Positions 1 to 41,507 of a stretch of 41,507 nucleotides of DNA are shown one piece after another. Both the position numbers and the translations under genes were made by a program. Under the pieces are notes generated by a model. The model ran no database searches. It was not told the DNA's origin and was given only the letters and a program-made list of their open reading frames with translations. The stretch comes from Anaerolineae bacterium (lineage in GTDB: Bacteria; Chloroflexota; Anaerolineae; Aggregatilineales; Phototrophicaceae). The DNA lies in the NCBI GenBank assembly GCA_025454525.1, contig JALOOG010000044.1, positions 1-41,507 of the forward strand, given 5' to 3'. The number at the start of each line of letters is the position of its first letter. The first letter of the stretch is position 1.

Positions 1-660
1 TTTAACCAATGCGAACTCACCGCAGATCCCTTCTACCTCGCGGGTGGACGTTGGATCGAAGCGGGGGATCTGGTCGTTGGGGATCAAATCCGCACACTGG
101 ACGGCAGCTACGGTACAGTTGAGCGTGTCACGATCATCACCCAAACGGAGACGATGTATAACCTCACGGTTGACGAGGCGTATACGTTCTTCGTTGGCGA
201 TGGCGAGTGGTTGGTGCATAATCTATGCGATACGTTAGTATTAGAAACTGCCGAAGATGGGAGTGTTTTTGCCTATGGCCGTGATGATGTAACAGGTGAA
301 ACCGTTGGTTTGGGTTTGGGTCAAGTAAATCAGGATGGTTTTGTAGAATTAGCAATCTATGTTAAAAGCCATAGTTCAAAAACGAACATTAAGGGAGGTG
401 AGGTATTTAAGGCCTTGTTGGAGGCACTGAAATCAAATAACCCAAACATTCAAGGGATAATGGGAATCTGGAGAGATGGCGATAACTTAGCAACGTTTAA
501 CCAAAGGATAGGAGCAGGTTTATCGCTTTCAGCGGCTGCATTAGTGACATTTATGGGTAAAATGGCACAACGCGCTGGATTTGGGAATGCTGATGTTCAT
601 CCTTTAAAAATGAACCCAGATGGAACCTTTGCTTCTGTGAATGTGTACTTCACACCCTAA
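1..660 (+). CDS. C-terminal end of a polymorphic toxin: Hint domain plus unknown toxin tip (5' partial)
   Basis: The frame is open from the first base, so only the C-terminal 219 residues of a larger secreted toxin are visible. Residues 1-74 are the C-terminal half of a Hint (intein-like) autoprocessing domain: a DPFYLAGG block, EAGDLVVGDQIRTLDG, then YNLTVDEAYTFFVG and the closing LVHN (VHN at 214-222). Hint domains of this kind release the toxin tip by cleavage. The tip (about 145 residues) contains GDNLATFNQRIGAG and TFMGKMAQRAGFG; I do not recognise its activity. The position where family members carry TxxHPF reads TADPF, so the usual His seems absent. Composition changes from GC-rich to AT-rich right after VHN, suggesting an acquired tip. 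A hairpin terminator follows the stop. The toxin-system reading is confident; the activity is unknown. Confidence 0.85.
   Translation, partial: FNQCELTADPFYLAGGRWIEAGDLVVGDQIRTLDGSYGTVERVTIITQTETMYNLTVDEAYTFFVGDGEWLVHNLCDTLVLETAEDGSVFAYGRDDVTGETVGLGLGQVNQDGFVELAIYVKSHSSKTNIKGGEVFKALLEALKSNNPNIQGIMGIWRDGDNLATFNQRIGAGLSLSAAALVTFMGKMAQRAGFGNADVHPLKMNPDGTFASVNVYFTP
79..222 (+). repeat. Hint-domain repeat, copy 1
   Basis: These 144 bases match 1657-1800 without gaps, with 7 mismatches by my count (about 95% identity). Most mismatches are at third codon positions. The match ends exactly at the VHN codons, after which the two downstream sequences are unrelated. A shared Hint anchor followed by different tips is the pattern expected when toxin tips are exchanged by homologous recombination. 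Confidence 0.9.
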
Positions 661-681
661 TAAGTCTTGAAGTTGGAGTTG

Positions 682-718
682 GCTACTCTGTCTTATATCT
701 AGAGGCAGAGTAGCTTTT
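682..718 (+). terminator. Terminator after the toxin gene
   Basis: GCTACTCTG (682-690) pairs perfectly with CAGAGTAGC (706-714) and is followed by TTTT. It lies 21 bases after the toxin stop and separates that gene from the next one at 746. Confidence 0.65.
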
Positions 719-745
719 GCTCTAAGAAAATTTAAAAGGACACCC

Positions 746-1495
746 ATGAAAATTGGATATGATCTAGAGATTACGGTAACAGATGTGTGTAAGCTTAGCT
801 TTGTATGGTGTAATCCCGGTATGTTTGTAATGGGGTTAAATAATACAAACAACAATCATAGATATCTTATGGCATCCCCCCCGCACCCCGTGGAGATTAC
901 CAAAGGATTTTGGATTTCCAGATTTTTGATTACACAAGAGCAATGGCTAGTGATTATGGGAGAACAAAGCCCGCTTTATGTGCAAGGTGAACATCTTCCT
1001 GCCGATTGTGATTGGGATGAAGCAAATAACTTTTGTAACAGCTTACAAAATCTCTTGGTGTCGCGACAAATATTGGAAGCAGGCTACCAAGTCACTTTAC
1101 CGACGGAAGCTCAATGGGAATACGCTTGTCGAGCTGGCACAAGTACTTTTTGGTATTTTGGGGATGACCCAGATGAATTAAAAAAACATGCTTGGTATAG
1201 CGAAAATTCTCCAAACAAAAAACAATCAGTAGGTCAGAAATTGCCTAATCCATGGGGTATCTATGATTTGTATGGAAACATGGCAGAGTGGTGTCAAGAC
1301 AATTCTTGGGTATATCCAAAAGAACCGGTGTTGAGACAAGACCCAGTAACCATTAAAGTTGACTCTAATTTAATGGTTACGAGAGGTGCAGAATATAATT
1401 CGTTACAAGAGGAGTTAGGATCATCTATTCGATGGGCTGAACTAAAACACAATCCTTATCGTGAACCTATTGGATTAAGGCCGGTGATAAGTTAA
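746..1495 (+). CDS. FGE-sulfatase/SUMF1-domain protein in the immunity position
   Basis: This 249-aa protein is a compact formylglycine-generating-enzyme-like (SUMF1/EgtB-type) domain with little else. Visible family blocks are the F-V-M-G start of the fold (about 27-30), EITKGFWISRFLITQEQW, the TLPTEAQWEYACRAG block near 120, LPNPWGIYDLYGNMAEWCQD near 170, and a closing RxAE..N...E..GLRPV. AAAAGGA about 6 bases before the ATG supports the start. It has no signal peptide or membrane segment. It sits exactly where an immunity gene normally follows a toxin tip, and shares the tip's low GC. FGE-like domains also act as accessory domains in other systems (for example modifying or binding modules), so the immunity role is a positional inference; the domain call is firm. 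Confidence 0.8.
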   Translation: MKIGYDLEITVTDVCKLSFVWCNPGMFVMGLNNTNNNHRYLMASPPHPVEITKGFWISRFLITQEQWLVIMGEQSPLYVQGEHLPADCDWDEANNFCNSLQNLLVSRQILEAGYQVTLPTEAQWEYACRAGTSTFWYFGDDPDELKKHAWYSENSPNKKQSVGQKLPNPWGIYDLYGNMAEWCQDNSWVYPKEPVLRQDPVTIKVDSNLMVTRGAEYNSLQEELGSSIRWAELKHNPYREPIGLRPVIS

Positions 1496-1574
1496 AACCC
1501 ATGTTATTCTGCAAAATGGAGTCGAAGGAATAACCGATTAGAGTTATCCTCTCTTTGAAGAGATTTTAATAGAA

Positions 1575-1647
1575 CCCTTATCAGCATAAGGGAAAAGATT
1601 GGCTTAGAAACGTATCTAATTCACTATTCCATTAGTTTTAATAGTGA
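1575..1647. other. Two hairpins at the upstream edge of the orphan cassette
   Basis: CCCTTAT/ATAAGGG (1575-1581 and 1586-1592) and TCACTATT/AATAGTGA (1621-1628 and 1640-1647) are perfect inverted repeats. The second ends directly where homology to the Hint domain begins at about 1648. They may terminate transcription from upstream or mark the recombination boundary; neither is shown. Confidence 0.4.
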
Positions 1648-1800
1648 TTGGGTGTCGGGGATCAAATCCGCACACTGGACGGCAGCTACGGCACCGTTGA
1701 GCGTGTCACGATCATCACCCAAACGGAGACGATGTACAACCTCACGGTGGATGAGGCGCATACGTTCTTCGTTGGCGATGGCGCGTGGTTGGTGCATAAT
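1648..1800 (+). repeat. Hint-domain repeat, copy 2
   Basis: This is a partial copy of the Hint sequence at 70-222; the best-aligned core is 1657-1800. It keeps only the second half of the Hint domain, from VGDQIRTLDG to LVHN, and is followed directly by Cys, giving the canonical HN-C processing junction that copy 1 (HN-L-C) lacks. Confidence 0.9.
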
Positions 1801-2265
1801 TGTGCAGATGTACAACAAGACGATAAAAACCCTGTACCAGAGTATTTACCGGGCTTTGAACCAGAACCAGTACAACAGTACCTTCCAGGTTTTGATCCTT
1901 ATGAAAATCCTGGCTCCACAGGAATATACGGACAACAATTACTTGAACAACATGTAGTTGGTGGAGAATCACAAGTTTATATGGCTGTTCCAAGCTCTTC
2001 TGATAACCGAATAATTGATATGTGGGATTCACACACAGGAATTGCACATGAAGCAAAAACAGGATACACATCTATAACTACAAGAGTTGGAGAAGAATAT
2101 GGTAAAGATTTAAGGCTATTGCACGATCCAAATACGCCAGTAGAAAATGTAGTTTGGCATTTTTACACTAGCCTAACTACAGGTAAATTAGGGCCTAGTA
2201 AACCGCTCTATAACTTACTCATTGATGCTGGTTTTAACGTTGTAATTCATGGTGAATGGCCTTAA
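1648..2265 (+). CDS. Orphan toxin cassette: Hint fragment plus predicted PD-(D/E)xK nuclease tip
   Basis: The open frame can start at a TTG (1648) but there is no Shine-Dalgarno sequence, and the N-terminal toxin body is missing, so this is probably a silent 'orphan' C-terminal cassette rather than a freely expressed gene. Residues 1-51 are a Hint fragment ending LVHNC. Then come two similar YLPGF(E/D)P repeats (a linker) and a C-terminal domain with RIIDMWDSHTGIAHEAKTGY. The pattern D-(x)n-E-x-K followed by WHFY and a GPS/PL segment fits restriction-endonuclease-fold toxins of polymorphic systems. I infer a DNase or RNase tip. Recombination through the shared Hint sequence could place it on the full-length toxin in place of the tip at 223-660. 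The downstream gene at 2319 is the likely immunity partner. Confidence 0.7.
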   Translation: MGVGDQIRTLDGSYGTVERVTIITQTETMYNLTVDEAHTFFVGDGAWLVHNCADVQQDDKNPVPEYLPGFEPEPVQQYLPGFDPYENPGSTGIYGQQLLEQHVVGGESQVYMAVPSSSDNRIIDMWDSHTGIAHEAKTGYTSITTRVGEEYGKDLRLLHDPNTPVENVVWHFYTSLTTGKLGPSKPLYNLLIDAGFNVVIHGEWP

Positions 2266-2278
2266 GTCTTTAAATTTT

Positions 2279-2305
2279 AAAGTGGTAGATCAACTACCAC
2301 TTTTC
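2279..2305 (+). terminator. Terminator between orphan tip and immunity gene
   Basis: AAAGTGGTAG (2279-2288) and CTACCACTTT (2294-2303) form a perfect 10-bp stem with a 5-base loop, ending in a T run. It stands 13 bases after the toxin stop and only 15 bases before the next start, so the immunity gene may need its own promoter or read-through. Confidence 0.65.
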
Positions 2306-2318
2306 CATTTTTAATTAA

Positions 2319-2924
2319 ATGAAAGTGAATATTATGGATTATCAAATAATTAAACCGCCGTCATATAAACCGTTTTCTAATATGACCAAATTAGAGGCTG
2401 ACAGGTATTTTTCATGGTATTTAAGTGTTATAAATACTCGCATTGAAATATTAGAGAAGTTGCTTCAGAATGACTCTGACGAAGTTTGCAGAGGTTGGGT
2501 AGCCAATAAAAGTGCTAATTCTTTAAGTGTTTTAGGTAAATGGTTACAACAACAGGTTGGTTTCAGAAAGAGAACGGATGAAGATATAGCCTCGTTTGGT
2601 GCCAAATTGAAACCAAGTTTGAGTAATATATGGGTTTCAGAAGTCACGTTAGATGAAAGAACTTTTTCTCTTTCAATTGACATAGGAATGTATTTTGGTG
2701 AAACATTACGGAATAATTTAAAAAATATCAAATGGGATGTTTTTTTAAAAAACAAAAAGAATGTATATTATAACCATGTTGTTCTAACAGGTTTCTCGCT
2801 TGGATATATCTGTAATCCTACTCAAATAGTAGTAATGTTTGCTTACAATTTAGGCTGGGGAAAAGCAAATACAGATGAATTAGAAATAAAATTTCATAAT
2901 TGGTCTAAAGTTGTAGATATATAA
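2319..2924 (+). CDS. Probable immunity protein for the nuclease-type tip
   Basis: This is a 201-aa soluble protein without signal peptide or membrane segment, AT-rich and close behind the orphan toxin tip. It begins with a short motif, Y(K)PFSNMTKLEADRYFSWYL, followed by RIEILEKLL; a similar F..M...EA..YF.W......RIE.L start is known to me from immunity proteins of bacterial contact or polymorphic toxin systems. The C-terminal half is aromatic-rich with GMYFGETLRNN. Two starts are possible: ATG 2319 or ATG 2334 (MDYQII); neither has a strong ribosome site. The immunity role rests on position plus this motif and is an inference. Confidence 0.65.
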   Translation: MKVNIMDYQIIKPPSYKPFSNMTKLEADRYFSWYLSVINTRIEILEKLLQNDSDEVCRGWVANKSANSLSVLGKWLQQQVGFRKRTDEDIASFGAKLKPSLSNIWVSEVTLDERTFSLSIDIGMYFGETLRNNLKNIKWDVFLKNKKNVYYNHVVLTGFSLGYICNPTQIVVMFAYNLGWGKANTDELEIKFHNWSKVVDI

Positions 2925-3111
2925 CAAAACCATTGAAATTTAAACACTAGCAGAAATTTCTACAAAAGCACAACTTTTATTTAAAATTAATTTTAAATTA
3001 TAATTAAAAATAATAAAAATGTTATCTATCCAATTTACCTCGATCTTATCATCTTTCACCTAAATGTTGACAGTAAAATGATTAAGACCAATTCAGAACC
3101 TCTCCTCTCCT

Positions 3112-3200
3112 AGCGGGTGGTCGTCGAGGATCAAATCCGCAAACCGTATGCCAGCTACAGCACAGTCAGGCGGTTCACGATCATCACGCGAATGAAGACT
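3112..3200 (+). pseudogene. Third, decayed Hint-domain fragment
   Basis: GGATCAAATCCGC (3128-3140) and TCACGATCATCAC (3175-3187) match Hint copy 1 at 81-93 and 128-140, with degraded sequence between (VEDQIRK...YSTVRRFTIIT when translated). A 5-base deletion relative to copy 1 lies just upstream. The frame reaches a stop at 3222, and the second half of the Hint domain and any tip are lost. It is the relic of another toxin cassette. Confidence 0.75.
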
Positions 3201-3627
3201 CAAAACCCTATAGATTGTTAACTTGTCTTATAATCAAGAGAGGTGATCTTCGGATTTGTTCACTCCTCTGATTACATAAATGGAGAACGGTAAGATAGCT
3301 AAAGAAAATGATTTGAGCGTAATCTAAAGATCGGACAGATAATTTTTATATCGTATATCAATATACAATTACTACACGTTATCTCATTATAGAGATAAGA
3401 AACAAGGGTACAGATCATCGCCCCATCGAAATAAGACCATTAAATGATAAATGCTGGTGTTAAATTGGTCAGCTTCTATGAACATAAACAGATATATTTC
3501 GACATGCCGATTCGTCCTAAGCTTGACCTTCAATTGATTCAGAGAAAATCTGCTTGGCAATGGTAAAGCAGTATATCTGTATTTTTGATTTTTTAAACTA
3601 CAGAGGGATAACGGAGAAAGAACTGTA

Positions 3628-3737
3628 GTAACCTCAGAAAAATACCCCACCCATGGAGACGGATCAGCCCATGCCACACACGTCAATTCCCTCCCAATGT
3701 ATGGGTGACAGCCAGGGTGGGGTTGGACGCAAGAAAC
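3628..3737 (-). repeat. Dispersed repeat, copy A
   Basis: Read on the minus strand, this sequence aligns over about 105-110 bases with 39482-39585 on the plus strand. Shared blocks include GTTTCTTGC, GTGGCATGGG, GATCCGTCTCCAT and CTGAGGTT(G/A)CTA. Both copies can be read as RELxxVAWxDPSP, which hints at a coding origin, but neither copy lies in an intact gene. The family is not recognised. Confidence 0.7.
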
Positions 3738-3968
3738 TTTCCCGAGATTACTTATGATCCACCGCTCATAAAAATTCATTCTTTTCCCCGATTTGCCCAA
3801 AGTCCATTTCCCAGCGCTGCACCGGGTGATATTCATATGGATAGCTGACAAGGGAGTTAGGAAGTGAAATTTTTGATACGTTTGCCTTGGTGAAGGGAGC
3901 AGGGTCATCGCTTCAAAAAACATCGGTGACCAACACGTAACATTTGTTACGACTTTTCGACACATCCG

Positions 3969-3977
3969 TGCTATGAT
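3969..3977 (+). promoter_or_regulatory. Extended -10 promoter for the small ORF and kptA
   Basis: TGCTATGAT is an extended -10 element (TGn plus TATGAT). A good -35 is not apparent, which extended -10 promoters tolerate. Transcription would start near 3984, 20 bases before the ribosome site at 4004-4009. A similar TGCTAAAAT precedes the gene at 11666. Confidence 0.45.
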
Positions 3978-4018
3978 CAGCATAACACGACGCGGTTTAT
4001 CATAAGGAGCATCCGATC

Positions 4019-4153
4019 ATGATGCAGTGGAATCACCTTGTTTTTGCGCGCTCTCTCTGGAAAACTTACAATCCACCTTACCACCTTGCCGCTGTCGCCG
4101 AAAAAATTTTTTCCCAGTCGCTACCACTGCTGCCGCCACACCCTGACGCTTAG
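4019..4153 (+). CDS. Small 44-aa ORF coupled to kptA
   Basis: ATG-ATG at 4019 is preceded by a consensus AAGGAG (4004-4009) with 9 bases spacing, the best ribosome site in this region. The frame runs 44 codons to a TAG at 4151-4153 that touches the ribosome site of kptA (AGAAAGGA, 4152-4159). The peptide (MMQWNHLVFARSLW..., Pro/Leu-rich end) has no recognised family and no clear membrane segment. It could be a leader peptide whose translation sets kptA expression, or a real small protein. The arrangement is seen; the role is inferred. Confidence 0.45.
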   Translation: MMQWNHLVFARSLWKTYNPPYHLAAVAEKIFSQSLPLLPPHPDA

Positions 4154-4166
4154 AAAGGATTTACCT

Positions 4167-4712
4167 ATGCCCGATTTAAAACGATTGTCTAAATTTCTGG
4201 CGTTGATGCTCCGACATGAGGCCGATCAATTTGGCCTCGTTTTAGATGAACACGGATTCACCGACCTAGAGCGCGTGTGGGCGCATGTAGAACAACGCTA
4301 TGGACGTACCTATCAACGGCAAGACCTCACCGACCTGTTAACGAGTGAGGCCGGCCGACAACGTTATCAGTTGCAAGGCGATCGCATCCGCGCCTTATAT
4401 GGCCATAGCCAAGTCACCCCGATCGAATATGAACGGGCGATCCCACCCGCGATCTTATATCACGGCACCACGCCACAAGCGGCCGAGTCGATCCGTCAAC
4501 AAGGACTCCGCGCCCAACAACGCCAATACGTGCATCTTTCCACTTCGATCGATCGTGCGATCGATGTAGCGGGACGGCATGGAAACCCCGTGTTATTGGT
4601 GATCCGCGCTTTAGAGGCACATCACGCGGGCATTGCCTTTTATCATCCCGAAGATCAACATTATCTGGTCGAGTCGCTCCCACCCGAATATATTGACTTT
4701 TCGCAGGTGTGA
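4167..4712 (+). CDS. kptA: RNA 2'-phosphotransferase (Tpt1/KptA family)
   Basis: This 181-aa enzyme is full length for the KptA/Tpt1 family, which moves an internal RNA 2'-phosphate to NAD+, giving ADP-ribose 1'',2''-cyclic phosphate. Family landmarks are LSKFLALMLRH (R16, H17) at the N-terminal winged-helix lobe, IRALYGHS (74-81), ILYHGTT (96-102), VHLST (122-126) and GRHGNPVLL (136-144), which cover the Arg-His-Arg-Arg catalytic set. I chose ATG 4167 because AGAAAGGA (4152-4159) lies 7 bases upstream and the family begins here; the longer open frame from 4038 adds an unrelated N-terminus. It follows a small ORF in the same transcript. Bacteria lack tRNA splicing, so its substrate is unclear. 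Confidence 0.93.
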   Translation: MPDLKRLSKFLALMLRHEADQFGLVLDEHGFTDLERVWAHVEQRYGRTYQRQDLTDLLTSEAGRQRYQLQGDRIRALYGHSQVTPIEYERAIPPAILYHGTTPQAAESIRQQGLRAQQRQYVHLSTSIDRAIDVAGRHGNPVLLVIRALEAHHAGIAFYHPEDQHYLVESLPPEYIDFSQV

Positions 4713-4794
4713 CTTGGTGTGCCTCTCATCTCACCCTACCCGATTCGTTAGTTGTGGATTCACGAAATTGGTTTAAGATGGATCTACAAGACAT

Positions 4795-6201
4795 TTGAGT
4801 GATAAAGGTCTGTCTGATATGGACAAGCGCATGGTGGATTTTATTCGCGCACTAAGAGCGGCAGGTGTGCGGATCTCGTTGGCCGAAAGTCAAGATGCGA
4901 TGTATGGCACACAGCTGATCGGACTTTCGCAAGAAGGCCATTTCCGCTCCACTTTAAAATCGACCTTGGTGAAAGAGAATCGCGATCATCACCTGTTTGA
5001 TTATTTTTACCCGTTGTTCTTTAGCTCTAACACCCCCCCGATGCAAAACATCCCGGACAACCTGACTCAAGAGGAGCAGCAACTGCTACAACAGGCGTTA
5101 CGCTCCCTCGCCGGCCAGATGCAAGCGCTTAAGCAATTGTTGGATCAACTGCTCAACGGCCGTCCCTTCTCGCAAGATCAATTGGATCAGATGGGACAAC
5201 AAGCCGGCTTAGATGGCATGGATGACATGCGTCAACGCCCGTGGATGGAGCGGCGGATGCAAACCTTAGCCGGATTGCGTCAATTACAGCAAATGTTGGA
5301 TCAGTTGATCGAACAGCTGAAAGAGATGGGCATGAGCGACGAAAAGGCGGCCGAATTGCGTCAAATGATGCAAGAGAATATGAATGCCTTATCCGATCAA
5401 ATCTCCAATTATGCCGGCCTGTCTATGGCGGAACGCATGGCCGAACAAGATCCCCAACCCCAACCGGATCTGATGGATGTGCCGTTACAACAATTGAGCC
5501 AAGAGGAGATCGATGATGTGCGTGCGGAAGTGCGTCGTTTAGCCGCCCGTTTACGGAGTCGTGCCTCATTACGTCAAAAACGTGCGAAAGACGGCACCCC
5601 CGATCCCCGTCGCACCATGCGCCATAACATGCGTTACTTAGGTGTGCCTTTAGAACTCAAACATCGGAAACGCCATGTTAAACCGGCCTTACTGTTGATC
5701 TGTGATCTTAGCACCTCGATGCGTCCGTATGTCGAATTTTTGTTGACGTTGGTCTATGAGTTGCAAGATGTGGTCAAAAGCACCCATAGCTTTATCTTCA
5801 TCAGCGATATGGTGGACATCAGCATGGCGTTTAAAGAAAATGACGCACAAACCGCGATTGCTCATGTGATGGTCGAAAATCCGCCCGGTTATTACAGCAC
5901 CGACTTAGGCAACAGCTTAAACACCTTTAAACGCGATCACATGGGCTTAATCACCGGTAAAACGACCGTGATCATCCTAGGGGATGGGCGTAACAATCAC
6001 AATGATCCACGGGTAGACATCGCCCAAGAGATGCAACGCAAAAGCCGTCGTTTGATCTGGTTTAACCCCGAATATCCCGGCACTTGGGGGACAGGGGATA
6101 GCGATATGTTGCAATATGCGGCCTGCTCACACGGAGTCTATCATGTGGCCACCTTGCGCGATCTCGCCAATGCGGTTGATCAAGTGCTGGTGGACGGCTA
6201 A
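4795..6201 (+). CDS. VWA (CoxE-like) domain protein
   Basis: This protein of 460-468 residues has an N-terminal helical region (VDFIRALRAAGVRISLAES, LFDYFYPLFF) typical of CoxE-like partners of MoxR AAA ATPases. A Gln/Met-rich coiled-coil stretch follows (roughly residues 80-240), then a von Willebrand A domain with the MIDAS motif DLSTS (D304) and later GDGRNN. Such proteins bind metal and help AAA ATPases remodel targets. The start is TTG 4795 or, perhaps better, ATG 4819, which has AAAGGT 9 bases upstream. No MoxR gene is next to it, which is unusual. GCGGGG/CCCCGC (6207-6212, 6232-6237) is a weak terminator candidate. Confidence 0.85.
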   Translation: MSDKGLSDMDKRMVDFIRALRAAGVRISLAESQDAMYGTQLIGLSQEGHFRSTLKSTLVKENRDHHLFDYFYPLFFSSNTPPMQNIPDNLTQEEQQLLQQALRSLAGQMQALKQLLDQLLNGRPFSQDQLDQMGQQAGLDGMDDMRQRPWMERRMQTLAGLRQLQQMLDQLIEQLKEMGMSDEKAAELRQMMQENMNALSDQISNYAGLSMAERMAEQDPQPQPDLMDVPLQQLSQEEIDDVRAEVRRLAARLRSRASLRQKRAKDGTPDPRRTMRHNMRYLGVPLELKHRKRHVKPALLLICDLSTSMRPYVEFLLTLVYELQDVVKSTHSFIFISDMVDISMAFKENDAQTAIAHVMVENPPGYYSTDLGNSLNTFKRDHMGLITGKTTVIILGDGRNNHNDPRVDIAQEMQRKSRRLIWFNPEYPGTWGTGDSDMLQYAACSHGVYHVATLRDLANAVDQVLVDG

Positions 6202-6274
6202 TCCAAGCGGGGATTGACGAAAAAGTTGAAACCCCGCGCAAGATGATCTACTCTTAAGAAAATATCGGGCCGGG

Positions 6275-6324
6275 GACTATAACCGATTTGTGACATGCGT
6301 AATGTGACTTTTTAGGTTATAGTC
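6275..6324 (+). promoter_or_regulatory. Inverted repeat upstream of the sugar ABC operon
   Basis: GACTATAACC (6275-6284) and GGTTATAGTC (6315-6324) are exact reverse complements 30 bases apart, ending 35 bases before the start of the binding-protein gene. Two TGTGAC words lie between. This could be a two-site operator for a LacI- or other-type regulator, or an mRNA hairpin. No regulator gene is adjacent. Confidence 0.45.
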
Positions 6325-6358
6325 ACCCTGTCGCTTTTCTTTTGAGGAGAGTAAAAAA

Positions 6359-7660
6359 ATGAAAATTAGACTGTTTTTCGTGTTCGCAGTGTTGATCGTG
6401 GCCTTTGGCCTGATCCAAGCCCAAGATACCCCCCCTGTGGAACTCCGCTTTACGTGGTATAACGACGGCAATGAAGGAGAAGCCCTCGAAAAACTGCTCA
6501 CCCAGTTTGAAGAAGCCAATCCCGGCATTGACGTGATCGTTGATACCGTCGCTTATGGTGATCTCCATACCACCTTGCAAACCCAAGTCGAGGCCGGCGA
6601 TCCCCCGGACTTGGCACGGATCACCGATGTCGCCCGCTTTGCCGGTAGCTACTTAGACCTGAGCGAATATTCCGCTAACGCCGAAGCCTATACCGAAAAC
6701 TTCCCCGCGCAAGTGTTAGCCTCGTTGCGCGCTGAAGGCGATGAAACCGGTATTTATGGTTTCCCCACCCAATTCACGATCACCGCGCCGTTCATCAATG
6801 TGACGCTGTTTGAACAAGCAGGCATTGAGATCCCCGACGGTTCAGAGACCACTTGGCCGGAATGGATCGCGTTAGCAACCGAAGTCGCCCAAGCGACCGA
6901 AACCCCCTACGCTGTGGCGATCGAACCGCGTGGGCATCGTTTCTGGGGCTTTTCGATCCCGTTCGGTGCGACCTATGTGAATGAGGACGGCTCATTTACC
7001 GTCGATACTGAGGGCTTCCGTGCTGCTGCCGGTGAGATCCAACGTTGGCATGAAGAAGGCATCACCCCGCCCGAAATTTGGGCGACCACCGATCTGCAAG
7101 TGGCCCGCGATGCGTTTATCAACGGTCAAGTCGTCCTGCTCTATTCCGGCAGCTTTGTCTTGCAACAATTCGACGCGGCGATCGGCGATACCTTTGATTG
7201 GCGCGTGATCCCCAACCCCCAACCTGAAGAAGGTGGAGTCCGGACGGGGATTCCGGGGGGCGCGGTGGCCGTGGCCTTTGCTGGTACGGAACATCCGGAA
7301 GAAGTCGCCATGTTGATGGACTTCCTCTCTAGCGCCGATGCCTTGCGTCAATTCTCGGCCGAAACCCTGTTTATCCCCGGTCACTTGGGCTTGATCGAAG
7401 AAGGCATTGAATATCCCAACCAAAACGACAATCTCAACACTTTGTTGGCTGAAATTCCGTTGATCTCGGATCAAGCGTATGCGTTGCAATACAGTCCGTA
7501 TACCTTTGTCTTGAATCCGGCAATCACCAGCCGCATGTCTCAGGTGATTGCGGGGGAATTGACCTTAGATGATGCGTTGATCGCGATCCAAGAAGAAATG
7601 GATACCAAGATCGCTGAAGCGCAAGCCGCGGCCATGGCCACGCCTACGCCCACACCCTAA
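6359..7660 (+). CDS. Sugar-type ABC transporter substrate-binding protein (family 1)
   Basis: The 433-aa exported protein has a Sec signal peptide (MKIRLFFVFAVLIVAFGLIQA, cut before QDTPP) but no lipobox Cys. Its body has features of family 1 solute-binding proteins: ELRFTWYNDGNEGEALEKLL, FEEANPGIDV, QVEAGDPPDLARI, and MLMDFLSS near the end. It ends with a Thr-Pro tail (ATPTPTP), common in Chloroflexota exported proteins. GAGGAGA (6344-6350) lies 8 bases before the ATG. It heads an operon with two permeases; a hairpin follows its stop. The substrate, probably a sugar or oligosaccharide, cannot be read from the sequence. Confidence 0.9.
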   Translation: MKIRLFFVFAVLIVAFGLIQAQDTPPVELRFTWYNDGNEGEALEKLLTQFEEANPGIDVIVDTVAYGDLHTTLQTQVEAGDPPDLARITDVARFAGSYLDLSEYSANAEAYTENFPAQVLASLRAEGDETGIYGFPTQFTITAPFINVTLFEQAGIEIPDGSETTWPEWIALATEVAQATETPYAVAIEPRGHRFWGFSIPFGATYVNEDGSFTVDTEGFRAAAGEIQRWHEEGITPPEIWATTDLQVARDAFINGQVVLLYSGSFVLQQFDAAIGDTFDWRVIPNPQPEEGGVRTGIPGGAVAVAFAGTEHPEEVAMLMDFLSSADALRQFSAETLFIPGHLGLIEEGIEYPNQNDNLNTLLAEIPLISDQAYALQYSPYTFVLNPAITSRMSQVIAGELTLDDALIAIQEEMDTKIAEAQAAAMATPTPTP

Positions 7661-7675
7661 TGTCCAACTGATTCC

Positions 7676-7700
7676 GCGAGTCGGGCCATGCCCGACTCGC
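7676..7700 (+). promoter_or_regulatory. Perfect 11-bp hairpin between binding protein and permease
   Basis: GCGAGTCGGGC (7676-7686) and GCCCGACTCGC (7690-7700) form a perfect stem with a 3-base CAT loop and no T run after it. It lies 15 bases behind the binding-protein stop. Such hairpins commonly stabilise the upstream mRNA or reduce read-through, so that binding protein exceeds permease. An ATG at 7688 lies in this hairpin and is unlikely to be used. Confidence 0.7.
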
Positions 7701-7717
7701 CCTGTTTGGAAAATCCC

Positions 7718-8722
7718 ATGCTCAGAAAATTACAAGCCCTTGCCCTTCAACTGATCGACCCTTTGCTCAGCCTCGCTGAACTGATCTTGATCCCGATCCA
7801 ACGGGTGATCGGTACGAATCGCATGGGTTACATTTTTGTGTTACCGAATTTGGTGATCTTTGGGGTCTTTATCCTGCTCCCCATGTTGCTTAACTTCTAT
7901 TTTGGCTTTACCCGTGGCGACTCGATCTTACCGGAAAATCGCGATTGGGTGGGTAATCAGAACCTCGCAACGCTCTTGACCTGTGAAGATTACCTCAACT
8001 ATCGCACTTGTGAAGAAGATTTATTCTGGCGCTCCGCGGGCAATACCGCTACTTACGTGGTGTTTGAGGTGATGGGTGTGGTGCTGTTTTCGTTGATCAC
8101 CGCCTTGTCACTCAACCAAAAAGTGCGCGGACGCGGGTTCTTTCGCGGTGTCTTTTTTTATCCGGTGCTGCTCTCTCCGGTGGTCGTGGCGCTGATCTGG
8201 AAATGGATCTTGCAGCATCAAAACGGCGTGATCAATTCGATTCTGGTGGCCTTGGGCGGGGAGAAGATCCCGTTTTTGGTTGATCCGAATTGGTCGTTTT
8301 TTTGGGTGGTGGTGATCGGGATCTGGGCGCAAATGGGTTTTTATACCTTGATCCTGTTAGCAGGCTTACAAGCGATCCCCAACGAATACTATGAGGCCGC
8401 GGCCATTGACGGGGCGAATCCTTGGGCAAAGTTTTGGTATCTCACCTTGCCGTTGTTGATGCCGACGATGACCGTCGTCTTAGTGCTATCGTTGATCCGC
8501 GCAGTGCAGGTGTTTGATACGGTGTTTGTGTTGACCGGAGGCGGCCCCGGCACCGCCACGCTCTATATCATCCAATACATCTATCAAAAAGCGTTTGACC
8601 TCCGTGAGTATGGCATGGCTGCCAGTGCTTCATTGGTGTTAGCCGTGGTCTTATTTGCGCTCACGATGATGCAATTGTTGGCCCGTCGCCGTGAAAATAC
8701 AGGACTAGAAACCCATGGATAA
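7718..8722 (+). CDS. Sugar ABC transporter permease, MalF/UgpA type
   Basis: This 334-aa inner-membrane permease has about six membrane segments after an N-terminal amphipathic region (MGYIFVLPNLVIFGVFILLPML onward) and the EAA loop EYYEAAAIDGANPWAKFWYLTLPLLMP that docks the ATPase. I chose ATG 7718, which has GGA 7 bases upstream; the ATG at 7688 lies inside a hairpin without a ribosome site. A loop containing two Cys (LLTCEDYLNYRTCEED) sits after the first membrane segment and could form a disulfide outside the membrane. It overlaps the next permease gene by 8 bases, so the two are translationally coupled. Confidence 0.92.
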   Translation: MLRKLQALALQLIDPLLSLAELILIPIQRVIGTNRMGYIFVLPNLVIFGVFILLPMLLNFYFGFTRGDSILPENRDWVGNQNLATLLTCEDYLNYRTCEEDLFWRSAGNTATYVVFEVMGVVLFSLITALSLNQKVRGRGFFRGVFFYPVLLSPVVVALIWKWILQHQNGVINSILVALGGEKIPFLVDPNWSFFWVVVIGIWAQMGFYTLILLAGLQAIPNEYYEAAAIDGANPWAKFWYLTLPLLMPTMTVVLVLSLIRAVQVFDTVFVLTGGGPGTATLYIIQYIYQKAFDLREYGMAASASLVLAVVLFALTMMQLLARRRENTGLETHG

Positions 8723-9803
8723 CGCACTTTCACGAGAACCGGTTACCCCGGCGCGGGGCATCTTGGCGTTTTTGACCCGCTTAAGAGGCGGTCAACGCTT
8801 CAGCTTTACCGATACGCTCACCTATGCTTACTTGATCCTTGGCACAATCGTGATGTTCGGGCCGGTGGTGTGGTTGGCGATGTCATCCTTTAAGACTCCC
8901 CAAGCGTTAGCGGAATTTCCACCGTCGTTTTTACCCCAACGTACCGAAACGATCGTTGTTGAAGGCCATGATCGCCCATTAGAGTTGTATACCGTGCGGT
9001 TTGAAAGCGGTCAAACGCGCCAATTGGCCCAAATTTCGCGAGTCGGGATCGTCGCCCGCATGGTCGATCCAGCTGTCCCTAACGAGGTGATCGAGGTCAA
9101 TATCAATCAGCGCACTCCGGTGCGAAGCGTGGTGTTCGGGTTTGAAAATTACACAGGCGCGATCGAACGCTTTCCGTTTTTGACCTATTTGCGTAACAGC
9201 GTGGTGGTAACAGTGATCTCCACGATCATCACCTTGTTGATCAACAGTATGGCCGCCTTTGGACTAAGCAAGTATCAATTCCGTGGGCGCAACCTGATCT
9301 TTTTTGTGATCTTAAGTACGTTGATGGTGCCCGTTTCGGTGATCTTGATTCCGGCGTTTTTGGTGATCGCGGAAGTCGGTTGGATCAACAGTTTATGGGG
9401 GATTATCATCCCCGGCGCAGCGACTCCGACGGGGGTGTTTTTGTTGCGACAATACATGCTCACCATTCCGGATGAATTGCTGGACTCGGCGCGGGTGGAT
9501 GGCGCAAGTGAATGGCGGATCTATTGGCAAGTGGTGTTACCCTTAGCCGGCCCCGCCTTGGCCGTGTTAGCGATCTTCTCGGTGATGTGGCGTTGGAATG
9601 ACTTTTTATGGCCGTTGATCGTCTTGAGCCGTTCGGAGTTGTTTACACTTCAGGTCGGCTTAAACGCCTTTCAGGGAGAATTAAACACCCAATGGAATTA
9701 TATTCTTGCGATGACGGTGCTGACTTTGTTACCGATCACGGTGGTCTTTGCGCTCTTACAACGTTATATCACCACGGGAATCGCGACCACTGGTATGAAG
9801 TAA
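8715..9803 (+). CDS. Sugar ABC transporter permease, MalG/UgpE type, with a large loop insertion
   Basis: The 362-aa permease starts inside the end of the previous gene (8-base overlap). It has the usual six-helix arrangement and the EAA loop ELLDSARVDGASEWRIYWQVVLPLAGP. Family members are usually about 270-300 residues; this one carries roughly 85 extra residues between the first and second membrane segments (from about 75 to 155, including the ETIVVEGHDRPLELY and RQLAQISRVGIV segments), which should face the outside. The insertion looks like a small beta domain. No ATPase gene follows, so a shared ATPase is likely. Confidence 0.92.
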   Translation: MDNALSREPVTPARGILAFLTRLRGGQRFSFTDTLTYAYLILGTIVMFGPVVWLAMSSFKTPQALAEFPPSFLPQRTETIVVEGHDRPLELYTVRFESGQTRQLAQISRVGIVARMVDPAVPNEVIEVNINQRTPVRSVVFGFENYTGAIERFPFLTYLRNSVVVTVISTIITLLINSMAAFGLSKYQFRGRNLIFFVILSTLMVPVSVILIPAFLVIAEVGWINSLWGIIIPGAATPTGVFLLRQYMLTIPDELLDSARVDGASEWRIYWQVVLPLAGPALAVLAIFSVMWRWNDFLWPLIVLSRSELFTLQVGLNAFQGELNTQWNYILAMTVLTLLPITVVFALLQRYITTGIATTGMK

Positions 9804-9822
9804 GCGTTTAAGGATCAACCCG

Positions 9823-10392
9823 ATGACTCCGATTCGTGTGGTTATGGGACTCTGTGGGCTGTGGGGCCTGCTCACAGGGTGTATCTCCTCTCCATTAGCA
9901 TCTACCCCGCAAGCACAGACCGCGGCCGCCAGTCTTCCGCTGCATTTTTACGCGATCCATACGGATCAGACACAAGGCACACCGATCGGATGTGATCAAG
10001 CAGCAGTGATGATCGATAGCGCCTTAGTGCAAACCGGACAATTGAGCGAAGACCTACGTTTGGCCTTGATTGCTTTGTTCACCACCCCGCTAGAGAACTT
10101 TCCCGATTATCGCAACGCATGGACGCATCGCGGGATCAGCTTAGACGGGGTGACGATCACGGGTGATCAAGCGGTGATCGCCTTGCGTTCCGATCAAGCC
10201 TTGCGCTTAGAGGGGGTGTGTTCGGATGCGGCCTTGCGCGCTCAACTCTTATTGACGGTGTTCCAATTTTCCCCCCTACAGAGTGCGCTGATCACCTATA
10301 ACGGAGAAAATCTTAAACAGCTCATGGATGCAAGCGGAATCATTAACGAAACTGACCGCTTCACCCGTGCTGATCTCGGTTATAATCAATGA
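9823..10392 (+). CDS. Lipoprotein, possibly GerMN-like
   Basis: The 189-aa product has a lipoprotein signal with lipobox LLTGC (Cys at about residue 20), then a Ser/Thr/Ala linker. The mature part includes ALIALFTTPLENFPD, GISLDGVTITGDQAVIALR and a final LLLTVFQFSP...ITYNGENLKQ pattern. That order of a helix, a beta strand pair and an 'NG' turn resembles GerMN-type domains. It starts 20 bases after the permease stop and so is likely cotranscribed. It could be an accessory envelope protein; its function is unknown. Confidence 0.75.
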   Translation: MTPIRVVMGLCGLWGLLTGCISSPLASTPQAQTAAASLPLHFYAIHTDQTQGTPIGCDQAAVMIDSALVQTGQLSEDLRLALIALFTTPLENFPDYRNAWTHRGISLDGVTITGDQAVIALRSDQALRLEGVCSDAALRAQLLLTVFQFSPLQSALITYNGENLKQLMDASGIINETDRFTRADLGYNQ

Positions 10393-10407
10393 TGTTGCAA
10401 TTTTGTA

Positions 10408-11583
10408 ATGTTATGGACGTGCAAGCGAATGTCAACTTCAGCGCGGCCCGGCCTCACGGCCTTGGCCATTGCCTTTAGTACCCCCGCCTTTTTAGGAGTC
10501 GCACCGATCTTCGGTAAATTGGCGATTCAAGCGGGCGCGGATTCTTTTTCAGTGGCTGCGCTCCGCACGATCCTAGCCGTGGCGATCTTATGGGCGATCT
10601 ACGGGTTATTTTTTCGTAAGGCGATCTTCATCTATCCGGCGGGTTTATTAGGTTGCGTGGTGATCGGTGTGATCAACGGGATCGGGTCGCTGTTTTACTA
10701 CGGTAGCCTAAGTTTATTAGACGCATCGTTAGCGCAACTGCTCAACGGGATGTACCTCGCGTTCGCGGTGATGCTCTCCACTTTTGCCGGACAACGGGCA
10801 GATCCACGCACGATCTTACGAGTCGGATTGGCCTTGTTAGCGTTGGTGTTCCTCGCAGGATTCGGCACAAAACCGATCGATTGGGTTGGTGTAGGCTTGA
10901 TGTTGGGCAGCGCGTTGATGTTTGCTGGCACGATGATCCTAAGTCAATATGTCCTCTACGAAATGCCGGCACGCACCGTAACGCTGTATGTTTTAACAAC
11001 GATGGGCGTAGTGGTGTCGATGGTCTGGTTAGCGGTTGGAAATCCGCTCTCCGGTGAGGTGTTGCAAGCGGGCGCGTTACCCGTGATCGCCTTAGGGGTG
11101 ACGACGGCGCTCTCACGGTTGGCGATGTTTGCGGGGGTCAAGATCCTCGGTGGGATGCAGACCGCGATCTTAGCGATTATGGAAATCGGAGTCGCGTTGA
11201 TCTTGGCCTTTATCGTGTTGGGAGAGCGTTTGACTCCGATGCAAGGGGTGGGAGTCGGCTTATTGCTGGTGTGTTTATTGTTGATCCGACAATCGGATCT
11301 GTTACCGCGGGGCTTCAACCCTAGCGCGTTGATCGTGGCGAATATGGCGGATGTGCAGTTTCAACGGATCGCATTTCATCGCGCCTTTGGGACTCGCGAG
11401 TTAGATAATGAGTTAGGCACGATGGGCGCGATCACCACCCAAGAGATCCTCGCGATCCAAAAGATGATGGGCGCGGAAAACGGCGGTGTTGATCCGTTCC
11501 CGATCGGTAAAACCAATCAACTCTTGACTCGACAATATGATGAACAGGACACTATTCCCTCCCCCGCGCCCAAAGAGAAATAA
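10408..11583 (+). CDS. EamA/DMT-family membrane transporter with a soluble tail
   Basis: About ten hydrophobic segments arranged as two EamA repeats are seen (TPAFLGVAPIFGKLAIQAG; GERLTPMQGVGVGLLLVCLL at the end of the second), typical of drug/metabolite transporters. After the last helix there is a hydrophilic tail of about 90 residues (from RQSDLLPRG onward), longer than normal. The start is uncertain: ATG 10408 or ATG 10429 (MSTSARPG); neither has a clear ribosome site, and translation may be coupled from the gene ending at 10392. A terminator overlaps its stop codon. The exported or imported metabolite is unknown. Confidence 0.85.
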   Translation: MLWTCKRMSTSARPGLTALAIAFSTPAFLGVAPIFGKLAIQAGADSFSVAALRTILAVAILWAIYGLFFRKAIFIYPAGLLGCVVIGVINGIGSLFYYGSLSLLDASLAQLLNGMYLAFAVMLSTFAGQRADPRTILRVGLALLALVFLAGFGTKPIDWVGVGLMLGSALMFAGTMILSQYVLYEMPARTVTLYVLTTMGVVVSMVWLAVGNPLSGEVLQAGALPVIALGVTTALSRLAMFAGVKILGGMQTAILAIMEIGVALILAFIVLGERLTPMQGVGVGLLLVCLLLIRQSDLLPRGFNPSALIVANMADVQFQRIAFHRAFGTRELDNELGTMGAITTQEILAIQKMMGAENGGVDPFPIGKTNQLLTRQYDEQDTIPSPAPKEK

Positions 11584-11601
11584 GCGCCTCTTTCTCTTTT
11601 T
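11572..11601 (+). terminator. Terminator of the sugar ABC operon
   Basis: AAAGAGAAA (11572-11580) pairs with TTTCTCTTT (11591-11599), followed by TT. The stop codon at 11581 lies in the loop. The stem is AT-rich, so strength is uncertain. Confidence 0.55.
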
Positions 11602-11603
11602 GG

Positions 11604-11634
11604 TTGATTTTGAGCGCGCCGGATATGCTAAAAT
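11604..11634 (+). promoter_or_regulatory. Extended -10 promoter of the restriction-modification gene
   Basis: TGCTAAAAT (11626-11634) is an extended -10 element. TTGATT at 11604-11609 may be the -35, with a long 19-base spacer. The expected start of transcription, near 11641, is 25 bases before the ATG. Confidence 0.5.
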
Positions 11635-11665
11635 ACCCCCTTGAGATAACGCGGGATAAAACACG

Positions 11666-14600
11666 ATGATCGAAACGGCCTTAACGACCTATCTAGGCGA
11701 TCTACAGGCGAAATATCAACATGAAGAAGCACGCGAACACACCTATCGCCCAGTGATCGAAAAGCTCCTACAGACATTGGGGGCTTTTCAGGTATTGAAT
11801 GACCCCGCCCAGATCAAAGGTGTCGGTAAACCGGACTTTATCCTCAAATCTGGTCACATGCAGATCGCTTTTGTGGAGACCAAAGACATCAACGTGAACC
11901 TTGATCGGGCGATCCGTGATTGGCAGATCAAAAAGTACCTGCGCGCCTTGCCCAACTTTTTGTTGACCAATTACCTTGAATTTCGCTGGTACTATCGCGG
12001 AGAACTCCAAGCGACCGCTTTGATCGGTGAGATCTACAAAGGCAAGATCAAACCGCAGCTTGATCTCGATCCCTTGGCCCGGCTATTGGAGCAATTCGCC
12101 GGACATCCGATCCCGACGATTGGATCGGCGCATGATCTCGCAAAAGACATGGCCGGTATGGCGCATAACATCCGCGAATTGATCATCTATTACCTGCCTA
12201 AGAGTCTCACCCTGCAAGACCAACGTGAAGCGTTTCGACAAACGTTGATCCCCAACTTAAGCGATGTTGAATTTGCCGATATGTACGCACAAACCTTAGC
12301 CTATGGTTTGTTTGCGGCCCGCTTGGAGTATCACGGCAAACCCGATGATTTTAATGTCGAAAAAGTCTTTTTTCAGATGCCCAAGACCAACCCCTTCTTG
12401 ACCGATTTCTTTCAGCGGATCGTACCTGAATTAGATGAGCGCGTGCGTTGGCAAGTCGATACCCTCGCCACGCTGTTAGCGTTTGCTGATACCGATCAGG
12501 TTCTCAGAGATTTTGGCCGCAAAACCCGTCAAGAAGACCCGATCATCCACTTTTACGAGACATTCCTCACTGCTTACGATCCTAGAATGCGCGAGGCACG
12601 CGGTGTGTATTACACCCCGGAACCCGTGGTGAGCTTTATCGTTCGGAGCATCGATCACCTGTTAAAAGCGCGTTTCGGCCGCCGTGATGGACTCGCCGAT
12701 CAAGACACCTTTATCCTTGATCCTGCCACTGGAACGGGGACATTTCTCTACTTTGTGATCCAACAGATCTATGAGCAGTTAGGGGCGGTGCGCGGGATCT
12801 GGGATCAATACGTCAATCAGCACTTGCTCAAGCGGGTGTTCGGGTTTGAGTTGTTGATGGCCCCGTATGCCGTGGCGCACATGAAACTCGGCTTACAATT
12901 GCGCGAAATGGGTTATCAATTTGCCACCCGCGAACGTTTAGGCGTGTATTTGACCAATTCACTTGAAGAACAGATCAAACAGCCTCCGTTGCCCATGGCC
13001 CGCTTTATCAGTGATGAGGCGAATCAAGCGGTGTCCGTCAAAACCGATCGCCCGATCATGGTGGTGTTAGGGAATCCGCCGTATTCCTATGATTCTCAAA
13101 ATACGGGGAATTGGATCACCCAACTTAACCAAGAATACTATTATGTAGACGGAAAACGGATCAAAGAACGTAATCCACGCGCCTTGAGAGATGATTATGT
13201 GAAATTCATCCGCTTTGGACAATGGCGCATCCAACAAACCGGTTATGGGATTCTGGCCTTGGTCACCAATCATACCTATCTAGATGCGCCCACCTTGCGC
13301 GGGATGCGTCAGCATTTGATGGATGAGTTTGATGAGATCTACGTGTTGGATCTGCATGGCAATTCCAAGAAAAAAGAGACGACCCCAAACGATAGCGCGG
13401 ATCAAAACGTGTTTGATATTCAGCAAGGAGTCGCGATCGGGATCTTTGTCAAACATCGGCGGCCAGACGGTACGCCTAAAACCGCCCGCGCCCGCGTGTA
13501 TCACGCTGATCTGTATGGGAAGCGCAAAGATAAATATGCGATGTTAAATGCTCATCAGGTGGAGACGATGATTCGTGAGGGGTTGTGGCAGGAGTTAAAA
13601 CCACAACCTCCGTTTTACCTGTTCCGTCCCCACAATTTAGACCGCGATACCGAATATCAAGCCGGATGGAAAATTACGGATATTTTTGGAACCCACGTTT
13701 ACGGTTTTAAAAGTCATCGCGATCACTTCGCTATTGGTTTTCAAAGAGAAACGATAAGAGAAAGAATCAACCTGTTGATGAGCGGCACTAAAAATAACTT
13801 AGATGTTGCACAGATTTATGACTTAGGGAAGTGGAATTGGCAAAAAGCAGGTGAAGCTTTATTAGAAGTGGATAATCTAGACTATTTTGTGGATAAATGT
13901 GCTTTTCGGCCTTTTGACAATCGTTTTATGTTCTATTCAGAACATATCATGGATAGAATTCGCCCTGAACTTAAACGCCATATGTTCAAAAGGGACAATT
14001 TGTGTTTGGTCGCTTCAAGACAGATTTCGACTCGGCATTACAAACACGTTTTTGTCGCGGATCTTGTCCCAAACGATTGTTTGGTGTCGAATATCACCAA
14101 AGAAGCGAATCATAGTTTTCCGCTGTATCTTTATCTTGATCCCAATGATGACAATATGTTCGAGAAGGTAAATGGGGAATGGGCATGGAGCGCGAAAGGC
14201 CGCCGTCCGAACTTGAGTCACCCGTTTGTGCGCGAGATCTGCGATCGGATCGGCGCATCGTTCGCTTATGATGAGGTGTTGCCAGCCGATCCGAACCTGA
14301 AAACCGTCACGCCTGAGGACATTTTCGCCTATGCTTACGCCGTGTTCCATGATCCGAATTATCGGAGTCACTACGCCGAATTTTTGAAGATCGATTTTCC
14401 TCACTTGCCGATGCCACACGATGCGGATCGCTTCTGGACGTTAGCGGGGTATGGAAGACGCTTGATTGACGCACATCTGTTACGGGCCGATCTGAAAAGT
14501 CCGGTGACATTCCCCGAACGTGGATCCGGCAAAGTCGAAAAGCGCTATCCGATCTATGAGGCGGGGACAGGTCGCGTCTGGATCAACCGTGAGCAGTATT

Positions 14601-14785
14601 TTAGCGATGTGCCGGAGTCGGCGTGGGAATTTCAGATCGGCGGGTATCAGGTGCTGGAGAAATGGCTAAAAGATCGGCGCGATCGGGTCTTAAGTCCGGA
14701 TGAAGTGCGAGGCTATCTCGCGATCGTGGCCGCGGTCACCGAGACGATCGCGATCATGGAGGCGATCGAAGCGTTGACCGAATAG
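11666..14785 (+). CDS. Single-chain restriction-modification enzyme (type IIG / type ISP-like)
   Basis: The 1039-aa protein combines nuclease, N6-adenine methyltransferase and specificity regions. The N-terminus has a PD-(D/E)xK site: PDF (D57), then E71-T-K73. A helical region follows, then methyltransferase motif X-like VYYTPEPVVSFIV (about 313), motif I DPATGTGTF (352-360) and catalytic motif IV NPPY (470-473). The C-terminal part resembles the type ISP specificity region (FRPFDNRFMFY). No helicase block is present, so it is shorter than true type ISP enzymes such as LlaBIII and fits a type IIG layout. A tract from about 13690 to 14170 is visibly AT-richer than its flanks. No separate modification or specificity gene is nearby. 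The recognition sequence cannot be read. Confidence 0.92.
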   Translation: MIETALTTYLGDLQAKYQHEEAREHTYRPVIEKLLQTLGAFQVLNDPAQIKGVGKPDFILKSGHMQIAFVETKDINVNLDRAIRDWQIKKYLRALPNFLLTNYLEFRWYYRGELQATALIGEIYKGKIKPQLDLDPLARLLEQFAGHPIPTIGSAHDLAKDMAGMAHNIRELIIYYLPKSLTLQDQREAFRQTLIPNLSDVEFADMYAQTLAYGLFAARLEYHGKPDDFNVEKVFFQMPKTNPFLTDFFQRIVPELDERVRWQVDTLATLLAFADTDQVLRDFGRKTRQEDPIIHFYETFLTAYDPRMREARGVYYTPEPVVSFIVRSIDHLLKARFGRRDGLADQDTFILDPATGTGTFLYFVIQQIYEQLGAVRGIWDQYVNQHLLKRVFGFELLMAPYAVAHMKLGLQLREMGYQFATRERLGVYLTNSLEEQIKQPPLPMARFISDEANQAVSVKTDRPIMVVLGNPPYSYDSQNTGNWITQLNQEYYYVDGKRIKERNPRALRDDYVKFIRFGQWRIQQTGYGILALVTNHTYLDAPTLRGMRQHLMDEFDEIYVLDLHGNSKKKETTPNDSADQNVFDIQQGVAIGIFVKHRRPDGTPKTARARVYHADLYGKRKDKYAMLNAHQVETMIREGLWQELKPQPPFYLFRPHNLDRDTEYQAGWKITDIFGTHVYGFKSHRDHFAIGFQRETIRERINLLMSGTKNNLDVAQIYDLGKWNWQKAGEALLEVDNLDYFVDKCAFRPFDNRFMFYSEHIMDRIRPELKRHMFKRDNLCLVASRQISTRHYKHVFVADLVPNDCLVSNITKEANHSFPLYLYLDPNDDNMFEKVNGEWAWSAKGRRPNLSHPFVREICDRIGASFAYDEVLPADPNLKTVTPEDIFAYAYAVFHDPNYRSHYAEFLKIDFPHLPMPHDADRFWTLAGYGRRLIDAHLLRADLKSPVTFPERGSGKVEKRYPIYEAGTGRVWINREQYFSDVPESAWEFQIGGYQVLEKWLKDRRDRVLSPDEVRGYLAIVAAVTETIAIMEAIEALTE

Positions 14786-14935
14786 ATCGGATGAGATCGC
14801 ACTTAAAAACGCATTCTTGATCGGGGAGTCGGTTGGACGGAGTGTGTTTATCAGGCCACTTTCACCGCGCAACAGATCATCTGTGAACTTGGTGAAGGGG
14901 CCCGCAGTCAATCTAACGGACCCCCCAACGAGGCC

Positions 14936-16901
14936 CTATGGGATCACTCGGAAGGCGCTTCGGCCGGTTTTCATCGTGTTTGGAATCCCCGTGGCCCGCG
15001 ACTCAATAAACCACGAAAATCCACCTTGTCGAAACGGTTCAGACGGAGTGAAACTACACACACCGCCCGTACACACTGCGGTTTCATTTAACCATGGCGT
15101 GCGGAAATAGACTAATCCAGTATTGTTGCGGATCACCGTGAGCCGATATTCATTCGCTGTCGCAAGGTCTGTCCAGCTGAAGGTCGGTAACGGTGTGACT
15201 TGCACACCATTGATCGGCGCTTGTAAAGTAGAACGGCCGGGAAAAGCGACCGTAAAGCGACCGCGAATGCTTCGGATCGCGGTCAGGTCATTACTGGCAA
15301 TCACAAACCATGTATACGACCCATTCGGTAAAACCCCGTCATAGAGGTAACTACAGGTATCGTTGGGGCAATCCACGGCCGCAAAATTGCGTCGCATCAC
15401 GGTGACTCCGGTCACATCACGCACGATCAAACGATAGGCGGTGCTATCACCCCCTGACCATGAGAATGTCGGATTATACGGGACATCGTTGGCCTCTAGG
15501 GCCGGCGTTAAGAGCGTGGGGAGTTGTGGGGGGGGTAAAATCGTTTTGCCATACAGCTAAATAACCTTCTGATCCCCCACCCCCAATCCATGGTTGCACC
15601 GGATTCAATGTGATCAAGCGGCGATTCGGGTTAGATAAATTGAGCGTGGCAACCCCCACCGCACTTTGACCGCGCACCGCGACTCCAGTCAAGGGCGATC
15701 CGCCGGCACTCGTCCCAGCGGCTGAAAATGGTGTCCAAAGGAGTCGCTGAGTAAAGTCTGGGGAGATCGCAGCCATGAACGGCTCACCGCCTTCATAACT
15801 TCCGACCGCTAATCCTGCCAGAGTGCGACTGTTGCGATTTTCGATCTGATAATACGCCTCACCCCCCAAGTAAACCACCCCGTTTGCATCTGCGGTGATC
15901 GCGTGAATGGCAAGTGAGTTCCCTTTGGTATCCTCTTTGCGCGTTAAGAGAAATTGAGCGCGCTCTAACGTGCCTGACACAGGATCAAAGCGACCATACC
16001 ATGCAAAGGACCCCGATCCAAGGTTATAAGGGTCATTATAAGGGTCAAATTTGATCAAAACGGTGTTCGGGAGTAGTGAGGTGATCGAACCCGGATGACG
16101 GGTAAACACTGTATTTCCGCCATCGGTGCGTCCCGCTAAGTATAATTGACCGTCTTTGCCGATTGCGACACGCACCCCTCGCGAATCCGCGCCTAAATTT
16201 TGCGCGTTGACTTGACTAGCGGAGAAGGCATAACCCGACCATTGACGCACGCCATGAAGATCGAATGCCTGTAAAACGGGAGTCTGAAGGCTACTGGTGG
16301 CTTGAAGATAACCCGTCACAAACACCCGATCGGTTTCAGTATGGATCGCCACATCCGCATAATTGCGACTCTCTCCGTTCCAAGTGCTAAGCACTGTGCC
16401 GGATGCGTTGTACACCGTTGCTTGTTCAGTAGCATCATTCAGGCCCACCGTGGCCCCAGAAGCACCAATCGCACAGCGATCTTGTGGTGTGCTGGTCAAG
16501 TTTTGGGTAATGGCGGTCGCGTCTGCATTTAGCGTGATCATGCCAAAATTGCCGCAGATCACGATGATGCCATTAGCGTTAATTTCGAGATCACTGATCC
16601 AACCCCCGATGCGAGTTAGGGAGAGGATTGATCGTCCATCGGGGGTGAGGCGAATCAACGTACCTTGACCCCCTCCATTCAATTCGATTGGGATCAATTG
16701 AGTTGGGATGAAACCGGGCATTCGGCCTGCTACAAAGATCGTGCCGTCTGGTGCGATCTCAACGCCGTTAAAACTATCGGCATTTTGCCCACCTAAATAA
16801 GTGGCAGTGGTTAACGGCACATTGGAATAGAGGGTTGCACCGTTGATATTGATTGTGGTCAAACAAAGCATACCGATCACGATCACCCATAGTCGTTTCA
16901 T
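14936..16901 (-). pseudogene. Exported beta-propeller (SBBP/NHL-like) protein, frameshifted at a G8 tract
   Basis: The first part (16901-15474) has a signal peptide (MKRLWVIVIGMLCLTT...) and repeated propeller blades such as TYLGGQNADSFNGVEIAPDG and VFVAGR/YLAGRTDGG motifs, typical of SBBP repeats. A G8 run (15528-15535, C8 in the coding strand) throws it out of frame and it ends at 15474. With one base fewer, the frame continues NDFTPPQLPTLLTPALEAND, then TFSWSGGDSTAYRLIVRDV, and on to the stop at 14936, adding two fibronectin-like modules with paired Cys. The continuity shows one gene with a single-base indel: a natural or phase-variable frameshift, or a consensus error. GGGGAA precedes the ATG at 16901. 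Its function is probably a surface or secreted structural role. Confidence 0.85.
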
Positions 16902-17230
16902 ATTTTTCCCCTAACCTAATCAAGCGTTTTTCCATTTTACCGCGTTTACGCCGTTTCAAAATGCCATGATCCTTTGTGGCGCGGTTAGCAATTCAGTTTT
17001 AAGATTGCTGCACGGACTTTTGTTCGATCCACTCAGGTTTAATTGCGGATGAGCGTCAGGGTAATCCTTAAGAAAGTCAGCCGGAAATCGTTCCAAGAAG
17101 CCATTCCGAACGATGTGAAGGCCTACGCCTGTGGATTGTATGGCTAAATGGAGCTATTTTAGCCTACTACTAGAGCGGGGTCATAGTTGCCAAGCGGGAA
17201 CACCGAAAAAAACGAGATAACTTGATGAAA
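16902..17230. other. Intergenic region with no gene seen
   Basis: This stretch separates the propeller gene (its promoter side) from the 3' end of the peptide ABC operon. I find no open frame of interest, RNA gene or repeat. A short GTTCGATCC at 17022-17030 resembles a tRNA T-arm by chance, but no cloverleaf surrounds it. Confidence 0.5.
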
Positions 17231-17233
17231 GGC

Positions 17234-17264
17234 GACTCGCGATCGGTTGATTGGATCGCGAGTC
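17234..17264 (-). terminator. Terminator of the oligopeptide ABC operon
   Basis: GACTCGCGATC (17234-17244) and GATCGCGAGTC (17254-17264) form a perfect 11-bp stem with a 9-base loop, 10 bases beyond the stop of the OppC-like gene on the minus strand. The following minus-strand bases are GCCTTTCATC, a weak T run. Confidence 0.7.
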
Positions 17265-17274
17265 CTAAGCGGGC

Positions 17275-18306
17275 TTAATCGACTCCGCGCATCCGAGGAT
17301 CTAACGCATCGCGCAAACCATCGCCTAAAAAGTTAAACGCAAACATCACTAAAAACAACGCGATCGCCGGAAATAACGCTTGATTCGGATAACTGCTAAT
17401 CGCCCGCGATCCATCGGAGATCATGCTGCCCCAACTGGGCATCGGGGGATTCACCCCTAAGCCGATAAAACTCAAAAAGGCCTCAAATGAGATATAGGTC
17501 GGGATCGTCAAGGTCTCTGCCACGATCAAGGGCCCCAAGATATTCGGCAAAATGTGGTTAAACATAATGCGTGGGGTGTTGGCACCCATGGCGTGTGCCG
17601 CCTCGATGTATTCACGATTGCGTTGGCTTAAGACTTGCCCACGCACCAACCGAGCCATCTGCATCCATGAGGTGAGGCCGATCCCGATGAAGATAAACAA
17701 CATACCCCCCGAAGCGGTATCCAATTGTCCTAACGAATAGGCAAAGGTGCCGGGTTCAGGTTGCGCGAAACTGGTGCGGAAAAAGGTCATCAGCAAGATG
17801 ATAAACAACAAGGTCGGAAAGGCGTACATGATGTCCACCGTTCGCATCAAAAAGTTATCTAACCATCCGCCGAAATATCCTGCGATCAAACCGACGATTA
17901 AGCCGACGAGGATGCTTACCAAGGGGCCGATAAAGGCGACGGTCAACGAGACCCGTGCGCCCCAGATGATCCGACTCCACAGATCGCGCCCTAATTTGTC
18001 TGCGCCTAACAAGTAGTCATCCGAGATGGTGACGTAACCGCCTTCCTCTTTCGGTTTCATGTTGGGAAACAAGCGCGTCACCCACAAGGGCGCGGCGTTG
18101 TTATCCTGTAACACTTGTTGATCATAGGGAAGCGGGGCTAACACGGGGGCAAAGAGGGCCATCAAGACGTTGATCACGATGATCACCACCCCCAATAGAG
18201 CGGCACGATTGCGCCGGAGTCGCTGCCATGATTCACTCCACAGACTTTGACCGGCCGGTGGTTTTAAACTGGCCACCTTGGCCGGAGGATGGGTGATTGC
18301 GCTCAT
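17275..18306 (-). CDS. Peptide ABC transporter permease, OppC/DppC type
   Basis: This 343-aa permease has a cytoplasmic N-terminus (SLWSESWQRLRRNRAALLGVVI), which is the OppC N-terminal signature, followed by about six membrane segments and the EAA-type loop EYIEAAHAMGANTPRIMFNHILPN. It ends with the usual FLGDGLRDALDPRMRG. I chose ATG 18306: a GGAG lies 9 bases upstream, and the TTG before it is less likely. It lies 12 bases downstream of the OppB-like gene and is the last gene of the operon. No OppD/OppF ATPase genes follow; the operon ends at a hairpin. Confidence 0.93.
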   Translation of the reverse strand: MSAITHPPAKVASLKPPAGQSLWSESWQRLRRNRAALLGVVIIVINVLMALFAPVLAPLPYDQQVLQDNNAAPLWVTRLFPNMKPKEEGGYVTISDDYLLGADKLGRDLWSRIIWGARVSLTVAFIGPLVSILVGLIVGLIAGYFGGWLDNFLMRTVDIMYAFPTLLFIILLMTFFRTSFAQPEPGTFAYSLGQLDTASGGMLFIFIGIGLTSWMQMARLVRGQVLSQRNREYIEAAHAMGANTPRIMFNHILPNILGPLIVAETLTIPTYISFEAFLSFIGLGVNPPMPSWGSMISDGSRAISSYPNQALFPAIALFLVMFAFNFLGDGLRDALDPRMRGVD

Positions 18307-18318
18307 CAAGATCTGCTC

Positions 18319-19335
18319 CTAATCAAAGCGGATACGCGGATCAAGCCACGCATACGCAATATCAACGATCAAATTCATCACCACCAAGATGAATGCATAT
18401 AACAAGATCGTCCCCATGATCGCCGGATAATCGCGGCCGGTGATGCTGGTGACAAAATAGCGGCCCATGCCGGGAATCCCGAAGATCGTTTCGACGACAA
18501 ACGTCCCGGTGACCAACGCGGCAAATAACGGTCCCAGAATGGTGATCACGGGGATCAAGCTGTTTTTAAGTGCATGGACGGTGATCACGACCCGCTCTGG
18601 TAGCCCCTTAGCGCGGGCCGTGCGAATGTAATCTTCATTCAAGACTTGTAACAAGCTGGCGCGAGTCAAGCGGGCGATCAAGGCTGCGTTTACAAACCCT
18701 AAGGCAAAGGCAGGCAAAATCGCGCTCTGAATCGTCCCCCATCCGGTGACTGGCAAGGCCCGCAATTGGACTCCGAACACATATTGCAATAAAGGCGCGG
18801 TGATGATCACCGGAATAGAGACTCCCATGATCGCCGTTCCCATGCCCATATAATCGACCCAAGTATTGCGATTCAACGCCGAGACAACTCCTAATGGGAT
18901 GCCGATAGCCATCGCGATCCCCATAGCCGCGACACCCAATTGAAAGGAGATCGGCAAGTTTTCGCGAAAAATATCGTTCACGGAGCGACTACGGGATCCG
19001 TAAGTGGGGCCAAAATTGATCCATCGTAACGCGGCCTCTTCAGCAATAAACGGCAGCGGGATCACCACCAGATAATCTTCAGCGGTAGACGGGCGAATCC
19101 GTTCGGTGGTGATGATCGGCAAGACAATATCACCGATGTAATCCCCATACTGGACGAGGAGCGGTGCATCTAGGTTATATTTTTGATTCAGGAGCGCGAG
19201 GGTCGCTTCGGGCAGGGGTTTTTCGCGTGAAAAGGGGCCACCCGGAATGGCGCGCATCAGCGTAAAGGTGATGATTGAGATAAAAAACAAAACCACTATC
19301 ATCCAGAAAAAACGCCGGAAGATGAATTGTCCCAT
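18319..19335 (-). CDS. Peptide ABC transporter permease, OppB/DppB type
   Basis: The 338-aa permease opens with MGQFIFRRFFWMIVVLFFIS and FTLMRAIPGGPF, the OppB N-terminal pattern, has about six membrane segments, and carries an EAA loop (DYIRTARAKGLPERVVITVHALKN). It ends AYAWLDPRIRFD, as usual. ATG 19335 is preferred: a GAGAGGCGG ribosome site precedes it and the family starts here, while the upstream ATG (19374) adds 13 unrelated residues next to a hairpin. The loop after the first membrane segment is somewhat extended (about residues 35-110). Confidence 0.93.
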   Translation of the reverse strand: MGQFIFRRFFWMIVVLFFISIITFTLMRAIPGGPFSREKPLPEATLALLNQKYNLDAPLLVQYGDYIGDIVLPIITTERIRPSTAEDYLVVIPLPFIAEEAALRWINFGPTYGSRSRSVNDIFRENLPISFQLGVAAMGIAMAIGIPLGVVSALNRNTWVDYMGMGTAIMGVSIPVIITAPLLQYVFGVQLRALPVTGWGTIQSAILPAFALGFVNAALIARLTRASLLQVLNEDYIRTARAKGLPERVVITVHALKNSLIPVITILGPLFAALVTGTFVVETIFGIPGMGRYFVTSITGRDYPAIMGTILLYAFILVVMNLIVDIAYAWLDPRIRFD

Positions 19336-19374
19336 GGCCGATCCGCCTCTCTGTATAGGATACGGGTTGATCAT

Positions 19375-19400
19375 GAGGGCGATCCACTTGGATCGCCCTC
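19375..19400 (-). promoter_or_regulatory. Perfect 11-bp hairpin between OppA-like and OppB-like genes
   Basis: GAGGGCGATCC (19375-19385) and GGATCGCCCTC (19390-19400) form a perfect stem with a 4-base loop, 15 bases behind the binding-protein stop. It matches the design and position of the hairpin at 7676-7700 in the unrelated sugar operon and likewise probably keeps binding-protein mRNA in excess. Confidence 0.7.
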
Positions 19401-19415
19401 GTGTAGAGCAGGAGA

Positions 19416-21149
19416 CTAACGAATGTCCCAGAGGTAATAAGCTTCGTTACCCGTCACGCTAGGCGCACGTTCGACGTTGGGTTTCACCATCAACGCTAAC
19501 GCATACCAATAGATCGGGATGATCGCGGCTTCTTCGACCACCAAGATCTGTTCGGCGCGGGCATACAATTCAATGCGTTCGGCATTGTCTTGTGACAAGC
19601 GTGCTTGTGAGACCAGTTGATCAAATTCTTCATTAGCGAAACCGGTATCATTTTGGGTGGTTTGGCTAAAGAACACGTCATATAAGTAGCTGTTGGTATC
19701 GGGGTAATCTTGACACCAGCCAGAGCGGTAAGCGGCCGGGGCTTCTTCGCTTAATGAGGCGAAATAGGTCGCCGATTCACGCGGGTCAAGCGTGACTTCG
19801 AGTCCCAACACTTCGCGCCACATCTGTTGAATCGCTTGCATCACCGCGCCATGGTTGCCAGAGTCGTTATAGCTAAGGGACAATTGTAACTCGGAAGCGC
19901 TGCTATACCCTAGTTCAGTCAAAGCGATCGCAAATTCTTCTTGCGCTTTGGTGGGATCATAGCTGATTCCCAGATCGGGGAACAGTTCTAAGGTGGGCGC
20001 GGCGTTCACATCTGGACGGGTGAACCAACGGGCTGCGGTTTCGCCACGTTTGGTAACATTGGTGACGATCGTTTCGCGATCTACAGCATACGACAAGGCG
20101 CGGCGCAGGTGGACGTTATCGGTCGGTGCTTCGAGGTTATCAAAGCCGATATAGTAACTGCATGGGTTGGTGCCGGTGACATATTCAGCGCTCAACACCG
20201 GATCGGCTTGGATACGATCCCATTCTTCTAAGGGGATCTGGATCGCGTCGATGTTGCCCGCTTCGTATTCGGCTAATTGTTGTTGAGGATCAAGGAAGCG
20301 GAAGACGACTTCATCGATTTTCGCTTGTGGAACTCCCGCGGTTCCAGGCCAGAAGGGATTTTTGATCAGGGTCATGCTTTCGTCATGCGCCCATTCTTTG
20401 AGCGCGAAAGGCCCATAAGTCGCGATGTTTTCTGCTTCGACCCAGAGATCGCCAAATTCTTCGATCACCCATTCGGGGGTCGCACGCATCACCCACAGGC
20501 CATAGATATAGGCGGTGAACAAGGTGTTGGCGGGGGCATCAATTTCGATCGTAGCATCATCAACCAGACGCACCGCGGTCGCAGCTTGCAATTCCGCGAG
20601 GGATTGTTCATAGGCTGCGGCATCGCCACCATCTTCTAACACGAGGCCGTTAAAGTCAGACGCGCCGTTGATGTAACCGACGGGAACATAAGCATAGGGT
20701 GAGGCGGTGCGTGGATCTAAGCCGCGCATGATGCCGTAGTAGAAATCGGCCGCCGTCACCATACGAACCGCGCCACTTTCATCGGTGAGTTGTTCAACTG
20801 CGTCGGTTTCGGGGTTATAACGCACCCAAGGCACATCTTGACGCACGGTAAACGTATAGGTTGCGCCGCCGTCCGCGTTTTCGGTCACTTCAAACGTGGC
20901 CATGCCTTCGGCCAAGGCGTTATTGGTGACATCTTGGGCGGTGAGACCCACAAACATCTGGTTGATCGCTTCGATTGAGGCACTAGTTTCGGCCAATTGT
21001 GGGTCGATGGTGGGGATGTCCCCGCCGACCATGGAAATACCGGTGACGATCACCTTTCTGTCCTGAGCGCTGATCGCGCCGATTGCGCTAAACAATACGG
21101 CGACCACCAGCAACACGCTCAGGAAACGAGCAAAACGTGTTGTTTTCAT
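19416..21149 (-). CDS. Peptide ABC transporter substrate-binding protein (family 5, OppA-like)
   Basis: The 577-aa exported protein has a signal peptide (MKTTRFARFLSVLLVVAVLFS...ISAQD) without lipobox. Family 5 landmarks are GGDIPTIDPQLAETSAS near the N-terminus, EVTENADGGATYTFTVRQDVPW, the conserved LRRALSYAVDRETIV block near 355, and the C-terminal ARAEQILVVEEAAIIPIYWY. It binds oligopeptides or related solutes outside the membrane and delivers them to the two permeases downstream. AGGGAGGGTG before the ATG is a strong ribosome site. A pair of 10-bp direct repeats lies upstream. A shared ATPase elsewhere is needed. Confidence 0.93.
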   Translation of the reverse strand: MKTTRFARFLSVLLVVAVLFSAIGAISAQDRKVIVTGISMVGGDIPTIDPQLAETSASIEAINQMFVGLTAQDVTNNALAEGMATFEVTENADGGATYTFTVRQDVPWVRYNPETDAVEQLTDESGAVRMVTAADFYYGIMRGLDPRTASPYAYVPVGYINGASDFNGLVLEDGGDAAAYEQSLAELQAATAVRLVDDATIEIDAPANTLFTAYIYGLWVMRATPEWVIEEFGDLWVEAENIATYGPFALKEWAHDESMTLIKNPFWPGTAGVPQAKIDEVVFRFLDPQQQLAEYEAGNIDAIQIPLEEWDRIQADPVLSAEYVTGTNPCSYYIGFDNLEAPTDNVHLRRALSYAVDRETIVTNVTKRGETAARWFTRPDVNAAPTLELFPDLGISYDPTKAQEEFAIALTELGYSSASELQLSLSYNDSGNHGAVMQAIQQMWREVLGLEVTLDPRESATYFASLSEEAPAAYRSGWCQDYPDTNSYLYDVFFSQTTQNDTGFANEEFDQLVSQARLSQDNAERIELYARAEQILVVEEAAIIPIYWYALALMVKPNVERAPSVTGNEAYYLWDIR

Positions 21150-21196
21150 GTAACACCCTCCCTAAATTGAAAAAAAGAAGCAGGATCTGTTAATCC

Positions 21197-21246
21197 CACT
21201 TTAATCAAGTTAACACACTTCATCTATGCACGCAAGCACTTTAATC
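21197..21246 (-). promoter_or_regulatory. Pair of 10-bp direct repeats upstream of the peptide ABC operon
   Basis: CACTTTAATC occurs at 21197-21206 and again at 21237-21246, exactly 40 bases apart (about four helical turns), 48 bases upstream of the OppA-like start. It could be a two-site activator or repressor target. No consensus is recognised. Confidence 0.4.
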
Positions 21247-21305
21247 GACTTGATCGCATAAGTGTGTATCAGGAGAGTCCAGATTTAACGCCAATTGTTA
21301 CACGA

Positions 21306-22991
21306 TTAGCTTTGTCTGCGCCATTCTTCTAACAAAGCGAGCGATCGTCCGTAATCGGGGTGATCGGAAGGAATCCCCTGTAACAAGCGGATTGCTTCGG
21401 CGACTCGGCCGGATCCATGCTCTTGATAAGCGCGCAACACATCTAAATGGTGGTGAATTTGTCGGGCTAAGGTCGGAAAACGCAAGTCATCCGGATGTTC
21501 TGCGCCCGCCTCTTCGGCGGCCTTAATGCCGCGTTCCACGACAACCCGATCGGCGTGGAATAGCAATGGGTAAAGTTGCAAATACACCCGATCCGCGTTC
21601 AATCGCTGGTTCACCCGCGTGCGATAATCGTGGAGATCCGGAAACGCCTCTAAGATGATGTCTGGGTAACTTTCTAGTTGGGTGAGCAGGTCATTGGCGG
21701 CAGCGGAGTCTTCTGGGAGCAAGCGTCGCACCTGTTGGTAGATCTCACCCGCGCTACGCAAGTAATCTTCATAACGATGAGTCATGTCCTCTAATTCGGT
21801 CAAACGATCCAACAAAACATCGATCGCGGGGTCTTTTTGACCATACAGGCGGCGGGCATTGGTGCAAATTTGCCGGGTCAATTCGATCTCACGGCGATCA
21901 AAGGCTTGGCCGGCGCGTTCGATCACCCGCTCCAATTGATCACTCAACGCTTTTAACAACGTCTCACGCAATGTCAGTAGAGTCGGCGTGCCGGGTGATA
22001 ATTGTGCGGCCTCTAGGTACAAACTCCACGCTTCGATCGGGTTCATCTGTAAGGTTTGCATCGCTTGCGCGATGATCACCTCCGCTTGCTGACGTTGTGC
22101 GAGGTCGGTTTGCGCCCGTTTGACCAGATCATCTAATTGTAACCGGATCTCGGTCGGCAGAAATTCATCGATCTCGGTGCGTTGACCTAAGGTGGTTAAA
22201 GCGGCTTGTGGATCGGCGTGATCCAAATCGCGTTGCGCTTGGATCATCAGTCGGTTGGCCCGATCTCGGGCCCAAGTTTGCGCTAGGGTCTGTAATTCGC
22301 GGCGGGCCTCGCTGATCGGGGTCAAGTTGATAAATGAGAGGTGCAATCCGTCCATATGATAGCGCGGGATCAGCAGATCTTGGGGCAAGCGTAATAGATC
22401 GCGCAAAGCATCGGCGTACTGGCCGTCCTGAAGCGCGGTGGTATACAGCTTAGCGGCGCTTTGACGGGTGTTATAGAGTCGTTCGGCGCGATGCAAGAGG
22501 ATCTCTAAGTCTGGGTTATCGGGATATTCGGCACAGGCGGCCCGCGCCATAGCATCGGCTTTCGCGTAATAATGGGTGAGCAGAAATTCTGGACGCGGCG
22601 GATTTTGACCGCTTTCAAGTTCGGCTGCTTGTCGGAAAAGACTCTCACAATGTGAGACGACTCCATGTACGATCAGTGCGATCTGCTTTTGATCGACTCG
22701 ATCATCCACAAGGGTACGATAGCGCGCTAATTCTAGATCCGCGGTAGCGCCGATGCCTTCTGCCCATTGTTGTAAGTGTTGGCGGGCCACTTCGGCGTTA
22801 AAAAGCAATAGATCCCCTTGAAGTGCGTCATCTAACCCTTGTTTTGCGGCACGCACACTCACCGATCGCCTCCAATCTTTGAGCGTGGTTTGTAAGCTCT
22901 GAAGGTATTCAAGGCTATCGGTCAGATTATCCGCATTGATTGCGACTCGTAACTGTTCTAAGCTGGTGAGGGCCTGTTCTTTATAGGTCAT
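21306..22991 (-). CDS. Large all-helical repeat protein (TPR-like), function unknown
   Basis: The 561-aa protein has no signal peptide or membrane segment. It is rich in Leu, Ala, Gln, Arg and Asp and looks like a solenoid of helix pairs: repeated stretches such as ARQHLQQWAEGIGATADLEL, ADAMARAACAEYPDNPDLEI and EAWSLYLEAAQLSPGTPTL resemble tetratricopeptide units. Such proteins usually act as scaffolds. No catalytic motif is seen. It stands alone between two operons on the minus strand; the ribosome site before ATG 22991 is weak. I do not recognise a named family. Confidence 0.75.
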   Translation of the reverse strand: MTYKEQALTSLEQLRVAINADNLTDSLEYLQSLQTTLKDWRRSVSVRAAKQGLDDALQGDLLLFNAEVARQHLQQWAEGIGATADLELARYRTLVDDRVDQKQIALIVHGVVSHCESLFRQAAELESGQNPPRPEFLLTHYYAKADAMARAACAEYPDNPDLEILLHRAERLYNTRQSAAKLYTTALQDGQYADALRDLLRLPQDLLIPRYHMDGLHLSFINLTPISEARRELQTLAQTWARDRANRLMIQAQRDLDHADPQAALTTLGQRTEIDEFLPTEIRLQLDDLVKRAQTDLAQRQQAEVIIAQAMQTLQMNPIEAWSLYLEAAQLSPGTPTLLTLRETLLKALSDQLERVIERAGQAFDRREIELTRQICTNARRLYGQKDPAIDVLLDRLTELEDMTHRYEDYLRSAGEIYQQVRRLLPEDSAAANDLLTQLESYPDIILEAFPDLHDYRTRVNQRLNADRVYLQLYPLLFHADRVVVERGIKAAEEAGAEHPDDLRFPTLARQIHHHLDVLRAYQEHGSGRVAEAIRLLQGIPSDHPDYGRSLALLEEWRRQS

Positions 22992-23096
22992 GGGTACGTT
23001 TCACTCATGCTAAATGTGACTTGAAAGAGTGTAGACCATTTTTATCCCCTTGCCAAACCGCGAGTCATCGCCAGTAAGTACAGAGAAAGAACCCAC

Positions 23097-23534
23097 TTAA
23101 ACGGACGGCGGGGAGGATTTAGGCGGGTAGTTGTCGATGTGCCATTGCCAGGTTTTACCCTCAGTGGCAATAAATTCGGTGAAGTCTGCCGGGCCTTTTT
23201 GGACATATTCGCGCCAATGGGCGATCCGACCATCACGTACCTTGACCACAATCACCCCATGATCGGCGGTTGGTTTGCCTGCGCCTCCGAACGAAAATTC
23301 CACCCCTCCTGTTTGAGTTGCCTCGTCAAACCAGAGCTGATGATAGTGAAGATAAGTCCCGGGCTTTAGCGCACCAAAATAAGCGCGCAATTGATCATGT
23401 CCGGTGTAAAACTGGACATCGGGAGGCTGCATATAGACCGCATCCGGTGTAAAACAAGCGATCGCAGCTTCAGTATCCTGCACACCCCACGCTGTGGCTA
23501 AACGTTCCATCAGAGCGCGAAAATCCGTGTTCAT
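23097..23534 (-). CDS. SnoaL-like / NTF2-fold protein
   Basis: The 145-aa protein fits the SnoaL-like polyketide-cyclase or steroid-isomerase (NTF2) fold: an N-terminal helix (RALMERLATAWGVQDTEAAIACF), the TPDAVYMQPP strand, FYTGHDQLRAYF, and a final strand set with DGRIAHWREYV. AGGATAA lies upstream of the ATG. It begins 5 bases after the end of the alpha/beta hydrolase and is the last gene of the two-component operon. Its substrate is unknown; members may be enzymes or ligand binders. Confidence 0.85.
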   Translation of the reverse strand: MNTDFRALMERLATAWGVQDTEAAIACFTPDAVYMQPPDVQFYTGHDQLRAYFGALKPGTYLHYHQLWFDEATQTGGVEFSFGGAGKPTADHGVIVVKVRDGRIAHWREYVQKGPADFTEFIATEGKTWQWHIDNYPPKSSPPSV

Positions 23535-23539
23535 GCGGC

Positions 23540-24328
23540 TTATCCTGGTTTTGTGTGTTGTATGAGGTGGGCGATTGCGGCGAAATATCCTTGTGTGTTG
23601 TGCATCAAGAGGTCATTGTGGCCGGCGCGTGGTACGCGCAAAATTGTCTTATAAGCGGACGGTGAAGCCTCATACAACCGTTGTGCGCCTTCCACGGGTA
23701 AGAGGTCATCCGCTTCACCATGGATCACAGCCAACGGGAGCGTGATCTGACGGATCTTATCGACATTGTTGGCTCGGGCAAAATGGGCTTCTAGTTGCGT
23801 TAAAAACGGCACAGGTAATCCAAGATGTTTGATCAATGAAGGGATTTCGGCGATCCCGCTTTCGATAATCAACCCATGTAGCTGATCCGGCGTGGTCTCG
23901 GCCAGATGCACCGCGGGCAAACTGCCTAAGGATCGCCCCATGACATACAATCCGGTGGGTTGAATCCCGGTCGTTTTAAACACGTTGGGCAACTCGGTGA
24001 TCACTTTTTCGGCATCGGTGAATAAAGCCGTGGTAAGCGGATGACCTGTACTCCACCCGTAACCGCGATAATCGATCACCAGTAATGAACAGTGGATCGC
24101 GTGGAACAAGGGCGCGATCGAGTCGTAATCAGTCGCAATCTCACCGTTACCATGGAAGAACAAGATCAACGGCGCATCCGGACGATACACATACAAGCGA
24201 TACCCTAAGCGGATCGTATCATCGATCGAGATCGTACCGTCTTGCAAGTGGGCATGTCCACTCACTGGTAATGCCTTGCGCGGGTAAAACAGCAAATTGA
24301 TGATGATCGGATTGTCTAACAAGTGCAT
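23540..24328 (-). CDS. Alpha/beta hydrolase
   Basis: The 262-aa cytoplasmic hydrolase has the oxyanion-hole motif FFHGNGE (about residue 58), the nucleophile elbow GRSLG (Ser near 132), an acid in HGEADDLLPVEGAQ (about 207) and the final His in RAGHNDLL (about 242), giving a complete Ser-Asp-His triad. It resembles bem46/dienelactone-hydrolase-like esterases. It begins 16 bases after the response regulator and is followed by a SnoaL-like gene 5 bases on, so it is probably transcribed with the histidine kinase. Its natural substrate is unknown. Confidence 0.9.
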   Translation of the reverse strand: MHLLDNPIIINLLFYPRKALPVSGHAHLQDGTISIDDTIRLGYRLYVYRPDAPLILFFHGNGEIATDYDSIAPLFHAIHCSLLVIDYRGYGWSTGHPLTTALFTDAEKVITELPNVFKTTGIQPTGLYVMGRSLGSLPAVHLAETTPDQLHGLIIESGIAEIPSLIKHLGLPVPFLTQLEAHFARANNVDKIRQITLPLAVIHGEADDLLPVEGAQRLYEASPSAYKTILRVPRAGHNDLLMHNTQGYFAAIAHLIQHTKPG

Positions 24329-24344
24329 GGATGCGCTTTTCTAC

Positions 24345-24722
24345 TTAAAGGGTTCGCTGATCAAGCTCAATATAAATCCGTTTGGCTAATTCGCGCAACT
24401 GACGGAAACTCACCGGTTTGAGGATCACCAGATCAGCTTGATCACGAGTCAATTCGGCAGCGCGGGCATCGGCTGTAGCGACGATGATCCGAGTCTCTTT
24501 AAAGCGGGCATCGGCCCGGATCTCGCGCAATAAATCCAACCCCGACTTTTCTGGAAGATGCAGATCTAACACGATTAGATCCGGGACAGAAAAGGTTAGA
24601 CGGTGTTCCGCTTGTCGTCCGTCCAATAACACGGCGGTCTCAAAGGCGGCCGATCCCAGTGCTTGGGCAAAAATATCGCTCAATTCAAGGTCATCTTCAA
24701 TGATAAAGGCCATAGGGGTCAT
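24345..24722 (-). CDS. Single-domain response regulator
   Basis: This is a 125-aa CheY-like receiver with no output domain: acidic pair FIIEDD (D9-D10 region), phospho-acceptor Asp in LIVLDLHLP, IIVATAD and Lys in VILKPVSF. Its ATG overlaps the stop of the histidine kinase (ATGA), so the two are translationally coupled and it is almost certainly the kinase's target. A second ATG (MAFIIEDD) three codons on is possible. With no DNA-binding domain, it would act by protein contact or as a relay. Confidence 0.92.
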   Translation of the reverse strand: MTPMAFIIEDDLELSDIFAQALGSAAFETAVLLDGRQAEHRLTFSVPDLIVLDLHLPEKSGLDLLREIRADARFKETRIIVATADARAAELTRDQADLVILKPVSFRQLRELAKRIYIELDQRTL

Positions 24723-26674
24723 CGTAGATCCTCCGTCACAGGTTCAGAGATAAAAGGGATTAGAATAGTGAATTTTGTACCGCGTTCCACTTCACTTTCG
24801 CATTGGATCTCGCAATTCATCAAGCGACACAGTTGATCGACAATCGACAAGCCCAGCCCTACACCGTTGTTGTTGCGTCGTGTCACCGTGCCGTCCACTT
24901 GCCAGAAGGGTTCAAAGATCTGTTCACGCAATTCAGGTGAGATGCCGATGCCTGTATCCGCTACTTGGATCGCCCAACGTGTCGCATCATGAGGCAACCA
25001 GTATAATCGGACTTGGATCGTCCCAGTGAGCGTGAACTTGATCGCATTATCCACCAGATTAAACAAGATCTGTTTGACGCGCCCAAAATCGTTGTAGATT
25101 GTCTCTGGCAGATCGGCATCAACACTCACCGTTAAGGTTAATCCACGACTCACGGCGCGGGTTTCCATGGCAGCCATTAGCGCGTTGATCAAGTCGCTAA
25201 TGGCGAAGCGCTCTGGACGGAGTGAGACTTTGTTCATCTCCAATTGCGACGAATCCAAGAGGTTATTGATAAAGGCCAACAATTCGGCCGCATTGGCATG
25301 AATGCGTTTGATCACATCGCTTTGTTTGGGGGTCAAGTTGCCGTGGATCTGTTCCTCTAAGATCTCCGCGTAACCCATAATCACGTTTAAGGGCGTGCGT
25401 GCATCATGGCTTACATTGGCGAGAATTTGTGTTTTGAGTCGTAATCCTTCTAACGCACGATCCCGCGCCACGATCAAGGCTTCTTGGGCTTTGCGTCGTT
25501 CATCGATCTCGTCCACTAGGCGTAGATTCGCCTCATTGAGTTCAGCGGTGCGGGCCTCTACACGCTCCTCTAGGATTTCGGCGCGGGTGATCAAGTTCTG
25601 TTCGGCCTGCCAACGCGCCTGATACAACGCTTTTAGCATCCGATTCACCTCATCCGCCAAAGTCTTGATCTCATCATCACCGTTGACCTCGATCGCGTTA
25701 GCAAGTCCGGTACGGGTATCGTTGGGATCAGCGCTGATCAGGTTCATTTGTGTTTTGAGACAGGCAATCCGAGAGAGAATCCATTTTTCGAGTAGCCAGT
25801 AGATGATCGCCCCGATGATCAGCCCGATCGCGATCAACGCCATCATAAAGTAGAACACGGTGTTTTGACCGCGTGACCACACCTCGCGATCAATCTGGAC
25901 TTCGATCAAGGCTGCGCCTGTGCCATTGAGATCGGTTAGGAGTGCATAGGCGGCCGTCACTTGATCGTCCAGTGGGGTGATAACTCGGTTTGTGGGATCG
26001 TGCAATTGCAAAACGACCGTTTGTAGACGTGGATCAAGGGGTTGATTCAGGGGAAATAGGTTCAAGTTTAGGCGGGTCATTTCTTCGAGTCGGGAATGGG
26101 TATGTGCATCCAGATAACGCCCCCAGATCATCACCCCTCCGACTGGGCCACTTCCATTGCTTTTAAGAATTGGGATCGCGATCACCAACAATGGATTTTC
26201 TGGTAACAAAATCATGCCTTGTATGGCATTGCCGTCACCGAGTGGGGCAAGTAGCGGGCTAGTCGGTTGTAGATAGTCGGTCATGCTCGTGGGCCAAGGG
26301 ATAGGTGCGCCTTGTTGCAGGTCATACGCACGGGTAACGACCAACTGCCCGTTATCATCCAACATCGCTAAGAGGTTCACATCAAAACTGATAAATGAGG
26401 CATCGATCAAGTTTAAATTGACATATTCGGGGTTTTCGCCTTGTACAAAGGCGTAGGTATCATCCCAATAGGCCCAATCTCGGGCGACTGCGTTCAACGT
26501 CGCAAAATCATCTGTGAGATGATTGAGGACACGCTCAAGATTGCGTTCAGCGATCTCGTGTTCCAAGGATAAATAGCTGTTCATCACGATCAGATGAGAC
26601 GAGAGATACAACAATGTGATCAACGCCAACAAGGTAGCGCTGATGATCAACAAAGTTTTGGAACGTAAGGACAT
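24719..26674 (-). CDS. Membrane sensor histidine kinase with CHASE4 domain
   Basis: The 651-aa kinase has an N-terminal membrane segment (KTLLIISATLLALITLLYL), an extracytoplasmic CHASE4-type sensor marked by ARDWAYWDDTYAFV, a second membrane segment (FMMALIAIGLIIGAIIYWLL), HAMP, a coiled-coil linker (EERVEARTAELNEANLRL), then HisKA with SHDARTPLN and the ATPase N-box NLVDNAIKFT, DTGIGIS and GVGLGLSIV. The HisKA box has D-A in place of the common E-L after SH. I chose ATG 26674 because AGAGGG (26681-26686) sits 6 bases upstream; longer starts lie before it. It heads an operon with a receiver, a hydrolase and a SnoaL-like gene. Confidence 0.92.
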   Translation of the reverse strand: MSLRSKTLLIISATLLALITLLYLSSHLIVMNSYLSLEHEIAERNLERVLNHLTDDFATLNAVARDWAYWDDTYAFVQGENPEYVNLNLIDASFISFDVNLLAMLDDNGQLVVTRAYDLQQGAPIPWPTSMTDYLQPTSPLLAPLGDGNAIQGMILLPENPLLVIAIPILKSNGSGPVGGVMIWGRYLDAHTHSRLEEMTRLNLNLFPLNQPLDPRLQTVVLQLHDPTNRVITPLDDQVTAAYALLTDLNGTGAALIEVQIDREVWSRGQNTVFYFMMALIAIGLIIGAIIYWLLEKWILSRIACLKTQMNLISADPNDTRTGLANAIEVNGDDEIKTLADEVNRMLKALYQARWQAEQNLITRAEILEERVEARTAELNEANLRLVDEIDERRKAQEALIVARDRALEGLRLKTQILANVSHDARTPLNVIMGYAEILEEQIHGNLTPKQSDVIKRIHANAAELLAFINNLLDSSQLEMNKVSLRPERFAISDLINALMAAMETRAVSRGLTLTVSVDADLPETIYNDFGRVKQILFNLVDNAIKFTLTGTIQVRLYWLPHDATRWAIQVADTGIGISPELREQIFEPFWQVDGTVTRRNNNGVGLGLSIVDQLCRLMNCEIQCESEVERGTKFTILIPFISEPVTEDLR

Positions 26675-26833
26675 GATCATCCCTCTAAACCGTAAGACCA
26701 GTCCCTCCAATGTACATAACGATGTTTATGACAAGATGAGAAGGCGTGGGGAATGGGCCGCAGGTGGGTTAAGAAGATCGTAAGCAATGGGTGAAAAGTG
26801 TAAAAATAAACGTAAGAGAGTGAAAACTATTCT

Positions 26834-27241
26834 TTAGGTGTTTGGGGTTAAGTCTTCAACTTCAAGTCGTGGTTCAATCCGTAGAAGCACTTGTGGTAAA
26901 CTATCCTGTGATTTCAAAATATAATAATTTAATCTAGCCAATTGCATGATCGTAGACGCGATAAAGCGGATCGCTGGATTTTCCACACCGATGAATAAGA
27001 CATGCCCTAAAGAGGGGTGTTTTATATAGAGATCTGCGTTTTGTTTAACTTTGCCCAAATGCGTAGGAAAAGTTGTTAACTCTCGGATGTCAATAATCAT
27101 ATGGACAGGCGCTTGGCCCTTGTCTAAATAATTTTGTACCAGATCGAGGGCCAAAATATCTAATTCTTCAAGTAAAACCGCTCCTCGATAGATGACATAG
27201 ACCACTCGATTTTGAATATACCACCGATGATGATGTTGCAT
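26834..27241 (-). CDS. Small STAS-like protein, paralogue 1
   Basis: The 135-aa cytoplasmic protein shares its whole layout with the next gene: W-Y-I-x-(N/H)-R-V-(V/I)-Y near the start, HMI(I/V)DI(R/G) near 55, FPT(H/N)L, HP(S/K)L, (L/F)IGVEN(P/Q)A and AxxMQLAxLNYxIL. The alternation of strands and helices and the central D-I strand resemble STAS or SpoIIAA-like domains. No catalytic residues are seen. The DNA is AT-richer than its neighbours. Its role is unknown; signalling or anti-anti-sigma-like binding is a guess. Confidence 0.75.
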   Translation of the reverse strand: MQHHHRWYIQNRVVYVIYRGAVLLEELDILALDLVQNYLDKGQAPVHMIIDIRELTTFPTHLGKVKQNADLYIKHPSLGHVLFIGVENPAIRFIASTIMQLARLNYYILKSQDSLPQVLLRIEPRLEVEDLTPNT

Positions 27242-27309
27242 TCAACCAAAACCTTTTACCTTAATTTACTACGTAAAATATGTTTGAATTTTATTTTGCT
27301 CTCTATCGA

Positions 27310-27711
27310 TTATGCGTTGTTTTGAAACAAATTAGGTTCAATACGCTTGAGGGCTGCCTCTAAGCTTTCATTAGGTGTAAGAATCTGATAATTGAGTCCC
27401 GCTAACTGCATCACTGCGGAGGTAAGGAAACGTGCAGCTTGATTTTCAATTCCTACAAAGATCATAAAACTAAGCTTTGGATGTTGGGTGTAAATGTCAG
27501 AGTATTTTTTAACTTGGATGAGGTTTGTTGGAAATGATCGCAAGCGTCCAATATCCACAATCATGTGAACTTGTCCTTCACCTTGCTCTAGAAAGTCATA
27601 GGCTTTTCTAGCCATACTTTCCAATTGTTCTAAACTTAATTGGTTGATAAATTGGGTATAAATTACGCGATGTTCAATATACCATGATATTTGATGTTCC
27701 ATTTGCATCAA
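27310..27711 (-). CDS. Small STAS-like protein, paralogue 2
   Basis: The 133-aa protein aligns end to end with the product of the next gene downstream (26834-27241), sharing for example VHMI(V/I)DI, FPT, VKx(Y/N), HPxL and MQLAxLNY. Tandem duplication is the simplest explanation; divergence is high at the termini, so it is not recent. No signal peptide or membrane segment is seen. The 68-base gap between the two is AT-rich. The same uncertain STAS-like assignment applies. Confidence 0.75.
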   Translation of the reverse strand: MMQMEHQISWYIEHRVIYTQFINQLSLEQLESMARKAYDFLEQGEGQVHMIVDIGRLRSFPTNLIQVKKYSDIYTQHPKLSFMIFVGIENQAARFLTSAVMQLAGLNYQILTPNESLEAALKRIEPNLFQNNA

Positions 27712-27900
27712 TAGCCTTTCATTAATCTGCTCATTTTAGCGACCTAAGTGCATGTGTAGGATTATATGGATGTTTTATCGGAAAAGACAAGCGATCATCC
27801 TCATTTACTTTAATTAGAATGAAAACTTCAATACTTGTCTTAGTTTTTAAATAGCAAAAGTGCTAATCAAATTGGGGATTGGTAAACTTAGAGAATCAAA

Positions 27901-27955
27901 AACGCCGCACACGGGGAGGATGTTCGTCATCCTTGAGCTGCCTGTGTGCGGCGTT
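27901..27955 (-). terminator. Branched terminator of the decarboxylase gene
   Basis: AACGCCGCACAC (27901-27912) pairs with GTGTGCGGCGTT (27944-27955), with an inner hairpin AGGATG/CATCCT (27917-27922, 27928-27933). On the minus strand the stem ends in GTTTTTGA, 6 bases after the stop of the decarboxylase gene. Confidence 0.8.
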
Positions 27956-27961
27956 GTCAGT

Positions 27962-29128
27962 TTAAGGCGTAAGGCTGTGTGCCGCGCCTTGACGTTGAAC
28001 ATTCAACGCGACCACTTCCGGAGTCGGAAAGCCATTAAAAGCAACCGCGTACTCGGTGACATACGCCCCCGAATCTAAAAAGATCAGTTTATCGCCGACA
28101 TGGATTTCAGGCAATTCCATGTTCCGTGCGACCACATCGCAACTATCACAACTGGGGCCGGCTAAAGTGTAGATTTGACGAGTGCGATCCGCCGCTTCTT
28201 CACCCAACACGCGCACAACTGGCGGAAAGCCTTCAAACGTCTCCATTAGGCCATTAAACACGCCAGCATCCATGTACAACCACATATCTCCACCCCGCGG
28301 CGCTTTGCCTTCTACGGTCACGATCAACCGGCCGGCTTCACCCACCAACCCGCGTCCCGGTTCTAACACCAACATCAGGTTCGGATGATACGGGATATAG
28401 GCTTCTACCGCGGCCATCGTCACATCCCCGATCGTTTCTAACGTTGGGATCGAAGCATCGTGATAGTGTCCGGCTGGGAAACCACCACCAATATCTAAGA
28501 AGAAGAAATCATGGCCTTTGGCTTGTGCTTGTTTCCACACATCCCCACAGGCGCGGATCGCGTTCACCCAATTTTGCGGGCTAAGGCATTGTGAACCGAC
28601 ATGGAACGATAACCCGATCACGGTGAGGCCAAGATCACGGGCTTGTTCAGCGAGTTCAAGCGCTTGTTCACCCGACACACCAAATTTGCCAGCTAAAGGC
28701 AGCACGCTACCCGTGTTATCAACGGCCAAACGGATATAGACTTTGAGATCTGGGGCGATTTGCGCCACTTTTTCGACCTCATAGGGTGAATCGACTACCA
28801 CGGCGAATACTTTAGCCGATTGCATCCGGCGTAAAAATGTCGGATTTTTGATCGGGTTGCTACAAATGATCTGATCACCTGTCGCACCCACCTTTAACGC
28901 TAATTCCAGTTCAGCTAAAGACGCGATCTCTAATCCGCCGCCGTTGTTGACGACAAATTCACAGATCATCGGGTTGGCATTCGCTTTGACTGCGTAGTAC
29001 ACCAGTCCCCCCGTAAAATTGCTTAGGAAGCGGCGGTAGGTGGTATTGATGATGTCAAAATCAATGGCAAGGGTCGGAGTCGATAGAGCAGGATCGGACA
29101 AAAAATCATCGAGATGAACCGTGTTCAA
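27962..29128 (-). CDS. PLP-dependent ornithine-type decarboxylase (fold III)
   Basis: The 388-aa enzyme is of the alanine-racemase-fold decarboxylase family (eukaryotic-type ornithine decarboxylase and relatives), which makes putrescine from ornithine. Landmarks are the PLP lysine in YYAVKAN (K48), the HVGSQ block, GGGFPAGH, the phosphate-binding LEPGRGLV and the substrate/catalytic Cys region GPSCDSCD; the final GAYVTEYAV carries the late Tyr of the family. I chose TTG 29128: a perfect AAGGAGGT (29138-29145) lies 9 bases upstream; the longer open frame from 29176 reads through this site and adds 16 unlikely residues. Lysine or diaminopimelate specificity cannot be excluded. Confidence 0.9.
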   Translation of the reverse strand: MNTVHLDDFLSDPALSTPTLAIDFDIINTTYRRFLSNFTGGLVYYAVKANANPMICEFVVNNGGGLEIASLAELELALKVGATGDQIICSNPIKNPTFLRRMQSAKVFAVVVDSPYEVEKVAQIAPDLKVYIRLAVDNTGSVLPLAGKFGVSGEQALELAEQARDLGLTVIGLSFHVGSQCLSPQNWVNAIRACGDVWKQAQAKGHDFFFLDIGGGFPAGHYHDASIPTLETIGDVTMAAVEAYIPYHPNLMLVLEPGRGLVGEAGRLIVTVEGKAPRGGDMWLYMDAGVFNGLMETFEGFPPVVRVLGEEAADRTRQIYTLAGPSCDSCDVVARNMELPEIHVGDKLIFLDSGAYVTEYAVAFNGFPTPEVVALNVQRQGAAHSLTP

Positions 29129-29286
29129 CTCAGCAGTACCTCCTTCAAGATATGCGATTGTGTTGCAAAAGGGCAATAGGACGAATCATACAACCAATCC
29201 CCCCAAATGTCTATAAAGAATTTGTTAAATCAATACCAGTTCTTTAAACAAATTTTAAAACAAGGGGTGCGTTCGATAAACCGCGC

Positions 29287-29315
29287 TTGAAGTCTAATCG
29301 ATTCTCGTTTAGAAC
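29287..29315 (+). promoter_or_regulatory. Promoter of the FGE-domain gene
   Basis: TTGAAG (29287-29292) and TAGAAC (29310-29315) are separated by 17 bases. Downstream, CTGGGA/TCCCAG (29332-29337, 29342-29347) would form a small hairpin in the leader. Confidence 0.4.
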
Positions 29316-29374
29316 TGTAGCACATACCAAACTGGGAGGACTCCCAGCGGATCTTTTGAGGAGCGATTTATATT

Positions 29375-30770
29375 ATGGGACAAAGTTACGGCAGACTCGG
29401 CAGCGGTGGACGACGCAATACCGCCGCTGTATGGCAATGGCTGATTATTGGCGGGATCTTCGGCATGTTCTGTACCGCGATCCTGTTTTTTACCTTATTG
29501 ATCTTCGGGTTTGTGGGGATCGATCCCACAGGAAGCGGGCGGATCGGTGCGACACAAACGGCTGTAGTGCAGATTGTTACCGCTACACCGGATCTGAATG
29601 CGCCCACCATCACCCCCGTGATCGTCACCGCAACCCCTGAACCGACCACTCCATCACCGACCCTTGACTCCAATAACGCGCTGACCTTTGCGACTCCCAC
29701 GATCCCCGTAACGATCACGTCCACCACCGAAGCAGCCGCCCCCACCGAGGAAGTCACTGTTCCCACGGCCCAAGCAGGTGATCCGGTGACGGCCAACACC
29801 GCCGTTGAGATCCCCCCGCAGCTGGTCGGGATCGGTTCATCAATGGTGCGCGTAGACGGTGGTACGTTCACTATGGGGACGACACCACAAGAGGTTGCTG
29901 AGGCCGTGCGGATTTGTGTGGAACGTGATCAAGCCAATTGTGTCACCAGTTTCGGTGATGACTCGGTGCCGCAATTTGATGTGACGGTGGACGCATTCCA
30001 GATCGAACGAACAGAAGTCTCATTACGCCAATATGTGGCCTTTTTGAATTACCTGCAATCAACTGGACGAAACCATCTCAATGGGTGTGGAACAGACGGT
30101 ATACCCCGTCAATGTGTCGCGACCCAGCAAGAACAATCCTTTAGCTTGATCTTTTATGACAGCGCCAACTATGAAGTACGCCCCGACTTTTTAGCAGATA
30201 ACGCTGCCGTCTATGTCACTTGGTACGGAGCAGATGCTTATTGTCGTGCTTTAGGGCGGCGGCACTGAAACCGAAGCGGTTTTATCAGTAGAAGCGTTCG
30301 GGGATGCACCTTCAGGTTTCGGCGCGATCAACATGGCCGGCAATGCGGGCGAATGGGTGTTTGATTGGTACGACGGCACGATCTACACCACTTATCTGAA
30401 TCAAGGAGTCGTGGTCAACCCTAGTGGACCCACGACTCCGCGCGTTGATCGGGTATTTCGGGGCGGCAATTGGGCCGATCTGCCATTTTTTGCGCGCTTA
30501 GTCCATCGTCAACACATCCCGCCGAATTCTACCGATGTTCGGGTCGGTTTCCGTTGTGCCGATGATCTGGAAGAACCGGCCAGTACCATCCCATCCGGCG
30601 GCAATACTGGCACGGTAGGTACACCTGATCCCTCTACGTTAGGTCAGATCAACCCGCCGGTGGATGCGAACGCGGCCCCAACCTTACCGGCCGCTCCAAC
30701 ACAACCGATCACCGGCCCCACACCTACTACCACCCCGATCCCGGCCGCCCCTCCAGGAAGTGATGGCTAG
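29375..30770 (+). pseudogene. Membrane-anchored FGE-sulfatase-domain protein, disrupted by an internal deletion
   Basis: The first frame (29375-30268) encodes a membrane segment (WLIIGGIFGMFCTAILFFTLLIFG), a Thr/Pro-rich linker and the first half of an FGE/SUMF1 domain (MVRVDGGTFTMGT, FQIERTEVSLRQYVAFLN, WYGADAYCRALGRR). It then stops at once. A second frame, shifted by one, continues with GFGAINMAGNAGEWVFDWY, FRGGNWAD and VGFRCADD, then a Pro/Thr tail to 30770. The obligatory LPTEAEWEYAARGG block and about 30-40 residues after it are missing, at GGGCGGCGGC (30254-30263), as expected from a deletion between GGCGGC repeats. AGGAG precedes the ATG. The gene as shown cannot make an intact domain; assembly collapse is possible. 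Confidence 0.85.
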
Positions 30771-30814
30771 TGAATCGTTATCAGTATTTAAACTGTAATT
30801 AAGTAAAACGTTTT

Positions 30815-30853
30815 AGACTCTGCTTCATTGATCAAGATTGTGGAGCAGAGTCT
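30815..30853 (+). promoter_or_regulatory. Hairpin overlapping the ribosome site of the next gene
   Basis: AGACTCTGCT (30815-30824) and AGCAGAGTCT (30844-30853) are exact complements with a 19-base loop. The stem ends one base before ATG 30855 and includes part of its GGAG ribosome site (30842-30845). It could restrain translation or end the upstream transcript; no T run follows. Confidence 0.55.
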
Positions 30854-30854
30854 G

Positions 30855-31199
30855 ATGAACCTGAATGAACCAGATGTGATCTTTCACCTCTATGCGATGC
30901 CCGAATTCGGTGGGATCTTGATGATCGCCAACCATGCAGAAGCAATGGACTTGGCCTTAGCCTTAGCAAAATCGCGTCCCGGTGTCGAACGTACTGAAGT
31001 GGATGACCTGATGATCACCTCCTACATCATGTCAGAAGATCCACATGTCGCTAATCAAGAAGGCGATCAAGGCCCGTTCAAATATCGTGTCTATCTACAA
31101 GACACAATCTCCCCTTCCCAGTTCGTGCGTGAATTTCAGGCCCTCTTACGTCAGCAATTGGAATCACACGATCTCGTTCCCGCGATCATCGTAGAATAA
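30855..31199 (+). CDS. Small soluble protein, function unknown
   Basis: The 114-aa protein has no signal peptide. It reads as alternating strands and helices: VIFHLYAMPEFGG, AMDLALALAKSRPGVERTEVDD, a central YIMSEDPHVAN acidic segment, and FVREFQALLRQQLES. I do not recognise a family. ATG 30855 is preferred over TTG 30828, because GGAG lies 9 bases upstream and the TTG falls in a hairpin loop. It stands alone between two exported-protein genes. Confidence 0.6.
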   Translation: MNLNEPDVIFHLYAMPEFGGILMIANHAEAMDLALALAKSRPGVERTEVDDLMITSYIMSEDPHVANQEGDQGPFKYRVYLQDTISPSQFVREFQALLRQQLESHDLVPAIIVE

Positions 31200-31320
31200 G
31201 TTCGGTCATTCTCTAACATTACGATCTAAATGTTTAGTGAGAGTCGTTGATCCACACTTGCTAAACCTTTCAATGCACCTTAAGGTAATGACGGATATTT
31301 GTAAATAAGGGAGACGGCTT

Positions 31321-32187
31321 ATGAAACATCAACGCACTTGGCAAGTGTTCGGCGTGTTATTGGCAGTGGTTTGTATGGTCATGGTTCAATTAAGTTTCGC
31401 GCAAGATAGCACCCCTGAACCCACCCCACAAGGCACGCCTGCCAATGTCCCATCGCAGATCGGCGCAGCGCTCTCAGCGCTTGGCACCGAGGTCGGTACG
31501 GCGATCGAACTCTCGTCGCTAGAACGTTATGTTTATGAAGAGCAAGTCTTTAACGATAGTAGCTTGGGATGTCCGCAAGAAGGACAAAGTTATGCCCAAG
31601 CGACGACACGCGGTTATCGTTTTGAGTTGGTCTACCAAGGTCAACAATACGAGTATCGTATCTCTGAAGACGGTACGAATGTGGTCTATTGCGGCGTGAA
31701 TGAGGCCGTCCAAGCCACCGCCGAAGCGGGTATTACCGTTGGTGAACGCTTAACCTGTGACTCCACTTTGGCATTATTGGTGAGCTTAGCGGTGCGCGAT
31801 TATGGCTACGAAACGGATCTGCTTGACCTCAATACCTTCGATTTTGGGCAATATAGCACCATTTACAGCGAAGCCCATAGCGACATGGACGACATGGGGC
31901 AAGGCGATCAAGGCCAAGCGACTGAAGAACCCGGAATGGATATGGATCAAGCGACTGAAGAACCCGGAACTAGCGCGGATCAAGCGACTGAAGAAGCGGG
32001 CATGGGTCAAGCCACACTTGAGGCAACACCCTCCGCCGATGCTGGACAAAGCGGCACGGGCATGTCGATGACACAACTCACTGCGCCACAAATTGCGAAT
32101 GAAGATCCCGTTTGTACGCAATTGCGGGCTGATGTTGAAGCGTTTTTTATGGATGCGCTGATGCAATCCACCATGGACGGTATGTAA
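31321..32187 (+). CDS. Exported protein with SLGCPQ-type domain and acidic repeats
   Basis: The 288-aa product has a signal peptide (MKHQRTWQVFGVLLAVVCMVM...FAQD), a Thr/Pro linker (PEPTPQGTP) and a domain with SLGCPQEGQSYAQATTRGY, FELVYQGQQYEYRISEDG and VVYCG. That Cys-to-Cys module (paired Cys, YAQ...GY, YEYR) is known to me from many Chloroflexota and cyanobacterial exported proteins of unknown function. After it come a Cys-rich stretch, three 11-residue QATEEPG repeats and a Met/Thr-rich end. It is followed by a terminator-type hairpin. Confidence 0.8.
   Translation: MKHQRTWQVFGVLLAVVCMVMVQLSFAQDSTPEPTPQGTPANVPSQIGAALSALGTEVGTAIELSSLERYVYEEQVFNDSSLGCPQEGQSYAQATTRGYRFELVYQGQQYEYRISEDGTNVVYCGVNEAVQATAEAGITVGERLTCDSTLALLVSLAVRDYGYETDLLDLNTFDFGQYSTIYSEAHSDMDDMGQGDQGQATEEPGMDMDQATEEPGTSADQATEEAGMGQATLEATPSADAGQSGTGMSMTQLTAPQIANEDPVCTQLRADVEAFFMDALMQSTMDGM
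31915..32013 (+). repeat. Three tandem 33-bp repeats coding for QATEEPG units
   Basis: CAAGCGACTGAAGAA occurs at 31915, 31948 and 31981, exactly 33 bases apart. The unit encodes (D)QATEEPG or QATEEAG plus four variable residues. It is in frame, so copy number can change without breaking the protein. Confidence 0.85.
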
Positions 32188-32193
32188 TGTCTT

Positions 32194-32223
32194 GGGGCGG
32201 GCGCTTCATGTGCGCCCGCCTTG
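32194..32223 (+). terminator. Terminator after the exported repeat protein
   Basis: GGCGGGCGC (32196-32204) pairs with GCGCCCGCC (32212-32220) around a 7-base loop, 8 bases after the stop, but only TT follows. Confidence 0.65.
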
Positions 32224-32436
32224 AAAAAGCACAAAATTTACGTTTTCATCCATTTTTTAATCTTTTTCCTAGTTGCGCGGAATCCCTCTAAAATGACGCG
32301 CAATTCGCCATTCTCACAGATTATTACAACGAAAAAACCGGATTTTAAAAATTTTAAATGTGGTTTTTGATCCAATTTACCCCCCAGCAATCCCATAAGT
32401 TCAACATGAGAAATTAGAAATTTGCTTGTTTTAGAT

Positions 32437-32474
32437 TTGACTTAATATTACAAGTGGTGTACATTTATTTACAC
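32437..32474 (+). promoter_or_regulatory. Promoter with overlapping palindrome for the response regulator
   Basis: TTGACT (32437-32442) and TACATT (32460-32465) are 17 bases apart. A palindrome GTGTA-N8-TACAC (32457-32474) covers the -10 and the likely start of transcription, about 36 bases before the ATG. This placement fits repression or autoregulation. The bound protein is not known. Confidence 0.5.
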
Positions 32475-32509
32475 AAATGAATTGCGTTATATTGCGGGAG
32501 AGCCAAGTC

Positions 32510-33229
32510 ATGAGAAAATCGAAAGTCCTACTCGTTGAAGATGACGCGGGGATTAGCAAGTTAGTCAATGATTATTTGACCAAGCATGGTTACGAAGTGG
32601 TGTGTATTTCTGATGGGCCAGACGCGCTAGAACACATTAAACAGCGCGGGTTGCCTCATATCGCTTTGATCGACCTTGGATTGCCTACGATGCACGGTTT
32701 TGAGGTCAGTAGCCGCCTGAAACAAATGGCGGATGTGCCGATCATCTTTGTCACTTCCACCAACGACACCGATACGATCGTGCAAGGCCTGAAAAAATAT
32801 GCCGAAGATTTTATTGTGAAGCCGTTTGAGTTGCGAGAACTGGAAGCACGGATTCAGGTGGTTTTGGCGCGGATGCCCAGCCTTGATTACGCCAGTGAAC
32901 CCGTCGTCACGATCGATGAACATCTGAACATCGATTTCGCCCATAACCGGATCGTGCTGAATAATAAATCGATCGGACTCACCCCAACCGAGTCGATCTT
33001 ACTGCACGTTTTATTACGCAATGCCGGCCGCGTGGTCGAAAACCGCATGTTGATCGCCCGCGTATGGCCCAATGAAGAGGTATTTGAAGATACCTTGCGC
33101 GTCCACATGCACCGCTTACGCCGCAAATTAGAGGCGGATTCTCATCATCCCCATTACATCCGCACTGAACGCGGGGTCGGTTATATGTTCACGGTGAAAC
33201 CACCGGAAACGGAAGAAATCGCGTCCTAA
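32510..33229 (+). CDS. OmpR-type response regulator (orphan)
   Basis: The 239-aa regulator has a receiver domain (VLLVEDD, phospho-acceptor in ALIDLGLP, IIFVTST, Lys in FIVKPFELREL) followed by a winged-helix DNA-binding domain (IGLTPTESILLHVLL, RMLIARVWPNEEVFEDTLRVHMHRLRRKL, YIRTERGVGYMF). ATG 32510 has GGGAG 9 bases upstream and matches the family start; the longer open frame from 32477 does not. No kinase gene is nearby. The palindrome over its own promoter hints at autoregulation. A hairpin terminator follows. Confidence 0.93.
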   Translation: MRKSKVLLVEDDAGISKLVNDYLTKHGYEVVCISDGPDALEHIKQRGLPHIALIDLGLPTMHGFEVSSRLKQMADVPIIFVTSTNDTDTIVQGLKKYAEDFIVKPFELRELEARIQVVLARMPSLDYASEPVVTIDEHLNIDFAHNRIVLNNKSIGLTPTESILLHVLLRNAGRVVENRMLIARVWPNEEVFEDTLRVHMHRLRRKLEADSHHPHYIRTERGVGYMFTVKPPETEEIAS

Positions 33230-33274
33230 TCATGTTTGTCGCACGACAGACTTCTCTTGATCATCGCGAAAGCA

Positions 33275-33303
33275 AGGGCGATACACCCGACAAGTATCGC
33301 CCT
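33275..33303 (+). terminator. Terminator of the response-regulator gene
   Basis: AGGGCGATAC (33275-33284) and GTATCGCCCT (33294-33303) form a perfect 10-bp stem with a 9-base loop. The stretch from here to 33580 holds no gene I can see. Confidence 0.6.
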
Positions 33304-33584
33304 GATCATGTTGTGTCCCTCAATCATCCCAATTTTACAGATCTTCATGCTTGCAAATAGGTGATCTCAAGCTGGTTTTAGCTTGGGACAATCGCTCCAC
33401 CACAAGGAGTCGGTTTCGTCCGCGCTACAAAATGCGGCAGCGGCTAAGACAAAATTTATCTGGTGACAGCGGCAACGTGATCAGCTGAATTGTAAGATTG
33501 AAACGGTAAACACCCCAAAATCATAAACAAGGTTGAACTGCGAAGCACATGAGTCAAGAAACGGAAAGTTGCGGCCTAAAGTCG

Positions 33585-33618
33585 CTGAAGCGACCGGTGG
33601 ATTGACCGGCCGCTTCAG
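33585..33618 (-). terminator. Terminator of the exported-protein gene on the minus strand
   Basis: CTGAAGCG-A-CCGGT (33585-33598) pairs with ACCGG-C-CGCTTCAG (33605-33618), with one A/C mismatch and a 6-base loop. It begins 3 bases beyond the stop at 33622. Confidence 0.7.
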
Positions 33619-33621
33619 GAT

Positions 33622-35085
33622 TTAAGGCATCGGGATCAAATTCCGAGGTGGCGCGGCGGAACTGGTAAAGCTTAGATCGTCTAAGTACAGTTGGCCATTC
33701 GGCGCGGTGAAGTTGAGTTGCCAAAAGATCTTGAGGATCGGTTTGGGTGTCACAAACGTGGTGCTAAACGCGGTGTAAGGATATGTGCCACCGTTAAAGG
33801 TGAAATTGACGTTTTCGCGGGCCTGATCGTTATAAGTGATCTTGATCCGTAAACGCGCCCGATCGTTGGTGAGATTTTCGGCCCGGGCATAGCCGCTAAT
33901 GGTCAGCGTGCTACCTGCTGGAATCCCCGTCACCCCGCGAATCCGCTGTTGAAGGCCACTGCCTTCCGTGGCGCTACCCTGAAAGCGATACGCACATTGT
34001 CCTGTCCGGGCGACGATCACGTTGGTGAGCGGTTGCAACGGGTTGATATAATTACACATCCGGCGATCGCCGCTCTTATTCTGCTCTACCCATTGCATGG
34101 TGCGACCGCCATCCGCCCCTTCAAAACCCGCGTTTCCTAAAAAATTGCCGGGATCCTCGTTCGGAGGCGGCGGTGACACGATCACCTCAAATGCCGTGCC
34201 GGGAATCGCCTTCAATTGATTCAGTTGATCATCATTCCAGCAATTCGGATTGGTCTCACCAGAGATAAACCAGTTTGAGCCGTTATCCGCTAAGATCATG
34301 CCATATTTTTTGAGCGCTTGCGCGATCACTAAGGCTTGTCCGGTGAGGTTAGCGGTGTTGTAACTCGCTTTGAGCCGGAAGCGTAAACCCATTGGGGGGT
34401 AATTGGGATCGGTGTAACTGGACGCGAAGTGCGTGGCGGGATAGATGTAAGCGCGTTGGGTACGACTCACCGTAAAGCGTAAAGCGTGATTGATCGGGCC
34501 GTCCATGGCTTCATCACAGCGCGCTAACCCCGGTAGGATCGGGAGTCCAGCGGCATCGGCTGATGTCCACCCATCCGGGCGTAAGGCGTTGGATGAGAGA
34601 TCAAAGACCGCACCAGAACCGGCTGTCCAAGCATTTTGAGGCCCACCGACAAATTCCGACGCGAACATCTCATACAACCGACAGGTATCGGTGTTTACCA
34701 CCAACACATGGCGATCGCTCCCACCTTCTACGGGGGCATTCGGTGGGATCGGATAGGGGCCGGGGTCGCTTTCATCCTCATATAAAAATGATACCGGAAC
34801 GAGGGCTTGGCTGTTGGTGACGGTCGTCCATGGGATGCCGTAATCCGGGTTTTCGCCAAAATCGGGATGCACAAAATCGCCGCCATTGGCATTGATGTTC
34901 GCGATGTAATTGGCAGAATTGGGATGCACCGGGGCAGCCGAAATATCGGTATTCCAGGGGTTATCCGCCGGGAACACCTCACACCCGCCAATCGTCGGGA
35001 GCATGGGTTGTGCTTGGATCGGCGAGAAGTTGGGCGCACTCCAAAATCCGATTAAAGCGAGTAAACATAACCCTAGTTTACGCAT
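33622..35085 (-). CDS. Conserved exported protein with C-terminal jelly-roll-like domain
   Basis: The 487-aa protein has a signal peptide (MRKLGLCLLALIGFWS...IQAQ). The first domain (about 30-305) has a clear pattern: CEVFPADNPWNTDIS, HPNSANYIANI, DPGPYPIPP, EGGSDRHVLVV, WTSADAAGLPILPGL, PMGLRFRLKASY and KKYGMILADNGSNWFISGE. I know the same pattern from widespread but uncharacterised secreted bacterial proteins. Its DRH and DNGSNW motifs suggest an enzyme or binding pocket. The second domain (about 315-475) looks like a galactose-binding/CBM jelly roll (NLGNAGFEGADGG-type start, LYLDDLSF end). AAGGAGGAA lies just before the ATG, a strong ribosome site. Confidence 0.85.
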   Translation of the reverse strand: MRKLGLCLLALIGFWSAPNFSPIQAQPMLPTIGGCEVFPADNPWNTDISAAPVHPNSANYIANINANGGDFVHPDFGENPDYGIPWTTVTNSQALVPVSFLYEDESDPGPYPIPPNAPVEGGSDRHVLVVNTDTCRLYEMFASEFVGGPQNAWTAGSGAVFDLSSNALRPDGWTSADAAGLPILPGLARCDEAMDGPINHALRFTVSRTQRAYIYPATHFASSYTDPNYPPMGLRFRLKASYNTANLTGQALVIAQALKKYGMILADNGSNWFISGETNPNCWNDDQLNQLKAIPGTAFEVIVSPPPPNEDPGNFLGNAGFEGADGGRTMQWVEQNKSGDRRMCNYINPLQPLTNVIVARTGQCAYRFQGSATEGSGLQQRIRGVTGIPAGSTLTISGYARAENLTNDRARLRIKITYNDQARENVNFTFNGGTYPYTAFSTTFVTPKPILKIFWQLNFTAPNGQLYLDDLSFTSSAAPPRNLIPMP

Positions 35086-35627
35086 AACTTCCTCCTTGTG
35101 TGGGCTTAAGCGTCGTTTATCATTATGCGCTCATTTCTGGAGCGGGGTTGTCTGAGTTTTGTTGGTATTTCCTCAAAAGGCTGTTATCTGAATTTGTCGG
35201 TTAGGTGCGGTGGTAACGGTGGCCATGGGGTTAGAGGGATCGTAAAATTGAAAAGGGACACATCCTAGGCAAACCCGATACTGCCTATTTATCCAGGTGG
35301 TGTCGGTCATATTGAGAAGATAATGACACAGATGAACGAGAAAATCGTGACAAAATTTACGTTTTTCTAGCGATGTCTAACTTTATACATCCAATGGCCC
35401 AGTATCGATCACACCTGCCGATCCGCGCCCGTCCACAAGCCACTTGATACTTGATGCGCCCCTACAATTTAACCGCATTAAACTTTTCCTCATCAGCCAT
35501 TCACGCTTTAAAAAATCATTAGGTAGGGATGAATCGATCGATCTTGTGAAATTTTAAATTAAAGGGGTTTGTAGAAATCATCTATCTGTCTCGCCTATCA
35601 TGAAACAATCACCTCAAATCAAAATAG
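35086..35627. other. Intergenic region between divergent genes
   Basis: This stretch of over 500 bases lies between the start sites of the exported-protein gene and the iron-uptake operon, so it must hold both promoters. No convincing -35/-10 pair, Fur-type 19-bp palindrome, RNA gene or open frame stands out to me. Confidence 0.45.
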
Positions 35628-35639
35628 ATGGAGCGTTTC

Positions 35640-36689
35640 ATGAAACGGATGTTATGGATCGGTTTACTGATGGGTTTGTTTGTGTTGCCGATGGGGCTAT
35701 TCGCCCAAGAGACCACCGATGTCGGCGCGATCAAAACCTACTTGATGACCAATGTCACAGCGCTACAAACCCATGCAACCCGCTTAGAGCAGGCAGCCTT
35801 AGATTATTACAACTTGGCTGAAACGGCCGGCTTTGATTATGCTGCGCTGTGGTCAAACGAACGTGTTGAGACCAGCGTTGCCTTACTTACCGCTAAAGAT
35901 GCTTGGTTGATCGCCAGTCCATTGTATGAACAGGTGGAAGGCGTAGTCGCCGGGGTGCCGCTTTTATCCCAATTTGATGTCGAATTAGACGCGGGCGTGT
36001 CTGGTGCTGAAGATCCTGAAGGCGGCGTTCGTTTTAACCTCACCCTACGCGATGGGCGCACGCTTGAACGCCCCGGTAATCTGTTCGGAGTATTAGAAAG
36101 CACATTGTGGGGGACACGCGAAGCCTATACCACCGGAGTACGGGCGGATCTGAATTTAAATAGTTCCGCTGACTTTGGCGAAACCCTGCCCGATGCCGCG
36201 CTGTTATTAGCCGCCGCCGAAACGTTTCGCGCTACGATCGATGATCTCTATCAGACCGCCGAAGGCTGGACTCCCACGGTAGAAGATGCGTTTACCGCCT
36301 TGGTGGTGATGGTTCCCACCATGAGCGAATATTTTGGATCATGGCGCGAGTCGCGCTTTGTGGCGGGTGACGATGCCACGCAAGCCGAATTTGTGGTGAT
36401 TTCCCGGTTAGCCGATATTCGGGACATCCTAGGCGGGTTGATCGTGATTTATGATAGCGTTAGCCCTCTGATTGAAGGGGTCGATCCCGCTCAAAATAGT
36501 CAAATTCGGCAAGATCTAATCGACTTACAAACCTATGTGAATGACCTATATACCCAAGAGCAGGAGGGACGGGTCTTTACACCGGAAGAAGCCGATTTAT
36601 TCGGGAATGAAGCACAAGGGCGCGCTCAAGGGATCGCCGGACAAATTGCACAGATCGCCGCGCTTCTGAACATCGCTTTACCTGAATAA
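35640..36689 (+). CDS. Imelysin/EfeO-like (M75) exported protein of an iron-uptake pair
   Basis: The 349-aa exported protein has a signal peptide (MKRMLWIGLLMGLFVLPMGLFAQ). The rest is helical, with LSQFDVELDAG, EDPEGGVRFNLTLRDGRTLERPGN, LFGVLESTLWGT and NEAQGRAQGIAGQIAQIAALL. The E-x-x-LWG segment corresponds to the HxxExLLWG motif of imelysin/M75 proteins, but the His is replaced (GVLE). Such proteins deliver iron to FTR1 permeases, and the next gene, 34 bases on, is one. I chose ATG 35640 with GGAG 6 bases upstream rather than ATG 35628. Confidence 0.75.
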   Translation: MKRMLWIGLLMGLFVLPMGLFAQETTDVGAIKTYLMTNVTALQTHATRLEQAALDYYNLAETAGFDYAALWSNERVETSVALLTAKDAWLIASPLYEQVEGVVAGVPLLSQFDVELDAGVSGAEDPEGGVRFNLTLRDGRTLERPGNLFGVLESTLWGTREAYTTGVRADLNLNSSADFGETLPDAALLLAAAETFRATIDDLYQTAEGWTPTVEDAFTALVVMVPTMSEYFGSWRESRFVAGDDATQAEFVVISRLADIRDILGGLIVIYDSVSPLIEGVDPAQNSQIRQDLIDLQTYVNDLYTQEQEGRVFTPEEADLFGNEAQGRAQGIAGQIAQIAALLNIALPE

Positions 36690-36723
36690 GTGAAGCCACT
36701 TTGAGTCGAAACGATGAGGAACT

Positions 36724-39054
36724 ATGAAACCTTACTTGATACTGTGTATCCTGTTGTTGGGGATCGGGGGAATGTTTACGCGGGTTGTGGCCACTTCGGC
36801 CAACAACCCACCCCAACACGCCGAAAGCTTGCGACAAGCGCTTTTTAATGCCCAAGTGTCACTCCTAAACGGCGATCGATCGGCCGCCGAAGATGCGACC
36901 CGCACGGCTCAACAATTGTATCAACAACAATTACAGCCGATCGCACAATCGATCACGCCCGATTTAGATTCCCGTGTGAGTGTCGCTCTCGGTCAAGCGG
37001 TGTTACAAGCGCAAACCGGTGAAACCCTCGCCTTGGCAGCCAATCGTGGGCAAATCACCATTGACCTGTTGAATATCAGCGCCGAAGTGGTGTATGCGGC
37101 GATTGAACGTGGGGATCTAGAGACAGCATTATTATGGTTGCCGTTGCGCGATTTTCGAGTGTCTACCCGATTTTCGCGCCCAAGTACACAGGCCACACGC
37201 GCCTTAGAACAACTTCAAACTGGACGACTTGACCCCGCTCAAGCCTTATCGCTGGTGCGCTCCGATCTAATGGATACTTATCAGGCGCAATTGACACTTT
37301 CCTTACAACGGGCTGATGAAGCGGCTGAACGGGGTTTCAGCTTGCGTCAAGCGGAAGAGTCCGGACGGGCCGCTGCATATTTTGAAATTTTGGCCCCGGC
37401 TTATGGCGATCAATATGGCACGACGGCCTTAAGCGCCCGTCAAGCGGATTTTACGGCACTTGTTACGGCCGCCATAGGCGGGGATCAAACCGCATTTAGC
37501 GCTACCTATACCCAACTACAAACCACGCTGATCGGTTTTCGTGCCGTGCCGCTCTCAGAAGAAGAAGCAGCCCGACGCGCCGGCCAACTCGTTCGTTTTC
37601 TGGCACTCGTCCCTATCGAATATGAGCGGGGGGTGCGTCATGGTGTGGTGATCAATGACATTGAGATCCAAGAGGCCTTCACTTTTCAAGCTGGGGCCAA
37701 CGCGGCCTTCAACGATTTACAAAGCCGTTTGATCGCCCTTGACCCGGTAAAAACCGATCAGATCCGCTCCTTGTTAGCGGAAATTCGCCTCAAAATTGAG
37801 ACCACCGCCGATCCCAACCACTTGCGCGCTGACGTAGATCAAGCCCAACAGTTGATAGCGGGTTTATTACCCCCAGAATGGTTACAAGGCAATGCGGGTT
37901 CGGATTTAGATGTGATCCTCTCGGTGCTGGATCAGGTGGAAGTGGCCGTGGTTCAAGGGGAATATGCCTTAGCCGAGTCGGCCCGTTTAGAAGCGTATGC
38001 CTTATTAGAATTGGGCCTTGAACAGCGCTTACGGGGTTTTGCGCCGGAACTGGCTATCCAGATCGAAAGCCTTTTTTGGCAAGGCACAGCCGAACGACCG
38101 GGTTTAGCGGTCTTATTGGCTAATCGCGCCGCCTTAAGCGAAGTCCGCCAAACCCTGAATCAGCTTAAGATCGCTTTTGATGAGGCCGAATTGATCTTAG
38201 GGGGCGCGAGCGCGCCGGAAGCGGTGATCGGCAATGCGAGTGTGATCGTGTTTCGGGAAGGTTTAGAGGCGGTGTTGATCCTAGCTTCACTGTTGGCGAG
38301 TTTACGCTCTGCGGAAGAAAAGCGTTATCGGGATCGCTTGATATTAGGGGCCGGCTTAGCGTTTATCGCCACCGCTTTAACATGGGTGATCGCGCATCGC
38401 CTCTTGGTGTTTTTATTACCGTTAGGAGAGCGTTTAGAGGCGATCGTCTCCTTGATCGCGATCGCGGTGTTATTGGTGATCATGAATTGGTTTTTTCATA
38501 AGGTCTATTGGACGGGTTGGTTAGCCAATTTCCACACCCGTAAGCGTCAACTCTTAGGCGGCCGCGTGACGATCACCCTGAGTCAAACCTTCGGCTTGGT
38601 CTTGTTGGGCTTCACCAGCATTTACCGTGAGGGATTTGAGACCGTCTTGTTTCTACAATCGTTGGTCTTAGAAGCCGGGATCATGGTGGTGTTACAGGGA
38701 GTCGCACTCGGTTTACTGGGGACAGCGGCGGTCGGGTTTATCACCTTTAAGCTACAAATGCGCTTGCCCTATAAGAAAATGTTGATCGTCACCGGGGTGA
38801 TGATCTGCCTAGTATTGTTGACCATGATCGGCCATACCGTCCATGTGATGCAAGTGATCGGATGGCTGCCGATTACCCCGATCCAAGGGGTTTTTATCCC
38901 GTATTGGATGGGACAATGGTTCGGGCTATTTGCCACTTGGCAAGGCATTCTACTCCAGATTGTAGCGTTGATCGTGGTGATCGGCAGTTACTTCTTGGCC
39001 GAATATCAAACCAAGCAACATCGCCAACCGACTCGCCAATCGGTCGCTTCTTAA
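36724..39054 (+). CDS. FTR1-family iron permease with a large N-terminal extracytoplasmic domain
   Basis: The 776-aa protein has a signal peptide, then about 470 residues of helical extracytoplasmic domain (FNAQVSLLNGDRSAAEDATRTA and similar imelysin- or TPR-like stretches, without CxxCH haem motifs). The C-terminal 270 residues are an FTR1 permease with about seven membrane segments and the two iron-binding REGxE motifs, REGLE near residue 510 and REGFE near 634. AGGAAC precedes the ATG. With the imelysin-like gene upstream it forms an Efe-type ferrous/ferric iron uptake operon; no EfeB peroxidase is visible. A terminator follows. Confidence 0.93.
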   Translation: MKPYLILCILLLGIGGMFTRVVATSANNPPQHAESLRQALFNAQVSLLNGDRSAAEDATRTAQQLYQQQLQPIAQSITPDLDSRVSVALGQAVLQAQTGETLALAANRGQITIDLLNISAEVVYAAIERGDLETALLWLPLRDFRVSTRFSRPSTQATRALEQLQTGRLDPAQALSLVRSDLMDTYQAQLTLSLQRADEAAERGFSLRQAEESGRAAAYFEILAPAYGDQYGTTALSARQADFTALVTAAIGGDQTAFSATYTQLQTTLIGFRAVPLSEEEAARRAGQLVRFLALVPIEYERGVRHGVVINDIEIQEAFTFQAGANAAFNDLQSRLIALDPVKTDQIRSLLAEIRLKIETTADPNHLRADVDQAQQLIAGLLPPEWLQGNAGSDLDVILSVLDQVEVAVVQGEYALAESARLEAYALLELGLEQRLRGFAPELAIQIESLFWQGTAERPGLAVLLANRAALSEVRQTLNQLKIAFDEAELILGGASAPEAVIGNASVIVFREGLEAVLILASLLASLRSAEEKRYRDRLILGAGLAFIATALTWVIAHRLLVFLLPLGERLEAIVSLIAIAVLLVIMNWFFHKVYWTGWLANFHTRKRQLLGGRVTITLSQTFGLVLLGFTSIYREGFETVLFLQSLVLEAGIMVVLQGVALGLLGTAAVGFITFKLQMRLPYKKMLIVTGVMICLVLLTMIGHTVHVMQVIGWLPITPIQGVFIPYWMGQWFGLFATWQGILLQIVALIVVIGSYFLAEYQTKQHRQPTRQSVAS

Positions 39055-39132
39055 CGTCTACGGAGCATGACGCGAAACTATCCGCAAATTCTTGGATATA
39101 TACGGAAAGCTCACCGGAAAACTTTAACCCTA

Positions 39133-39162
39133 CAAGGGGCGAATCAAGATATTCGCCCCTTG
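39133..39162 (+). terminator. Terminator of the iron-uptake operon
   Basis: CAAGGGGCGAAT (39133-39144) and ATTCGCCCCTTG (39151-39162) form a perfect 12-bp stem with a 6-base loop, 78 bases after the FTR1 stop. The tail is not T-rich. Confidence 0.65.
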
Positions 39163-39202
39163 GCTTAGGTAGAGCAATCGCATCCAAATGAAAGAAAACA
39201 CA

Positions 39203-39342
39203 TCACACCCTCGCTCCCTTCATACATGGGGTGAGGGTGTGACGTTTCATTCGCTGATGGATTTTATACCCGCATAATGATAACGACGACAACAAAAGGC
39301 GATTTGTTATTTTGTGTCAGAATCGGAATACCCAATTCTGAC
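39203..39342. other. Two further hairpins in gene-free DNA
   Basis: TCACACCCTC/GAGGGTGTGA (39203-39212, 39233-39242), with an inner CCC/GGG pair, and GTCAGAAT/ATTCTGAC (39316-39323, 39335-39342) are exact inverted repeats. Together with 39133-39162, three strong hairpins stand in 210 bases without a gene. No function is assigned. Confidence 0.5.
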
Positions 39343-39481
39343 TCCATTTGATGATGTGATGTCATAAAATGCGCCTCGCATCCCTGAATGATACTAAAAG
39401 ATTAGCACAGAGAGATGGAAAGCCGTGATAGAAAAACCGAATGGTGGCGATTAATTGAAGCAAAAAAGTAGGTACAAGAAA

Positions 39482-39585
39482 GTTTCTTGCCTACAACCCT
39501 AGCCCTCCCAATATATAGGGAACTGGCCCGCGTGGCATGGGTGGATCCGTCTCCATTGATGGAAGACTTGGCTGAGGTTGCTAAG
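39482..39585 (+). repeat. Dispersed repeat, copy B
   Basis: This is the plus-strand match of copy A at 3628-3737. In one frame it reads PIYRELARVAWVDPSP followed by LAEVAKK, close to RELTCVAWADPSP and FSEV in copy A. It lies in gene-free DNA beside a decayed toxin-antitoxin module, just as copy A lies beside decayed toxin DNA. Confidence 0.7.
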
Positions 39586-39813
39586 AAGACGCACCGCTGC
39601 AAAAATCGTCACTCTCACGTATAATTGAAGGGTAACAGGCGTTGAATAGCCCTGAAGCCTTCATTTTGGCCTTGGTAGAAATTGATCGCACATAGACACG
39701 TCTGATTACCGCGTAATGTGCGAAGCTATCCGTTTCGTGAACCCGACCCACTGGCATCTAATGTGAATTTCAACTTCAAAGAAATGCTTAAACATGCCTG
39801 AGGAGTCAAGCTA

Positions 39814-40056
39814 ATGGCAACGATAGCGAACATGACCTTAGAAGAACTTCAGCAGTTGATCGATGCGCGCATTGATGAGCGTCTTACCCATCCGTTGGGC
39901 AAATTTGAGTTGGATCAAGAAGAACTTTTCGTTGATGACGAACCTGATACCCGTAGCTGGGAACAGGTGAAACAAGAAATTGAGCTTGACCGTTGGACAC
40001 CACCCGCCGGGCGCGAAGTCGTCATTGGAACCCTTACGCGAGGATCGAGAAAGTTA
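39814..40056 (+). pseudogene. VapB-like antitoxin gene with a frameshift
   Basis: GAGGAG precedes the ATG. The product starts MATIANMTLEELQQLIDARI and continues through SWEQVKQEIELDRWTPPAG, a layout common to small antitoxins paired with VapC PIN toxins. At GGG 40009-40011 the frame slips: with one G less, the sequence continues AKSSLEPLREDRES and stops at 40056, directly before the VapC ATG, exactly as intact modules do. As given, it instead runs in frame into the toxin. Confidence 0.75.
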
Positions 40057-40215
40057 ATGGCGATTTATATTGTTGATGCAAGTGTTGTCATTGAGTACCT
40101 GGTCACTGGGACATATATCTCAAATGCACAGGCACTATTCGACCAAGCAACATCCAACGACCGCTTTATCGTGCCGGAATTTTGCCTACTGGAATGCACC
40201 AACGTTCTATCATAA
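40057..40215 (+). pseudogene. Truncated VapC-type PIN-domain toxin
   Basis: From ATG 40057 the product reads MAIYIVDASVVIEYLV, then FIVPEFCLLECTNVL, the first half of a PIN-domain ribonuclease with the first catalytic Asp (VDAS) and the conserved Glu (ECTN). It stops at 40215 after 52 residues, where about 130 are normal, so the later acidic residues and the active site are lost. The next gene begins 31 bases on, so the remainder was deleted. Confidence 0.8.
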
Positions 40216-40246
40216 ATATGACACCGAGTGATTTAGGGTTTTTATA

Positions 40247-41507
40247 ATGTCTCACCGCAAAAAACTGATCGAAGTGGCGCTTCCCCTTGAAGCGATCAAC
40301 CTTGCCAGCGCCCGCGAAAAATCTATTCGGCATGGACACCCGTCCACCCTGCATCTATGGTGGGCGCGCCGTCCATTGGCCGCCGCACGGGCCGTGATTT
40401 TTGCATCCTTAGTTGATGACCCAGATAGCCCAGACGCACTACCCGCCTTTGTGGAAGCCTGTCAGCAACTTCCCATTGGCACGAATGTGAAGGCAAACGG
40501 GGACACCCCGCGGATGCGCCTCTTCGACTTTATCGAACGCTTGGTGACTTGGGAAGCGACCACCGACGAAGCGATCCTGAATACCGCCCGTGAATTGATC
40601 CAGATCGCCACAGAAGGCAACCCACCGCCATTGCTTGATCCCTTTGCCGGAGGCGGCAGCATTCCCCTAGAAGCACAACGACTCGGATTAGAGGCCCACG
40701 CCAGTGACCTGAACCCGGTTGCCGTCATGATCAACAAGGCGCAGATCGAAATCCCGCCGCGGTTTGCCAATCGACCGCCTGTGAACCCACGCGATCGTAA
40801 AACGGGTGATCATCAAACCGGAACCGGAGGAACGGCCCAATGGAAAGGCGCAACCGGACTCGCGGCCGATGTGCGTTACTATGGCGAATGGATGCGCGAA
40901 AAGGCTTGGGAGCGCATCGGGCATCTTTACCCGACCCACAATGGAGAAACGGTGATCGCATGGCTTTGGGCGCGCACGGTGAAATGCCCTAACCCTGCTT
41001 GCCAAGACCATATGCCACTTGTCACCTCATTTGCACTGTCCAAAAAGAAGGGTAAACAGGTTTGGGTAGAACCTATTGTGCAAGCGGGACGAGTGAGCTT
41101 TGAGGTGCGGCGTGAACAAGACGGTGACAATCCAAACATCATTCAAGCGCCGCCCAAATTAGGACGTGGGGCAAAATTTAAATGTCTTGCCTGTCAAGAG
41201 CCTTCCTCTGAACAACATCTCAAAGCGGAAGGTGTAGCGGGGCGCATGGGGGCAAAACTACTGGCAATTGTCACCGAAGGTGTAAACGGGCGTAGTTACT
41301 ATAGCCCTGATGATTATTATGTTCAAATTGCGCGTTCTGCTGAACCCATGTGGAAGCCTATGGGACGTATTTCCAATGACCGACGTTCCATGTTTACGCC
41401 TCTCTACGGCTTAACTGAATTCAGGCATCTTTTCACCCCGCGTCAACTGGTCGCATTAACCACTTTTAGCGATCTGGTCAATGAAGCGCGTGAACAAGCG
41501 TATCAGG
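40247..41507 (+). CDS. DUF1156-type DNA methylase, N-terminal part (3' partial)
   Basis: The frame is open from ATG 40247 to the window end (420 residues seen). It starts with KKLIEVALPLEAINLASARE, KSIRHGHPSTLHLWWARRPL, the N-terminal signature of DUF1156 proteins. Then come methyltransferase motif I LLDPFAGGGSIPLEA (D131) and SDLNPVAVMINK, and two Cys pairs (C247/C252 and C313/C316) that should bind zinc. The catalytic motif IV is expected downstream, outside the window. Known relatives are DNA methylases in defence clusters with DUF499 and helicase genes. It starts 31 bases after a decayed vapC. The ribosome site (AGGG) is weak. Confidence 0.88.
   Translation, partial: MSHRKKLIEVALPLEAINLASAREKSIRHGHPSTLHLWWARRPLAAARAVIFASLVDDPDSPDALPAFVEACQQLPIGTNVKANGDTPRMRLFDFIERLVTWEATTDEAILNTARELIQIATEGNPPPLLDPFAGGGSIPLEAQRLGLEAHASDLNPVAVMINKAQIEIPPRFANRPPVNPRDRKTGDHQTGTGGTAQWKGATGLAADVRYYGEWMREKAWERIGHLYPTHNGETVIAWLWARTVKCPNPACQDHMPLVTSFALSKKKGKQVWVEPIVQAGRVSFEVRREQDGDNPNIIQAPPKLGRGAKFKCLACQEPSSEQHLKAEGVAGRMGAKLLAIVTEGVNGRSYYSPDDYYVQIARSAEPMWKPMGRISNDRRSMFTPLYGLTEFRHLFTPRQLVALTTFSDLVNEAREQAYQ

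What the first reader, a model, noticed from the sequence alone, without database searches (positions are those of the whole stretch)
3628..3737. Unrecognised dispersed repeat in two accessory regions
A sequence of about 105 bases at 3628-3737 (minus) recurs at 39482-39585 (plus), 36 kb away, each time beside decayed toxin genes and near a change in composition. Both can be read as RELxxVAWxDPSP. It could be a relic of a mobile element or a recombination site flanking the segment between them.
Basis: seen in the sequence. Interest (0 to 1): 0.5.

Follow-up and report, generated by a model that had tools for sequence, protein, structure and literature searches.

The report
Old jumping-DNA repeat, over 149 copies
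The repeated 126-letter sequence is one family of small, gene-less jumping DNA (a MITE) scattered in more than a hundred copies through this bacterium's genome; it is real and worth cataloguing but of a familiar kind, and the two copies in this window have no special link to each other.

Summary
The repeat is real. Its ends lie at 3627-3752 (-) and 39467-39582 (+), and it is one 126-bp family with at least 149 matches in this genome. None was found in 40 related genomes or in 395 others of the class, the latter a coarse scan.

The evidence for a transposed miniature element (MITE) is: imperfect terminal inverted repeats, mean 11.0 of 17 identical against 5.0 shuffled; a 2-bp target duplication at exactly those ends in 41 of 94 copies, against 20 expected and at most 34 in 20,000 permutations; empty sites in flanking repeats, two with exactly 2 bp duplicated and two with 3 bp; intergenic position in 140 of 142 copies.

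It does not encode RELxxVAWxDPSP, shows no conserved RNA fold, and does not bound a mobile segment. The toxin neighbourhood is not general.

The helper transposase was not found; decayed IS630-family elements are a weak lead. Unexpectedly, IS4-family insertion sequences sit in the element's palindromic centre: for one lineage, 10 of 15 ends found genome-wide abut it. I file the repeat as a new member of a known kind.

The parts
3627..3752 (-). Copy 1 of the 126-bp MITE; left end at 3752, right end at 3627
   Evidence: Model match 144.3 bits, positions 1-126; divergence from family consensus 0.119; no 2-bp duplication (TA against AC)
3736..3752 (-). Left terminal inverted repeat of copy 1 (AGTAATCTCGGGAAAGT)
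3627..3643 (+). Right terminal inverted repeat of copy 1, read inward (AGTAACCTCAGAAAAAT)
   Evidence: Exact match to the right-end pattern
3690..3708 (.). Palindromic centre of copy 1 (consensus CCCATACATGGG); in other copies IS4-family elements sit at this point
   Evidence: Alignment A1; junctions
39467..39582 (+). Copy 2 of the MITE, 116 bp, 10 bp lost in the centre
   Evidence: Model match 107.9 bits, positions 1-126; divergence 0.172
39467..39483 (+). Left terminal inverted repeat of copy 2
39566..39582 (-). Right terminal inverted repeat of copy 2, decayed
39465..39466 (.). Candidate target duplication AA, left of copy 2 (weak: lies in an A run)
39583..39584 (.). Candidate target duplication AA, right of copy 2

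Best explanation
The repeat is a miniature inverted-repeat transposable element: a gene-less 126-bp DNA unit with imperfect inverted ends AGTAnnnnCAGRAAArT. It was copied or moved in trans by a transposase that recognised those ends and duplicated 2 bp of target on insertion, preferring CA(GA)G or its complement. Shown here: the ends, the copy number, the target duplication, empty sites, intergenic placement, and absence of coding and of a conserved RNA fold. Inferred: that a DDE transposase in trans did the work and that it is now dead or lost. Copies differ on average at 23% of positions, the closest pair is 95% identical, and no long element with these ends was found. In this window the two copies are independent insertions. 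A second layer sits on top: IS4-family insertion sequences have inserted into the palindromic centre of many copies.
For: 149 or more copies in one genome. Ends: mean 11.0 of 17 identical between left end and reverse complement of right end in 94 copies, against 5.0 for shuffled ends. Target duplication: among all tested boundary offsets and lengths the largest excess is exactly at the AGTA/TACT ends with 2 bp, 41 of 94 against 20.3 expected; 20,000 permutations gave at most 34; among the 45 copies whose left dinucleotide is not GA it is 20 against 5.3, at most 14. Direct pairs (GA/GA 21, TC/TC 7, TA/TA 4, CA/CA 4) dominate; the inverted TC/GA and CA/TG pairs are absent from the table, although GA/TC occurs 9 times. 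Empty sites: joining the flanks of L003 and L067 after removing one copy of the 2 bp gives ungapped 94% and 93% matches to uninterrupted repeats elsewhere in the genome. 140 of 142 copies lie between genes although 76% of the DNA is coding. RNAalifold on 27 copies finds 3 pairs and no covariation.
Against: 53 of 94 copies, including window copy 1, show no 2-bp duplication; age, recombination between copies and extrapolated ends could explain that, but it is not shown. The nine copies with GA left and TC right do not fit a direct duplication. Two of the four informative empty sites imply 3 bp rather than 2. No transposase with matching ends was found, and one genome with no close sister in the held set prevents a cross-strain empty-site comparison. 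Expected pairing in the permutation test depends on flank composition, and flanks are often other repeats (33 of 142 copies have ACAGAG or CTCTGT within 60 bp, against 30 of 1024 control windows).
Confidence: 0.88

Rival explanations
1. REP or BIME-type repeat spread by a RAYT tyrosine (Y1) transposase of the IS200/IS605 kind.
For: High copy number, intergenic, palindromic centre; IS elements insert in its centre as they do in REPs.
Against: Only one Y1_Tnp match in the genome, and it is a domain at the end of a 546-aa response-regulator-like protein in which I saw no HUH motif by eye. There is a target duplication, which Y1 transposition does not make (recalled). Unit is 126 bp with inverted ends rather than a 20-40 bp palindrome with a GTAG tag (REP size: abstract of PMC3733652 in the listing; tag: passages).
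Confidence: 0.03
2. MITE of the IS630 (Tc1/mariner-like) type, mobilised by the IS630-family elements now decayed in this genome.
For: 25 matches to an IS630-family transposase, nearly all broken (NF033545). Their ends also begin AGTA and finish TACT. One broken transposase gene runs straight into the right part of the repeat (L141). The repeat's left end aligns to the right end of one lineage, p 0.0016-0.0034 by shuffling.
Against: That p value is the best of 12 comparisons, so it is weak. IS630 elements duplicate TA; only 4 of 41 duplications here are TA. The three IS630 copies whose two ends could be read show no such 2-bp duplication outside AGTA/TACT, and read more simply as TA insertions at AGTACT (inference). 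L141 can be a recombinant.
Confidence: 0.25
3. The forms with an IS4-family transposase between two halves of the repeat are the autonomous parents, and the 126-bp unit is their deletion product.
For: Two IS4-type cargoes lie between repeat halves at one and the same junction.
Against: The cargo has its own perfect 14-bp inverted ends CTGAGGGGGCGACA (L203) directly inside the halves. It abuts the palindrome CCATRCATGG with a diverged 10-bp direct repeat there (8 of 10 in L203, 7 of 10 in L148, read). Two unrelated-looking cargoes share the junction. Some cargoes lie between two left or two right halves (L207, L218, L148), which fits recombination between IS copies. A 2-bp duplication is not expected of IS4 transposases (recalled).
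Confidence: 0.08
4. Recombination or integration site pair that bounds the 36-kb segment of the window, or a composite transposon.
For: Two inverted copies at either side, near composition changes.
Against: At least 149 copies genome-wide make two per 41.5 kb expected; outer dinucleotides differ; GC of the inside is mostly that of the rest.
Confidence: 0.02
5. Structured RNA, terminator or other functional intergenic element kept by selection.
For: Some single copies fold well (L004 z -4.45).
Against: No conserved fold on 27 copies, no Rfam match in the window, convergent gene pairs are the rarest context, 15 of 116, and the family is absent from relatives.
Confidence: 0.04

Closest known systems
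RUP (repeat unit of pneumococcus), 107 bp, proposed to be mobilised by IS630-Spn1 (PMC2229807, passages read)
   Same: Gene-less unit of about 100 bp, about 100 copies, intergenic, inverted ends, presumed trans-mobilisation
   Different: RUP inserts at TA targets; here duplications are mostly GA or TC and the helper is not identified
ERIC (127 bp, enterobacteria) and Correia/NEMIS (Neisseria) (PMC2229807, passages)
   Same: Nearly the same length as ERIC, MITE-like, intergenic, listed there with terminal inverted repeats and target duplication
   Different: Unrelated sequence; those are listed with a TA motif at the termini
IS elements that target REP palindromes, e.g. IS4-family ISRm22 with nine copies in REPs of Sinorhizobium meliloti, IS1397, IS621 (PMC1525189, passages read)
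   Same: IS4-family insertion sequences placed at the palindromic centre of a high-copy intergenic repeat
   Different: The host repeat here is a 126-bp MITE, not a REP, and the cargo copies are largely decayed; some lie between two like halves

Membership tests
MITE | Short (about 70-300 bp) and without coding capacity | tested here: met
   Modal length 126 bp; proposed reading frame broken in 58 of 104 copies
MITE | Terminal inverted repeats | tested here: met
   Imperfect: mean 11.0 of 17 against 5.0 shuffled, 94 copies
MITE | Target-site duplication | tested here: met
   2 bp in 41 of 94 copies, permutation maximum 34; empty sites; absent in 53 of 94
MITE | High copy number, dispersed | tested here: met
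   149 matches or more
MITE | Shares its ends with an autonomous insertion sequence | tested here: inconclusive
   No long element with these ends found; weak likeness to decayed IS630-type ends
IS630-type MITE | TA target duplication | tested here: not met
   TA in 4 of 41 duplications
REP / RAYT system | Y1 RAYT transposase in the genome | tested here: not met
   One Y1_Tnp match, inside a response-regulator-like protein
IS30-type (2-3 bp duplication, recalled) | rve-fold transposase in the genome | tested here: not met
   PF00665: 0 matches
MITE | Demonstrated transposition in trans | not testable with these tools
   Needs an experiment

The most novel reading that the evidence does not exclude
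A MITE family whose lost or unfound helper is not a TA-type (IS630) transposase but one that inserts at CA(GA)G and duplicates GA or TC, and whose palindromic centre then became the preferred landing site of at least two IS4-family lineages, with recombination between those insertions reshuffling the halves (left-IS-left, right-IS-right) and so rearranging the chromosome.
Probability: 0.35. Interest if true: 0.5.

Novelty: new member of a known kind. Interest (0 to 1): 0.33.

Why it matters
It turns an unexplained repeat into a catalogued mobile element family that explains intergenic repeats and nested insertions in this lineage, and gives a clear case of insertion sequences specialising on a MITE rather than on a REP. 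If the helper is not of the TA type, it would point to an unassigned transposase specificity. I found no description of MITEs for this group in four listings: 'miniature inverted-repeat transposable' with Chloroflexi (5 papers), Chloroflexota with MITEs (7 papers), Anaerolineae with interspersed repeat and intergenic (0 papers), and a general MITE/IS630 search (6 papers). These cover open-access papers only, and that the genome belongs to that phylum is my inference, not a tool result.

Tried and rejected
RNA structure: single copies fold well but the 27-copy alignment gives only 3 pairs without covariation, so a functional RNA was rejected.

Coding: the RELxxVAWxDPSP frame is broken in more than half the copies and shows no codon periodicity.

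RAYT/REP: one Y1 domain in a response-regulator-like protein, rejected.

Autonomous parent: I paired ends at up to 3.5 kb in the fetched DNA, searched both end patterns genome-wide (about the first 100 of 137 and of 114 places are listed) and searched transposase families PF00665, PF13358 and PF01609. The long pairs that I checked against known copies were two neighbouring copies; L203 first looked like a parent, then proved to be an IS4-family element nested in the repeat.

Exact-pattern scan of 84,980 species: 5 isolated single hits in unrelated bacteria, which I take as chance; the scan states that the window's own genome may be left out.

Toxin association: 90 of 194 neighbouring proteins scanned; FGE-sulfatase and TIR_2 (5 of 90 each) lead, no toxin family among those with two or more matches. 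A PADLOC scan of the same 90 gave scattered defence-like matches. No control set was scanned.

Rows dropped: alignment A1 holds 27 of 31 copies; L002, L013, L021 and L029 were left out for ragged ends. In one search, 8 of 23 rows were set aside because the IS terminus itself was not matched (query start 8 or later); two of those (L229, L240) also have pieces of the repeat beside them.

Full report
Observation. The window is the whole contig C59 of a 5.24-Mb draft genome in 230 contigs. Aligning 31 copies shows a unit that starts AGTA and ends TACT, modal length 126 bp; the window copies are 3627-3752 (-) and 39467-39582 (+). A model built from 27 copies (R1) finds these two and nothing else significant in the window.

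Copy number and distribution. R1 gives 149 matches in the genome, the weakest at E 1.5e-8; only 150 of 1454 candidates were scored, so this is a lower bound. nhmmer over the DNA fetched by then gives 179 distinct full or partial matches, of which 87 are full. R1 found nothing in 40 relatives, 24 of the same family and 16 of the same order (85 candidates scored in each). It found nothing in 395 other genomes of the class, but there only 8 candidates per genome were scored with strict filters, so one search is weak evidence. An exact 19-base pattern in a collection of 84,980 species gave five isolated single hits. The family is therefore, as far as tested, confined to this lineage.

Ends and target duplication. 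I took 94 copies that span model positions 6 to 120 or more and extrapolated their ends. Left end against reverse complement of right end agree at 11.0 of 17 positions on average (5.0 when shuffled). I then compared the bases left of the unit with those right of it for all boundary shifts from -4 to +7 on the left and -8 to +4 on the right, and lengths of 2 to 9. The largest excess by far is at shift zero with length 2: 41 of 94 equal against 20.3 expected. In 20,000 permutations the maximum was 34; for copies whose left dinucleotide is not GA the count is 20 of 45 against a mean of 5.3 and a maximum of 14. The duplicated pairs are GA 21, TC 7, TA 4, CA 4, AA 2 and CT, TT, CC one each. The flanks read CAGA[unit]GAG or CTC[unit]TCTG, so the preferred target is CA(GA)G in either orientation. 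Fifty-three of 94 copies show no duplication, window copy 1 among them; window copy 2 has AA on both sides, in an A run.

Empty sites. Many copies sit inside other dispersed repeats. Joining the flanks and searching the fetched DNA gave a junction-spanning match in 6 of 94 cases. L003 and L067 align without a gap after one copy of GA or TA is removed, at 94% over 54 bp and 93% over 69 bp: exact 2-bp duplications. L023 and L050 imply a 3-bp duplication (TAA, ACC). The other two (L008, L070) are tandem copies and uninformative.

Age and context. Full copies agree at 77% on average, the closest pair at 95%; median divergence from the consensus is 14%, and the window copies are at 12% and 17%. Of 142 copies above 60 bits, 140 are intergenic although 76% of the DNA is coding by my simple gene caller; gene-pair contexts are tandem 63, divergent 38 and convergent 15, against a background of 209, 84 and 76. 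There is no terminator-like preference for convergent pairs. Among 90 of 194 neighbouring proteins no toxin family reaches two matches, so the toxin remnants by the window copies (PT-HINT at 1-660 and 1648-2265) are local.

Helper. PF00665 has no match in the genome, PF01797 one domain match in a response-regulator-like protein, PF01609 three, PF13358 eleven. One IS630-family transposase (301-aa open frame, NF033545 199 bits) has 25 matches, nearly all broken. Ends of these elements also start AGTA and end TACT, and one broken copy runs directly into the right part of the repeat (L141). The best end-to-end likeness has p 0.0016 to 0.0034 before allowing for 12 comparisons. Since TA makes up only 4 of 41 duplications, I do not file the repeat under IS630; the helper remains open.

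Nested IS4-family elements. In L203 an element with perfect 14-bp inverted ends CTGAGGGGGCGACA and a broken DDE transposase (PF01609 28.9 bits, NF033591 IS4 family 61.5 bits, below that model's cut-off) splits the repeat at its palindromic centre. L205, L217 and L218 carry related DNA at the same junction. A second IS4-type lineage (L214 fragment: NF033591 at E 2e-7, also below the cut-off) sits there too. Because most of those loci had been fetched through the repeat, I searched the genome with 204 bases of the second lineage's own end: 26 matches. Of 23 distinct upstream flanks, 15 include the IS terminus; in 10 of those 15 the adjoining DNA is a half of the repeat at E below 0.01, and in 5 it is not. 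In L207 and L218 both flanks are left halves, in L148 both are right halves, which I read as recombination between IS copies (inference). Insertion of IS elements, one IS4-family member included, into REP palindromes is known (PMC1525189, passages).

Verdict. The repeat is an old MITE family with a 2-bp target duplication. It is a new member of a known kind, with a modest point of interest in the GA/TC target and the nested IS4 insertions.

Noticed in passing
L003 flanks; L142; flanks of 33 of 142 copies: A second dispersed repeat rich in ACAGAG (e.g. TTTAAACCACAGAGAACACAGAG) is enriched beside the MITE (33 of 142 copies against 30 of 1024 control windows) and contains its CAGAG target.
   Followed up: partly
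L155 / C70:3939-4305: Three head-to-tail copies of the MITE with a period of about 126 bp.
   Followed up: no
window 3944-4020 and many loci (e.g. L172, L194, L067): A recurring stretch like ACATTTGTTACGACTTTT...GTGCTATGAT...AGGAGCATCNGAT, some of it directly upstream of start codons; it is a further dispersed repeat or a shared promoter region, and some IS630-type elements lie in it.
   Followed up: no
L068 814-2454 (C34): A 546-aa response-regulator-like protein ends in a Y1 transposase-like domain (PF01797, 38 bits) in which I saw no HUH histidines by eye; it may be a domesticated Y1 domain.
   Followed up: no
window 1-3200: Serial pretoxin HINT fragments (1-660, 1648-2265, remnant near 3100-3200) with variable downstream genes and low GC look like a cassette array of polymorphic-toxin tails.
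   Followed up: no
window 40247-41507: A DUF1156 / DNA-methyltransferase-like gene runs off the contig end.
   Followed up: no

Follow-up and report, generated by a model that had tools for sequence, protein, structure and literature searches.

An Hma (Type-1 BREX-related) defence system that has probably come apart into two loci in an Anaerolineae genome, with HmaA proposed to act in trans

The survey was done on a window of 41507 bp, which is the complete contig C59 of an Anaerolineae bacterium, and on the remaining contigs of the same genome. Hma is a three-gene operon in PADLOC, composed of the helicase HmaA, the methylase HmaB and the ATPase HmaC (PMC8565338), and it equals the Type-1 DUF499-centred BREX-related (BR) system (PMC12839542). 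Here this restriction-modification-like system has probably come apart into two loci, with HmaA supplied in trans from a separate contig. The reading is based on gene content, the decay pattern, a rate difference between two copies of hmaA and intact motifs, all of which are shown here. We also propose, more tentatively, that this is a naturally split Hma, in which duplication and reciprocal loss have uncoupled the helicase-nuclease from the methylase-ATPase pair, so that one working defence would act in trans with its restriction and protection halves under separate control.

The first part of hmaB (420 codons) is located at 40247-41507 on the plus strand and its reading frame is open through the last base of the window. 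It matches Pfam DUF1156 (9.8e-26) and the PADLOC HmaB model (9e-153, model positions 7-447 of 967), and carries the adenine-methylase motif I DPFAGGG; no second DUF1156 gene was detected in the genome. A preliminary description of the window had recognized a DUF1156 methylase running off its end, of a family accompanied by DUF499 ATPases and helicases, and both statements are borne out by the Hma model matches reported here. Since the window is the whole contig, the cut in hmaB is a real contig end. Searching of the genome with the HmaB profile gave one further piece, consisting of the last 257 codons (model positions 719-961), at the end of contig C171 (G000:C171 8862-8089, minus strand), and these two matched portions give the DUF1156 and N6-adenine methylase composition of an HmaB. 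The two pieces stop and start exactly at two contig ends, their orientations match and no other copy is present in the genome; for this reason C59 and C171 were taken as neighbours. Between them about 270 codons (~0.8 kb) of hmaB are unassembled, and because the DPPY catalytic motif falls within this middle portion, an intact methylase is predicted rather than proven. The genome was searched for the missing middle and for overlapping contig ends and none was found, and the ends of C59 and C171 gave no match to any other contig above chance-length stretches.

In many genomes hmaB is interrupted by the end of a contig. The possibility that assemblies break there owing to a strain-variable target-recognition region was evaluated on 80 HmaC loci from other genomes with correction for length, and it found no support (0.121 ends per kb in mid-hmaB versus 0.090 downstream of hmaC; p = 0.17 for mid-hmaB versus all other regions). 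Conservation along HmaB showed only moderately variable stretches.

The order of genes on C171 is the 3′ end of hmaB, a 59-codon HepT remnant, an intact hmaC and then ordinary genes, namely SCO1, TetR, a glycosyltransferase and a DUF4013 membrane protein by Pfam. The encoded HmaC (1099 aa; PADLOC HmaC 1042 bits) has a Swt1-like HEPN domain at its N-terminus (HEPN_Swt1, 1.5e-28) fused to a DUF499 AAA+ ATPase (1.4e-33), which is a frequent form of HmaC; the motifs RNDWAH, GGGKTH and LLIIDE are readable and the closest relatives are from Anaerolineae (Chloroflexota) genomes. The 59-codon frame aligns with the final 41 positions of HepT-like RNases (2.5e-7). Its RxxxxH region is RFHDKRVH, versus RFRDKLVH in the complete HepT that genome G054 carries at this junction, and the change suggests the tail of a dead toxin. 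The preliminary description had supposed that the most interesting part may lie beyond the window, and had proposed annotating the downstream DNA for DUF499, DUF3780, helicase and nuclease genes. The DUF499 gene is indeed the next intact gene, so the downstream side is not restricted to housekeeping functions, but the helicase is found on C8 instead of C171 and much of the interest lies in the stretch upstream of hmaB.

The sole HmaA of the genome is intact on C8 (PADLOC 1629 bits, model positions 1-1172 of 1176). It is an Snf2 helicase with a C-terminal PD-(D/E)XK nuclease, and the motifs GAGKT, DEAH, QRFGR and the nuclease ExK are readable. The gene is solitary there and has an upstream region of its own; downstream of it come a broken vapB and, beyond that, an unrelated gene. 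No intact hmaA was found in the 40 kb upstream of hmaB in the window, and the hmaB-hmaC locus has a mere remnant of it, hence the three genes do not form one operon here. Among the 80 HmaC loci, 43 were informative (complete hmaB start and enough upstream reach), and in every one of these hmaA precedes hmaB on the same strand; the set was drawn from HmaC-bearing loci, which favours linked systems.

Genomes G285 and G245 were considered as parallel split systems, having hmaB copies without upstream hmaA, but they are not clear parallels: no hmaA remnant was found at these copies, no HmaC was detected in either genome, and the G245 copies have 137 bp in common. This stretch lies on two contigs (L040 14390-14526 and L041 8295-8431), is 99% identical between them and begins immediately ahead of the hmaB start codon, with unrelated DNA upstream; the contigs carry either separate copies of hmaB or variants from two strains, in different contexts. 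In G021 (L033 2302-4299), hmaA stops at ~660 codons and is directly followed by a HicBA-like pair and hmaB, which gives another shortened helicase without the nuclease part.

The upstream side of hmaB in the window is a scar of the former operon, with all features on the plus strand. Alignment to the C8 hmaA places one piece of an hmaA remnant at 39412-39465 and its 3′ end, covering part of the PD-(D/E)XK nuclease region with frameshifts and stops in every frame, at 39585-39814. A 119-bp dispersed repeat (39466-39584; 43 genome matches, itself included) interrupts the two pieces, and its flanks at 39465 and 39585 match positions 13248 and 13250 of the C8 locus (L009), one base apart. A vapB-like antitoxin follows at 39814-40056; it is a paralogue of the broken vapB of C8, its frame is shifted near the end and the open reading frame continues into a vapC-like toxin remnant of 52 codons (40057-40215), with a stop codon just upstream of the hmaB start. 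The Pfam scan of this PIN/VapC-like fragment matched no model; the toxin-antitoxin name of the pair was given by eye, for the toxin from its IVDAS..E motif and from an overlap with the antitoxin of the typical kind. Across 39412-40002 the window is 82.5% identical in DNA to the 3′ end of hmaA and vapB on C8, the next best being G006 with 69%. The truncated toxin and the dispersed repeat, both already noticed in the preliminary description, are on these alignments assigned to the decayed hmaA-hmaB junction. The methylase gene was described there as inserted behind the toxin; the toxin remnant is instead cargo of the ancestral junction, which the wrecked 3′ end of hmaA still adjoins. The full and partial copies of the ~120-bp repeat show 71-91% identity among themselves with a short hairpin at the start, and they probably form a family of small mobile or palindromic elements.

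The two loci have the look of an operon that was duplicated and then underwent reciprocal decay. Depending on which of five outgroups was used, 16-22 changes were unique to the remnant versus 3-7 unique to the C8 hmaA (binomial p 0.0009-0.09), a modest contrast given that the remnant is ~280 bp and that the difference is not significant with one of the outgroups. The changes of the remnant hit all codon positions, and frame-breaking indels occur in the remnant and not in the C8 copy. As the C8 copy is little changed while the remnant decayed, the lone helicase seems to have been kept under selection after the death of its twin.

The presence of vapB at both loci points to a duplicated operon, or to one operon acquired twice, followed by reciprocal loss. 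Separate acquisition of two related Hma operons, each of which then decayed, is possible though rather unlikely, and it would leave the same split state as seen today; the identity of 82.5% permits an origin outside the lineage, and the operon may be mobile, as hmaABC occurs also on a viral-collection contig. The same vapB in the hmaA-hmaB junction of both copies speaks for duplication instead, because the compared relatives of the same family and order have other cargo there (HicBA-like, MntA-HepT, kinase, PIN, ATPase pairs and others, most of them named by reading of the sequences). The viral-collection contig (L198; IMGVR_UViG_2891483275_000003, 50 kb) has the complete hmaA-hmaB-hmaC at 3986-14080 and could be a case of prophage-borne Hma. 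In loci L029-L062 of relatives both Hma junctions, hmaA-hmaB and hmaB-hmaC, often hold exchangeable cargo such as toxin-antitoxin-like pairs, ATPase/nuclease-like pairs, DUF262-like genes and kinase genes (named by eye), and nuclease and RNase cargo in such loci is described in PMC12839542.

It is most likely that the three proteins still cooperate from the two loci. We infer this from the fact that both halves, nuclease and protective, have persisted at their separate locations whereas all spare copies have decayed. HmaA or the methylase may, on the other hand, have been retained for a function of its own. The alternative is that the parts no longer cooperate, so that the C8 HmaA would work by itself as a helicase-nuclease that nicks DNA, and hmaB with hmaC would be a residual pair for modification and sensing, retained by chance or because methylation protects against the nuclease. 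We consider this unlikely. It agrees with the single-gene arrangement of hmaA on C8, with the listing of Hma among nickase-based systems (PMC11890865) and with a Halomonas HmaA that defends via its fused nuclease domain, as stated in the title of reference 112 in PMC12839542. All three proteins, however, retain those motifs that could be read, and their branches are about as long as in G007, where the operon is intact, with none lengthened. An unneeded hmaC of 1099 codons would also be expected to break, which is what happened to the two toxins and to the second hmaA.

A binning or assembly artefact, where C8 comes from a related organism in the sample and the organism of the window has only a decayed Hma locus lacking the helicase, is still more doubtful. 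The assembly (5.24 Mb, 230 contigs, 2.46% estimated contamination) is fragmented in the manner of a metagenome, C8 is just 25 kb and no contig joins the two loci. Against this, C8, C59 and C171 have one tetranucleotide signature in common, with a C8-C59 distance of 0.04-0.06 that is like the genome's own contigs, while relatives are at 0.38 or more. Composition therefore gives no support to bin contamination as the source of the split, a weak limit because the bin was probably built from this same signature. Moreover, the remnant on C59 and the copy on C8 are each other's closest relatives and carry the same vapB cargo, absent from the compared relatives. That hmaB marks the border of a large defence island, the reading of the preliminary description, is very improbable: a type IIG restriction-modification gene is present on the same contig, but it is 25 kb off and separated by genes for transport, signalling and metal uptake, and the locus itself consists of hmaB and hmaC only, with FTR1 and imelysin genes before it and ordinary genes resuming right after hmaC on C171. 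Apart from the Hma locus, the type IIG restriction enzyme-methyltransferase (11666-14785, plus strand; 1039 aa; PADLOC 846 bits) was the one clear defence gene in a scan of ten genes of the window.

With cooperation in trans as the preferred reading, the following course of events may be proposed. The ancestral operon would have had the order hmaA, vapBC, hmaB, hepT cargo, hmaC, and the duplication would have taken in either the entire operon or everything from the 3′ end of hmaA onwards. Locus 1 (C59 and C171) would then have retained hmaB and hmaC with loss of hmaA and both toxins, and locus 2 (C8) would have retained hmaA with loss of the remainder. As judged from the family (PMC12839542; nicking from PMC11890865), HmaB may methylate adenines of the host DNA, the AAA+ DUF499 ATPase HmaC may assemble on DNA and recognize the invader, and HmaA, acting in trans from C8, may translocate along unmodified DNA and nick or cut it through its nuclease. 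The HEPN RNase domain of HmaC could serve as a last-resort effector.

The case bears on the division of labour among helicase-nuclease, methylase and ATPase in Hma-type systems. In this genome the effector has been separated and the second copies and both toxin cargoes have been wrecked with all three core genes kept, which suggests that these three are the essential parts, and the split arrangement suggests that linkage of the Hma genes is not essential. The genome thus offers a testable case where the harmful and protective halves of a restriction-type system are encoded apart.

Among known systems, the Type-2 BR system has likewise a DUF1156 methylase and a DUF499 ATPase, but the helicase here has the C-terminal nuclease of Type-1. 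DUF3780, which marks the Type-2 relatives and not Type-1 (PMC12839542) and which the preliminary description had proposed to look for downstream, was undetected in the genome and among the Pfam-scanned genes of C171, in a weakly controlled search whose profile was silent in the control genomes too. With Hma as defined in PADLOC (PMC8565338) the present system shares strong model matches for all three proteins, and it differs in that hmaA is on another contig with a dead 3′ piece left at the hmaB-hmaC locus. With the Type-1 BR system (PMC12839542) it shares the HEPN-DUF499 fusion, the DUF1156 methylase, the Snf2 helicase with C-terminal PD-(D/E)XK nuclease and the nuclease/RNase cargo in the locus, whereas here the genes are distributed over two loci and the RNase cargo (VapC, HepT) is present just as remnants.
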